Assembly: GCA_032164295.1 (NCBI GenBank)
Contig: JAJHTX010000002.1
Location: 4,216,001 to 4,280,000 of the forward strand
Direction: 5' to 3'
Length of the DNA stretch: 64,000 nt
Source: Inonotus obliquus
Taxonomy: Eukaryota; Basidiomycota; Agaricomycetes; Hymenochaetales; Hymenochaetaceae
Made by a program: the position numbers and the translations under genes
Notes under the pieces: generated by a model
Told to the model about the DNA's origin: nothing
The model's database searches: none
The model's input: only the letters and a program-made list of their open reading frames with translations
Shown: positions 1-64,000 of the stretch, piece after piece
Layout: each line of letters starts with the position of its first letter
How positions within the stretch are numbered: the first letter of the stretch is position 1

Positions 1-2
1 GA

Positions 3-194
3 GGGTTTGAAGAGGAGGAAAGGAGACAACCAGGGAGAGTTAGAGGTGTGCCTGTGAAGAGTGTTTTTGATGGTGTGGAAGGGGAGGTGAAGAGGGAACT
101 AGGAGCGAGTGCTGTTTTCTTACCTATTAAGACCACGCCGCCTGTGCCGGCTAATGGGGAGGCTGGCAATGATAGGGCCGGAAGAGCTGGTTAG
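3..194 (+). CDS. C-terminal end of an unidentified protein (partial)
   Basis: An open frame enters from the left edge in frame 3 and stops at 192-194 (TAG). The 63 visible residues are rich in Glu, Arg and Gly and contain a segment reading KSVFDGVEGEVKRELGA followed by a Pro/Gly-rich tail. No domain is recognisable from this fragment. It is called coding because the frame stays open from the edge and the composition is protein-like; the upstream body lies outside the window. The next gene is convergent. Confidence 0.4.
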   Translation, partial: GFEEEERRQPGRVRGVPVKSVFDGVEGEVKRELGASAVFLPIKTTPPVPANGEAGNDRAGRAG

Positions 195-561
195 AAATGA
201 GAAGGTGGAATGGGGGAATGATGTTATTTTATTTGACTGTAACCTTATAAATGTTCGGCTTCGAACTTTGTGATCTTTGTTCTGCGTGGATGTTGGTATT
301 CCCGCCTTCGCGATGATGTATTTCGTTACATTGTTGTTTTTTCATTGCTTTCTCATCATAATCATTCTAGTTTTGTTCTGAGAATATCGCTGGACTTCAG
401 TGGGCTCTTGCGAATTTGGGAGTATATTAATCAAACAACGTGCAACTCGCGGATATTTTGAGGATCCGATAATCCCACGTCTGCAGAAGTATACTGAGTA
501 TACAGGGCACGTAGGCCGAGAAGAGACGGTATGGTACTACTATCCGGACGTCTTGACCTTT
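195..561. other. Intergenic, between convergent gene ends
   Basis: This 367-base stretch lies between the stop of the partial + gene and the stop of the minus-strand A34.5 gene. It is AT-rich with short unconvincing frames, so it most likely holds the two 3' untranslated regions. Nothing else was seen. Confidence 0.5.
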
Positions 562-1798
562 TTAGCTTCCCAATCCCAATATGTAAGCTTTTCGTTTCCT
601 CGACAGTGATCCATCAATCCCCGCAACTCCCCCAATTCTTCTAAACCTCTTCCTTTTCTCCGTGCTTCCTGCTTTCACATTTCCTTCCGCATCCTTCCCC
701 AGTTCCGCCTCGTCTTTATCTCGCAGCGAGGATGATGAACTCGCGATAGTTGGGATTGAAGTAGAATGTTGAGGATCACGTAGTCCTGAGCCGGTTGGGG
801 AGAAGCGGTGCTTGAGGAGATGTTTTGGGTGATGATAACGTGCGGGAGATTGGTATATTTCTGAGCCTGAGTTCGCGCTCATGTTTGGATCTGCTGAGAT
901 GGCGGGATGGGAGGTGTTGGATTCGGTTGTTTGAGGTGGTGTGGGTAAAGTGGGTTGAGCGGTTAGGACGAGGTGTTGGGTTATTGGTTTTGGAGCTGTA
1001 ATAAATTGAGAAAATCAGGACCTGGAGGAACAAAGCATAAGAGCGTTAGGAGCGCGTACCAACAAACAGCCTTCCACGTTTCCTCTTCCTTGGTAGCAAT
1101 ACATTCATACTCAACAGCTCTTCCCCACCTACAGGCGAACCACTCCCAATCTCATTTAAGAACGGATTCGAGTTTACGTTGGAAGAGTCGTTGGAGGAAG
1201 AGAGGGCTGGGATGGACCAGACATCGTAAGGTGTGTTCTTTCGAGTTAGCTGACCGACTTTTTGTGATAACCGTCTCGAAGAGGGAGGAGGAAAGGAGAG
1301 GGAGAGGTGTGTGAGGTGTTTGGGTTTAATCTGTTTCGTTCCACCAAAGCATGCCGGAGTGTTCAAAAACGAAACACAAACGATATGTAGTCAGTACTTG
1401 CTGCGTTAGGATATGGGAGAGGACGTGGGACGCACTTCGTTAGGAACTCGTAAAACAACCAACTCGAGGTCATCATTACCCTCCAACGTATCCCAATCAA
1501 ACTCTTCTACGTCAACGACCTCCGTCAAACGAGTGTATCCTGGAGGCACAAGGGTATCATCCGCTGTTGTCCCATCCTGATTTTCTAAATCGTCGTCTGA
1601 GGAGGAAATGACATCCTCTGAGAATCGTGTTTGCTTAAGCACATTCGAAAGAGCAGATGATTTTTGTTCTTGATTTCTTTTGGTCTTGGGTTTAGCTGGC
1701 GAGGACGTGCCTCTAGATTTAGTCTTTGGTCTTGGTTCTGCATACGGTTTGGTTTTGGATGGTTTCCCTGGGCTAGAAGCTGAGAGTGTGGTAGACAT
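562..1798 (-). CDS. RPA34: RNA polymerase I subunit A34.5 (RPA34-like)
   Basis: Likely the A34.5 subunit of RNA polymerase I, which pairs with A49 in the nucleolus to form a TFIIF-like module for rRNA transcription. Exons are 1798-1436, 1330-1060 and 995-562, with introns of 105 and 64 nt; the model closes in frame to 355 residues. The family core is readable: VPPGYTRL near residue 90, then LELVVLRVPNE joined across intron 1 to IKPKHLTHLSL, and LFV joined across intron 2 to APKPITQHL, then a PKHLLKHRFSPTGS block. The tail is Lys/Arg-rich, as is usual. The start is ATG 1798; a frame upstream begins only with TTG. Identification rests on family motifs and not on an alignment. Confidence 0.75.
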
Positions 1799-2191
1799 GG
1801 TGGTACAAACGCTCAAGAGAAAAGGTTCGCGTCACACCGACTCTCAAATTCTCTAATTTCAGGACTCGATTCTCGGCCTATCTACTGAAATCTGGCTGTT
1901 TCACCCTCTGTGTACACAATAAAACTAAGTATACGTAGTTTGATCGCGTATACAGTGGAAGAAAAAGTCAGCTTGTCCTTTGCTATGAGTACAGCTTTCC
2001 ATTCGACATGACTATCTATAGTGAGATGTTTGTAATAAAAAATCGGGCTTGTCAGGGTGTGAGGAACTGTTTAAACGCCCACAAAGTTTCCATGCAAATG
2101 AATGGTGTGTTTTGAGGATAGCAGACCGACGAAAAACGAAAGGCATACTGATGCGTGAAGGACACCATGGTGCAGAAAAATGGCGGTAAGG
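1799..2191. other. Intergenic: A34.5 promoter and mS33 3' end
   Basis: This 393-base gap lies upstream of the minus-strand A34.5 start and downstream of the mS33 stop. Both genes are on the minus strand, so it should carry the mS33 3' untranslated region and the A34.5 promoter. No specific element was identified. Confidence 0.4.
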
Positions 2192-2571
2192 TCATCGTTT
2201 CTTCTTGGCACGACGTGATTCCACTATAAGACAAATCATCAACCCATTCAGAAGAGCAAACACGAATAATACATACGCTTGTCCGTGGCCTTCTTCGGAG
2301 CTCCCTTTCCTCTATCTTTGTGTTCTTGAATCGAGATATTCCTTCGTACTTCATGTATATCGACGAGGTTCCAGCCAGGATACATCCTGTTCAAGTCTCC
2401 GATTGAGTGCTCCTCGCGATGCGGGTAGTATTCGACCATGGAAGGGCCGCGTAAGCGAGCTCTGAGGTATTTTGCACCCGTTCTGCGTGATGTCGGGTTG
2501 AAGGTCGTTTGGAATATTGAGCATCGGAGGCGGTTTAGGGATTTGAGCAGCCTCGGTGGGACCTGAGTCAT
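2192..2571 (-). CDS. RSM27: Mitochondrial small-subunit ribosomal protein mS33 (Rsm27/MRPS33)
   Basis: Component of the mitochondrial small ribosomal subunit. Exons are 2571-2277 and 2223-2192, separated by a 53-nt intron with donor GTATGT; the spliced protein is 108 residues, normal for the family. The hallmark block is clear near residues 15-40: IFQTTFNPTSRRTGAKYLR, then a LRGPSMVEYYP segment. The C-terminus after splicing is a basic tail, ESRRAKKKR. The start ATG 2571 is the first in frame before the conserved region; an upstream extension of the frame has no family similarity. It is divergent from SUV3, another mitochondrial gene, with about 170 bp between the two ATGs. Confidence 0.9.
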
Positions 2572-2741
2572 GGTGGTCAATGAAAAAAGAGCGCAGATCA
2601 GTGAGTGACCGAAAGAAGGAATACGTCGATCACTAAAAGGATCGACGATTGAAAGCATTACCTATTTTGGAAGTCATTGGCAACTTTTCATTCACTCTCA
2701 CTCACTGAGCTCTTCATTCACTCGGACAGTTGTCGTCGTAC
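2572..2741. promoter_or_regulatory. Short shared divergent promoter, mS33 / SUV3
   Basis: The ATGs of mS33 (minus, 2571) and SUV3 (plus, 2742) are separated by only 170 bp, which must contain both 5' untranslated regions and both core promoters. The SUV3 side carries repeated CACTC-type pyrimidine-rich stretches around 2690-2725. Co-expression of the two mitochondrial genes is inferred from layout only. Confidence 0.6.
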
Positions 2742-5358
2742 ATGCTCATGCTTGGTGCGGCGTCGCCGGTATGCATTCGATGTCGACAGTCACTACTCAA
2801 GTCTAGTCTGGGTCAGCGAAGCTTCCAGACATCCACCGTACTCCAAAGGCAGAAAGCAAAGCAAAAATCGCCACTAGCCAACTTCAGACAGCTCATAGAC
2901 CGTCCGACGCGACATGCAGACTTCTTACCACCGCGCGTGCAAAGACCGCAACATCACTTTCATGGGGGCTCGTCGAGTGCGCCTCGCGTAAGCAGCCCGA
3001 ATGTCGTTCGACAAAAGCTTAATGAAGGGATGTACCGTTGGGCTCGTTTGCCAGCGACAACGAAGAGGCTAAGAGTGATAGGTCTTCCGAAGGAGCAAGC
3101 AAAGATTCTTCTCAATGCGTTTGTTGACGAAAGACCGAGGACGCCTTATGGCTGGTTCCCTCCCGAGGAAGATGTCAAGTGGCAGATGGCGCGTATTCAG
3201 GACGATATGATGGAGAGTCTACCTTCTGCGGTCGATAGAGGGCTGACAAGGCGGTTCATGGCTTGGGCTTTGGAGACTACCAGGACGGGAGGCCGTTTTC
3301 CACCATCGGTTTACAATACACTTGCTGCCGTACAAAATGCGGTGGATTTCACTCATCCAGCGGAGTGGTTCCCGACTGCGAGAATGCTGAGACGTAAAGT
3401 GCACATGCACGTCGGTCCGACGAATAGTGGGAAAACGCATAATGCTCTACGTGCTTTAGCCGCTTCGAAGCGTGGCGTATATGCTTCTCCACTCCGCCTC
3501 CTTGCATACGAAGTCTTCGACCGACTCAATAAAGGACATATCGTACCATTGGGTGTTGATCCTTCAACACCACGCGAGTTGTGCAAGCGTCAGTGTGATC
3601 TTGTCACAGGAGAAGAAGTTCGGACTGTTGGTGATGATTCGCCTTTATTGAGCTGTACGGTTGAGATGATCAATGCGGATAGGCGATATGAAGTTGCCGT
3701 CATTGACGAGGTACAGATGCTCTCAGACCCCGATCGAGGAGGCGCGTGGACCGCAGCTGTGCTCGGCTTACATGCAGAAGAGCTTCATCTCTGCGGTGAA
3801 GCAGGCGCAGTTCCGCTCGTACGAGATATGCTCAAGGACACAGGCGATGAACTAATTGTACATCGGTACGAACGTCTTACACCACTTGTTATGGCTACCC
3901 AGTCCCTTAATGGCGACCTCCGGAAAATCGAGAAGGGCGACTGTGTCGTGGCGTTTTCGCGTGCTGTGCTTTTTTCTCTGAAGAAGGAGATCGAAAAGGT
4001 AACGGGATTGCGCTGCGCGATTATTTATGGACGTTTGCCTCCTGAGGTCCGTACGGAGCAGGCGGATCTGTTCAATGACCCTGACTCTGGTTACGACGTG
4101 CTTGTAGGAAGCGATGCTATTGGTATGGGTCTCAACTTGTACGTGCCTTTCTATCGACTAGCATTCTCTTACTGAAGAAGTGCTCAGAAAAATAAAACGT
4201 ATCGTGTTCGAAAGCTCCTGGAAATATGACGGTGACGTCCAAAGAGCACTTTCCCTCTCCCAACTAAAGCAAATTGCCGGTCGAGCCGGTCGATATGGTT
4301 TGCACGGAACCGATGTTGGCGGTGTTGTTACTACGCTACACGATGAAGACCTTCCTACCGTTCGCAGAGCCGTCGAAACTACTCGTGTAACTGTAGCCAA
4401 GCGCGCTGTGCTCCCAACGCTCAGGGAATCCTATCATTGTCTCGAACAATTCATCCGCTCTCCCTCACCATTCACTTCCATTTTCGATATCCTACGCAGT
4501 GCTGCAGTCATGGAACCCTACTACACCTTACCGGATCTAACAAAGGGATCAGAGCAGGTTTTACCAATATTGGATAGATTGTGCTCAGAGTTTACGCTGG
4601 ATGAGAGATTGAGGATTTTGAACGCTCCTGTTCAATGGAGGGATACGGCTGTTGCGCTTGCAATACAGAGGTTTTTGAGAATGTATAAGAAGGATTTGCA
4701 CGTGAGGTTTTTGGAAGGGTTGGATGGGTTAAAGCTAGTGGAGGCATTGGAGAGATACAAGGAGATGCGGGCTACTGGAAATAAACTACCTGAATCGCCC
4801 GATTCGGACGCTGCGCCTCTAATGTTGCAAGAAAGCCCAAACACGGAGGACGCAGAACCAGACTCCTTATTAGACGTGCGAATCTCAGCCGCAGTGGAAT
4901 CCATCCAAGAGAAATCCCGACCACTTTCAGTCGACATCCTCCTGAGGCTTGAATCACTCTACCGCGTCTCGGTGGTGTATATGTGGTTCAATATGCGATT
5001 TCCACTCGTCTTCAATGAGAGGGGGGATGCGGAACGTATAAAGGGAGAAGTGGAGGAGGGAATCGAGTGGTGTCTCGAGAAGATGATGCATGCGAGAGCT
5101 AGAGATAGGCTCAGGGCGAGGGCGAGGAGGAAGGAGAAGATGGAGGAAGGAAAGGAGAGAGGGAAGGGTGAGGATGCTGACGCAGGTATCGTTAAGGAAC
5201 CGGAACAGGAGAAGAAACGAGAATTAAAAGTCGACGGTTTAGACGATGCCATACCTAGGAAACAATCGATTGAGGTCATAGCTGGTAAACATTACCCGGA
5301 CAAACTTGGAGTAGTTGATAAGGCTCGAGAGTTGGAGGATGCGAAATCTAGAGTATGA
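2742..5358 (+). CDS. SUV3: Mitochondrial ATP-dependent RNA helicase SUV3
   Basis: DExH-type helicase of the mitochondrial RNA degradosome, expected in the matrix. Exons are 2742-4138 and 4188-5358, with a 49-nt intron; the product is 855 residues. The N-terminus is Arg/Ser/Gln-rich with few acids, consistent with a mitochondrial presequence, and includes SFQTSTVL. Walker A is GPTNSGKTHNAL (about residue 225), motif II is VIDEVQML (about 320), and motif VI is QIAGRAGRYG (about 492). The intron lies inside the conserved IGMGLNL segment and splices cleanly to KIKRIVFESSW. The C-terminal 100 residues are Lys/Glu-rich. Frames extending upstream of ATG 2742 use a TTG and were not chosen. Confidence 0.95.
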
Positions 5359-5874
5359 GGATGACCTGCTGATATTCGTTGCTGTCGTTGCTTTCCGACA
5401 TCGTCCTCACTCGCTACCTCCCCTCTCCTCTCCCCTCCTGCTTTCATCTCATCCCGATGCTTGATATGCGATGGATGACCACCCCTTTAGAATTTGCTCT
5501 GATACATTATCATTATTGCAAACTCTTAGTTCCAAGTTTTCCCGTATGCAAACGCTTTAACATAGACTTCCACACTCCTCCCTTAGTCAAGCAGTTTCCA
5601 TTGCATCGCAATTCAAGAATACGAACCAACACCACATAGTCGCACTTGACTTGAACAATTTATGATGCGCGACGGCTAATGGCCTCTGGTAGTTGCAAAA
5701 ATTGTAAATCATAGTAATGCATAATTATCAGAACTATGAACTACATTCGATTATAAACAATATACAAGGGCTTAAGGATTACTGTTTAATGTCTGCGATG
5801 CCCCGACTTTCGTCGGGAACCATGAGCATATTTCTAGATCCCAAGTAATTCGTCCTTGCTCTGGTATTAGAGAA
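5359..5874. other. Intergenic between convergent genes
   Basis: This 516-base gap is between the SUV3 stop and the presumed NAA35 stop. It is AT-rich and low in coding signal and most likely holds both 3' untranslated regions. The NAA35 end is uncertain; if it uses another frame, coding could reach 5772. Confidence 0.4.
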
Positions 5875-8756
5875 TTATTCGATGTCGAGCTCGCGCGTGT
5901 GGTCGTTCCGGCATTCCTGTCTATGGTTGTGTTCGATTCCGATGCCGAAGTCAGGTATTCCCGAAAGTTTTCGCACGAGAGCATTAACCCCGTTAAGTGC
6001 TATTTGTTCGATTGGGCGCATAAGGGAGAAACTTAACTTGGGAAAGGCGGGGAAAGGGAAAAGGAAAAGGAAACGTACATATTGCGTAAATTCCGTTCGG
6101 CACAGTTGTAGGGCTATGTCCTTATCCGCTAATGTTCCCAGCTGTATGAGTCGCAAGAGAGCGCTGCTGAAGAGACTTAGGGCGGATCTGCGTCTTTCAC
6201 TCTACAGGGGAGATATCAAAAACGTGGCGAATACGAGGGAAAAGATACGCACCTTCTCTTGCGCCATAACTTTCCTCTCCTCCCTGAGGTATGCATGATA
6301 ATCTGGTGCGAATGGATCTGGCGTAGCTATCATTTCGAACTTGTCTCGTAATGCCCATTTATAGCGGACAGTGAAGTTGGACCATCGACGGGCGGTGTCA
6401 AACCTCGAGGGACGAGATAAGATCTACAAAGGACGATAAGTAAGACGATGAGCGATGTGTCGCGGGAGAGTGTGCTGCTGCACTCACCACGAAGAAGGCT
6501 TGGGCTAGCTCCTTTAGTAGCGCAATGTATTGTTCCTGTACCAGGAGATGATTATGCGCAGGACTGTCTATAAACCAAGAACCACAAGTCAGAGGTCCCT
6601 ACGGATCAATGTTACTAAGTAATACATACTTTCGGGAACAACGCTTAGAAGCTCTTTTAGGACTCCTTCGTGCACCTTGAGAATCTCTGCCAAGTACCAA
6701 TATGCGAATGGCCGTTCGTCAAGCGCATACAGTTCCAGTTCGAATCCCGATAGTATGATATCTTCCGCGATGCCAGCTCGCCAGTGTAAGATGGCGAGTG
6801 GGATGCACTTGAGGACACGGGAATCTGCGCTATCCTTAGACACGACGTGATGTTAGAACGCTGGTCAAGCTCTAAGAATGGTACGCGGGAAGATGATTGA
6901 CATACACGAGGTGTGGCTTTCGCTGTCATTGAAAGAGCGGTATCATATAATTCATGCCAGTCTATTACTGTCTTCATGCAGTGACGTCGTTGTCGAGGTC
7001 GATTGTGATAGGAAGCCCAGATGTGCTGAACGATTAGCTAGAAAACGCGTGTAACATTATCGTTCCAGTCCAAACACACGTCTACTCGTAAAGAAACTCA
7101 CTCTCGTCAGTGTACTATGGAATTCTTCGGACGAGCCCCTGAGTATCTGTGAACCCTGTTCGAATAGGGATACGATATGGGCAAAAGAGATATGCGCTAG
7201 TTCGAGGAAGAAGTGCTCAACGAGCCAGGGTACGGCAAACCTATCTAAAATAGTCGATCCATCTGAGAATATGGTCTACGAACATCAATTGACGGTTTCC
7301 GTTATGGGGTATGGCAGAATACTCACCTGTGACAGAGAACGTGTGAAGGGAAGTCGACTGAACTTCCATCGCGGGTTACTTGTCCGGAGAAGCCCAATTG
7401 TCTAGGATACAAAGAGTTTGAGCACATATAGCTTCCCCTGTCATACGTAAAAACTGTACATTCCAAGATAACAAGCTTTCGCAGCAAGAAAGCTGGTGCA
7501 CCAATTCCCAACCATCCAACAAACCATCAACAGCTTTCCAAGCTTCCGCTTGAGGAGGAATCATCAGAGGACGCAGTGGCATTATCGAATGAAGTCGGCG
7601 CGTGATACGTGGGTCGAAAGCAGAATAAGCTGGGGAGCCTTCAGATGGATCGGGTATTGAGTGTTGCTTGATGAGTGATAAAATCTGACGGGCTTCCGCG
7701 AGGAGAGGAATGACGAAAGGTATCTTTCGTGGCATTTCGAGACCAAACATTCGGAGCAACGTCTACCTATTCCATTAGCAACATTTCCTATCTTTTGAAG
7801 GACGACTCACTCCTCGCAATCGTAGTCTGTACAGCAGCTCTTTACGAAAAGGGAGGTTTCTGTCTAAACGTCTGGTTAGTAAAAAAAGTACTGATAAGAC
7901 AGTACGTTCACCCACTTTCATCGCGTGTGAGCCAGATCTCGGCATCTTCGAGAAGTAAAAGAACCTGATGTAGTGGTACCGATTCCAGCAAACTCGTGTC
8001 AGACTTTTCACTTTGCCAGTCTTCGCACTACAGAAATCAGGAGGAAAAACGAAGCAGAAATATGGATACGAACGTCATGGACATTCCCTTTGACCAGCTC
8101 TCTAAACGCCAAATCGCAGCATTTCACCATACCCATTATTCCTGAGCGTAGGACTAGAGAAAGAAGGGGAACGGGCAAGTCTCTCTCCTCGAATCTTCTC
8201 CCTACCTCGGAAGAGAGGGAATCATGGGCGATAGTGCCGAGGTGGTGCATATACAAGCAGGTGTAGACTGTCTGCGCTAGCGCGTTGCCGGCGTGCCAGT
8301 GCATCTAGAAGTCCCGAATGTATAGCGATGAACAAACACGAATATTGCTGTACAGACCGTCATCTGCATTCACCTCGCAAGCCATAGATCTATCAAGGAT
8401 CCAGCATACCTCCTCGGGTAATAAGGGGGCAAGAGGGTCGAATTCAGGTTGTCTCTCTCCTTCTGGTAGTGGTGCCCCGCTGTCCATACGTGGGTCACCT
8501 ATCTGATCAAGTTGGTTCAATGGGTAGATATGTGGGGTGTGGCGACCAAACTCGGGCTCACCTCGACAGCACTCATTGCCTCATAAAGCGTAAATCCGTC
8601 CACCATGAGCAATTCGTCATCGTCCATCTCTAGTTAATTTTGTGTAAATGAGAAGAAGTCATTTCGTGGCGAATCTTCGCGGGAATTCAGACCTTGAGAG
8701 GCCTCTTGGAAGACATGGGTTACATCTTTGTATTGAAGCCCATTTTGCGATTCCAT
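5875..8756 (-). CDS. MAK10: NatC N-terminal acetyltransferase auxiliary subunit NAA35/MAK10
   Basis: Auxiliary, ribosome-anchoring subunit of the NatC Nalpha-acetyltransferase, which acetylates Met-hydrophobic N-termini. The gene has many short exons. The conserved N-terminal region assembles from four: 8756-8693, 8629-8562, one from 8502 containing EEVCWILDRSMACE, and one containing HWHAGNALAQTVYTCLYMHH. The joined sequence reads DVTHVFQEAS, FTLYEAMSAVE, then IGDPRMDSG, the family signature. Later segments include CEDWQSEKSD, a helical block near 7400-7750, and one near 6600-6840 containing LSVVPESMYYLVTL. The start is taken as ATG 8756; an extra upstream exon with ATG 8950 can be spliced on but would overlap the next gene's start. 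The last exons and the stop are provisional. Confidence 0.85.
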
Positions 8757-8948
8757 AGCCTGTTTGAGATATGTTATATCTACCGAGAGCTTGAAGAGCG
8801 CTGTATGGATGTTATAAGACCGAAGGGGTCATCATTAGCAAGCAAGTGAGAATAGAATAACGGGAAAAAAAGAAAGTCGCACGCGACTTGACGCGTCCCA
8901 ACTTTGACCAACTTTGACCTCTCAACATTACCAGCATCCCGGACTGCC
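8757..8948. promoter_or_regulatory. Short shared divergent promoter, NAA35 / mitochondrial WARS
   Basis: The two ATGs (8756 minus, 8949 plus) are about 190 bp apart and point away from each other. The segment contains a direct repeat of an ACTTTGACC-type word at about 8901-8920 (two copies 11 bp apart), which may be a regulatory element; that is inference. Confidence 0.5.
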
Positions 8949-10354
8949 ATGCTCAGCTCAAAGCGGGTTATTTCCAAATGTACAACATGTCATAAGACAA
9001 TCCACACATTTGCGACAAGAAATGCGAGCTCTTTCAGCCAGATTAGTTCTCCGAAAGTCGTTTTCTCGGGCATCCAACCGACTGGCGTTCCTCATGTTCG
9101 TTCCTTCCTCCTGGAGAACTCCAGGCCTTGCGCTGATGGACGCAGATAGGGAACTATCTCGGAGCTCTTAGAAACTGGGTCAAGATTCAGCGTGACGCAG
9201 CGCTGGAGGACAAGCTAATTTTCTCGGTGGTTGGCTGGCATTCTCTTACTCTCCCTCAAGATCCTCGGGAACTCCTTCAAACGAGGATTGATACTTTCGC
9301 AACTTTAATCGCCATCGGTTTAGACCCAGACAGAAGTATCATCTTTCATCAAGATCAGGTATGCTGGCATGATATTTTATCTATCTCGTGAAGTGATTGA
9401 CTGACGACATAAACAGAATCCTGATCACACTGAGCTCGCTTGGTTACTGAGTTGTATTACGCCATTTGGGAGGCTACGTCGTATGACAACCTGGAAGGTA
9501 TTTCAAGCCGATGCCGATATGTGCCTTCCTCTGACTGAGAATTAGAGTAGGCTAGCTGTTTCCCGGAATGCAAACGATGAGTCCGAAGTAGACGAATCGA
9601 TGTTGAACGCAGGTCTATTTACGTACCCTGTGCTTCAGGCAGCGGACGTTCTTGCTTATAAGTACGGGCTTGGCTTGAAACTCTGACTATAGCAACTTAC
9701 GTGACTTTTTCAACTGGAAGAGCAACACTCGTTCCGGTTGGAGATGACCAACAACAGCACCTCGAGTTATGTCGAGACCTCGCCGAGGCATTTAATCGCA
9801 ATACGAACAGCTCCCTATTTCCACTTCCTGACGTCGTATTCAGTATGATTCTATTCTTTCCGCCTTCTATTTGAGACTCCTTTGAAATTCTTCTGCTTTT
9901 AGATCCTTCCAGGCGTATTCTATCCCTAAAGGACCCGTCGGCAAAGATGTCCAAGTCCGCGAGAGACGTTAATTCTCGAATCCTGTTAACAGACGACGCG
10001 ACGACGATTCGGAACAAAATCCGCGGTGCTATAACCGACTCGCTTCCATATATCTGCTACGACCCCGAAGGGCGTCCTGGACCGTCAAATCTTCTCACTC
10101 TCCTCGCAGGATGTCTCGACGAAGACGTGCAAAGCGTCGCCGAAAGGTACAAAGACAAAGGGCATGGTGCATTGAAAAACGACGTTTATGAGGTTGTGGA
10201 AGAGACCTTGCGAAGTCCCCGCAATGAATTCTTCAAACTGCGAGCGGATCCTGGACACCTCCAGGCCATTGCGCTCAAGGGAGCTGAGAGAGCGAGAGAA
10301 ATTTCTAAGCGGACACTTGCTGAAGTGCGAACGCTCATTGGGCTACGTCCTTGA
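8949..10354 (+). CDS. MSW1: Mitochondrial tryptophanyl-tRNA synthetase
   Basis: Class I aminoacyl-tRNA synthetase charging mitochondrial tRNA-Trp. Exons are 8949-9095, 9146-9358, 9417-9497, 9546-9661, 9721-9842 and 9903-10354; all phases agree and give 376 residues. The first intron removes the break in the HIGH-like motif, leaving [19 protein letters not shown]. Downstream are [34 protein letters not shown] and the KMSKS motif in DPSAKMSKS near 9945. The N-terminal 40 residues are basic and Ser/Thr-rich, as for mitochondrial import. A longer frame begins only with TTG at 8904, so ATG 8949 was chosen. The cytosolic enzyme is much longer, supporting the mitochondrial assignment. Confidence 0.95.
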
Positions 10355-10985
10355 TTTTCCCTTAGACGTTATTGCGGCATCAACACTTTGGTAGAGCAGC
10401 ATTTCTTTATAATAATTATACGCCCCGACTCAGCCATTCCACTCTACGCCTGGAAAGCAATTCTTTGACCTTTGGCTAAGATCGAGGGCGGACTTGCAAC
10501 GAATCTATCGCTATCTCTCGATCGACTGCGTGGTTCAGAGTCAACTTGAAGCCTGACACGTTCCAATGCAAACACATCGTCTGCTAACTTTGTCCAAATT
10601 CTAAAGACCACTCTGCAGGCACGGTCAACGTCATTCTCGTTCCGATTCTAATTGGCAATTCAACAAGCTCTGTTATCGTACCCTACTGCTATAGAACGCC
10701 TCCCGTGCCCGCCATTATTCCGCCGCGCTCATGTTGACCCTCGTAACTCTGCAGCAATGATACACAGAGTAAGACACTTGGAGAGGTGGGTAAGTTACAT
10801 ACCTCTCATTTGCTTATTTCGCCTACGCTTCACGGGCATACTGTGCAAGGCCACCGCCTAAATACCGATGTAGTACTCTAATGCCCAATTAACTATATTT
10901 GATTACATCATGTAACGTGAAGCCAAGAGACTCAAGTACACTGTTGATTGCGTTATGAATATTATTCTCCTTTCCTTGATCAACC
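10355..10985. other. Intergenic: THI20 upstream region
   Basis: 631 bases between the tryptophanyl-tRNA synthetase stop and the THI20 ATG, both on the + strand. No convincing frame is present. It should contain the THI20 promoter; no thiamine-pyrophosphate riboswitch was recognised here. Confidence 0.4.
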
Positions 10986-13158
10986 ATGTCATCTAGGGAG
11001 TCGTCTCGAAGCAGGTCGGCGAGGCGCGACTACCCTGTCGTCTTAACTATCGCCGGGACAGATCCAAGCGGTGGTGCAGGTATTCAAGTAGGTACAATCT
11101 AAAATGAGCCATATATGTTGCGTACGGCGGTTGAAGTCGATGTGTTAGGCGGACCTCAAGACATTCACGGCCCTGCAGAGCTATGGGACGAGTGTAATCA
11201 CCGCTTTGGTGGCTCAGAATACCACCGGGGTCGAAGACATTCTCCCTACACCCCCAGAATTCATCGAAAAGCAGGTAAAACAAGTCTATGCACTTGTTCA
11301 GTAGCATATAATCTGAATCGCAATTCTTTGATCTAGCTTAGGCTGGTTCTGGAAGATATGGATGTCGCAGCACTCAAGACAGGCATGCTCTTCGACACAG
11401 CAAACACTCTAGCAGTTGCGAAGGGGTTGAAAGAATTCTACAATGATCTTAGCCGTCTCCCTCCACTTGTCGTTGACCCTGTATGCGTATCAACGTCTGG
11501 ACATGCGCTGCTCAAGGAGGACGCCATATCGGTTGTTATTAAAGAGCTTTTCCCACTTGCGAAACTCATAACCCCGAACAAGGCCGAAGCGGAACTCTTG
11601 CTTGCACGGGCATCTGGAGGAGAGCGGAAGGAGGTTGGGTCGGTTGACGATGCCTTGGAAGTTGCTGCGAGTCTTGGAAAGCTCAGCTCATGCGATGTTT
11701 TGTTGAAAGGGGGGCATTTGACGGTTTCGGCGTTGGATATGCTGCGCTTCTCCGCTGGTTATGAAGTTCCGCATCGAGAGACTAAGATCAATATCGTATG
11801 GGACGAGAATCAGGAAAATCAGGAGATTTTGCAGACGAGGAGTCGGAGGTCGCAACAGGAGTTGCAATTCGTAATGGATGTGTTGTACGAGAGGGAGTCG
11901 GAGGAAGTAACATTGTTTATCCGACCGAGAATTGAATCAACAAATACGCATGGGACGGGGTGTACGCTAAGCGCTGCGATTACATGTTATCTGGCTCGCG
12001 GACACTCAGGTGTGTGATTGCTTTCCCTTGTTATGGATCAAGTTGCCGATGGCTCTACTCCTTCTTCCTTCAGTTAAGGAAGCTGTCCGATTGGCTTCAG
12101 ACTATACGCATACAGGAATCGTTACTGCTTTCCCTCTCGGAAAGGGTCACGGTCCTCTTAACCATATGCACTCTTTCATTCCGCGTATTGTTTCTCTGTA
12201 CGTGCGATTTCTCATCCACATTTCTCTTCACTGATGTCAATGTCTGCGTCGTTCGTATAGTCCGTCAAGAGTAGACCCGTATCCACTCACGCGCGCACTT
12301 ATCCGTTCGAACGCGGATGTATGGAAGGAGTATGTCGAACACCCATTCGTGAAGCAGCTCGGAGACGGAACACTTCGTCGGGAATCTTTCTTGCATTTTG
12401 TCAAGTCAGTCTTATCCCTCCTCTCCTTAACCGCTCTCTAATACTTGCAACTACACACGATCAGGCAAGATTACCAGTACCTCAAATACTACGCCCGTGC
12501 ATATGGGTTTCTCATAGCCAAATCACGACGATTTTCAGACATCAGACCTGCTACCGACACTATTCTCAACGTTCTTAATGAGGTGACGATGCATAAGTCG
12601 TATTGTTCCGCAGAACTTGGGATTAGCGAGGAGGAGTTGGAGATGACTCCTGAATCGTCTGCGACGACGGCGTATGGAGCATTCTTGTTGGATTCGGGGT
12701 TACGCGGTAAGTTCGCCTTTCTTTCGTCGTTACTTGATCCTCGGGGATGATTGATACTTGTTGGAATTGAAGGTGACGAAACGCATTTGATAATCACCCT
12801 CGCTGCTTGCCTTCTGGGTTATGGCGAAGTCGGATTATGGCTCAAGAGTCAAGCACAAAGACCCAATTCGTGGGTAAAGTGGGAAGGTAATCCTTACTTG
12901 CGATGGATCGAGGATTATGCCGGAGTACGTTATCAGAGTGCTGTTCGGTCTGGACTAGGTACGTCCACCACACGACTTCATCTCTAATAGTTGAAATTGA
13001 TTACGGTAATCGGAATCTGGTTTCGCATAGATATCCTCGAAATGGCAGCCCAAGAAGACCCACCCTCTCCGAAGCGCTTCGAACAATGGAAGGAAGTTTG
13101 GGGGAAGTGCACGCATTTAGAAAAGAGGTTCTGGGATATGGCTATGGAATTGTCGTGA
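10986..13158 (+). CDS. THI20: THI20-type fusion: HMP/HMP-P kinase plus TenA/thiaminase II
   Basis: Bifunctional thiamine-biosynthesis protein. The N-terminal half is the ThiD-type kinase phosphorylating hydroxymethylpyrimidine, and the C-terminal half is a TenA domain that salvages pyrimidine from degraded thiamine. Eight exons were assigned: 10986-11087, 11149-11274, 11337-12009, 12074-12197, 12261-12404, 12465-12706, 12773-12958 and 13031-13158, giving 574 residues, close to yeast Thi20. Kinase motifs are [15 protein letters not shown] near residue 25, [11 protein letters not shown], and [15 protein letters not shown]. TenA begins around residue 360 with [16 protein letters not shown], followed by [15 protein letters not shown] and YRSAV-like segments; the end is [13 protein letters not shown]. 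The kinase carries an insertion rich in Glu/Gln/Arg around 11790-11910. Confidence 0.95.
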
Positions 13159-13333
13159 AGAAAAACGATATTGCTCCAATATTACAATTGCAAAATGTAC
13201 ATAGCCAAACAATATTAGTAGAATGCGTAGATTGTGCAGAATATACAGTGAAGCAGAGGAGTAGACCCACAAACATCCGAGCCTGAGAGCACGATAGGAA
13301 TTTTGAACAAATAGCGATCATGATTAGTTAAGA

Positions 13334-14722
13334 TTATATTGACACCTTTTCTTCCGCTTGTACTATGACCTCCTTTTTCACCAGAACTTTACGATTTTTT
13401 GAGTTCTTCACGTTCTGTGCGCTTGGACAGAGGCCTAATACGCTCAGAGTACATTCGTCGCATCGTGGACCGACAGGTAGACAAATAGTCTGGACAATCT
13501 CAGTCTCGATACTGCATAAAGTGAGAATTTAGACGTACTTGTCCGAACCCTACAAGGAGATGGTTGATCTCGGGATGTAATTCCTTAGGTAGCCATGACT
13601 GTAAGTTCAGCCTAATTGGATAATACGCGTCAGAATGGATGAAGGTAGAACGAATGCTCAGTCATACCGCGTCTCCTCCGGAGTCTTCGTCGGCGATTTG
13701 TGCCAGCGCAAGCGATTTGTTATCCGGTGGACGTGTACATCGACACCGATCCCATCGTTACTTCAACAAGGTGCAGTTTCGGTTTCAAGTCGACCAACCA
13801 ACGAAGAATTCAAAGTTGAACCTACATGTTCCATGCATTTTGCAAGCATAAAAAAGCCATTTTCGGTCCAACACCTGGAAGGGAACATAGCTCGTCCACA
13901 GTTTTGGGGACATCTGAGTCGAATTCATCGCGTAGTCTGACGGCAGCTTGTTTGATGTACCTATTGCCAATATTAGACTCGTATAATCACAACAATGAGA
14001 GGGTTGGCGAGGTGCTCACTGAGTCTTCCGTCTCCAAAATCCCACCTTTGCTATACATTCTGAGATAGAATTGTCGTCCGCGTAGATGATAGCTTCTAGT
14101 GTAATACTCCCACCGAGAGCTTCACGGAGCTTCTTCACGGCTGCATCTGTCACTTCGTCTTTCGTTTGTGAGGATAGCATGAGAGATACGAGGGTGCTTA
14201 GTCGACGGCCCTATAATACCGAAGCGTTCAGAGAAAGACAGGTAAGAAAAGCGGACAACGTACTTTGGGATCGATTTCATTATGTTTTGCCTTAGCGCAT
14301 CCCATCGTATCGACGGGAGCGACATACTTCTTCCGCATTTCCTTTATAGCATCATAAGCCTCCTTCCATCTCTCAGGAGCTGGGTGAGGCTCGTCAAGCT
14401 CCATTCGCAACGGTTTGTTCTTCTTCGGTGATGGTGTCCTTTCAGGCGCGACCTTCCTGGAGTTATACTTGCGTTTCTTCATTGTTTCTTGCGCCCCGGC
14501 TTTGATGGATGTATCAGAAGGTGGGAAGCCATCTTCATCTTCCTCGAATTTCCCAACTTTCTCAACGATACGCTTGACACGTTTCGACTTCCGTTGCGCG
14601 TCTATACCGAGAGACTCGGTAGTCGTCGAGCTTTCTGGGGCCTCGTATAGAGTGACGGAGGTGCAGTAAGGGCTTGGACGCGACACGATACGTGTTCGAC
14701 ACGCGTTCCGCTTGATAGCCAT
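13334..14722 (-). CDS. NTH1: Endonuclease III homologue (bifunctional DNA glycosylase/AP lyase)
   Basis: Base-excision repair enzyme removing oxidised pyrimidines and nicking abasic sites, in nucleus and/or mitochondria. At least six exons on the minus strand join in frame. The helix-hairpin-helix motif LPGVGPKMA carries the catalytic Lys, and [15 protein letters not shown] carries the catalytic Asp; [13 protein letters not shown] precedes them. The [4Fe-4S] loop is formed across a 49-nt intron (GFGQ then [10 protein letters not shown]): Cys-X6-Cys-X2-Cys-X7-Cys, where bacterial enzymes have X5 in the last gap. An N-terminal basic extension with SKRVKR may be a nuclear signal. ATG 14722 was chosen because the longer frame starts with TTG. 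The tail after the cluster is Lys/Val-rich. Confidence 0.93.
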
Positions 14723-16662
14723 GATGAAGGACGCAAGTAAATGAAGAACGATCCTCAAGCTGGGCGTTTGGACGCGTCGGTGAGAATATTGGATTGGAAT
14801 GCTTTTTGTAGACGTAATATTGCCTCATAAGGAAGTCCAGCTAGTATTTTCGTTACCTCTTTTGGATATGCTTACCTATGCATACAACGACACGTGTTCC
14901 AGCTAGCAACAACATGCAAATTCATGAGAATATTATAGCTACATGTAAATTGTATTTCATCTCCAGATTATGTTCTGCACAGCTCCCGGAAACACAGCGA
15001 CCGATTTAAGACAATGGAGATGGAGGGGGCCGTCAACGCAGATACGATCTATCATCCTAAGGATATTATCGTAGGTCTTTAATTTCCACAGCCCCCGAAC
15101 GCGATGGCATAAAGCCCGTTGCTGAACGCTCCACGCCGACAGTAACAAGAAAAGCGGTGAGCGGTCGCTTATTTCATAAACGTTTCCCTAACAATATTGA
15201 TCGAACTCGTTATTCCCGTGCGCGAGTCAAAGGAGAAACGGAAGACGGAGCACGAAAATGTTACAAGAACTTCTATGTAAATTGGCTTGGTGAGGATGGC
15301 TTGCTGTCCTTTGCTCGCAAGCTTGGGATCCCAATGCTCATGAAAGCGTCAATGTCGACGGATTTGGAATGGGGTTCACGAGGAAGAGTAAACGAAGACG
15401 AAGACCCCCCCCCCCCCCCCCCCAGCCATACGGCTAGCTCACTAAGCCAAAGCGACCGTGCTCGTCTACGGAGTCTTGTCTTTTCAGGCACCTCCGGTCT
15501 TTGAGAACGGCCTGACAGTAAGTATTTGACCTCCACCTTCTAGCTCGACCGGAAGAGTGAACAGCTCATGTCCACGAACAAAAGGAGGCCAAGAAAGGCT
15601 TGAGGAGCTGGATTTAGATGAGGCTGTGGGGTTGAGTGGGGTTGATGATCTTGAAACCACTCTACAGCACCTCGGTCTTCAACAATTTGATGGCCTCTTT
15701 TCCAGGACTTTGACCTCAACTGGAGTCTGGGTGGGGAGGTACTTATCCTAGGCGAGGGACTCGAGGGAGTGACGTGATTCGTGTGCCCAACTTCAAGGAA
15801 TTCCGAGTTGTCAGCAGTCGTGAGCCCCGAAGACGATTGCTGGATATGCGATCTTTCTGGAACAGCTACTGCACAGTGCCGGACTTCTACGGCGTCTTCC
15901 TTGCTGACGCGTGCAGGTATGAGGTGGTACTTGAGGAAGCGATGGAGGATGTGATGGATTCCAGTGAGAAGGTGCTTGTGACGGGGACTGTGGATGTTCT
16001 TACAAGCGAGGCGAGCCATCACGAGACAGTTTGCAAAGCATGGGAAGCATGAGAACATCGTCTTGGGATGTGTAGAAACCATTCAACTGGTAGCTGTCTG
16101 GTGCAGACCGAGCCTTCAAATGACGGTAATCGAGCTACCAATCTCCATCCATCATGAACCCTTACTTACTTACAGACGGTAATTCTGGTACGATTTCCCT
16201 TTCCCTTTCCTCATTCGTTTACGCCACATGCAAAGTTTGCTCCTTGTGATACCTGATACGACAGGGTGGTACTGATACTCTCTGTATGCAAATCAAATAT
16301 CACGTCGTGCGTGTACGATGAGACTGAAATACTACAGGCTTGTCTATTCAGATTTCTGATCCTGATCCCAGTGCCTTGTAGGCGGGCATGTCGGTTAAGT
16401 TGCCAGATTCCTCTCGTGCGAATCGAATATGCATTATACTTATAATAAGTTACATAGGGCTCCTTTGCATATCGTATGACATAAGGCAGGTGAGCTAAGC
16501 ACGCATGGGAGGTCTACGACCTGAAGCCCAACGCAAAGTAATTCCATTGCACATTGCATCTTTGTGACCACAATGTCTATAAAGACAGCACGATTCTGAA
16601 CCCCCCAGCACACATCACCTTCAGCAGCATATTGCTATCCCTAACCCCAGCTTACCCCTGGA
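14723..16662. other. 1.9-kb interval with weak or decayed coding signal
   Basis: No gene could be assembled here. Open frames exist at 15157-15504 (+), 15557-15751 (+), 15774-16052 (+) and 15540-16082 (-), but none shows a domain. The + frames are interrupted by stops, and the only plausible splice signals (a GTAAGT at 15521 and a CTAG 24 nt later) would define an intron too short to be credible. A run of 19 C residues sits inside one frame. It could be an unrecognised gene remnant; 14723-15150 and 16200-16550 look purely intergenic. Confidence 0.35.
15405..15423. repeat. Homopolymer tract, 19 consecutive C
   Basis: Read directly from the sequence. It interrupts an otherwise open + frame (15157-15504) where it would encode a Pro run. 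Such tracts are prone to length change and to assembly error, so frames across it should be treated with caution. Confidence 0.9.
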
Positions 16663-17602
16663 ATGTCGGTATCTCATCATGGAAAGAGCCCGGTTCCGGG
16701 AACCGGCTCATCTGGTTCGGACAAGAAAAACGAAGACGAAATCGCCCTCTCTGATCTGAAATATTCTAAAGTGAAGTTTGACGACATACAACCTGGAATG
16801 ATTGTCCTTGCAAGAACACCTGAAGACGTGGCACAGACTAAAGAAGTATATCTTGAGCGTCCGACGAATGAGAATCATTCAGAAGATAGGATAAGAACTA
16901 TTCGTAACCAGCGTATATACAGGGAACATCGACACCTGGTGTACAGAAAGGATAAGAGGATTTTTTGTCCTGCATAGGAATAACCACATTTAATCGAGAT
17001 AAATCCCTCAAAGATCATACAAGTAAATGGGCAGGCATGACCCCAATCTATCCAACCGCAAGTATTGAGGGGCAACACAAGCCCATTGAACTGAAATTTG
17101 GCGAGTTAAAAGTTGTTTATGAGAATGGCTGGTCAATTCCTTCAGAAATTGTAAAAATCGACCGACAAGAGGTATGCTGCGACTATACTCCCTTAGCGTA
17201 TGACACAGTGACTGATTCATAAACAAGTATTATGAAAAGGTCCTTGAGACCTCTTTCAAGGATGACGGGGAGCGTGAACGCGTGGAGGGGATAGCAATCG
17301 AAACAGACGAAGCAGTAGGAAAAGACGCGAGAGTGATTGAATTTAAAAAGGGATCGACAGTAGGTACCAGCATAGGAACCGCCGGGACACAGGCCACTGG
17401 CGAAGTTAAAGATCCGCAATCCAAGACACCACAACCGAAGGAGGCTAGTAGCAGGGGGACTAGTACTGGTGGGAATACATCGCGAGGAGGTGGTCAATCT
17501 GGCAGGGGGACTGGTGGGCATGCATCGCGAGGAGGTGGTCAATCTGGCAGGGGAACTGATCGCGTCGCCGACATAATGAATATGAAGTCGTGGAGGAAAT
17601 GA
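16663..17602 (+). CDS. Unrecognised protein with C-terminal Gly/Arg/Ser repeat
   Basis: No family was recognised. A plausible model has three exons. The first starts at ATG 16663 and carries an acidic/Lys N-terminus and DIQPGMIVLARTPED. The second contains HTSKWAGMTPIYPT, ELKFGELKVVYENGW and IPSEIVKIDRQE. The third begins at about 17226 with YYEKVLETSF. The second intron (donor GTATGC after GACAAGAG, acceptor AAACAAG) joins in frame. The first is less certain; a 53-nt intron from GTAACC at about 16905 to AAG near 16957 restores the frame. The C-terminus holds a perfect-looking 15-residue tandem repeat rich in RGGGQSGRGT, an RGG-like pattern typical of RNA-binding or phase-separating tails. 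Function is unknown. Confidence 0.55.
17478..17567 (+). repeat. 45-bp direct tandem repeat, two units, inside a coding region
   Basis: A word beginning CATCGCGAGGAGGTGG occurs at 17478 and again at 17523, with near-identical sequence for the whole 45-bp unit. It encodes two copies of SRGGGQSGRGT-type sequence. The unit length is a multiple of three, so copy-number change would keep the frame. Confidence 0.85.
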
Positions 17603-17895
17603 GCGGTCAAGGATATTAGTACTAGTCGTAGCTACAGTACAATGCTCATCTCTTTTGACCATAATACCTGTGCAAAACAACAACAACTGAAAAACGTGGT
17701 GAGCCACCAAGAGTAAGTTAGCCTGTTTTAGTAGTTTTTTTAAAAAACTTCGGAGATCAATTTTGAGTCACATAAGGCAATATAAAATCTTGGCGAAATC
17801 TTTTAGTGTTGCAATATACTTATTGACGATTTGCATCCTGAGAGTCAAAGCTACTAGAACGAAGCGTCCCATCCACTGCTACCATCAGGATCAGG

Positions 17896-19835
17896 ATGGC
17901 TCGTTACAGGCCTGGTGGTCTACCGTGCACGATTGTTATCAAGCTCGGTAAGCCATCACTCTTTTCCTGGTTGTAAACTAACACAATATATCCAGGAACT
18001 TCCTCGATTGTACATGAAACTACCCACCAGCCTTTGCTCTCGAGACTGTCTGCAATCGTTGAAGCGGTTCTTCGTCTTAAGGCGGAAGGGCATAAGGTCG
18101 TGCTCGTTAGTTCAGGGGCGATAGGTGTAGGACTGAGGACAATGAATCTGGGAAGTAGGCCAAAGAATCTTGCGGGTGTTCAGGTGCGCGCATAGACATC
18201 TGCAAATGACACTTATCGACCGAAAATTGAATGAATGCTAGGCATTGGCGGCAATCGGGCAAGGTCGATTGATAGCTCTGTGGGACAACTTGTTCGGCCA
18301 GCTCGGCCAGCCCATCGCACAAATCCTGCTAACTCGGGGTGACATAGCTGATGTTCGTGGCATTAGCACCGCTTCGTTAACATCCTCCCAATCTCATCCT
18401 GCATGACCAGAGGACGCGGTATCTGAATGCCGTAAACACACTCACAGAGTTGCTTTCTATGGGTGTTGTGCCAATCGTCAATGAAAATGATACGATCTCT
18501 GTCAGCGTACGTTCCTCTCACCGGCTGCCTTTGAAAGATAGGTCAAATAAGATATATTAATAGGAAATTAAATTCGGGGATAATGATACATTATCGGCGA
18601 TCACTTCATCAATGTTACACGCCGATTATCTTTTTCTGTTGACCGATGTTGATGGCCTCTACACAACTAATCCTCGAAAAGACCCGACAGCGAAGCCGAT
18701 AGATGTCGTTCACTCAATTCAAGGGATTCGATCCCAAGGTACGTATTATCAAAGTTCCATAATGGAACCACGTTGATCTCGCGCATAGTCAGCACAAAAA
18801 CACTGGGATCAAAACTCGGAACAGGCGGTATGGAGACAAAACTCATTGCTGCAGAAATCGCTACTGCTGCAGGAGTGACAACGGTTATATCTTCCAGTAT
18901 GCATCCTGAACGAATCTTCGAAATCATAGAATACAATAAAATAACTCGACCTCCCTCCTCCTCCTCCTCATCATCATCGTCTGCGCCATCGACACCCCGA
19001 GAACCTCTTTCCGGCCGTTCTAGTCCTTCCCTGGAACAGACGACACCCAAGAGGCACAATATGAGAGATACGACTCCATCTCCGCAACGAACACCCGTGC
19101 GTCCCCCTCATACCTTGTTCATACCGTCGGAAACGCCACTACGGGATCTGAAATCATGGACTGCGCATACTCTAACGCCAGCAGGCAGCGTCATCATCGA
19201 CGCAGGTGCCCATCTCGTGTTATCCCGACGAGACTCAGGTGGTCGACTCCTCCCTGCAGGCGTCCTTGGCGTCAAAGGCGTCTTCGCGTCAGGCCAAGCA
19301 GTCCGCATAGTCGTTCGAAAACGCAAGCCAGAGGCGTCACCTGTGGAAGAGAAGGATGTCACTACGGCTATAGCGAGAGCAAATTTGGCTTCGTACGCAC
19401 AGGAATCCCCGTATGTCACCGAACCGAGTACACCGGTTTTGCTTCCAGCTGCGTCGATGAGTTCGTCTATTATGTCTCTTGACCAGTTTTCCCGTTCAGC
19501 TTCGACCTCGTCTTCGGCATCGGGGGATAGTTCTTCGTCTGCATCGACGGTTCATCCGCCGCATTCGGGGGAGGAAGAACAACATGAGAGGGAGGATGAA
19601 GATGTCGATGATGGATGGGACCTTATCGAGGTTGGACGGGGGCTTGCGAGTTATAATTCTGCACAGATCAGACGTGTGAAGGGTATGAAAAGGTGCGCGC
19701 CCCTTTTTCATGCTGGTTGAAACTTGCTTACGGAAGTTATTTCGAAGCTCGAACATCCCGCATGTCTTGGGTTATGCGGACTCGGAATACGTCGTGGAGA
19801 ACATCACTATTAAGATACCCCCATCCGATTCGTGA
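17896..19835 (+). CDS. PRO1: Glutamate 5-kinase (gamma-glutamyl kinase) with PUA domain
   Basis: First enzyme of proline synthesis, phosphorylating glutamate in the cytosol. Seven exons were assigned: 17896-17947, 17996-18183, 18242-18352, 18411-18506, 18564-18738, 18789-19692 and 19748-19835, giving 537 residues. Kinase motifs are [14 protein letters not shown] at the start, [46 protein letters not shown] and [15 protein letters not shown] domain follows ([14 protein letters not shown]). Between kinase and PUA lies a long Ser/Pro-rich, low-complexity insertion, and the PUA itself is split by a second acidic Ser-rich insertion before [12 protein letters not shown]. The protein is longer than yeast Pro1 because of these insertions. 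The final exon restores the conserved [13 protein letters not shown] end. Confidence 0.95.
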
Positions 19836-20363
19836 AGAAAGATGTTTACTTGGAAGCATTGTTGTTAAAACTCTCCCTAGGAGACGCTTAGTTGTTAGAT
19901 AGATGACTGGAGTAGAGCATTTGAGTATGTAGTATTGAGGAATTGATTGTTGATGAATAAGCGGGTGACCAAGGACATCACGAATGATAGCTGTACCCAT
20001 TGATTAACCAATTATATATACAAGTTGTCTCAGCTCCGGCGTCAAACACTCAGTGCAAGACTTGAGTCCTTGCATACAAGCCTACCACGAAAGGTTATTT
20101 GGTCTGCTCTTACACACACAAAGATGAAGACAGAAACCCCCACGCGGGCGATGGATTATGACATACGTAAGTACATAGCATAGCGTGAAGCATGTATAAG
20201 CTAAGTGGCACAATGAGGCTGACAATGACAGAGAGAGACAGAGAGGATAGCACAGAAAGGGTATGACCAACAATAAAAAAAGAGGCAACAATCTCAAAGA
20301 GAACAACGACAAACGAAATCCTACAGCGACCCACAAAAACCAAATCTAAAGGGCTCGCCGCCT
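19836..20363. other. Intergenic between convergent PRO1 and eEF3
   Basis: 528 bases between two stops on opposite strands. The sequence is AT-rich with tracts such as the GAGAGAGACAGAGAGG stretch around 20230, consistent with 3' untranslated regions. No other feature was seen. Confidence 0.5.
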
Positions 20364-23300
20364 TTACTCGTCAAAGTCATCGACGTCCTCGCCTCGTTTC
20401 TTACGTGCCATCCGCTCCTTCTTCGCCTTTCGCTGCTCCGCCGCTGTCAACTTCTTTGCCTTCTTCATGTCAATCTTGTTACCCATCGCGTCGTACACAT
20501 CCTCTTCATCACCTTTGCCTTTGTCGATACGTGGTCCAGCACCCTGGCCTTCAACCCAGTTGTGACCTGACGCCTCGAGGGTACCATCCCGCATGGCCCA
20601 GACTTCCTTGCAAATCGACTCGGAAAAGTCCCGGTTGTGCGTGATGATGAGAACACCACCCTCGAATACCTTGAGGGCCTCAATGAGCGCAGCGAGCGAC
20701 TCACGATCAAGATAGTTTGTCGGCTCATCAAGGCAGATAACGTGCGGTCGGCGCCAAGTAGCTGCGCCCAGGACAATCTTCACCTTCTGACCGCCAGACA
20801 GGCCACGCATAGTGTTGTGCGAGACGAACTCAGGCTCAAGTCCGAAGTCCGCAAAGTGTTTCTCAATCTCGCGACGAACGAGAGGCCGGAGAAGGCCGAG
20901 ACGCTGAGCCTCTCGGGTGTCAACCTCAATGACCTTCTTCTCGAACCCACGCTTGATAAGCTCGTCACGAGGCAACCATACATTCTCCGTCGATGAGAGA
21001 CCCTTGAAAGAGACCTCATACTCGTAGGATTGCTTGAGCTTCTTGCGCGTGATAATCTCCTCGATGAATCGCTTCTGACCCTCAACGATGTAAAGAGCAC
21101 CGTCCTTCATCTTCTGCGCCTCCTCAGCAGAAATTTGTCGGTTGGCCTTGCTCATCTCCTCCAAGTCCTCACCCGTCTGGTAACGCCATAGCATGTACTC
21201 AAGCGGCGTCTTGTCAAGGTGGTTATCGATGTGGTGGAAAGCGTGCTGCGCAACGTAGCCAATAACCAAGTTCGGGTGCTTCCAGATCTCACCACCGTTG
21301 TTGGGCTCAGTCTCACCAACAAGCAATTTTACAAGCGTCGATTTTCCTGAACCGTTTGGTCCGAGAATGGCGACACGAGACGAGAGAGACACTTGCAGAG
21401 TGATATCGTGCAACTGGGGTTTCGGAGTACCAGGGTACTGGAAGCCAACCTTGCGCATCTTGAGTAGCGACTTCTCCTTGGTCTTGACACCCTCAAGGAG
21501 TGGTGGGTCCGGAAGCTTGAACTTGTAATCTTCCGCTGCCTCGAGTGTGTAGTACGACTTGGCCTCAGGAACGGCTTTGACGAAATTCTCAAGGTTACCA
21601 CGGTAGCGCTTGAGCTTGAAGCGGTTAAGGTGGAGGACGTCCGTAATTGTATTGTTCAAGAAGCCAGAATCGTGCGAGACAATAATAGAGGTGCAGGTCT
21701 TGAGACTAGTGAGGTAGGACTCGAGCCAAGCGACGTTGACAACATCAAGATGGTTAGTCGGCTCGTCGAGCAGGAGAATGTCAGCCTTGAAAAGCATGGC
21801 ACGGGCAAGCGCAAGCTTCATCTTCCAACCACCGGACAGGCTTCCGATCGCCTGGCGCTGCCTCTCGTCCGAGAAACCGACAGTGGAAAGGGCATCAACG
21901 ATTTCCTTCTCGTTGGCCTGGATACGCTTGTCGGCGAGTACCCAGTCGAGAACGGTAGTATCGGCCTCGCTGCCATCAATATCGTGCTCGACGTAGAAAG
22001 TACGGACTTCGTCGGGAGATGGGAAGCCCTCGACCTGGCCGTTAACAATCGCACGCATAAGCGTCGACTTGCCAGTACCGTTTTTACCACAAAGACCGTA
22101 ACGGTTGCCGCGCTTGAGACGGAGGGTGGCGGTATTGAGCAGGATCTTCGCACCGTACGCAAGGGAGAACGTGCAGTTGCAGAGGTCCTCGCCCTCCTCG
22201 TCGTCATCGTCAGCGCTGTCGTCCTCGTTGCCTGCAGCAGAGGACTTGACCATGAACTCGGCTGCGACTTTCTCTGGCGCAGGCGAGGTGGCAATGTACC
22301 CAAGGAACGGAGCGAGCGATTGCCACTGAGCATTGTCGAAGTTCTTGAGGTTGACAAGAGCGGCGGCGAGAGCGCCAACATACTGGACAGTAACATCGGT
22401 CGAAGCGGGCGCCGAAGAAGCACCGAGCTTCTTGTAAACGGAAACAAGCGAAGAAGCGAGAGAAGAGCCTTCAGCCAACTTGAGCGGAGGAAGGTCTGTT
22501 CCGTCACCAGTTGGGACGTTTCCAACTTGGCGAAGCGTGGCGATCGTGCGCTCAACGACTCCACGAGCCTCAGGGTCACCAACGGTGTCCTTGATCTTGA
22601 TCAAACCAGGAAGCAACTTCGGAAGGAAAGGCCGGACAGTCGTCTCTGAATCAACGAGCTTCGACATGTTGTCAATAATACTATGAGATGGCAAAAATCA
22701 GATTGAATTCAATCAGAAGAGCGGGAGAATCGGAGACTTACACAGCAACCTTGCGCTTCGTAGCAGTAAGCTTCTCCATAAGTCCACGGGAGAGAAGCGG
22801 AACCATGAGAGAAAGGGTAGGGGAATCTACTTCAGAAACGAATGTGGTCGCGGCGAGGAGTTGAATAGTCTTCGGGACCTCCTCAACCGGATTAGCTAAA
22901 GCATTAATTAGGGCCGGAATAAAGCGCTCTATGTCCTTGTTGGAAATCAATGCAGTGGCCTTCGTGAGTGTGTCACGCGCAGCCTTCTTAACATCGGCCT
23001 TGGTGTCCCACATCGTCTCGGAAAGGATGGGAACGATCTCGGGCATCAACTTGGCAGTCTGCTCCGGGGTGCTCTGTATGAGCTGGTTGAGAATCACAAG
23101 AACGCCAGCCTTAATCTGCCATTTGCCAGTAGTCTTGAGTTGATGGAGCAGTGCTGGCAACACGCAGACGGTGGCCCACGGGTTCATCGCAGCAACGTAT
23201 CCTTTCACCGCATCAACAGCAGCTGTCCGGACGGCCGGCATCTTATCAGCGAAGGTCTCGAGGAGTGCAGCGTACAGACCCGAGCTGACGAAAGTAGGCT

Positions 23301-23610
23301 CAAGGGTCTTTATGGCATCTCCAGCAACAATAGCAGAGACAGCCTTGGCAGCACCCTCACGCGCGGCGGGGCTCTTTTTGTCAGTGAGAGCTTTGATGAC
23401 AGCTTCACTGAAGCCAGAAGCAGCGATGGCCGATGGGCCTTCTTTTTTAGCGAGTGCGACGAGGTTCGCAGCGGCAGACTCGCTAGCGGTCTTGTCGGCC
23501 ACGAAGAGAGACGAAAGGTCGATTTTGTTGTCGTTGGACGAAGCCATGGCGGCTTTCAAGTCGGCAGGCGATGGGATGGAAGCAGAAGTTGCAACAGACG
23601 TCGCGGGCAT
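20364..23610 (-). CDS. TEF3: Translation elongation factor 3 (eEF3)
   Basis: Fungal-specific ABC-F ATPase that acts on the ribosome, helping E-site tRNA release. Exons are 23610-22742 and 22680-20364, with a 61-nt intron; the product is 1061 residues, close to yeast eEF3. The order is N-terminal HEAT repeats, four-helix region, ABC1 (Walker A GLCGKNGTGKSTL, signature SLSGGWKMKLALARAM, Walker B LLLDEPTNHLD), ABC2 (ILGPNGSGKSTLVKLL, LSGGQKVKIVLGA, ICLDEPTNYLD) with the chromodomain-like insertion, and a highly basic tail ending KKRGEDVDDFDE. ATG 23610 (MPATSVATSAS) was chosen; an in-frame ATG lies 51 nt upstream. Codon use is strongly biased to C-ending codons, as for a highly expressed gene, which creates long antisense frames. 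Confidence 0.97.
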
Positions 23611-24431
23611 TTCGATCGAATAAAAGTCTGATTGATAGATAGATGGACGACGGACACGCATACAACGACAAACAAAGACGACCTCGTCAGTCCAACTTGC
23701 TAGAGAGCGGACATCATATCAAAACGCACCTAAATGTATATATGAACGACTAGGGTGGGCTATAGAGTCTATGTCGTCTGAAGGCTTGCAAAGAACAAGA
23801 AACGATAGGGACACTCTAAAGCGGTCTATATGGCCTGAGGCCTGTCAAATAACAAAAGCAAACCCATTAGTACCAACGATGAAACCAGGCCACTTCCCCG
23901 ACTAGCAGAGCTAGGAAAAGAAGGAAGCAAAGAGAAATGAGAGGGACGTACCGTCTATGAGTGGAGAAAGGGGAAAGTGGGGGATAGCAGGAATTTTTCA
24001 AAGGGTCGTTAAATAGCTTAGCAACAACGGAGTTTGAATTTTTCATTACGTAATTGATTGCTGTGCATCCTCAAATCATGTCCATCGGTTATATCACTAT
24101 CCGCTCCCTGCGGCCTCATCTTACTCCCGTAGAACCATGTCGGTGTCGTCGGGGAGGGCGAGTGAGTTGGTGAAGTTGGCAGGAAATCAGATATTTCTTG
24201 AAGCACGACGGACACGTTTGAGACGATGATCAAAACAAGATCAATCACCGAAACATGAGCCCTCCTTATCTCAGTGAAAAAATGCGGGGGTGTTGTGATG
24301 GGATCTGTGTCAGGTATATTCCTATCTACAAATCAAGCACTGACGAGCAACTCGCCACCTCACTTCTCGCTTATATAAACGATCCGCTGGCATTTCAAAA
24401 GGACACACAGTCAGGATTAGCTATCTACCCA
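23611..24431. other. Intergenic: eEF3 promoter/5' region and V-ATPase 3' end
   Basis: 821 bases between the eEF3 start and the stop of the minus-strand V-ATPase gene upstream of it. Seen on the minus strand it contains long pyrimidine-rich stretches (for example 23940-24000), typical of strongly expressed fungal promoters or 5' leaders. A 5' leader intron is possible but could not be defined. Small frames at 24018-24248 and 24255-24461 show no domain. Confidence 0.45.
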
Positions 24432-27400
24432 CTATTCGTGAAATTTGAGTGGTGTGAATGACTGTCAACGTGACAATTAGTACCCAAAGCTATTAATGAA
24501 CAAAACTCAACACGTACATAACCACCACCCTCAAAGTGCTTGCTGTTCGCCTCCACCCAATGAAGACGCAAGGCGTGCAAAAACGCCGACAGACCCTAAA
24601 AACCAACGCATTGATAAACACATTTCTTACACGAGGCTGAAAAGAAGCACTAGATACGCACCTCCATAATGCAAAGAATGAAGATCGTCAACAAGAACCA
24701 AATAATGCTGATGAGGACCAGCCCAATCGTCCCGCCTATCCCTGCCCACCCAAGAGCAGGCTCAAGTGTCATCGACCAAAGGACTTCAGATAATTGCGCA
24801 TGCGCCAGGGAAAGAGCCCACAGACGCAGATAAGATGCAGTATGCGAGATACATCCCAGGCAGAACTCGATCGTATGAATAATTTGGTGCACAATCACCT
24901 CGCTGAAATCGTGATGTTCCTGTCAAAAGATAACGTAAATGCGGTGATTGAAGGTTTCGAATTTTCAAGTAAATACGTACACCTTCCTCTTCTCCAGCTT
25001 CTACAATAGCACGTCCATTACCCTCTTCCTCTCCTTCCAGATCACCACTCGTCCTCGGCGCATCATCCGCGTGGTTGAGCCCAATATACCCTTGCTTGTG
25101 AATCTTATTCATCTCCTTCCACTCAAGATACGGCTTCGTTATCAACAGCCACGGCACGCAAACCACAGCCAGCAGCAGTAATACGACTTGTACTGTCGCC
25201 TGGCCCCTATACAGCTGTTCCTTCTCCGGAACGTCTCCCGGGGAGAGGAACATGTTGATAATCAGGTTTAGCAAAGAAGGTGGTTGAATCGATGCTTTGG
25301 ACCAGTCGACACTCCACTTGTAAATAATACAGATGACGAGGTAACCAAAGGTCGAGTGCAGAAAAATCATTTGCGGTATAAAGTTCGTGTAGATATCTGA
25401 TATCCTGTTGAAACGGAGATGATTGGGAACTTGAAGACAAAGAGCAAAAGTCATCTAAAGTGAATCCATCAATAATGTCCTATTTTCGAGAAGGCTGGAA
25501 ACGTACGTGAATGACACCGAGCACAATGGACATCTTCATCTTGTACGAGTTGGTGAAAACAAGCGAATTATCCGCTCCGTGCCACGCGGGGTCCAGACCA
25601 AACGGATAGATGTGTCCATTAGCGACACCTTCCTGGGAACTGTCAGATCCATTCCAATCCCACCCCGAGTGCCAGATGTGCAACGACTTGGAGAAGATGT
25701 CGTTGTACATCAGTCCAGTATACATGGAGAAGATCCCCATAAGCAATATAATGTAACGACCGCTACAAGAAATTGAGCTGAAGTTGACAGAACTGGAGTG
25801 TGGACGACTTACAAGAAGAGAGTTCCCATCATCTAAGAACAAATAATTAAAAAAGGTTATCTTGAACGAAAAATGTCCACTTACTTCATCAAGGTTAGCA
25901 GTCTTCAGTTTCCTCTCCCAAAGGATCATGAGAATTGCCGTGACAGTTATAATCGCTCCATGACCAATATCACCAAACATTACCGCGAACAGGAACGGGA
26001 ACGTAATCACAGCGAACAAACCCGGGTTGACTTCTTGATAGGTCGCCGTGCCATAGCTGTCCATGATGGCCTGGAAGCCTTCTGTGAACTTGTTTGTCCG
26101 AACGAAGGTTGGGGGATTCTTGGTCGTGCGCAGCTCATGCAAGATCGGTGGTACATTTGTTCCTGACTCCTCCTAGTGGGACGGTCAATAAAATGAACTT
26201 GCAGAGGTTCGAGAAACATACGGTGGCATGACGCAGCGCCTCCTGAATTTTCCCAATGTCCCTCGTTGGTACCCAACCTTCAGCAAGCAATGTCTTGCGA
26301 CGCGTATCGTAGTTGAAGAAATTCAACGTCTCATAGATCAGCTTCTCCTTGCGTACTACATCCTCCCAAATCGACAAGCTATCACCGAGCAAATTAAGCC
26401 CGATACGTCTGTTGTGACCGGTGTTATACAGAGCAGTCGACAAGTCTTCCAAGCGTGTGTTGACATCCCGAAGTGCGACATCCCGCTTGTCAGGGTTTGC
26501 ATCAATAGGATAGAGCGTCGCACCCATGGACTCTGCAACTTTACGGATCTTCGAGAGCAAGGCTTCACCATGTGCGAAGATGATGAAAACGTCCTTCCGT
26601 GTCTCTTCGCCGCTGACAGGGTTCACGAACGGCTCGTCAATACTCGCATGGTTCATGTATAGATTACCACGTAGGACGCGCCACAGCACACGTTCGAGGG
26701 TCGGAAGGCGAGAGCGTTCAATCGTTCCTGACACAAACCTGGAGGAGGCTGAGGAAAAACATCACACAGAATACTTCTTCACTCACTCAAGCTCGAACCC
26801 TCCAACTCCGGCTGCCGCAAGCTGGTTCTCAGAATCATCATGCTGAAGCAGAGGTGCAGCACTATCATCAAACGATGTCCTAATTTCGGTCTGTTGTCCC
26901 TCGGCCTTTAAACAAGCTGTCAACCCACAGTCGCCACGGCAAACACCACCACGTTACCTTCTGGAAAAAAACCGCTGTCTCACGCAAAACATGCCTCGCC
27001 TCGACAAGCTCCCTTGAGCGCTCGCTAAGAGTCTCATAACTCTCATTCATCTGAATGAGCCTCTTTTCGTGTTCAGCCAACTGTACGTCAAGCTCGTCGA
27101 TAGTCTGAGGACCACGAGGTCCAACTGTGATCATCGACGTTGCCGCTTCATACAAAGGCCTTACGCGCACAGTGTCTTTTTCCTTCTCTATTTGCGTCCT
27201 GAAGAAACGAACGCGTCGCGCCATTTCGTCGATGCGACGGATTTCGGCTACGTATGACCGTTGAAACGCGTTTATGTCTGGGTTCAACTGCAAAGTCATT
27301 GAGCACGTATAGAATATTTACTGATTGTCAATTGCCTACGTCTTTGAACTGTACGTTTCCGAGTTCGCCTAGCTCATGTACAGTATCATGGGCAACCTCG

Positions 27401-27518
27401 GTGGGCACGATGAGCTGTACGAGGCTCATCGGCTCTGAGCCTGTGGCGAGCTTTGAGCTCTGATAATGCTTTGATGAATGCTATACTTACGAAAAAGACT
27501 TGAGTATTCGTCCCCCAT
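24432..27518 (-). CDS. VPH1: V-type proton ATPase 100-kDa subunit a (Vph1/Stv1)
   Basis: Membrane subunit of the vacuolar H+-ATPase that forms the proton half-channels with the c-ring. Twelve exons close exactly to 832 residues: 27518-27491, 27440-27340, 27287-26958, 26905-26787, 26738-26222, 26172-25885, 25832-25813, 25762-25507, 25454-24981, 24919-24662, 24595-24518 and 24461-24432. The start reads [19 protein letters not shown], as in the family. The essential Arg for proton transport lies in [16 protein letters not shown] near the C-terminus, and the tail [15 protein letters not shown] with GGGYSFTPLKF is canonical. Exon 7 is only 20 nt (MMGTLF). Yeast has two isoforms, vacuolar and Golgi; the sequence alone does not decide which this resembles. 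Confidence 0.96.
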
Positions 27519-27793
27519 GACTGGTAAGAGGGGGACCTGGTTTTGGTTAAAGGAGTGGAAAAGGAGTGTTGTCCTGCAGATACCAAACATGATGACGTAA
27601 TCAATGGACCGGTTCCCTAGCCGAGCACAAATATTAATATTGTACCCTTTTTGAATTTCTTCCAGTACTTGGTAATATGGCACAGTACTACGAGTACTAG
27701 GTACTTACCCTAGTCTGCGTATCCTACTTCATGTGGATTATATATTCGGCTCGGAATATGTTTGATTTGAATAGTAAAGTAGTTGCTCATGAT

Positions 27794-27801
27794 TATATAA
27801 G
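27794..27801 (+). promoter_or_regulatory. TATA box (TATATAAG)
   Basis: A consensus TATA element stands 13 nt before ATG 27814 and 70 nt before the in-frame ATG 27871. The usual TATA-to-start spacing would place transcription after the first ATG, favouring the second one as the translation start. Confidence 0.45.
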
Positions 27802-27813
27802 TAGTACCCTGCG

Positions 27814-28161
27814 ATGCCATCTGTTCTCTCCATCTCTTCCATCGCCACAAACACCTTCAAACCAGAACTTATGCCTCAAGCACTAGACTATACCAATAAC
27901 TTCTACCTAACCGTCTCACTTACACCTTACTCAATATTCAAATCAACTCCAATCACTCTCGACCCCCCATATTCATTCGTCAGTGATATCGGAACTGTTG
28001 GCGAATTATCAGACGTCAAGATTCTGAGTATCCCAAAAGATGAAGGAGAGAATGTCGTGGAGGATATTGTGCAGGCTCTTGAGGAGGACAAAGAGCACGT
28101 TGTGCGTGTGGATATACAGGAGCCGAAGGTTAGGACGAAAAGAGGTGGGGACGAGCTGTGA
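27814..28161 (+). CDS. Small hypothetical protein (115 or 96 residues)
   Basis: An intact single-exon frame in the gap between the V-ATPase gene and the intersectin-like gene. No family was recognised. The sequence is protein-like: ALDYTNNFYLTVSLTPYS is followed by an amphipathic acidic region (VVEDIVQALEEDKEHVVRV) and a basic end. No signal peptide or transmembrane segment is obvious. Two in-frame ATGs exist, 27814 and 27871. The nearby TATA box makes the second more likely. Confidence 0.5.
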   Translation: MPSVLSISSIATNTFKPELMPQALDYTNNFYLTVSLTPYSIFKSTPITLDPPYSFVSDIGTVGELSDVKILSIPKDEGENVVEDIVQALEEDKEHVVRVDIQEPKVRTKRGGDEL

Positions 28162-28501
28162 TTGAGGATGGAGAGGTACAGGATTACTACAAGTGTCATA
28201 CACATTGCTGCATTCTGATGGCAAATTCAAACAGAACTCAGAAATCTTGGTATACAGAAAGTATCACTACAGCGCCCGCACTATGGATCCCTCTATGTAC
28301 AATATGTACAAATATACAGATGGAGAGAATTAAACGAATATCGTCCTTCGGGGGGAGGGGGGTATTATCGACATACAAATGCGTGCAAGATTCGCAAAAC
28401 ATAACTGAGACAGCGATAAAGAATCCAATAAATATCTTCAAGGCCAAAGTTCTCGACTTCGCAGGTGAAAACTTCACGATCTCGCACGTTGCCCTTTACT
28501 A
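28162..28501. other. Intergenic between convergent gene ends
   Basis: 340 bases between the small + ORF and the stop of the intersectin-like minus-strand gene. A run of G (about 28351-28360) and short frames are present but nothing that looks coding. Confidence 0.4.
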
Positions 28502-31500
28502 TCATCGTCGACCGGCAGCCCTCGCTGCCTTACGTTCCACGTCCCGTAATCTTCGTGTGGCACTCGCAATCGCTTTGATCCATTCCTGACACTCTTTCGG
28601 AGATGGTGCTCTAAACGCCATGGCCTCCCCTCCTCGTGGATATTGAAACTCGAGTTGGAACCCTGTGTCCTCTGTCGATACCAATCATATTCAGTCTTGT
28701 GTCATCGCTAGGGAGAAAATGTGGCAAATACCTTTCCTAGGAAGATCCTTCACATCGACTTGACTCAGCTGAATAGGCTAAAGTAGACAAAAATTAGCCT
28801 TAATGGATACGAGTCTAAGGTAAAGACAGAGCTCACCATCTTGTACAGCCGACTGACACCCTCATCCGTTAAAATGATCATATCATTGCACAGGAACACG
28901 CGCAGCTTCCTTCCGCTCTTATGCTTCATCAAAGTACCCTCCTTGAGGAGTTTTCGTGGACCCATATAGTTCGTGCACCTGGCAAGGTTCAATCGCCTGC
29001 CGAAAATTTGTGAGTAGCAACTCTCCCGAAGTGAGTTTGCTCACCCTTGACCAACATAGAGGTTTTTCGAGATCTCTTCCAATCGTGCGCGACCTTCTTG
29101 TTCTCGGATGGCTTCGTTGATATAGTTCAGGACTCGTTGAACGGATTCTAACGCGCAGGTGATCTGCTTGCGCTCCTCTTCCGCCTCACTATGATTGAGA
29201 ATCTGATAAAGCAAAGGAGTTGGTGAGATGTGTGAATCTGCAAGGCAAGTGCGGCCGTACCTGACGTATTAACAAAGTATATCGCGTTATTCGCTGCACT
29301 GCAGACCCGCGTTAGACAGGATAATATAGAACTTGGTATCATCGCGTACTCGGTGCTAGCAGATAACTTGACAGATCAAGATTCCGGACAGCAGGATCCT
29401 CCCTCAATCGCTATTTGACCCATCAATAAGACTGTAGGAGCGTCCAGAGATTACGAAAGCGAACCTGCAAATGAGCCGCAACATCCGATCTGCTGTCCCG
29501 TATTGACTGGAGAATCTTTATGGCGGTTCCTTGATTAATGCAATAATCCTAAAGACGCTATCAGAGGAGGGACGAATGCAGAAATGCCTAGACGTACCGC
29601 GTACACGCCCATGCTGAGCATATGTCCATTGAGTAGATCGCCAACGTGGTCGATGTACAACCGACACTCCTTTTGTCGCTCTTCGAGAGAGCTCAGAAAT
29701 GCCTAACCGGGGGTCAGCCATCCTACGGTACAGTAAGTAATGGAGGTCGTACGGTATTGACAAGAAGAAGGTCCTCGATATTAGCAAACACGACCGTCGT
29801 TTCTTTTTCACTAAGCAGGGAAACCATGCTCGAAAAGAATACCTGTGTGTCCAAGGTCAAGCCAAGTCACCTCAGAAGCACGCAATCTGTATTCACCTCC
29901 ACGATAAGCTGAAGGTCCCTGACATATGCAGCTTCCGTGTTGATGAGCTCGAAAATAGCCTGGACAACGTATGAGGCAGTGATTCACAAGACAGCCGGGA
30001 ATGAGCTCACCTCCTGTCTCTTACGTTCTAACGGTGGTATACCTGCAAGCACATCTTTGTCAAGAAGACTGGCCCAGGACTGTAGCTGTCATCAACAACT
30101 AGTCCAAGCTAGCATCAACAAGGCACTCACCGAACCAAACGCAGAGCTAGAGTCCTGACTATCCATGCTCGCCCCAGAACTCATAATGGGTCCCGATATT
30201 TGTAGTCGCGGTCGCTCCGCATCAACATCGGGCGTCTTGCTTCGAGACAAGAATTTGAAAATATGCGAGTGACTTCTTCCATCATTCGTCCCTTCCTTTG
30301 ACGGCGTCGCTGAGAGCGAAGGTGGCGGTGGCAGACCAGGACCAGGAGACGGTGGGCCAGTATCGATCGAGGACATCGACAACCTATAATTTTTCGACAG
30401 ACGATACTGCTCATACCGTTCAAAGGCATCGTCGACGTGTAACACGGGTGTAGTAGGCAAGTCTTTATCCGAGGAAGCCGATGGCAGCGAAGCAACAGAT
30501 AGTCTATTTGGGGCCTCTGGAGGCGCACGACGACGCCGCGCTGCCGTAGAGCGCCGACGTACAGGAAGTTGAGTCGAGGTATGGCCGCTGGTGGTGCTCT
30601 CTTTTTTGACGATGAGACCTGCCGCTTCCAGGACGCGTTGGCGCTCTAGCTCACGTGCCTCGTGGTCCTTCCTTTTTTCGTCCTCCGTGCGACCGCCCTC
30701 GTCACCTTCTGATTCGGAATCAGAATCAAATGAATGGTATTCCTCGTCATCGGTACACTCTGAATCCTCGTTGTCGTCCTCGTCGTCCTCATTGTGAGAT
30801 ACGCCCATGGTACTGGTAGGAGGTAAGCGTGACAGTGCGTGGTGATCTGCCGCTGCCGACGTGTGCTGTAAGCTGACTTCTTTATCTAACGGGGTAATAG
30901 GCCCATCGCTTCCGCCTTGTTGTTGCACACGAGTCATCACGGGTAGATTTGCATAGATTTTTATTATGGTTCGCATCGTCATACATGCATAAAAGAACGT
31001 TCGGAAGAAATTATTTCAGTCTATAGCCGCCGAAACTGAACAGAAAAAAAAAGAATGACTCAATTGAGTCCGAGTTAGAGCTTTCACTAACCCTCATTAA
31101 TTTCCAGATACGACGCCGGAACGATGAATATAACTCCTCCTTGTTCTGTTTTCCACCAATCCGCTTCGCTGCGATCAACAATCGTAAGCGTGTCTCCCTC
31201 CATAAAAGGGAGTTCATCCGAATTTCCACCGGAATAAGAATAAAGTGCCTTCGCTTTCACTGAAAAGATCTCCTTTCAGTCACCGAAACAAGAAGCAAAT
31301 GTATTAAGGAAAATACCATTTTCTAGTTCCTGAACATATGTGCTTGGGAAAAAGCCTGACTTGCCACCTCTTACTGTGACACCATACCACCAGGCGCCTC
31401 CAGACTTTGAAGGGTTTGCGATGACAACAACATTTTCAGAGAAAGCTGAGAGGAAGGAACATGTTAAAAATGGAAACAATTGGGACTACAACGAGCAAAC

Positions 31501-34500
31501 TTACAGAGATCATCTGGCCTCTGGCCATCGTAGGGGTATAACGTACGAACACGATATTCTATTTAATTTGTGTTCAGATTGACATCAATTGACTGAAAAG
31601 CAAACTACCTTTCGTTTTGTCGACGTCTTCCAATGGATCGACTATTGCTTCAGCCGGTGCTTCGTCAACCTGGATCGCCGGAATGGAGCTAGGCCTCTCA
31701 AAGTCTTCTTCTTTCTCTTCAATAGTTGTTGGGAGTGGAGATACGGCGCCTTGATCCGCTGCTAATCCAGCATACCAGTCAACGGACTGCCTGTGGTTTG
31801 ATCTACTAGCATCCGCTTCCCTATTCAGGAGAACGGATGCTGCCTCTTGCACGGGTTCAGGTTCAGGTGAAGCAGAAATCACAGGTGCAGGTGGAGCAGC
31901 AGGAACGGGAGGGGATGCAGCCCGGGGTACCTCGCTGATATGCGACGGGGGTGCAGCATCGCCCACGACGCGGCCCGTAACAGGAGCAGCACTACGATCA
32001 TTTGTCACTGCCTTCCTAAGTCGAGCACCTGCGGCTATGGAGCTCAACAAAGCGCTTCGATCACCGGCCGCTGCAGCCGGAATAGAGACCGGTGCCGCAG
32101 GGGCCACTGGGGCAGCAGGTGGGGGTGGTGGGGGCGGTGTAGCAGGTGTGACGGGCGATACAGGAGCAGTTACGGCTCCAGCAGGAGGCGGAGGTGCAGG
32201 AGGTGCCGGGGCCGACGTTGGTGGAGCAGATTTCGGAGGAGGCGTCTGGGGATGCGTACCTGCTGCAGACTGCGGGCGAGTCCCACCGAAGAGCTGTTGC
32301 GCAAGCATATCGCGCGCGTTACGAGAGCTTGTAATCTCGTCGTCACTGCTATCATCTTCGTCAACCTCATGAACATCGCCCCAATCGTCCTCATCTTGTG
32401 GTACCGTGTTGTAGCTAGTCTTGATGGCCGGCGGTGCTGGGCTTTTCGAGACTGGAGGCGACGTAGCTGGCGGTGGTGGAGCAACAGGTGGTTGTTGGGG
32501 TTTGAAGAATGGATTTGTACCTCCCGTTGAAACTGGAGTTGCAGCAGAACCATTCCCTTGATTCATAAATTTGCTGAATGGATTTGTACTCGGCTTCTCG
32601 CTCGGTGGTGATGATGGAATAGATGATGGAGTTGTCGCGAAACTGGATGGCGAAGGCTCCGGAGGGGGGGGCGGTGGGGGCGGCGGGGGTACAGGAGCCA
32701 TAGTAGGTGGTGCCATGACTGGCGGAGCGGGTGCTGGAATGGAAGCCGTACGCGCAGGTGGTGACTGTACTGGTGTGCTTTGTTTCGCGGTATTTGCAAT
32801 CATTTCCTTCCGCCTCTTCTCGTACTCTTCCTCCGCACGACGCATCTCCTCTTCTTCCCGTTCCAGTTGACGTAGCCTTGCCGTTCGTTCCTCACGTTGC
32901 TTTCGCAGGCGTTCCTCACGCTCTCGAAGCATTTCTTCCTCTGGATCAGTTTGAGGGATGGCAGGTGCCGGAGGTGCCACAGCTGCAGGTGGCACTACTG
33001 GTGGTGGGGGTACAGGAGCTGAAACGGGACCGGGAGACGAAGCAGGAGCCGGCGCCCGAGCTAAACCTCTCTTTGCTGGAGGAGGAGGGGCAGGCGCTCG
33101 CTTGGTAGGCAGTGCAGGTGGGGGCGATTTTGCGGCAACAGCAGCTCGAGGTGAAGAATTAGCGGTAGGGGCAGATGCTGCAGGAGCGGTGGTTGCGGGG
33201 CTTGGAGTAACCGGCCTCCCCTCTTTCAGAGCCTTTTCGCTCTCGAGTTTCTCTCGTCTAGCACGTTCACGCTCTTCTAGCTGTTTCTCCGCCTGGCGTG
33301 CCTTTTCTTCCGCCTCTTTCTTTTCACGAGCGAGACGCTCCTCTACACTCGTATCTACACTCGGCGACGAAGGAGAGTCAGCAGAGGGACCGGGGGTGAT
33401 GACACCAAGTGCACGCATGCGCTCCTGTACGCGTCGTTGGGCCTGCTCACGAAGTTCCTCCTTCGTGAGGGGGCGACTTGGAGCAGCCGGCTTTGGAGCA
33501 GGTACAGGTCGGCTAGCGGTTGTCGTGTCTGCTGCAGGAGGCGGAGGCGGAGGCGAGCGTGCGGCTGCAGGAGGACTCCGTGGTCGATCACGCCCGTATG
33601 ACCTATCCCTATCATAGTCTCTATCCCGATCTCTCTCGCGGTCCCGCTCATACTCTCTGTCTCTGTCCCGGCTACGATCCCAATTCCTGTCTCGATCCCT
33701 GTCGTAGTCACGGTCTCTTGAGCGATCACGGTCGAAAGTCCCTTGCGTATATCCACTGTCGTCATAGCGGTCGTAGTCTCGGTCATCATATCGTCCAAAA
33801 CGATCGTTTCTTCTATCTCTTTCCCGCGCCCACTCACGTCTCTCACGTTCGCGTCGGCGCTCCCTGTCTTCTTGTTTTCTCTGAACTTCAGGAATGCGCT
33901 CATGCATGAGATGTAACAGGTCGCGCTCGAGCTTCCGACGTTCGTCATCCTTCGCGCTAGATCGTGGTCCACGAGAGACGTATTCGAGATCCTCCTGAAT
34001 GCGCTTTACACGGTACCGCAGATCCTCCATTTCACGCTCGAGCTCTTCATCTTCCCGCGTGTGATTAAGATTCTCCTCTGCACTCTTCTCGAGCATTTTT
34101 TGCGTATTTTCAAGCGTACGGCGCATGCTTTCCAAATCTTCGCCCGGTGACTCATTTCCAACCCGAACGTTACGACGATCGAGGTGTCGAGAACGGCTCT
34201 GATAATACGATCCCGTATCAAGGTCATCAGAATGCTTGTACACGGTTCCATCTTTTCGTCCTCTTGCACCTGGAGACGATGTGTCATTGAAGGACCGCAC
34301 TTTGCCACGAGACATTACTTCTCCGCTATCTGTAGATGAAGGACGAGACGTGTCATTCTTTAGGATATCTTTCAGGAAGTTGACGGAAGTATCAAGGTCA
34401 CGAGCCGACGGTGGGATGAGCTCGGGAGGAAGCTGATCGGGAATTTCTAGTCCATTAAGCTCTGTAGCCAGTCAGAAAACCGAACAAAGCTAGAATCAAT

Positions 34501-35386
34501 CCCACTCACTTCTGTAAATCAACCCCATTGCAACATGGAATTCTGCAAGATTCAACTTTCCTTTGTTATCTTGATCCGCAAGAGCCCAGATCTTCGCCAG
34601 GTTGTTTTTGTCCAATCCACTCTGACCAAATACCTCAAGTGCTGTCTGACCGCTGATGTACCCTGTACCCTGAGCGTCCCATGCCCGGAATATTTGATCG
34701 TAGTTCTTCTTTTCCGCTTTTGTGAGTGCCCATGACATCTTCGGTGTAGTCGATTCTTGATTATACTGCTGGATACTTTGCTGCAATGAAGTTCCAGGCT
34801 GGAGGTTCGGGTTACCGGCAAACTGCGGCACACCACCAGAGTAAGGCATGGATGGGTTGGCCGGCATGAACGTGCTCGACATCATTTGAAGCCGTGGGTC
34901 AGCGTATCCTGTTACTTGTGGAACGAGAGGCGCTGTACCAGGGAAGCCAGTCATCTGTGGTGCAATGCCTGAACCACCTCCTCCGAAAGCAGGTGATGGA
35001 TTCAGGTAGCTTCGCTGCGGAGGTGGTGGAGGTGCCGGACGGTATTGTTGGGAACCTCCAAATCCACTCGAGGTGTTCATCGATCCAAAGCCTGACCCAC
35101 CAGGATTTCCGGGCAGTGGGGGGACCGGCGGAACAGGAGGTTGCTGTTGTTGCTGAAATCCTCCACCTCCAGGCGGAAACCCAGTTGGTTGCGGTTGCAT
35201 TCCACCCATTCCTGGAAAACCCGTTTGCTGAGGCTGCTGGAAGGATGGTCTCTGGCTGGGAAACCCAGTAGGTTGGGGAGCAAGGCCTCCCGCGAAACCC
35301 TGCTGGAACTGTCCAGTATTCCCAGGGAAACCTGTCTGCATTGGATATTGGAAGCCAGGCTGTCCCGCGCCCCATTGTTGGGCCAT
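28502..35386 (-). CDS. CIN1: Intersectin-like endocytic scaffold: EH, coiled coil, WH2, two SH3, DH-PH
   Basis: Large multidomain protein expected to link clathrin endocytosis, actin and Rho-GTPase activation. Exon 1 is 35386-34510: Gln/Gly/Pro-rich repeats (TGFPGxx), then one EH domain with [19 protein letters not shown] and [14 protein letters not shown]. Exon 2 is 34461-31609: a DR/RD-rich coiled coil, long Pro-rich tracts, and a WH2-like motif [17 protein letters not shown]3-1 spans 31558-31505 plus the exon starting at 31445 ([33 protein letters not shown]). SH3-2 follows near 31260-31090 ([25 protein letters not shown]). An acidic Ser-rich linker at 30900-30100 precedes a DH (RhoGEF) domain and a C-terminal PH domain with [17 protein letters not shown] and [16 protein letters not shown]. 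The architecture matches Cryptococcus Cin1. The middle exon borders (29 to 31 kb) are approximate. Confidence 0.85.
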
Positions 35387-35657
35387 TTTGTGAGACGACC
35401 TGCTATGCTACGGCGTAGAGTATAGGCAGATGAGAGTTAAGAACTGAGTAGATTTCCCGCAGGGCTAAGCGCTAAACATCATCACCCTTGGGCGTGGGAA
35501 CTGCTTACCACAAGTGATCGTTTAATCCATTTTTTTGATGTGGTGTGGTACTTCATTGAAGTTCGGTGTTATTATTACTACGAAATACAGATTTACTAGT
35601 AATGATAATCCAAAATTTGGCCATGAAAAATCTGATGTATATCATAAAGCATCAAAG

Positions 35658-38267
35658 TTAATGTGGTGTGACGCTCGTCTTCTCTCCAGTTCGTCTGCTC
35701 GCTGCAACAAACATCAGTCCATTGTTCAACATCGCATAAGCACTATTGCTAACCTTCTCATTGAGATGAAGAACAAACACAACGCAAGCCAACAAAATAA
35801 CCGTCACGATCACAGTAAGAGTGACCCACGGAATCCACGCGCCGGGCCGCAAGTACAGCTCGCGGTGCCACGCACCATCGTCGGTCGTTGGCGGATAAAT
35901 AACCACTTTCGAGTTCGGTATGACGCCCTCCATGTTCAAGAAATGTTGCGCAGTTTTCTTCGTTGATCCAACAAAGAGGTTCTCGATATAATTGTTCGTG
36001 CGCCCGAGGCCAAAGAATGAGTAAGGTGTGAGAAGTGATTGGTATGCGGTCTGTGGCAATTGCGCGACTGTGGAGAGCAACCAGTTTAGAAAACGCCCGT
36101 GGCGTGGAATGGCTAGCACTGCTTACCTTGAGCTGCCGAGCGTCGACCTGTCGTGTCAAGGATGGTGTATTTATAGGATGCGCCAGAATAGCTGACGCCA
36201 AAGGGCTGACAGTGAACGGTCGTAAGACAGAACTTCTTAACTCGATACGGCAACACAAACTTACACGATAACTCCCCGTGTCGTTAGGGCCCTTACACCA
36301 TCCATTGTCACAGGCACCATTTAGCACTACAAAATTTCAAGTCACCTGAAATTCAAACGAGAAGAAGGCCGCCTACCAATGGCTTTGAGGAAGAAAGCAT
36401 CAAAAAAGAAATTGTTCTGTACGAATAAGAACGGGCCCTGCCCTTGTTCACCTGTTCTCTGTACGAGGATGTCGAGAGTTCCCTGTGATAGAAAATCAGA
36501 TCAAGCAACGGCATCGCAAGAAGCAACGCACATCTTCGTCAACGTCCAGGAACGAAGCGCTACTTGCATCAACTATCCGATTCATGCCCTCCGCATCCTT
36601 TGTTACAACCTTCCATCCAACAACTCTGTTTCTGGGGGCATCACACCCAGCAACGCCTTTCGCGCAAGAAACAGACAGCGCCAGACGCGGTGTGCGGTCG
36701 CTATGGTCGCCGATGCCCAGAAAACCACCGTGAGGGTCCGATGCGGTGATAAAGAGCAAATCCGGGAAGCCATCCAGGTTCGCGTCTCCGAGACGAATGG
36801 GTAAAGGAATCGGTGGGGATGAACGAGAGTCGAGCACGAGTAGTGAGCTTTGGGGGAGGAGGTCCGTTATGGGAAAGTGTACATATGCCTAGATCGCATT
36901 CTGTGAGCTCAGAAGACAGTATTTGCACAGAATATAAAACTGACAGCATTGTCTTCCCGATCACCCAGGTCGAAACGGAAATCGGGATCCGCGGCACATA
37001 ACTGGTCGGGCTGTCGACAAACTTTCTTTCCATTACGACTTATCGTGCTAGTGGCGTGTTCACAGAGTGGTAACTGCTTATTGAACGCGATATGGATTTC
37101 GCAATCTGAACCAATACCCGTATCCTTAGACACCGAAGTGCACGTCGTGAAGACCATGTCAATAGTACCATCCCTATCCATATCAGCAAAGGAAATAGCC
37201 TGCACTCCTCGCGGCAATCGACCAAGTTGTGCAAGGGAAAACCCGTCAACCTTGTCATTCCTCCAAATCTGGAAATATCTATCGTCGGTCCCTTCTTCGT
37301 CGCACATGAGAAATACGTCTGTTCAAAGCTGTGAATCCCGGATGAAAGTGGTGAACAGATGGCAACGTACCAGCTAAGCAGTCTCCATCTAAATCAACGA
37401 CGGCGTTACTGTGCGGATTTGAAATGGAGCAGGGCTCTCCGTTAAACGGAGCGTCCGTCCTGATAGAAGTCAGACTGTGCAGTATCAAACAATGGGGAAG
37501 CTCTTACACAGAAAACGCTTCCGTGTTAGGATTCGAAGCATTATAGACGTTCTTCCAGACACTGAACGATTTCGTACCGGGGCGAATCCCAAGCAGATCG
37601 ATACTCAAGTCGCCATTCGCGTCCAGAGGGATTGGCTGGGCAGCATTAGAGGACGGGACAACAAGCGGAGTAGTTTCTAGAAAGCATATATAAGAGAGCA
37701 GTCAAGCCGGAAGTAGGTAAAGCTCACCAAATCCATACCCGGGCAACCCTACATACAGTTCCATTATGATTTCACTGGCGGACTGTGCGCGGCTCATTAC
37801 AAGTAAATCCAGTGTCCCATCTCGTGTAAAGTCTCCGGGTACGACATTGTAGATCTGTTCCGAGTGGACAAATGACGCGCCCTCACGGAAAATGAAGTTC
37901 TCTATGCGAATATTTCAACTCGGATTTTAGGTGAGATATGTTTGTGAGTCTCACTGTGGTCCCATATGTGCACAGAAACCTTTCTTCCGCTACCGTCAAG
38001 CGTCACAATATCCAAGCTTCGTTCCACAGTTGGAGAACGTAAACATCGGACATTCAAGTAGATGTTGATAACTTACAACTGGTCCCCATTGAAGTCTCCA
38101 AAAGCAACCGCGCGCTCGTCAACGCCCAGACCAAGTGAACCAGCTTCAATTAAAGCGTTCCCTTTGAACCGCTCCGTTGGAAATGGCCACAGATCGAAAG
38201 CGCGCGCGGAGGATACTAATGAGAGAATAAGTAAAGTCTTTCGATTTCTTCGCTGCCATGAAAACAT
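35658..38267 (-). CDS. TIP/ITFG1-like FG-GAP repeat type I membrane protein
   Basis: Homologue of T-cell immunomodulatory protein (ITFG1): a signal peptide, a beta-propeller of FG-GAP repeats facing the lumen or outside, and one C-terminal transmembrane helix. The start ATG 38267 begins MFSWQRRNRKTLLILSLVSS, a clear signal sequence. Repeat motifs include AVAFGDFNGDQ, ISFADMDRDGTIDMVF, AVVDLDGDCLA, RLGDANLDGFPDLLF and SFLDVDEDG, each with Ca-binding type Asp clusters. The transmembrane helix is IPWVTLTVIVTVILLACVVF near the end, followed by a short cytoplasmic tail. The gene has about ten exons; borders were not all fixed. Its role in fungi is not established. Confidence 0.85.
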
Positions 38268-38660
38268 GGCGGTTGTTTGTGTACTGCCAGTTGTCTCTGC
38301 CTAACGTGTCGGATGACGATAGTAGCGATCGCACACATCAGGAAGGTATTAGTCAGCGTCGATCAGTCGTCGTATTCATTGAGTCATTGAATCATTCGTT
38401 GCTTGCTTCTAATCTCTTCTGACCAAGATATTAAATACCACGAGTATAACAAAATACCTCTAATACTATCCATCGCAGGCATGCCACTGCGTACATTCTC
38501 AATTTTCGGAGGTTGTGGAAGAACCACGGCCCATTCGTGCTCTGGTGACGCCTGTCTCCGGGCCGTGCTGCCGCTACAAGTGCATATTTAGCCGCATTCG
38601 CAGAGTGTCTCTCTTCACCCCAGTCATCGACGTTCTTTTGCAAGGATCCAGCAGTATACT

Positions 38661-40122
38661 ATGAGCCAGAAATCGTTCAAAGGATATGGTGTTACGGGTG
38701 AGTCTCTGAGAATAGGAGGAGCGCGTTGTATGACTGATACGGGTGAAGATGCAAGCAAGTGGAAGGAATTCAGCGTCATTGAGTACCCTTCCAAGAAATG
38801 GGCTGAGACGGATGTTGAGATCGCCATAACTCATTGCGGGTAAGCTCTTGGAGCTGTTATTGATGAACTAGTCCCTGAGGCGACATGAAAGTGTTTGCGG
38901 CTCAGATGTACACACGCTGAGCTCGGGCTGGGGCCCTATCCAGGTCCCTCTTGTTGTTGGGTGGGTAACAATTCGTATCATAAAGCTGATACAAAACCCA
39001 CTTTGAATCTTCAGTCACGAAATTTCTGGGATAGCAGTTCGTGTTGGCTCAGAAGTAAAGGATATAAAGGTCGGCGATCGCGTCGGGGTCGGTGCACAAA
39101 TCGCATCGTGTTATGAATGCACACTGTGCACGCATGACAACGAAAATTATTGCCCCAAGCGTATAGATACTTACGGCGACAAGTATCCAGACGGTGTTGT
39201 AAGTGTGGAGGTTCATTATCTTCCGCAAGACCACAATAATCAACGCGAACTCGTATATTGTTAGCGTACCTTAGGTGGCTATTCAACTGGAATCATTGCG
39301 GACCATCGATACGTTTTCCCTTTGCCTGTTGGCGTAAGCTCCGCAGATGCTTGCTCAATGCTTTGTGGTGGACTCACCGTTTATTCTCCCCTCGTTCGGA
39401 ACGGAGCTGGGCCGGGCAAGAAAGTTGGCGTGATCGGCATTGGCGGATTGGTAAGTGCGCTTTGCTTTCCCCCCAGGAAACTTTGGGATTCAATATGGTG
39501 GATCTCAGGGGCACTACGCTATTCTATTCGCGAAAGCGTTGGGCTGTGAAGTTTATGCATTCTCGCACAGCAGTAACAAGGAGGCGGATTGTCGCAAGAT
39601 GGGTGTAGACCACTACGTCCTCTCGGACTCGCCTGGCTTCGAGGAAAGCTTACAATATGCTCTTGACATAATCATCTGTACTCGCGATGCCGTCGACGGC
39701 TTCCCACTTCAACAGTATCTCTCGTGAGTTGAGAACTTGTATCCTTTTCCGCTGTTTGGTTCACTTCAAACGTTGTAGAATGTTGAATGTCCATGGAAGG
39801 TTCATCTGTGTGGCGCTCCCTGAGAAGCCCCTTCCACCCATCACAGGATTCACCCTTCTCAACAATGGATGTTATCTCGGAGGCTCACACATCGGCTCGA
39901 AGAAGGAAGCAATCGAGATGCTCCAACTTGCTGCAGATCAGGGAATTAAGCCCTGGTACGTGCAATGCTTCCGTTAATACAAGCCAACTCCTACCTCATC
40001 TCATCTCTTTTACTTGGCGCAGGATTGAGGAGATGTCGATGAAGGACTGTCAGAAAGCGATTGAGGGTATCATGTCGGGCAAGCCACGTTATCGTTATGT
40101 TCTCACGCAGGATCTTGTATGA
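38661..40122 (+). CDS. Zinc-dependent alcohol dehydrogenase, cinnamyl/ADH6 type
   Basis: NADP-dependent medium-chain alcohol dehydrogenase that interconverts aldehydes and alcohols in the cytosol. The start is ATG 38661; exons 38661-38839 and 38892-38960 are followed by four more, and the stop is at 40120-40122. Catalytic zinc ligands lie in CGVCGSDVHTL and VVGHEISG (both formed across introns). The structural zinc lobe is CYECTLCTHDNENYC. The Rossmann motif GVIGIGGLGHYAILFAKALG is joined across the intron at about 39451-39508, and LGGSHIGSKKEAIEML follows. The combination is diagnostic of the CAD/YADH6 subfamily. The TIP-like gene starts divergently 394 bp away. Confidence 0.93.
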
Positions 40123-40361
40123 AAACTGAGCGTGGTTTCTGGCTTCATGTAATTATGCTCCCTCTTTACGGCTGTTCTTGTGATCGGCAGTGTACAAAGA
40201 AGTTACTGTGATAGGAAATATTGCCACGCGACATGGCGGTGCCAATAAGCTTGGCTCATGCTGACGTCATCTAAACCTGTGCCCGTGCAGGACCGTTGCT
40301 TTCTTAAAGAGCCTCATCATGACCATAACAACTAGCAACTAACAGCCAACCATTTCTAACA

Positions 40362-42018
40362 ATGGCCTTGTCTCCTGCCGCTCACCCCGCACACGGTGCT
40401 CAAGGTTTTCTACTGCTAACACTCAACAATGTAGAGGCTATTCTACCAGACTCACCAGGTCCAATTATAAACCAGCTGGCACTGGAATGCGTTACACTGC
40501 CTGGGAACCCATCATCCTTTTTATCGGAGCCAGACCTTGAAAGAGATGTTTGGCTTATTCTCAGAGTTGGACCGAACGAATTTGTTATTTCGCCAACTCA
40601 GGTTATCCGCCACAATCGTTCGGAACGCATGTTCACTTTTGAAGCCGGTACTGGCGCTATCGGGTCGGGATCAATGTGGGTTTTGAAATTGCCAGTTCCT
40701 CGAGATCAGGCGGATGTGGAGGATCAAGAGACTTTTGTGGTACTACTAGCGCAGTATGCCGCACTTGAGGTGGACCCGAATGGATCGCCACCAACTTATT
40801 CAGATGCTATTGCTAGTGGTGCTACGACTCCATCGCAAATCAAACGACCAGTTCCAACACCTCCTGCGCTCCCGAGCCGCGAGGCACCGCCAATACCTCC
40901 AAGATCTGGTACCAGTAGTCCTTTACCGCCCCCGTCTCAGGACAGGAAGTATACTGATGACCTGAGGGGACAGCTCGTCCTTGTTGATGAAAATGACGGT
41001 CAAGTAGTTGGAACACTAGGAGAGCGGTTTAATATCCGAGAAGATAATGCTATGTTAGCAAAGGGGCGAGAAAAGGATCCAGTCATAGTTGATATCCCAG
41101 CCGAGGATGATACCCGAAGAGCGGCGGATGTTTATGTTTACCCTATCCCTCCTGAACAACAGGATACAATACTGAAGACCGCCTCCTTCATTAGGTAGGA
41201 TGCCTCACTTCGTTTCGCTTCTCCCGATTTACTAAATTCCATACTCTTATAGTCGAGGACTCGTCTTCGCCACCGACGCAATCACAGCCGGGATGGGTGC
41301 CGCATCGTCATTTTTCGTCAACCACTCAAAGCCAAACGAAAAGCCTCTCGAATTCTCAGAAAGAACTCGGGGGAACGTGCGTCGTGTGCACAACATCTCG
41401 GGAAAAGCTGTTGAAGTAACGGCGAAGACTACGGGGCTGATCCACGACGCCATTGAGCGTACCGTTGACCATATTAGTGGGAGTAACAAGGCTAAAAACA
41501 AGAGCCGTGCTACAACTCCAACACCGCCAGCCCCTGGCACACCGCCTCGTCCACTTCCCCTGAAGAATAGGCTATTCCTAGCGACGGATATGCTTCTTAC
41601 GACGGCAGAGAACTCGGCAAAGCAACTCATAGAGCACGGCACGCTTCGCGTCAGCGAAGCTCTCGGTCACAAGTGGGGTTTCCTTCTTTCTCATTGACGT
41701 AAGTCTTATTTTTACTGACTGCCGGTTCCTCGTTCCGATAGGTATGGCAAGGATATGCGCGACGCTTCTATGCTTGTCGGGCATTCCGCTCGTAACGTTG
41801 GTATTGTTTATATAGACGTGAGAGGCGTGGGACGTCGTGCGCTCCTCAAGAAGGCAGGTGCTCGATATATCAAAGCGAAACTCGGAACAAAGGACGTTGT
41901 ACTAGGCGTAGACCAGAACGGCGTTATTCAGCGAGGCGATACCAGCCCCTCTGCATCTACACCTTCCCTCACTTGTCGCGATAACCGAAGCACGGAAAAC
42001 CTTCCAAAGACAAAGTAG
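40362..42018 (+). CDS. Spartin/senescence-domain protein
   Basis: 509-residue protein carrying a C-terminal senescence domain like that of spartin, which binds lipid droplets and late endosomes in animals. Exons are 40362-41194, 41253-41672 and 41742-42018, all in phase. The N-terminal third (LLTLNNVEAILPDSPGPI) resembles the plant senescence/dehydration-associated and spartin N-terminal region. The middle is Pro-rich with PPALPSREAPPIPPRS, an SH3-ligand-like stretch. The C-terminal part reads GLVFATDAITAGMGAASSFF and KDMRDASMLVGHSARNVGIV, with the Ala/Gly-rich helices typical of the domain. The fungal function is not defined. Confidence 0.85.
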
Positions 42019-42615
42019 ATCTTGACAGTGACTCATATACCGAAGAGGCCGGATGAATCTGGTGTGTAGTTAGATATATCTATTTTAGAACATTTTGCTG
42101 TGGATGTGGATTTCCGTAGAGTTTGAAGTCGAGTGGAACATACCAGAAATACTGTTACTTCCATACGATAGCTCATGCGCGCAACTGACGAAATCACGGC
42201 GGTTATAGGACTCCAGTGCTTAAGCTTCACGAAGTTTGATGACTGAACAAGTGGCCTCTGAGCGCAGCTGTGACCACATGCCACGATCGTTCCCTTATCC
42301 GTGTCTCCGCATGGCCCGAAGATTTGAGGATGCTCTTAGTCTTGGACATGGCATAAGTCGTACGGTCACCCCCAAGTCCCACCTCTGACGACAACGGATC
42401 GTGGATTCGGTGGGGTGACAGAAGCCACAAAGCATTGATGCAATCGCACTCGATTTTCGCTTTGCTTACGGACGGAGGTTGCCGTATGCTTCTTGTAACC
42501 TTTCGGCGAATTCTCTACTAAGTTATTCAAAGTTAAGCTTGGGACAATCTGGCGTATAAAAGCTACTTATTGGATTAGTCGGCTTTGACTATCTTCTCCT
42601 CCTCTCGCTCTCAAG
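42019..42615. other. Intergenic: upstream region of the first six-Cys gene
   Basis: 597 bases between the spartin-like gene and the first small zinc-cluster gene. Only short frames are visible. The last 60 bases hold a TATA box and a pyrimidine-rich leader. Confidence 0.4.
42555..42562 (+). promoter_or_regulatory. TATA box (TATAAAAG)
   Basis: Consensus TATA element 54 nt before ATG 42616. The CT-rich leader CTTCTCCTCCTCTCGCTC lies between the two. The second paralogue at 45597 has the same arrangement. Confidence 0.6.
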
Positions 42616-43407
42616 ATGCGCTCCTGGAAGACTTCAGCTTCAGAGAGTGTATTCTCTGTTCACTTACCTAGTCTCGATACTCAGCAGTCTACCGCGATCG
42701 CACGCGGTGCTAAGGAGATCCAACAGCGCAACCGGAGGCCATGCGGTAGGTGCTCCCGCATGCAGAAGAAGGTAATTATTACTTCCTGAAATTTCATGTA
42801 ATATTCATGGCTATTCGTTATCGTCATTTAGTGTGATATCGCTCCGCCGTATTCGCCAACGAGATGCGGGTCATGCACAAAGGCGAACATACCCTCCTGT
42901 CCACCATACAAAGCACGTCGCTCTTGCGATTCGAAGCGCGGCAGCCGTACGCGTACCAGCCGCAAAGAACAGACTCCCTCGATTAGTTCTAGACCAGCAG
43001 CTCCCCAGGTGCGCGTGCTATGACTAGCCATGCCTAGCGAAATTGACCGAAACTGAGGCCATCCTTTTGTTTGATAGAGTCATTATTTAGAAGTTGATGC
43101 CGCGACAGTTTTTCCGCGGCCGGTCCATCAAAGCGAAGCTAAGGAGGTCGAGAATCCGAGTCGAATTAGCGAGGCCAGCGGTCTAGGCTTTGGATCCACA
43201 GACGTATCTATTGCCCCGCAACCTGCACCGCTCATGCAGAACTCCGTCTCCTTTGACTTGGATCAAATGACTCTCGGTGGGGGGATAGACGCTATCTTTT
43301 CATTGTTTTCGTCTGGCGAATACTTGGCTGAGTCCGAGGATCTCACTAATGCACCTGGCCTCGCTTTCCCAGTTACTTTTGCTCCCGCCTTCTTGCCTTC
43401 CCTGTAA
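42616..43407 (+). CDS. Small Zn(II)2Cys6-like protein, paralogue A
   Basis: Three exons, 42616-42771, 42832-43008 and 43078-43407, encode 220 residues. Residues 46-76 form C-X2-C-X6-C-X10-C-X2-C-X7-C, starting CGRCSRMQKKC, which fits the spacing of the fungal binuclear zinc cluster (Gal4 type). It is followed by an Arg/Lys/Ser-rich stretch. The C-terminal half has acidic and hydrophobic segments (VSFDLDQMTLGGGIDAIFSL) that could act as an activation region. No fungal transcription-factor middle homology domain is present, so this is far shorter than typical Zn2Cys6 regulators. The phase-0 intron 1 falls directly before the third Cys codon, as in paralogue B. Function is inferred as DNA binding, not shown. 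Confidence 0.7.
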
Positions 43408-43960
43408 TAAATTACGAGACCTAGACTCACCTAAATTCCTCCCTGATGAATTGCGAACCTTTATGTATTTCCTCACCGAGCCACTCCGTTCGAATTCCCT
43501 ATGGGAAAACGAAAGGAGGTTTGATTAGATACCGGTCCAAGAGGCATTTAGTTCCGATGGATATACATACTGCGGCATCTGTGTTAAAGCTCCGTTATGA
43601 CGTGATCCCGAGGCACCGAAGAGATAATCCATCCGTGATGGATATGAAGAGAAAGTCTGGACCCATGAGTCTAAGCAAAGTCTGAGTGCTTACTATTGGT
43701 TGTAAATCGTTAGGCTAGAACGTCGGTCTAGACCTGTAAAGTTCCCGTGCGTTATGGCATGGGCGCCGTTTTCTCGTGATTCAATGAACGGAATGAGGAC
43801 ACACGCGTTCGCGAGCGATGTTTTAATATCGATCTTGACATCCTTCCTCCGAATCTTGTTGGTACTGGACTGGGAGTCGTGGTAATGCTGAGGCTATGCC
43901 GAGGCCGGGGCCGGGGCTCGTAATCAAGATTACGCTCGCCGAAGGCCCTGACCTTGCTCC

Positions 43961-43984
43961 CTGTTATAGAAGCTGTTATAGAAG
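43961..43984. repeat. 12-bp tandem repeat, two copies
   Basis: The word CTGTTATAGAAG is directly repeated at 43961 and 43973. Short, no coding role apparent. Confidence 0.8.
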
Positions 43985-45546
43985 CTGATTTGTAGCTAGT
44001 CGCAACGGAGACGCTTCGAGGCCAGGAGGAATCACATTATGCGGTGAGAATCAGGCTCACAACGCGGTAGGTTTTGAATTGCATTCCGGTGCGTACTGAT
44101 AGCAAGCCGGCATTGCAAGAGTATTGATTTCCGTTAGGCTCATTCCCATGGTCTTCAACACTAGTACCATCTTCCATTTTACAGACCTTCGTCAGTTCTT
44201 ATTGAGGACAAGATGGTTTAATTCATACTGTGAGTAATATCCAATTCTTCGTAACAGCAGATGTTTAGAGCTTTCACTTGCAATCTTCTGAGTGTCTTGG
44301 AGTTCAAGCTTAGGGTATCCTATGGACTCCTCTCGGCGTTTCTCGACACACTCGGTTCCCCGCCGGCCTTCCTCAGTTTCCTCGGAGGTCGCATGCTGTT
44401 CAATTTGAAGGAGGCGGGTACGAAAGGAGGTATTTGCGGATTGAGGCTCAAACGTGACTAGTTTTCAGTTTTCAGTATGCGATGCTTGATGTGCTACGTA
44501 AAGGCCACCCGGTTATGAAGTGGTGTATGATGACTTGCTCAATGAACTTGAACCCACCTTGCTGTCCGTTTGAGGGGCGGGCAGGTGGCATCATACTGGT
44601 CCTAGTGTTTATGGCACGTACGTACAGGTTCACGGCGGTATCTGGAGGCACGACCCAGGCCGCACGGGGCGAAGGATCAAATCAGCGTGCTATACCTGTA
44701 TGAACTGTATTTTGGCCTGTTAATCCACGCAGATTGGCTCCCTTTCTTTCTTGCGACACTTGCAGCTTCGAGCGTGAGCGATAGCTGTGCTATAGTCTTC
44801 TGTCTGGCCTCCGCACAGCACTCGCGATTGAAGTGAAGTCGGTACTCGGCGGCGCTCGCATATACTGCATTCCTGGCAACATTTCTAGTATTCACCCCAA
44901 GGACAAGGACGGCCATAGGAATACCCAGTATACGGATATGGAAGACTTGAGCAATGTGGCTTGAGTACTAGGGCTCCGCACCGGATCGGATTTCCCGGAT
45001 ATGATACTCCATAGCCTGAGGGTCTTTGGAGAGCAACATCTGGGCGCGTTGCGCCATCTCCTTGCCATATCAGGTAACTGAACCCTGGAGGATGATTAAG
45101 TAATCATGTGCTACTGATGGCGGTGCAGCATGAAATGTCCGCGCCTTATCGTACGTACCAACAAAATACTCTGCGGAGCCCTAGAGCCGCTAGTGGCCCA
45201 GTTAACAAACCAAGTTATTTGTAGATTCTTCTTGGGATCGAAGTTCCCGAGTTGAAGTGCCTATCTACCCCCAAGTAATGCCATACTAAGACACATTATA
45301 GAAGCGATTGTGCAAGCGTTCGATTCGAGATATCCTCTTTAGACAATAGCGAACCGTGGACATCATAATGCAAATAACGTTACAGAATCTAGATCTATCA
45401 GATGTCAGCTGCGGTTGAGAAATAGGTGATGAGAGCTGTTGCCTCAAAGTACGTGAATTAGCCTACTAGCGGCTCCTGCATCCTCACAAAGGAAAGATAA
45501 AATATTTATAGATCCTCATACGAATGATGGTACTAGACCATAACTT

Positions 45547-45554
45547 TATATAAA
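45547..45554 (+). promoter_or_regulatory. TATA box (TATATAAA)
   Basis: Strong TATA element 50 nt before ATG 45597, matching the layout of the paralogue at 42616. Confidence 0.65.
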
Positions 45555-45596
45555 GGCCACGACCACGGCAAAAGCAACATACCATGACAGCCAACT

Positions 45597-46541
45597 ATGT
45601 CCTTCAACGTCAGCCAAAACACTCGCGGTTGGCCAGTGACACAAAGTGCAGCTCAGACTGGTGCATTAAGCGCAGGTAGCTTGAGCATGCCCACACTTAC
45701 CAACACTCCTGTCATCGCACACCGTTCCACACGAAACATGCTCGCATGTAGTAATTGTGCTGCTTTGCATAAGAAAGTAGGTTATGACATCAAGACGCTC
45801 GTTGTCTGAGTGGAAAACTCACGCTACACACAGTGCAATATGGAATACCCCTACTCAATCTCCAAGTGCGAGCTATGCAACCTATTGGGGCTCCAGTGTC
45901 ATCCGCGAACATCGCAAAGGCGTCGAGGCAGAAGGACTCACAGACAACCTGGTGGAGTTACACAACATGACCCGGCGGGAGACTTCAGCTTTCCTGTGAG
46001 CCTTGTAATTTCAGTCCCCGCCGCGGAATGAGTCGTTCTGATATGATTAATCCCACCGCTTTTGTTCCAGGCGCCTCAACCCTCCACATCATCAGCAATT
46101 GATGTAAACGTCACTCAACTTGAACATATCCAAAACTTTCCGGCACAAGTCGTTAATTGCCTGTCTACAGCTGAAGCCAATAGCCGAACACAGAGTCAGT
46201 ACTGTTAGGGTATCACAAAAGATCTCCGACTCACCTTCATCAATTGCTCAACATGCAGTTAATTTTATCGCTGGAAGCTTCTATCCGGAGCTTGATCCAC
46301 AGCCTACATGGCAGATGCCCGGCGCTACTTTCCACCCCAACAGCATCTACGTCAATCATCTACCCTTCATCTACAACGACAATACACTGGGTTAGTGCAT
46401 TTCTGTAGACCTCAGAGTTATTAAATTCTTACACGTGTTTTCAAAGCGCAATATGCGTTCAATCCAGATGCTAGAGGCGGTTTGCTCAATAATAAGCTCG
46501 GTCAAAGTCCGCCACGAGGCTCGCCGCCCGCCTCCCAATAG
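45597..46541 (+). CDS. Small Zn(II)2Cys6-like protein, paralogue B
   Basis: Model of five exons: 45597-45776, 45834-45995, 46071-46198, 46278-46390 and 46447-46541, giving 225 residues. Residues 51-80 form C-X2-C-X6-C-X10-C-X2-C-X6-C, starting CSNCAALHKKC. Shared with paralogue A are KKC before the intron, PYS between Cys3 and Cys4, and a basic stretch after Cys6 (here RRRGRRTHRQ). Intron 1 is phase 0 directly before the Cys3 codon, exactly as in A. The C-terminal half differs from A: Asn/Pro/Gln-rich with MPGATFHPNSIYVNHLPF. The third intron (donor GTACTG, 46199-46277) is the least certain; without it the protein would end at 46208. An out-of-frame ATG lies just upstream at 45583. Confidence 0.65.
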
Positions 46542-47118
46542 TGTTTCACCTCATCGAAACACCTAGAGCCTTACTACGGGGACCTTACCAATCTTTGTTG
46601 GACATTTGCTCGGACTCTTTGAACTATCACCTTTACTTTATGTACAGTATGCCTGCGCGCCATAAACTCCACTCACCCCAGATACCCGGACGCTTATCCA
46701 TCTGCCTTTTACCGAGATCTGAGTAGTGAATACCCCGGTTTATAGAGATCGAGTATAGAAACATAAGAGACTGAATTGCGAGGTCGAGAGGTCGAGGGAA
46801 CCAAGTGTCAGTGCAGAGCCGAGCCTTTGCAGATTCCTCGGAGCGAGAGGAGCTGACGAATTGCACAGATACCGCATAACCAGGCTAAGTTGCGATGAGT
46901 ACCGCCTCAAACCGTTTGGATGTGGCGACCGGGCGGGACCCGAGAAATGCCCTTGATTGCGATTCCCTTGATTGCAAAACGTTTATCGCCCATTTATATG
47001 AGATGCCGTGTAGGATGAGAGTGTGACACACGTGACGCATGTGTATATCATCCTGTCATCAATATAGAAACATTCTTCAACAATAAAATATACAAACGGT
47101 GTAACAATACCAATCTCT
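46542..47118. other. Intergenic
   Basis: 577 bases between paralogue B and the stop of the minus-strand NAD(P)-binding gene. No convincing frame or element seen. Confidence 0.4.
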
Positions 47119-48057
47119 TCAGTACGCAATTCTAACGCACTTCCCCTCCCATTTCTGCCACCGGGGAAGCACCCCAGTTGCGATAAAGTGTGCGACGTCC
47201 TTCCTGCTGATCGTGTAACTTCCACATATTTCGCGGTCTTCGGCGCGGTAGGCTGCCTTGTCCGAGTGCGACGATTCGTCCCCTTTGCAGGCACCATCCG
47301 TCAACAGAGCCGGACGAATGATCACGACGTGCTTCAGCCAGCCGGAAGAACCAACGCGCTCTTGCCAGCCATCCGGGAGTATCTCTTTATCTGGTTCACC
47401 ATCTAACGCAGGCCATTTCCAACCTGCTGCATGCCAGATGGCACGCTCCATTCCGAGCTTGTCGGTATGCGGTGCCGAGATGAGGTATGCGTATACGGGC
47501 TTGAGGAGAACAGGAAGCGCTTTGTGAGCTGTCTTTCCGAGTCCTGTCGAAGATATAACGACGAGATTTGGTTGTGAAGTAGGATCGTGTGGATAGACGG
47601 AGAGGAGATTGAGCATGCAGCGAGAGCAAATATCCGGCGGCGTAAGAACGAAGCCCTTCGTCACACTGAATGATGGTGTGCCACCTAAAGGTATTAAGAT
47701 ACGTGAGTCGCTGCAATTTATACATTGGTGACGATACTGACCAACTGTGAAAATAATGGTGTCCAGAGGACCGTCGTCACCTTGAGAGGCAGCATCCCAG
47801 GCGCGACGTACGTCTTCTTGCTTCAGAGCGTCACCCTGGACAAGACGAGCCTTTCCGGATGCGACGAACGGTTTGATACTGTCATCCCCATCGAAGCAAG
47901 AGGTATTACGAAGCAAGAAGGTCACAGTAGCGCTATTCTCTGAGAAAAGAGATATCAGCATAAAATTCAACATACTAAAAAGCTAATGCTGACGAAGAAG
48001 CCTCCGAGCTGTGATGTACCCTATGTTTCGGGAGCCTCCAATAACTAGAACCTTCAT
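47119..48057 (-). CDS. NAD(P)-binding Rossmann-fold protein (NmrA/atypical SDR-like)
   Basis: Likely an atypical short-chain dehydrogenase/NAD(P)H-binding protein. The start ATG 48057 gives MKVLVIGGSRNIGYITARRLL, a classic dinucleotide-binding beta-alpha unit with GGSRNIG. It then splices (donor GTCAGC, acceptor CTCAG) to NSATVTFLLRN, which continues with ARLVQGDALKQEDVRRAWD and DTIIFTVGG. The second intron is near 47690-47747. Later VVISSTGLGKTAHKALP, KLGMERAIWHAAGW and VVIIRPALLTDG fit this fold, and the end is ISRKDVAHFIATGVLP. The substrate cannot be predicted. About 280 residues. Confidence 0.8.
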
Positions 48058-48697
48058 GGTGAAGATGATACAAGGGATAGTTTTGTGGATTGATGGATGT
48101 AGTTAAAAAGTGGATAAGTAGCGAGACACAGAATGGCGCCCAAGTGATGGACCCTAAGCTCTTGAATTATTGCGCATCCCTTATACTGCTACTGAGGTAC
48201 ACTAAATTCCTATTGGAAAGTACTGCGCTCCGTGCGTATGTGCGTACGGATCGGTAGGCGATCCGGTTGGGTGATGTTCCATTTTCACTGCGCCCGGTAA
48301 TGAAACAGAAAGGCAGTGATTGTACGTACAGGTACGTGAGTTTCGTCGCGCCGCCCACTTTGATCCGTCGATCCCATCATATTTACGTAATGAAACAAAG
48401 AGACGTGGTGTGGAAGATTAAATTCAGACGTGTTTATACAAAGTATAGCAACGGCGACGAACACCGGTAGAAAGGAAAGGAAAGGAGGTCAGAAATTCAT
48501 GAGGGCATCACATGGGTGACAACGAGAGAGTACATGGTTACAGTGCAACGTAATGCACCGCATTGATACATTCAATCAAGGAATACACGCAGCAGACATG
48601 TTTTCAGGAACAAAGTACAGATGGGGAGACAGAAAGCGTTCGACTGGAGTAGATGGTGAGCGATGGAAACGGAAACATTAATCACAGAAAAGTACCG
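48058..48697. other. Intergenic
   Basis: 640 bases between the start of the NAD(P)-binding gene and the stop of the minus-strand membrane-protein gene. No coding signal beyond short frames. Confidence 0.4.
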
Positions 48698-49776
48698 CTA
48701 GAGATCTTCTTTGAATTTCGTCCCTCCGGGAAACGTGACGGCCGTCTCAGCAGAGTCAGCCGACATATGCCGCGGCTGAGGCTGGACACCATCCGTCCTC
48801 CTGTTAAGGTGCTCGATGTATGTCGGGTAGTTGACTAGCGAGTCGTCGTCTATATTCGTTGGCGAGGTAGAACGAACAGGCGGTTCGAAAGGCTCATCTT
48901 CAGGCGCGTGACCTGGAGCTTGGAGATCAACGACTGTCAAAGAGTCCTCCTTCCGACGTTCGCGTGTGGCGTCGTGAGCATAATCGAGGTTTGGCACCGT
49001 AACTTCACCCTTCGGCCCAGTTCTACCGCTGTGCATGCCCCTTTCGAGCTTTAAAGGATCGCCACGCCCAGGATCGTATGGTCCCATCCCAACAGTATCA
49101 TCCGCATCCCAGTCATCTTCATCGTCTCCAGGCGCACGCACCCAGCCAGAGCGCTTAGGATTCTGACTTCGGAAGCCGAAAAGAGTACCACGTCTTCGAG
49201 GGAAGCCTGGGCCCGCTGAAGGTGCTTCGACACCAACCTCCCCTGACTTTCCTGGTATGGTTCGTCCGCCGTGCTTGAAGTTGCGGAGGAGGAAGAATAC
49301 ACCGATACATGAGCCTATGAAGATAACACCAAGCCCTACAATAAGGCCTATAAAGCCTATATACTTCTTATTAGAACTACGAAGGGAATGAGACAGGAGT
49401 TGGCCGCGTACCTCCCTCTGAACCTCCAATTTCTGGAATACCATTAGACTTTGCTTCTGCAGCAGCTTCTGCTCCTGCGGAAAGCTGAAATCACGTTTGA
49501 TAAGAGCTGTGAACTGGCCCTCCAGCAACATGGACATGGTCATACGTACTGCGGTTGGGTCTGTGATGCCGTCCGCTCGTCGATGGAGAATACCGGGCAT
49601 TTCGAGCAATGAGTGAAACGGATCACTTTGCAGAGGTACGTGTGTGTGAAACAAAGGCTCAGAGAAGGGTCGATGGACAAAGTTGCAAGGGCAACAAGAG
49701 TGACAATGACGAGCTCATGCAAAGGAACGTAGGCCAGAGGCGATGACGCATCTGCTATATATGGCACTTCTCCCAT
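48698..49776 (-). CDS. Single-pass membrane protein of unknown function
   Basis: Three-exon model 49776-49546, 49484-49412 and 49356-48698 gives 320 residues, all phases agreeing. The N-terminus has a hydrophobic stretch (HELVIVTLVALATLSI). A short Ala/Glu linker leads across intron 2 into a transmembrane helix, FIGLIVGLGVIFIGSCIGVF, followed by a long cytosolic tail with KRSGWVRAPGDDEDDWDADD, Pro-rich parts and SLVNYPTYIEHLNRR. An intronless reading from ATG 49600 is also open, but it gives a less protein-like N-terminus and ignores good splice sites. No family was recognised. It is probably basidiomycete-restricted (inference). Confidence 0.6.
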
Positions 49777-49872
49777 GATCGTGGGAAAATCAATAAAATA
49801 CTATCATACAACAACACTGCATATACTCTGATCTACAGAGGGACAGGACACAAGACAGACCAGTACTTCATT

Positions 49873-51139
49873 TCAGGGGCAGAACTCGATCAAATAGTCA
49901 GAAGCTTTCTCTGCTTCACAGGTGTATAGTGCAGTCAAACTATCTTCGTCGTAGGCGAATGCGTAAGAGTGAGGACAATTTGACTCTGTCGCGAATTCAT
50001 TTGTTACAATTTATCATCACAGCGCAACAGGAGAGAGAACTTACTGAAATGATCATAATACGGTATACCGGAAGCTGGACATCGTTCAGGAACATCATAC
50101 TGACCACTGCAGCAGTATGGCGAATTTCCTAGAATAGAAATTGAGTATCAACCCAGGGTTCAACATTGGCGAGTACTTACCCGGATCTTTTCCCAATTTC
50201 CACCCCGCGGCACATGCGCTCAAGCAACCAGCATCGCCAACTCTCAGCAAGTCAGGACCTATGCGGGTCAAAAAAGCATGAATACCCAAACAAGTACGAT
50301 AATTTTAATACCAACAATTGGTGGTGACATTCTGCGAACAGTCAGAAGCTGCGCACCCTCTGTTGCTCTGAATCCTCATCTCAATGTTGAATCCATCCAC
50401 AAGCGATACTGGAAATACCTTAGTCAGTTTTTTATGTGATGATTTCATCCTGCAGATCCCTTACCGTCATAGTAATCGAGACCGTCCTCTGCATCAAGAG
50501 TGAACTCTGCTAGCGTAGCAGGCGGAACACCCTAAAGCACCCCATATTTCAAGAAGTCAGGCTATAAGTGAGGTAAGGGCACTCACAGTCCCACCATCAA
50601 GCGCGCACTCGACACCACCATTACAACCTCCAGCAGGACACGAGTTTGGTCCAGGATCGGAGCTGAAGTCGCAATCGCGGCGGCCCTGTAAACGTTGGAT
50701 TAGATGGATTCTCGATGGAATGGGTGCTGGACTGTACCCAAAGACGGCCGGCTGTCCATCCGTCAGGGACGTGGAAGCTCCACAGTGAGTTGGGAGGAGC
50801 TTCCCATCTGTACTGGTATAAATGATCATCATTATATTTGGGATTATTATTAAGAATTACCCGGTAGGAGCCTCGGGTTTAACTGGGGATATGTTCGTGT
50901 CAGTGAAGATCTAAATTGAGTATGAGTAACAACTCGAGGCTCATTTCCAATCGAGAAATTTAGTCCGTACCGCAGGCCTATTCAAGTCATTAGTATGAGA
51001 AAGGATCGGGAAAGCAGAGATTCGATACCTACCAGACTGTGTAACTGCATTTGTTATGCACATAGAACGTGCGAGCACTCGCTACACTGACGAGCACCGA
51101 TAGTACAGTACAGAATGCGGCAATGCGGAGGGGAGCCAT
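49873..51139 (-). CDS. Secreted thaumatin-like protein
   Basis: Small thaumatin/PR5-fold protein, secreted or wall-associated; fungal members can act on beta-1,3-glucan. The start ATG 51139 begins MAPLRIAAFCTVLSVLVSVA, a signal peptide. About nine short exons follow. Intron joins recover family motifs: CSYTVWPAIFTDTN, then APTGWEAPPNSLW, then VPDGWTAGRLWGRRDC, then CPAGGCNGGVECALDGGT, DYYDVSLVDGFNIEM, CLSACAAGW and a C-terminus ending DYLIEFCP. The Cys-rich pattern and REDDD-type acidic positions are typical. Exact exon borders in 50.1-50.6 kb are approximate. Confidence 0.88.
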
Positions 51140-52179
51140 TGGCGCTGTATGCTGAATGCGTACCACAGGTGAGCCATCTTATAATGCGCTTGTTCACTTT
51201 GCACTTTGCACAAATGACGAGTCTTGGCGTGCGGAATGCGATTGCAAAATTGGCAGCTGGTTATCACGATTTTTCTCCATTTTTGGTCTCAACAGACGCA
51301 TGGCTGATATAGAAATGGAACCGCCAAGGTTCAGCAAATTTTCAGCCTCAAGGGAGGACAAGTTCGTGATAAAAGCAAGTAGCCACTGAAGCCGCATCCC
51401 CGAAATGGAACGGGGTGTCGGTATTTGCCGAACGCTGTTTCCATCACCACGAAACAAAGGATCGCGGTCAGCCTCCAACGCCTCTTCCTTCCACGAAGGC
51501 CACGAAGGGAGGCGGAACTGCAAGATAGATTGATTTTACAATGAATATTCTGAAGCGTTGACTACACGTTCTTGGATTTTATCCAAGTTGTAATGTTCCT
51601 TGACGCGTCAATTGTCCAAGAATGCGCTCACTCTCTTTGTTATTGTTGACTCTCTCATATTCTTTGTCAACGTAAACCTTTCGCGGTTAGCTTCCGCGTC
51701 GAAGAATGATTTCCTTCATTCATGGAAGAAACCAGCCAAAATGCATCCTTTGATCTATCCGACGTGAACTGGGGGCGATCTGTAAGCCCAAATCCCTGAA
51801 CAAAAGCCTTTTTCGAGCACAGTGTTATTGTTTCATATGCTCCCTACATGGTATTAAGGGAGTCGTGTTATTGAAGAATGATTCTCTTTTCCCGCAACGC
51901 CAGTTGGTGAGCCGCAATCGCTTAAGCAGGCTTTGGACCATGTCCACCTTCGTTGACCTAGACTGTCCCTGGGAAACCACAGCATGTACGGCCAATGAGA
52001 CCGCAAGATGTGTGTGGCCCGACAAGATGTTGCGCACGTATTTATGGACACTCGCTGTTGAAGCGGAATCCAGCCTATCAGGATACGAGTCGCATTCAGG
52101 CTGCGACTACGATCACTTTCCACTCGACAGTCGTTCTTCCATACGCATTTGGAGGTTCTCGTTGGGACCGTCATATGAA
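51140..52179. other. 1.0-kb intergenic interval
   Basis: Upstream of the thaumatin-like gene (minus) and of the next + gene, so it is a divergent promoter region. A frame at 51940 onward runs open into the next gene's first exon and could extend its N-terminus, but has no recognisable content. The stretch 51540-51700 is AT-rich. Confidence 0.4.
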
Positions 52180-53431
52180 ATGGCAGACAATTCTTTGTCT
52201 CCTGTTGATCGTTTTGTGAGCTCATTATTCCACCCGTATAAGAAAGAGGCTCAGTTGACCCTCCTATCTTTCAGAATAGGCACCGTAACCTTTCACAGAG
52301 AAACGGCACGTTGTCTACACCACGTCTCCGCCACTTCGCAAGTTGCGACACCGGCCTGCATCAATCTCTACCCGTTTCACCTCGTCATCCTCGCCTTGCT
52401 CGCTCTCGCACGCCGACGCGGTACCCTATGACGGAATATCCACGGTGGAACATCGAGCCTTTATCTAGAGATCTATCAGGATTTTGTGACGAAGATGTGG
52501 CCGAAAGGGTACTACCTATGGCGCATGCGGCTTTTCAGGCCACTTCACATGTGCCCACTATAAGACTTTCTCCTTCATCCCCAGATTCGAGCAATACGTC
52601 TTTCGTCTCGACTCTCTTCTCAATGTCAGCTTCGAACTATCCATCAGCGCCTGCATCAACGGCATCTGACGGCTATACGTCCACATCATCGGAATCGTCT
52701 CGCTCGACATCCAGCGAAACACAGCTCCTTGCGGAATATGACCGCGTTGTAGAAGATTTCAGAAAGCTCACGCCCGAATATGAGTTCCCGTTTTACGCTA
52801 TGACGGAAGTCCAGTACAAGTTTGTCCGTAGACAGAAGGTGAGTATATGGGAAAAGAATAATTGCCAGATTGCTGATGATTTCTCTTCGCGTAGCTGGAC
52901 GAAATCGTCGTTTTGCTTGATCTAACCAAATATCTAACGACGGTGAGCCCAGGGCGCCACGGATGGGCAGTCGCAAAAGCAACGACCTCTACTAATAACC
53001 TTGGATATCACTCGAAGTACAGTGTCGAGGGAAACAACGTTTTCTTGCGTTGGCAAGACAGAACTTCGGGACAAATGTTCTATCAATACTGTGGATTCTA
53101 CATAATCATGGATGGAGCATCTTGTGGCTTCAGAGGTCAAAAACATTTTGGTGGCAGAAGGGCAGAGAATCCGAACCTTTTCTTTTTCAAGCTTCATGAA
53201 AATGAAACGCGAATGTTTTCCATCGTTTCTGGTACTGCAATTCCTCAAGTGGGTGTGTACCAGCCGTCGGGACGCTCAGGCAAAGGAAATACGTCCAACG
53301 ATGGCTCCTCGAACGCAGAAGTTAGGCAGAGGACAACCAGCGCAGGTTCACGCATAGTAACTGTTGACAATGTCGACTTCGCGATGGAAGATTCGCCAGT
53401 CGCATGGGACCACGGTTCATACAGGGGATGA
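52180..53431 (+). CDS. Unrecognised Ser-rich protein with conserved-looking C-terminal domain
   Basis: Three-exon model 52180-52215, 52275-52838 and 52895-53431 gives 378 residues in phase. The N-terminal half is basic then strongly Ser/Thr/Pro-rich (SSESSRSTSSETQLL). The second half looks like a folded domain: EYDRVVEDFRKLTPEYEFPFY, LDEIVVLLDLTKYLTT, NNVFLRWQDRTSGQMFYQY, CGFYIIMDGASCGFRG. No family was recognised. The start at 52180 is supported by an in-phase intron (donor GTGAGC, acceptor TTTCAG); starting at ATG 52428 instead would give 315 residues. Confidence 0.6.
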
Positions 53432-53537
53432 GGTCCTGGAGAGTTCATAATCAGTTCTTTGTCATGCCTACATTATTCAACCCACCTTTCTCATTTCTCC
53501 CGACTTATGAAATACATGCGCTGTCAATTTTTTTGAT

Positions 53538-54813
53538 ATGGATCGAGCAAGAGCTTCCGCAGAACAGGTCTTGAGGATAAAAGACTATATAGTAAGGCTG
53601 ACTTCCATGGAGTCGACGCGTCTTGGTTCGTTCGGTCGTGCGCGTTTCAGCTCAGGTAGTACGCCAACAATGAGCTCGCTAGCACTCGCTACGGTCATTA
53701 GTGGATACAGACTGATCCTGCAGCCTGTTCCTCCATTCACATGGTTTGGGCTAGATTTTAGCACTCTGGACGTTGTTGGCGGACTACGCCTCTGTATCGT
53801 TCTCCGTCAACTCCGTGAAATGAATTTACGGTATCATCTTGATTCAAAAAGTCATAAAAATGCTCGTGATGGTGATGGAAAAGATGTCGTAGATGATGTA
53901 GAGTCCATGAGCTATGCGAAGCACGTTGCTGTAACGCTGGTCGTGGTCTTTGGAGGAGAAGCAATTATGAGTACGTTCTACGTGTCGACTCCGTTTCATG
54001 ATAAGCCTTGCTGATGTTGCAAAATAGGTCCCTGGTTAGGCCTCTCGCCTTCATTTGTCTTCACACCAGTGGTTCTCGCATTATACACCGGTTTGACGCT
54101 GCTTGCTGAATCGATACCGTCAGTCCCGACCATGTCGTTCAAGACTGAATTTCCACTTTCTTTATTCGATGGCATGACGCGCGCTTTCCTCGTCTGCACA
54201 CTTATTCCACACGTCGTTTTATATCATCCTAAACCTATCATCGCCTCTTCCCCATGGACACTTATCCTCTCATCGTTGGTATGAACCATCCTTGTTCCCA
54301 TTAACTACTCTGAATTTATATTCAGGTTATTGCCAATGGAGGCTTCTTCTTAGTCAACCTCTTTACTATGTTCAACCCTTCAGGATGGACCCTCGCAACA
54401 CCAGCGGAATTGCGCGCGTATGGTTGGACAACGGTAGATTTGTGGTGTGCGCCAGTGACAACGGCACTTTACGCATTACTCACACATGCGCAGCCATTCT
54501 GGGCGGAATTGCACGGCTTAATCATTCAGATACTAGGAGCTAGCAGCGAGGACATGGATAAGGCGACTACACTGTCTCGAGGCGAGGCGCTCGATCCTGA
54601 CAATGCTCGAGCAGCGTGTGCGATCTTTCTTGCGGGACTCTTTGCTGGACGCACCGCCTGGAATATGGGCGGTCCGTTTCTGAAGGGCCTGCGTGGAGAG
54701 AAAAAGAGAGTCATCCGTTCCAGTACGTTAACAAAGGGTCTCTCGTGGTTCGTTGCCCTAACGCAATGTTTTCAGAAGTTGATGGTCGGCGACTGAAAGC
54801 AAAGATCCAGTGA
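53538..54813 (+). CDS. Multi-pass membrane protein of unknown function
   Basis: Four-exon model from ATG 53538 to stop 54811-54813, with introns starting at the GTACGT near 53970, at GTATGA near 54278 and at GTACGT near 54722. Hydrophobic segments include SLALATVISGYRLILQPV, HVAVTLVVVFGGEAIM, FVFTPVVLALYTGLTLLAES, FFLVNLFTM and AACAIFLAGLFAG, so four to six membrane spans are likely. Between them are a His/Lys/Asp-rich loop and PSVPTMSFKTEFPLSLFDG. The C-terminus is basic. No family was identified. A later in-frame ATG at 53610 is an alternative start. Confidence 0.65.
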
Positions 54814-55161
54814 TGAAGTAATGTTCTATGATTCCCCATTCTTTTATTAGCGCACGACTCGATATTACCTTAGATCTAGAAGATAGCTACAAGTCACATT
54901 AGTTCGTTGACGTGAAGGCCGGATATTTATTCGTCTTTTCAGCGTTACAAAGAGGTTCACTTTCTTTGAATGACCACCCAATGATCACTATTATTATCTT
55001 TGCTTCGGCCCATACTGTCTGTCCGATCGGCATCCGGACTTGTGATACGCGTGTCACGTGCAGCCTTAACGCGTTAATGACTGAGCCCCCCCCCAAAAGC
55101 AAAGCGCTAGATACACATACCTCTCTCCTTCCCACCACCACGAATTCTCAAACAATCAGCC
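54814..55161. other. Intergenic: RBR ligase promoter
   Basis: 348 bases between two + strand genes. It contains a run of nine C at 55086-55094, about 70 nt before the next ATG, and a pyrimidine-rich leader after it. Confidence 0.45.
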
Positions 55162-57275
55162 ATGTCTGACGGAGATGGCGCTTTCTATGACTCTGAAGAT
55201 GCTGAGGACTTCTCGGATTTTGGCGTAGGTGACCATCCCTTCACTATTGCCCTATCAGAACACAAGCCGTCCGCCCTGAAACGAGTTCAACACAATGGCT
55301 GGTCTAGAGCACGTTGCTGACACTTTCTGGTTTGAACATTGTAGGATGATGACGACGATATGGAGGATATCGCATCTCGGAGTAAGGGCAAAGACGCAGA
55401 CTTGATGGTCTCCTGTGCGAGTTTCGGTCCGGGAGCGCTTCGTGCAGAAATTGACCGAGAGTTAGAAGCCGTCGTATCTGTCCTCGGCGTCGATGTACGA
55501 AAAATCATTCTGCTCTGTATCTGTGTTCTCCTGGTTGATTGACGAAATATTCTTGGTGTCTAGAGGGATCTTGCCTTGATCTTCCTCTTGCACTATCGAT
55601 GGAAGCGAGACAAGCTTATCGAGCATTACTTCGAATCACCTGCTCATCTCCTTTCGGAGGTCGGAGTTCCTACCGACAACGATGTCTCATCAGACAATAA
55701 GAGTGAGTTGGCGCTAATCAGTTGTCACGTAGTAAGTGCATGGAGACTTACAGAATGCTCCTTAGTGGGATCTCGTTGGAACCCTCTGAAGCGGATCCGT
55801 CCCGCCCCCTATTCGGCTTCACCGGACAACGTGTGCGGTGTTTGCTTCGAGGAAATAGTCGAGAAATCCGAAATTCCTCCACCACAATGCAAGCATACCT
55901 TTTGTCGGGATTGCTGGAACATGTACCTATCAGATCGCATCAACTCCAACGGAGAATACTTGATACGGTGTATGTCTCCGAAGTGTAAAGCAAGATTACC
56001 GGAATCGTTTATGATGAACGTGGCAGGGATCGAAACGTACGAGAGGTCTGTGTTTGTCGTTCATGGCCATACGAAATACTGACCAGTTCCTGTCAAGGTG
56101 GCGAAATCTTGTCTCACAGTCTTTCGTTTCATCCAACTCCTCCTTCCGATTTTGTCCTGCACCGTCCTGCTCCGAAGCGCTGCAGTGCTTGACTAGTCCA
56201 TCTTCTTTCCTCTACATCGTTCCTACAGTGACATGTTCTCGCGGTCATTCATTTTGCTTTGGGTGCGGACTGGGGGATGGGCATGCTCCTGTTATTTGCA
56301 GAATAGTGGATAAATGGGTCTCTTCTCAAGATGATTCAGGCACGTCAGAGTGGTTGAGGGTGAGTTTTGACGTATTTGACCAACTGGTAAAGAGTAAAAT
56401 TATTTCTTTCTTTCAGGCAAATACGCGACAATGCCCAAAATGCACTCATAATATTGAAAAAGCAGGCGGGTGCAAGTATGTTTTAGTCGATGGTCCGTAT
56501 TTTTCGCCTTTGATATTTCTTCTCTATCCAGCCGTATGGTCTGTCGACAATGCTACTTTCAATTCTGCTGGGTGTGTTTAAGTGATTGGAAGGTGCACGG
56601 ATACAATCGGAACGTATGCAATTCGTACGAAGAACCGAAACCGACTTCGGAGATGAGCGAAGCGAAAGCAAATCTCGAGAGATGGATGTTTTATTTTGAT
56701 AGGTTTAAGAACCATGAGGAGTCTGCAAGGCTTGATCAGATTATCGCTGATCATGTCGGGGAGAAGATGCAGAAGATGCAGGAAGAGTCGAGCTTGTCAT
56801 GGATTGAGGTGAGTTGTTGTATGAATCACTCGATTATCTTGACAACTTCCGCCGTTGTTGAGTCTAGACGCATTTCATGCAAGAAGCCGTTGACGAGCTG
56901 ACGAGATGCAGGAGTACATTGAAGTGGACGTACGTGATGGCCCATTATCTCACTTCTGGCAATAAGAAACAGATATTCGAGGACATTCAGGCGTAAGCTA
57001 TTCCTCTATCCTAAAGTCTCCGCTGATGCGTCCTCCTTCGTTCCAGTGACCTCGAAAAGGCCGTTGAGCAGTTGTCAGAACTACTTGACGATCCGATGGA
57101 CGTCATTCCTAACATCACCGGATCCTCGAATACTGTGATCAAAGACTTGCGACAGAGACTCATGGACAAGACCGTATACGTGAAGAGGCGCCATGAGATC
57201 CTCCTTACAGATATCGCGAAAGGAATGGCCGATGGTAGTTGGGATTGGATCATTCCAATTTATCAATCAGATTGA
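55162..57275 (+). CDS. Ariadne-type RBR E3 ubiquitin ligase
   Basis: RING-between-RING ligase of the Ariadne family. The start ATG 55162 opens an acidic N-terminus (FYDSEDAEDFSDFG) spliced to DDDDDMEDIA. A UBA-like helix region (HYRWKRDKLIEHYFE) precedes RING1 (CGVCFEEIVEKSE, CKHTFCRDCWNMYLSD). The IBR has FRFCPAPSCSEAL, VTCSRGHSFCFGCGL. RING2 has TRQCPKCTHNIEKAGGC, joined by an intron (donor GTATGT near 56476) to RMVCRQCYFQFCWVCLSDW. The C-terminal Ariadne domain is well kept (RFKNHEESARLDQIIADH, CRSTLKWTYVMAHYLTSG). Oddly, the His that usually follows the catalytic Cys (GGCNHM) reads Arg (GGCNRM), and the Cys-X4-Cys gap of RING2 is shortened to X2. Confidence 0.9.
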
Positions 57276-57738
57276 ACATCGCATTAGTGGAGTCAAACTT
57301 GCAGGAAATTGGTGATCTATCAGCATCATGATCCTCTACTCTTTCGTCTCGTAGATGCCGACAAGCACTCAATCGCACATAGATGATGGTGTCCGGTAAG
57401 GGATACATGTATAGTATATGTTTGCAGTTCTGGGTATAAATGTTTTGCGTCGGGCTTCTCTTCATCTTTGTGAGACACTTACACTTCCAATCTCGCTCAC
57501 AAGGTGTAGTAGAACACTAGAGCATGAAATCGGAATATGAAGTCGGGGCTAAATGCGATGTCACTCATTATTATCACTCATCACGATGCAACGCTGGCTG
57601 GGCGACGCAACTCTGTAAACCTTACGTAAGGGGATATGCTTGTGACTATTACCTATTCTGGAATCTCTGCCAAACCAATCAAGTTGCCTGCGTTTCTCTC
57701 TTCCGAACGTAAAACCGATCTCTCCCCCATCCTTATTC
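57276..57738. other. Intergenic: NDUFV1 promoter region
   Basis: 463 bases between two + strand genes. An open frame from ATG 57636 runs into the NDUFV1 presequence region but a spliced start at 57739 is preferred. No other feature. Confidence 0.4.
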
Positions 57739-59337
57739 ATGCTCAACCGCGCAGGCAAAGGTCCGCTGAACAGAGTTTATCTATTCAAATACGCATTCTG
57801 AATCGTTCAACTGCTTTAGCGATCTCGCGGCCTCTGAGAACAAAATATGCACGGTCATTTGCGACCGTCACAGACCCGCCGGTTCGCCGTTATGGTGGTC
57901 TAAAGGACCAGGACAGGATATTTCAGAATGCCTATTGCCGGCACGATCACGGCTTGAAAGGTGCTCAGGTGTGTTACGAGCGCCCGTTTCATCGTATCTC
58001 CAAAGGTTAACAGTATCACGTAGTCGCGCGGAGACTGGCATCGGACGAAGGATATCCTCCTCAAGGGTGACTCCTGGATTATTCAGTCGATAAAGGACTC
58101 TGGTCTTCGAGGTCGTGGTGGTGCTGGCTTTCCTTCCGGTCTCAAATGGAGTTTCATGAATAAGCCTGGCTGGGAAAAGGATCCGCGTCCGCGTTACCTG
58201 GTTGTGAACGCTGATGAAGGGGAGCCTGGGACCTGCAAGGATCGCGAAATTATGCGAGGCGATCCTCACAAGCTCGTCGAGGGATGTCTTGTTGCAGGAA
58301 GAGCCATGAACGCGAATGCTGCTTATATTTACATCCGTGGAGAGTTCTTCCAGGAGGCGTCCCACGTCCAACAGGCCATTGACGAAGCGTACAAAGCTGG
58401 CCTTATCGGAAAGAACGCCTGCGGGAGTGGGTACAACTTTGATGTCTATCTCCACCGTGGTGCTGGCGCATACATTTGCGGAGAGGAAACCGCTTTGATC
58501 GAAAGTCTGGAAGGAAAGCAGGGCAAGCCTCGACTCAAACCACCTTTCCCTGCGGACGTTGGACTCTTCGGCTGTCCGAGTACTGTCGCCAACGTTGAAA
58601 CCGTCGCTGTTGCTCCTACTATCTGTCGGAGAGGACCAAGTTGGTTCGCGAGCTTTGGACGCGAGCGTAATCAAGGGACGAAGTTATTCTGCATCTCTGG
58701 TCACGTCAACAATCCGTGCGTCGTAGAGGAGGAGATGAGCATTCCCCTGAAGGAACTGATTGAACGTCACTGCGGTGGTGTCCGTGGCGGCTGGGATAAC
58801 TTGCTTGGCATCATACCGGGAGGGAGTTCTGTTCCAGTCTTGCCGATAGATAAATGTGCGGAGGTGCTCATGGATTACGATTCGCTTAAGGACGCACAAT
58901 CCGGTCTTGGTACGGGCGCAGTTATCGTTATGGATAAATCAACAGACATCGTCAAGGCCATCGCGCGCTTTGCACACTTTTACAAACACGAATCTTGTGG
59001 CCAGTGCACGCCATGCCGTGAAGGTACGACATGGATGATGAAGATAATGGATCGATTCGTTGAAGGACGAGGACATCGTCGGGAGATTGACATGCTGCTG
59101 GAATTGACGAAACAGATCGAGGGGCACACCATTTGCGCCCTGGGTGATGCTGCTGCTTGGCCTATTCAGGGCCTTATGCGTCACTTCCGGCCAGAGGTTG
59201 AGAAGCGCATTGACGAATTCCGTGCGAAGAATGGGCCTGTGCTGTTTGGTGGACGGTTGAAGAGCGAGCTAGACGACCCAACACTAGCCCTTCCCGACAA
59301 TCTGGGTGCAAACCTTGTTGAGGAACCAAGGGTGTAA
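57739..59337 (+). CDS. NDUFV1: NADH:ubiquinone oxidoreductase 51-kDa subunit (complex I, FMN/NADH-binding)
   Basis: Entry point of electrons into mitochondrial complex I. Model: 57739-57760, 57820-57968 and 58024-59337, giving 494 residues. The first exon is only 22 nt and splices to make a presequence, [20 protein letters not shown], ending SFATV before the mature [20 protein letters not shown] motifs are [19 protein letters not shown] and [16 protein letters not shown]. The N3 [4Fe-4S] ligands are [13 protein letters not shown] plus the later Cys in [22 protein letters not shown] lies at a normally conserved YGRHG-like position. An alternative unspliced start at 57636 would add a non-conserved leader. 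Confidence 0.95.
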
Positions 59338-59524
59338 ATACCGTAGGACACTCCACAATATCACTTCTTTTGCAATTGTCTCTTCGGTGAAGTGCTGCTC
59401 GTGAAGCTTTTGAACTACGGTACAAATGTATACAAATACCGCTTTTTTATTATAACTAAGTAAATGTTCCCACGAATACATGAGATAAGATGTAACACAA
59501 GACTCCATATTGAATTCGTCCACC

Positions 59525-61599
59525 ATGGACACGCTTCCCGTCCTCCTCCCTGCTTCAGCACTTCCACGTATATCAACAACCGATTGGAGGCCAACCAGAC
59601 ATACTGAACCTCCTCAACCACCTCCAACAGATGAGCAACGAGCAGAAATAGCTCTTGCAGCAGCTCGACAGCTGTTAGATGGGAAGGCATTGAAGAAAAC
59701 GCGTCCTAGGAGGACGGTTGATTATGGAGGGGCCATGGGACGATGGATACTAGTGCGTAGAGATTTCTTGATACCGCTTAAAGGTGGTGACCGCAGGTTG
59801 GAGTAGAATAGACGGTGCCGACCTAACCCACGATATGTGCCATACATTCGGCCCGCTCCGCCATTCATAATCGACGTACGTCCATCTTGCTTAATTCTGA
59901 AGAATGATACTGAGGAGCGTGCGTGGTAGCTCTTACCTCCCGCCGCATACTCCTCCAATCCTTCAACGTCTCTCACAACTACGTTCATCCACACGTCTAC
60001 GAACAAAATCAGGTGTCCGGTAAACTGTGTATCGTGGACACCTGAAGGACGTCGAGTGCTCACAGGTAGCACGTCTGGAGAATTCACGCTTTGGAATGGA
60101 CTAACGTTCAACTTCGAGACAATTCTTCAAGCTCATGACAGTGCTGTCCGTGCCCTGTCCTTTTCACGTGCCGGAGCCTACCTTGCGAGTGCAGACCAGA
60201 CTGGTATCATCAAGTATTTCCAACCGAACATGAACAACTTGACAGCATGGCAAGGGCACCGAGAGGCCATTCGAGAGATTACCTTCTCTCCAGATGATGC
60301 CCGGTTCGCGACAGCTAGTGATGATTCCACAGTGAGAATATGGGATTTCGAAGAACAGAAGGAAGAGAGAGTTTTGTCTGGTCCGCATCCTTTTCCTTTT
60401 CAACTCAATCGAGCCGGTTATTAATCGGACTGGATATTGTAGGACATGGATGGGATGTCCGATGCGTTCAGTGGCACCCAACGAAAGGTCTACTCGTTTC
60501 TGGCAGCAAAGACAATCTCGTCAAGTTCTGGGATCCTCGATCCGGAACATGCCTTTCGACCCTGTTAGTCACCGTTTAAACCACCACGATTTTCCGGTTT
60601 TTGATTTTCCATCCATGACAGACATCAACACAAGAACACTATCCAAGCTGTGGCTTGGTCACCCAGCGGTGATACAGTCGCGACGGGTTCTCGAGATCAA
60701 ACGATTCGTCTGTTTGATATTCGTGCCATGAAGGAGTCGCGAATTCTTAAAGGTCATAAGAAGGAGGTTTGCTGTAAGCTGTCCACGCTATTACAAAGTA
60801 TATGATTGAGATTGCTAAAATTACTCCAGCGTTGGCATGGCATCCGATTCATCCACTACTGGTTTCTGGTGGCTCGGAAGGCTCTATTCTCTACTGGGAT
60901 ATCAACTCAACCGACTCCTACATCTCAACCTATTCCGACTCTCAGTCATATTCCTCTTCTTCTTCCAAGACGTCCGCCGCGTCTCATATCCCAGACGGAC
61001 CTCGAGCCACACTCTCTCAAGCACACGATAGTAATGTTTGGTCAATGGCTTTCCACCCATTAGGCCATATCCTTGTCAGTGCTTCAAACGACCATACAAC
61101 ACGTTTCTGGGCACGTTCCCGACCCGGGGATGCAGGCTCGACGTTCACGGGTGGGGGACTCCGACCACCAGAAGGAGCGGAGGAGGACGAGGATGCGGAG
61201 GAGGAAGGTGATAGTATGGCCGTCCCGGGTCTGGGGGGAGCTTGGTGGGGTAAAGATGAAGACGGTCAGACGAATTTACCTGGACTTTCTGCTGCCGCTA
61301 CGGCTGCGTTGAACTCTGGACCTGGAATGGCTGGTGATGACGGAATTCCCGGAATTCCTGGCCTTGGACGTGCTACTACATCAGTTCGCCAGGAGGAAGC
61401 ACGTTCAACTCCCCCTCAGGGATCGTTCTTGGGGCAGGAGGATAGTACGTATGCGAATCATTCTGGAGAGTGGGGTGGTGGGAGTAATAGTCAGGGTGGG
61501 CAGGGTTATGGAGGATATCGTGATCGAACGTATGGGAGTAGAGGTAGATCTGCTGGGAGAGGGAATCGGTACGGCCCTAGGCGAGGAGGTCAATATTGA
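59525..61599 (+). CDS. PFS2: Polyadenylation factor Pfs2/WDR33, WD40 protein
   Basis: Scaffold subunit of the cleavage and polyadenylation factor that recognises pre-mRNA 3' ends in the nucleus. ATG 59525 sits in a CACCATGG context. Motifs before the propeller are [12 protein letters not shown] joined to [21 protein letters not shown] repeats include [79 protein letters not shown] and [16 protein letters not shown]. Six or more exons; one intron acceptor near 60632 restores [12 protein letters not shown]. The C-terminus is Gly/Asp-rich and then an Arg/Gly tail ([19 protein letters not shown]), as in metazoan WDR33-like proteins. Confidence 0.94.
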
Positions 61600-62021
61600 T
61601 ATTCTCTTGTTAATTATGGTCCGTGTCGACTTGCGCAGAGTAGGCTTCTGGTTATATATTCCATAGCTGCATTAGTTCGATTGGGAAGTATACTGTAATG
61701 GTCCAACACAGTGCGTAGGAGTCGTGGTTATTGCCGTAGACAACGAATTTCTGGACGTTGCTCTAGCGTGCAGATGTCACTGGTCTGCTTCAACCTTCAC
61801 GCATAGTCGTCATGCTTATGCCCATGGTGGTGGTGCTCCCGTTGGGGTGGATTCGCACTTCCCGAGTGAACCGGCCCGTGAACATATTTGTACTGATTTA
61901 TATCCGAGCAACAAATACATCATTGGACTACGCTACGTGCTTAACTCTTTTACGATCGTCGAATTTGCGTTCGCCGCGGTGCGATCGCAGATCTGTGTCA
62001 TTTTCAACTATCAAGAGATAC
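61600..62021. other. Intergenic between convergent gene ends
   Basis: 422 bases between the PFS2 stop and the stop of the minus-strand decarboxylase-like gene. Frames here (61724-62128) are accidental and overlap the real minus-strand gene. No element seen. Confidence 0.45.
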
Positions 62022-62938
62022 TCAAGTCTCGTCCTTCAGTTCTGGCACGCCATCGCGCCAGTTCACACCGCATGCGCTTGCGACCTGTATTGCAATCTCA
62101 CGAACGACATTTATTTCCCCGTCACTAGCCCCTGCACGTCGAGCATTCGCGAGATGCCATTTGGTCTGTTGTGGTGTATCCATCGTGATAAGTGCTGCGA
62201 CGAGAACAAAAGACGTCTCGCGCTGTGCGAGAATCTTTTGAGCTCCGAAAACGTATCCGCATCCGATCGCTCTGGCAAACCAACCTGTAATACAATACGT
62301 TCAAGAGAAAGCTTGTAGTGAAATTACGAGCGGTGTACGAACCCATGTCAGGATGGACTGAGGTAAAGAGAGACATGATGGCTTCGGTTTTATCGCCGTG
62401 CAAGGCTGCGAAGAACTCATCCCCGCGAGCGAGCATGTCAGTGAATTTGTCAGTGCCCAATTCACTTCAATGGCGCCATCAGCTTCTCCTAATACAGATA
62501 TTCGAAAATGCTGATTAACAACTTACCGGACGAGCGTCGTGTCTCTCAACTCGGAGGGTGTGACTTCGTACAGGGCGATCAATGCCGATATCGCCTGTGC
62601 TATTCCATCCATTACTTGCACTGAGTTGATAAGGAGCACTAACGTACCCTCGAATATCCACTGAACAAGCCGGCCTTAAATAACGCCTCTCTCATTCTCA
62701 CTACGACACGGCGCTTGTCATCTTCCGACGCAGAAAGAGCCGTAAGCACCGCGATCACAAACTTGAAAACACAAGCCACTTCTTCAGGTCGATTACCTGC
62801 ACTGAATGCAACAGCTGTGACGAGATACCACGGGTTATCTATTTCTCGACTGATCGAATGAGATTGATCTTTCGACGAAGCTGAGAGATAGAGATCCTTG
62901 AGACGTGAGAGAAAGTCACTTGTAGCGATCTCAGCCAT
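62022..62938 (-). CDS. Carboxymuconolactone-decarboxylase-like (AhpD-fold) protein
   Basis: Member of the CMD/AhpD-fold family common in fungi, often mitochondrial or peroxisomal. ATG 62938 gives MAEIATSDFLSRLKDLYLSA, then NPWYLVTAVAFSAGNRPEEV. After an uncertain first intron near 62640-62660 come VMDGIAQAISALIALYEV and ELGTDKFTDMLARGDEFFAA, then across another intron WFARAIGCGYVFGAQKILAQ and REIAIQVASACGVNWRDGVP. The stop is at 62022-62024. The AhpD Cys-X2-Cys redox motif is absent, so peroxidase-partner activity is unlikely. The reaction is unknown. Confidence 0.8.
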
Positions 62939-63885
62939 TGTGAATCCTGGTCAGAAACTTCCAGTCCTCTCTTGGGAGACGCGCAAGAAAAAGCAAAGAG
63001 CGGCGACACCATTGCACTGCTGATTCCATACTCCCTGTGTGAGAAACAGATGATATGAGGCAGAGGAAGGATCCGGAAATAGAGACGCCCACATCACATG
63101 TCCAGAGGTATAAGCTGTAATGGATCCTAATCCTGTTCCTATTACGAAAGGTTAAGTATGCCTGATTCTTGAGATCGATATTTGATGACTCGATTTCTCC
63201 AAAGTTGGCGTAGATGATGAATCAGCCAGTATGGCACGAGCGCGTTGAGTTCTCCTTCTTGCGTTGTAACGCGGCATCCCATTTACGCCTTGCTATGTAC
63301 TTGTCCGAGTACTGAAGAAACGAGAATCCCGAAGGCGGTCCTTCTTCGACAATCGACTCGTCACATCGTTACCCGTAGCGAAGCATACACTTCTGGTGAA
63401 TACTAGAGAACAACCACGGTCGGTGTGGATGTGCGGAGGGGGCACCTCTTCACCTTTCGTGTATGCCCCATTAATGTGGTGTTAAACTTAGAACTTCTCT
63501 CCAAAGATGGCAACATATTCTTCTCTTATTACTTTAAAGCGGTAGGGAGGAGGATAGAGACGCTGTGGTGAGAAGTCGGACCCTCAAGAGGCGAAATAAA
63601 CTCCTTGGCCACTTGGATGGATTACTGAAGAGAATGCATGTGATTGGATGGAGGGAGGAATGTCGCATGATTACATAATTGACACGCTGTCTGAATATTT
63701 TCTGAATTGTTTTTCTTTTTGAACCGAATCCACCCGGGGACGTTGCTCTTGGGTGTCTCCTCGTCCTCAACGCCATCCTCTCTCCGTTCCGCCTCTCCCG
63801 CTCCGCCAGTATTTAATCTTTGCTCGTCTGCTATTCTCCTTTCCACTCTTTCTGCCTTTTCTGGTGGTCAGTTTAGTCTACTGGC
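62939..63885. other. Intergenic, divergent promoter region
   Basis: 947 bases between the starts of two divergent genes. Short frames at 63534-63846 (minus) have no recognisable content. The last 200 bases before ATG 63886 are pyrimidine-rich (CTCC/TCTC words), typical of fungal core promoters and leaders. Confidence 0.45.
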
Positions 63886-64000
63886 ATGGGTGCATCGTCC
63901 CCCTCTGAAGAGCTGGAGTACCTCAAATCTCTCGTAAATCAGCTCAATGAGAAGATAAAATCCCTTGAGCAAAAGGCTGCCAAGGCAGTCTCGCCTACAC
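63886..64000 (+). CDS. N-terminal fragment of a coiled-coil protein (partial)
   Basis: ATG 63886 opens a frame that runs off the right edge after 38 codons. It begins MGASSPSEELEYLKSLVNQL and continues with a Lys/Glu/Ala heptad-like pattern, so the N-terminus is probably an amphipathic or coiled-coil helix. The family cannot be told from this fragment. Confidence 0.6.
   Translation, partial: MGASSPSEELEYLKSLVNQLNEKIKSLEQKAAKAVSPT

What the first reader, a model, noticed from the sequence alone, without database searches (positions are those of the whole stretch)
42616..46541. Pair of small paralogues with a binuclear zinc-cluster-like motif and a conserved intron inside it
Genes at 42616-43407 and 45597-46541 each encode about 220 residues with C-X2-C-X6-C-X10-C-X2-C-X6/7-C. 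Both have KKC at Cys3 and PYS between Cys3 and Cys4, a basic stretch after Cys6, a phase-0 intron immediately before the Cys3 codon, and a TATA box about 50 nt before the ATG. The C-terminal halves are unlike each other. The spacing fits the Gal4-type Zn(II)2Cys6 cluster, but both proteins lack the usual middle homology domain. They look like a lineage-restricted family of miniature regulators that duplicated locally and then diverged.
Basis: partly seen in the sequence, partly recalled or inferred. Interest (0 to 1): 0.8.

Follow-up and report, generated by a model that had tools for sequence, protein, structure and literature searches.

The report
Two small fungal zinc-cluster regulators
A fungus related to Sanghuangporus carries two neighbouring genes for very small Gal4-like zinc-cluster proteins; one is conserved in related fungi, both lack a lysine that usually reads DNA, and they look like an ordinary but divergent little branch of a well-known regulator class.

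Summary
Gene A (42616-43407, 3 exons, 220 aa) and gene B (45597-46541, modelled with 5 exons, about 230 aa) each encode C-X2-C-X6-C-X10-C-X2-C-X6/7-C, split by a phase-0 intron exactly before Cys3. A six-Cys cluster split there occurs twice in the window and in none of 60 simulated sequences. A is real: full-length relatives, 50-53% identical, with all six cysteines and the same C-terminus, exist in Sanghuangporus baumii and S. vaninii. No relative of B was found, but B passes the Pfam Zn_clus cut-off (22.3 against 21 bits); A does not. An intron inside the cluster is common in this genome's Zn2Cys6 genes (16 of 26 hits), but none resolved has it at this position. Lack of the middle homology domain is common too (14 of 26). 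What sets A and B apart is the reading helix: the Gal4 Lys18 position is Gln in A and both relatives and His in B, against K/R in 25 of 25 other clusters here. Best reading: miniature, divergent Zn2Cys6-type DNA-binding regulators. Local duplication is likely, not shown.

The parts
42616..43407 (+). Gene A: small Zn2Cys6-type protein, 220 aa, 3 exons
   Evidence: full-length relatives P0001 and P0002
42555..42560 (+). TATA-like box of gene A, 61 nt before the ATG
   Evidence: motif scan; not evidence of function
42616..42771 (+). A exon 1: conserved N-terminus MRSWKxSASESxFSVxLPxLD and Cys1, Cys2 up to KK
42772..42831 (+). A intron 1, 60 nt, phase 0, directly before the Cys3 codon
42832..43008 (+). 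A exon 2: Cys3 to Cys6 and basic stretch
43009..43077 (+). A intron 2, 69 nt; junction PQ^SHY matches P0001 (SQ-SQY), P0002 is shorter here
43078..43407 (+). A exon 3: acidic/aromatic C-terminal part ending TFAPAFLPSL, conserved to the stop
45597..46541 (+). Gene B: small Zn2Cys6 protein, about 230 aa, 5 exons (exons 3-5 uncertain)
45547..45552 (+). TATA-like box of gene B, 50 nt before the ATG
   Evidence: motif scan; not evidence of function
45597..45776 (+). B exon 1: N-terminus, Cys1, Cys2 up to KK
45777..45833 (+). B intron 1, 57 nt, phase 0, directly before the Cys3 codon
45834..45995 (+). B exon 2: Cys3 to Cys6 and QRRRGRR basic stretch
46071..46541 (+). B exons 3-5 (46071-46194, 46259-46390, 46447-46541), chosen by hand among many open models

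Best explanation
A and B are small, divergent proteins of the Gal4-type Zn(II)2Cys6 kind and most likely act as sequence-specific DNA-binding regulators. The six cysteines would hold two zinc ions; the Cys2-Cys3 helix and the basic stretch after Cys6 would contact DNA. Because the Gal4 Lys18 position is Gln or His and the basic residues sit next to Cys3 (KK^C or KR^C), base readout should differ from the usual CGG pairs. With no middle homology domain they may bind as monomers, a mode reported for AlcR and considered for fission-yeast Pho7, which has Asn at the Lys18 position. In A the last 75 residues (8 acidic, 0 basic, 8 aromatic; similar in both relatives) would serve as an activation tail; B, as modelled, lacks that charge bias and may compete with A or act on other sites. 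Shown: A's gene structure and conservation, the cysteine pattern and first intron of both genes, the helix residues. Inferred: zinc binding, DNA binding, activation, and the A-B relation by local duplication.
For: All six cysteines kept in A, P0001, P0002 and B. B over the PF00172 cut-off. The only two PDB sequences listed for the A-family profile, not significant (E = 3 and 7.6), are the Leu3 Zn2Cys6 domain, with Cys1-Cys5 aligned and Cys6 one residue off. All four proteins fit the PROSITE PS00463 pattern as I recall it. A is constrained at its N-terminus, cluster, CPPYKARR and last residues. The A/B intron position is shared by none of the 25 other Zn_clus hits resolved. The core of A and B shares non-Cys residues beyond Cys-fixed shuffles (BLOSUM score reached in 6, identity in 346 of 100000). 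Both depart from the genome's 25 other clusters in the same way: no K/R at C2+1 and C2+4, K at C2+5. Pho7 precedent: PMC5559640 (passages).
Against: A, P0001 and P0002 have no Pfam match. B's first 114 residues list only two unrelated PDB chains (E 0.35 and 0.91), no zinc cluster. Against a profile of this genome's canonical clusters A, B, P0001, P0002 score 11.9-17.3 bits, below all 25 leave-one-out scores (19.7-47.9) and, except for A, not above the best of 50 Cys-fixed shuffles each. The base-reading lysine is missing. The predicted structure of P0001 is of no use (mean pLDDT 37). No expression, zinc or DNA-binding data. A's closest cluster by score is L034, not B.
Confidence: 0.6

Rival explanations
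1. A and B are not sister copies. They are two independently diverged Zn2Cys6 genes that lie side by side by chance, and the shared intron and X10 loop are convergent.
For: A's cluster scores higher against L034 (77) than against B (66), and 66 is near the median of canonical pairs (60). Introns in the Cys2-Cys3 stretch are frequent and at several positions in this genome. Little similarity between A and B outside the cluster. P0001 finds A but not B in the own genome.
Against: Same private intron position and phase, same X10 spacing (none of 22 canonical clusters has 10), same helix departures at C2+1, C2+4, C2+5, same strand, 2.2 kb apart, similar size.
Confidence: 0.25
2. The cluster is a zinc-binding scaffold that no longer reads DNA: a small cofactor, decoy or dominant-negative partner of full-size Zn2Cys6 factors.
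For: No K/R at C2+1 and C2+4 in either gene or in the two relatives of A; no middle homology domain match; very small size.
Against: Both keep a basic stretch after Cys6 (10 and 7 K/R in 40 residues) and K-K or K-R next to Cys3; Pho7 lacks the same lysine and still binds DNA (PMC5559640, passages).
Confidence: 0.15
3. B is a decaying or unexpressed copy; only A is a working gene.
For: None of 66 candidates scored as a relative of B (a 199-aa form of B); codon bias of B exon 2 is worst of the three forward frames in the predicted one; an out-of-frame upstream ATG at 45584 overlaps its start.
Against: Six cysteines, open models through five exons, a TATA-like box and a Pfam hit over the cut-off.
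Confidence: 0.15

Closest known systems
Zn(II)2Cys6 (Gal4-type) binuclear cluster, Pfam PF00172
   Same: Six cysteines with permitted spacing; B passes the Pfam cut-off; intron inside the cluster as in 16 of 26 such hits of this genome
   Different: A is below Pfam detection; X10 between Cys3 and Cys4; no K/R at C2+1 and C2+4; K at C2+5
CeGAL family (Zn2C6 plus middle homology domain; PMC10141177, abstract and passages)
   Same: Zn2C6-type cluster
   Different: No PF04082 match in the window; A ends at a stop shared with its relatives, so it is not a truncated gene model
Fission-yeast Pho7 and Aspergillus AlcR (PMC5559640, passages)
   Same: Pho7 also lacks the Gal4 Lys18 equivalent (Asn299); monomeric binding is cited there for AlcR and considered for Pho7
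   Different: No sequence comparison was made; A and B are far smaller (sizes of Pho7 and AlcR recalled)
Hypothetical proteins ACEPAG_4837 (Sanghuangporus baumii, P0001) and ACEPAH_5245 (S. vaninii, P0002)
   Same: Full-length relatives of A, 50 and 53% identical in the alignment, six Cys, same termini
   Different: No function named; no relative of B found

Membership tests
Zn(II)2Cys6 / PF00172 | C-X2-C-X6-C-X5-12-C-X2-C-X6-8-C | tested here: met
   A, B, P0001, P0002: 4 of 4
Zn(II)2Cys6 / PF00172 | PROSITE PS00463 signature (pattern recalled, from no call) | tested here: met
   4 of 4 match the recalled pattern
Zn(II)2Cys6 / PF00172 | Pfam curated cut-off, gene B | tested here: met
   22.3 bits against 21
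Zn(II)2Cys6 / PF00172 | Pfam curated cut-off, gene A and its relatives | tested here: not met
   0 families for A, P0001, P0002 at E up to 10; so A is not filed as a PF00172 member, only as working like one
Zn(II)2Cys6 / PF00172 | Basic residue at the Gal4 Lys18 position (C2+4, numbering of Gal4 cysteines recalled); usual, not strictly defining (Pho7 has Asn) | tested here: not met
   Q, Q, Q, H against K/R in 25 of 25 clusters of this genome; one of 26 hits (L038) was left out, and the 25 were found with the PF00172 profile, which favours the usual residues
Zn(II)2Cys6 / PF00172 | Binds two Zn(II) and CGG-containing DNA | not testable with these tools
   needs protein
Zn(II)2Cys6 / PF00172 | Coiled-coil dimerisation helix after the cluster (typical members) | tested here: inconclusive
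   AlphaFold model of P0001 has mean pLDDT 37 and no helix of 4 or more residues; too poor to judge
CeGAL (Zn2C6 + middle homology domain) | PF04082 domain downstream | tested here: not met
   0 of the 37 PF04082 matches listed for the genome lie in the window
Local duplicate pair | A and B closer to each other than to other clusters | tested here: inconclusive
   A-B 66, A-L034 77, canonical median 60, against a shared private intron position

The most novel reading that the evidence does not exclude
A and B are the visible part of a Hymenochaetaceae-specific subclass of Zn2Cys6 proteins in which the CGG-reading lysine was traded for Gln/His with lysines placed against Cys3, giving miniature monomeric regulators that read a different DNA sequence from the rest of the class.
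Probability: 0.25. Interest if true: 0.5.

Novelty: new member of a known kind. Interest (0 to 1): 0.27.

Why it matters
Pfam misses A and its relatives altogether, so small Zn2Cys6-like regulators of such fungi may be undercounted (inference). A conserved 220-residue protein with one cluster and a short acidic tail would also be a handy minimal case for testing how a cluster without the Lys18 equivalent reads DNA. Otherwise it is an ordinary addition to a very large fungal regulator class.

Tried and rejected
Search for relatives of B: none with E up to 1 among 66 candidates. This used a 199-residue B without its last exon. NCBIfam: nothing for A or B.

Region search with A's cluster alone: nothing, but it did not return even P0001 and P0002, so the negative says nothing about wider spread. 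The claim that A is lineage-restricted rests on one word-based search.

Own-genome protein searches with A, B, their exon-2 pieces and P0001: A or B themselves, plus a weak match at C9:1128724 (E = 0.134) that on reading is no zinc cluster. P0001 finds A at 37-62% identity per exon, which shows how far the search reaches; it does not find B.

PDB search with B's first 114 residues: two unrelated chains.

Structure: AlphaFold with two sequences gave pLDDT 37, so no fold search was made.

Further copies of A or B in the window: none credible; every secondary tblastn match is at E = 0.076 or higher.

CGG/CCG triplets upstream as possible target sites: 11 (A) and 5 (B) per 400 nt against 9.7 in the window; no signal.

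Paper searches on Zn2Cys6 introns, Sanghuangporus Zn2Cys6 genes and lineage-specific Zn2Cys6 families listed nothing on this pair (listings). led to A. nidulans RhaR, whose cluster is split by an intron between the third and fourth Cys codons (PMC4245848, passages), so a split cluster is not new.

Full report
What is there. The window lies at C2:4216001-4280000 of a 36.07-Mb, 30-contig genome. Gene A runs from 42616 to 43407 with introns 42772-42831 and 43009-43077; of 6 open models the 220-residue one is kept because it fits P0001. Gene B runs from 45597 to 46541. Its first intron (45777-45833) follows from the cysteine pattern; the later ones I chose by hand among many open models (one search printed 25 of 185, without the AAG acceptor I use for the last exon), giving 5 exons and about 230 residues, so B's C-terminal half is uncertain. 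In both genes exon 2 starts exactly at the Cys3 codon. The six-cysteine pattern is C-X2-C-X6-C-X10-C-X2-C-X7-C in A and the same with X6 at the end in B.

More than chance. A script that looks for a cluster with X5-12 between Cys3 and Cys4, split by a GT-AG gap exactly before Cys3, finds 2 places in both strands of the window, A and B, and in 60 Markov-1 sequences of 128 kb it finds 3 second halves and 0 spliced clusters. The pattern was written after the finding was known.

Gene A is conserved. A search of 5.8 billion proteins gave two relatives among 311 candidates at E up to 10: hypothetical proteins of Sanghuangporus baumii (221 aa, E 1.1e-55) and S. vaninii (214 aa, E 4.9e-51), both over the whole length. 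The alignment (50 and 53% identity) keeps MRSWKxSASESxFSVxLPxLD at the start, the six cysteines with PPYS and CPPYKARR, and a last stretch ending PAFLPSL. It runs without a break over the first splice junction and, in P0001, over the second; P0002 is shorter there. So the gene model is sound and the small size is not a truncation. Sanghuangporus is in Hymenochaetaceae; that the window's host is too is inferred from this one protein. B gave no relative.

Is it a Zn2Cys6 cluster? B passes the Pfam PF00172 cut-off (22.3 against 21 bits); A, P0001 and P0002 match no Pfam family. The A-family profile lists just two PDB sequences, both the Leu3 DNA-binding domain, with Cys1 to Cys5 aligned and Cys6 one residue off, at E = 3 and 7.6, which alone is not significant. 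B's first 114 residues list two unrelated chains (E 0.35 and 0.91). Against a profile of 25 other clusters of this genome A, B, P0001, P0002 score 17.3, 14.2, 14.0, 11.9 bits; the leave-one-out scores of the 25 are 19.7-47.9; shuffles of the four with cysteines fixed have medians of 3.3-6.9 and maxima of 14.7-20.5 (50 each). They are outliers of the class, recognised mainly by their cysteines.

The helix. In Gal4, Lys17 and Lys18 between the second and third cysteines make the base contacts (PMC4245848, passages; Lys18 also in PMC5559640, passages). With Gal4's cysteine numbering recalled, Lys18 is C2+4. There 25 of 25 clusters of this genome have K or R; A, P0001, P0002 have Q and B has H. 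At C2+1 25 of 25 have R or K; A and relatives have S, B has A. At C2+5 none of 25 has K; all four have K. One of the 26 hits (L038) was left out, and the set was found with the PF00172 profile, so it leans to the usual residues. Pho7 has Asn at the Lys18 position and still binds DNA, so the difference does not rule DNA binding out.

The intron. Of 26 PF00172 hits in the genome (A and B, being split, are not among them), 9 have Cys1-Cys3 in one exon, 10 have an intron in or after the Cys2 codon (at 14, 16 or 19 nt before Cys3), 2 directly before Cys2, 1 directly after Cys1, 3 have two introns around a 13-nt microexon with the second intron 3 nt before Cys3, and 1 was not resolved. All these are predictions from splice signals. 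None of the 25 resolved has it 0 nt before Cys3. So an intron there is a habit of the class, and the exact position ties A to B. For a chance match of one of B's 4 introns to A's first in about 690 nt I would expect under 1%, more if the stretch is an intron hot spot (rough estimate, no call).

Are they sisters? For: private intron position and phase, X10 loop (22 other clusters have 5-9 or 11), same three helix departures, adjacency, size; non-Cys similarity of the core reached by 6 of 100000 Cys-fixed shuffles on BLOSUM score and 346 on identity. Against: A's cluster scores 77 with L034 and 66 with B, and 66 is near the median of 60 for canonical pairs. I take local duplication as likely, not shown.

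Missing middle homology domain. None of the 37 PF04082 matches listed for the genome lies in the window, but 14 of the 26 Zn_clus hits also have none downstream on the same strand within 3.5 kb, so this is common here at this search's sensitivity. The CeGAL authors take the Zn2C6-MHD pair as the canonical signature and show that most MHD-only entries are annotation errors (PMC10141177, abstract and passages); they say nothing on Zn2C6-only proteins in what I saw. A with its conserved stop is not a truncated model. Small Zn2Cys6 proteins are known: 104-1395 aa in Tolypocladium guangdongense (PMC6471507, passages).

Mechanism. Most likely both are DNA-binding regulators with changed base readout, perhaps monomeric. 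A's last 75 residues hold 8 acidic, 0 basic and 8 aromatic residues (P0001 9, 1, 10; P0002 9, 1, 11), the make-up of an acidic activation tail; B's, in the model used, hold 4, 3 and 10. That step is inference.

Verdict. A well-seen pair of genes, of a known kind, divergent enough that A escapes Pfam. Interest is modest.

Noticed in passing
L037, L039, L040 (G000 C3:2402527-, C2:76319+, C2:80422-): Three Zn2Cys6 genes with a downstream PF04082 match have a predicted 13-nt microexon inside the Cys2-Cys3 stretch (part of an Arg codon plus R-R-K-M/T), between introns of 48-60 and 51-59 nt (L037 uses a GC donor, L039 also allows a 9-nt reading). A 20-nt microexon in the cluster of Trichoderma Xlr2 acts as a switch (PMC11121469, abstract and passages), so these deserve an RNA-seq check.
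   Followed up: partly
window 45584-45679: An out-of-frame upstream ATG of gene B opens a 31-residue frame overlapping B's start; it lies about 37 nt after the start of the TATA-like box, so it may be only a few bases from the transcript's end or outside it (distance rule recalled).
   Followed up: no
L034 (G000 C5:1368758+): The canonical cluster most similar to A's among the 22 compared (score 77, against 66 for A-B); its intron sits directly before Cys2, as in L024.
   Followed up: no
L018, L031, L041 (G000 C7:1583493, C6:610330, C7:31999): Three clusters with the intron inside the Cys2 codon share R-R-G-P-D soon after the cluster and have no PF04082 match downstream within 3.5 kb: perhaps a separate small group.
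   Followed up: no
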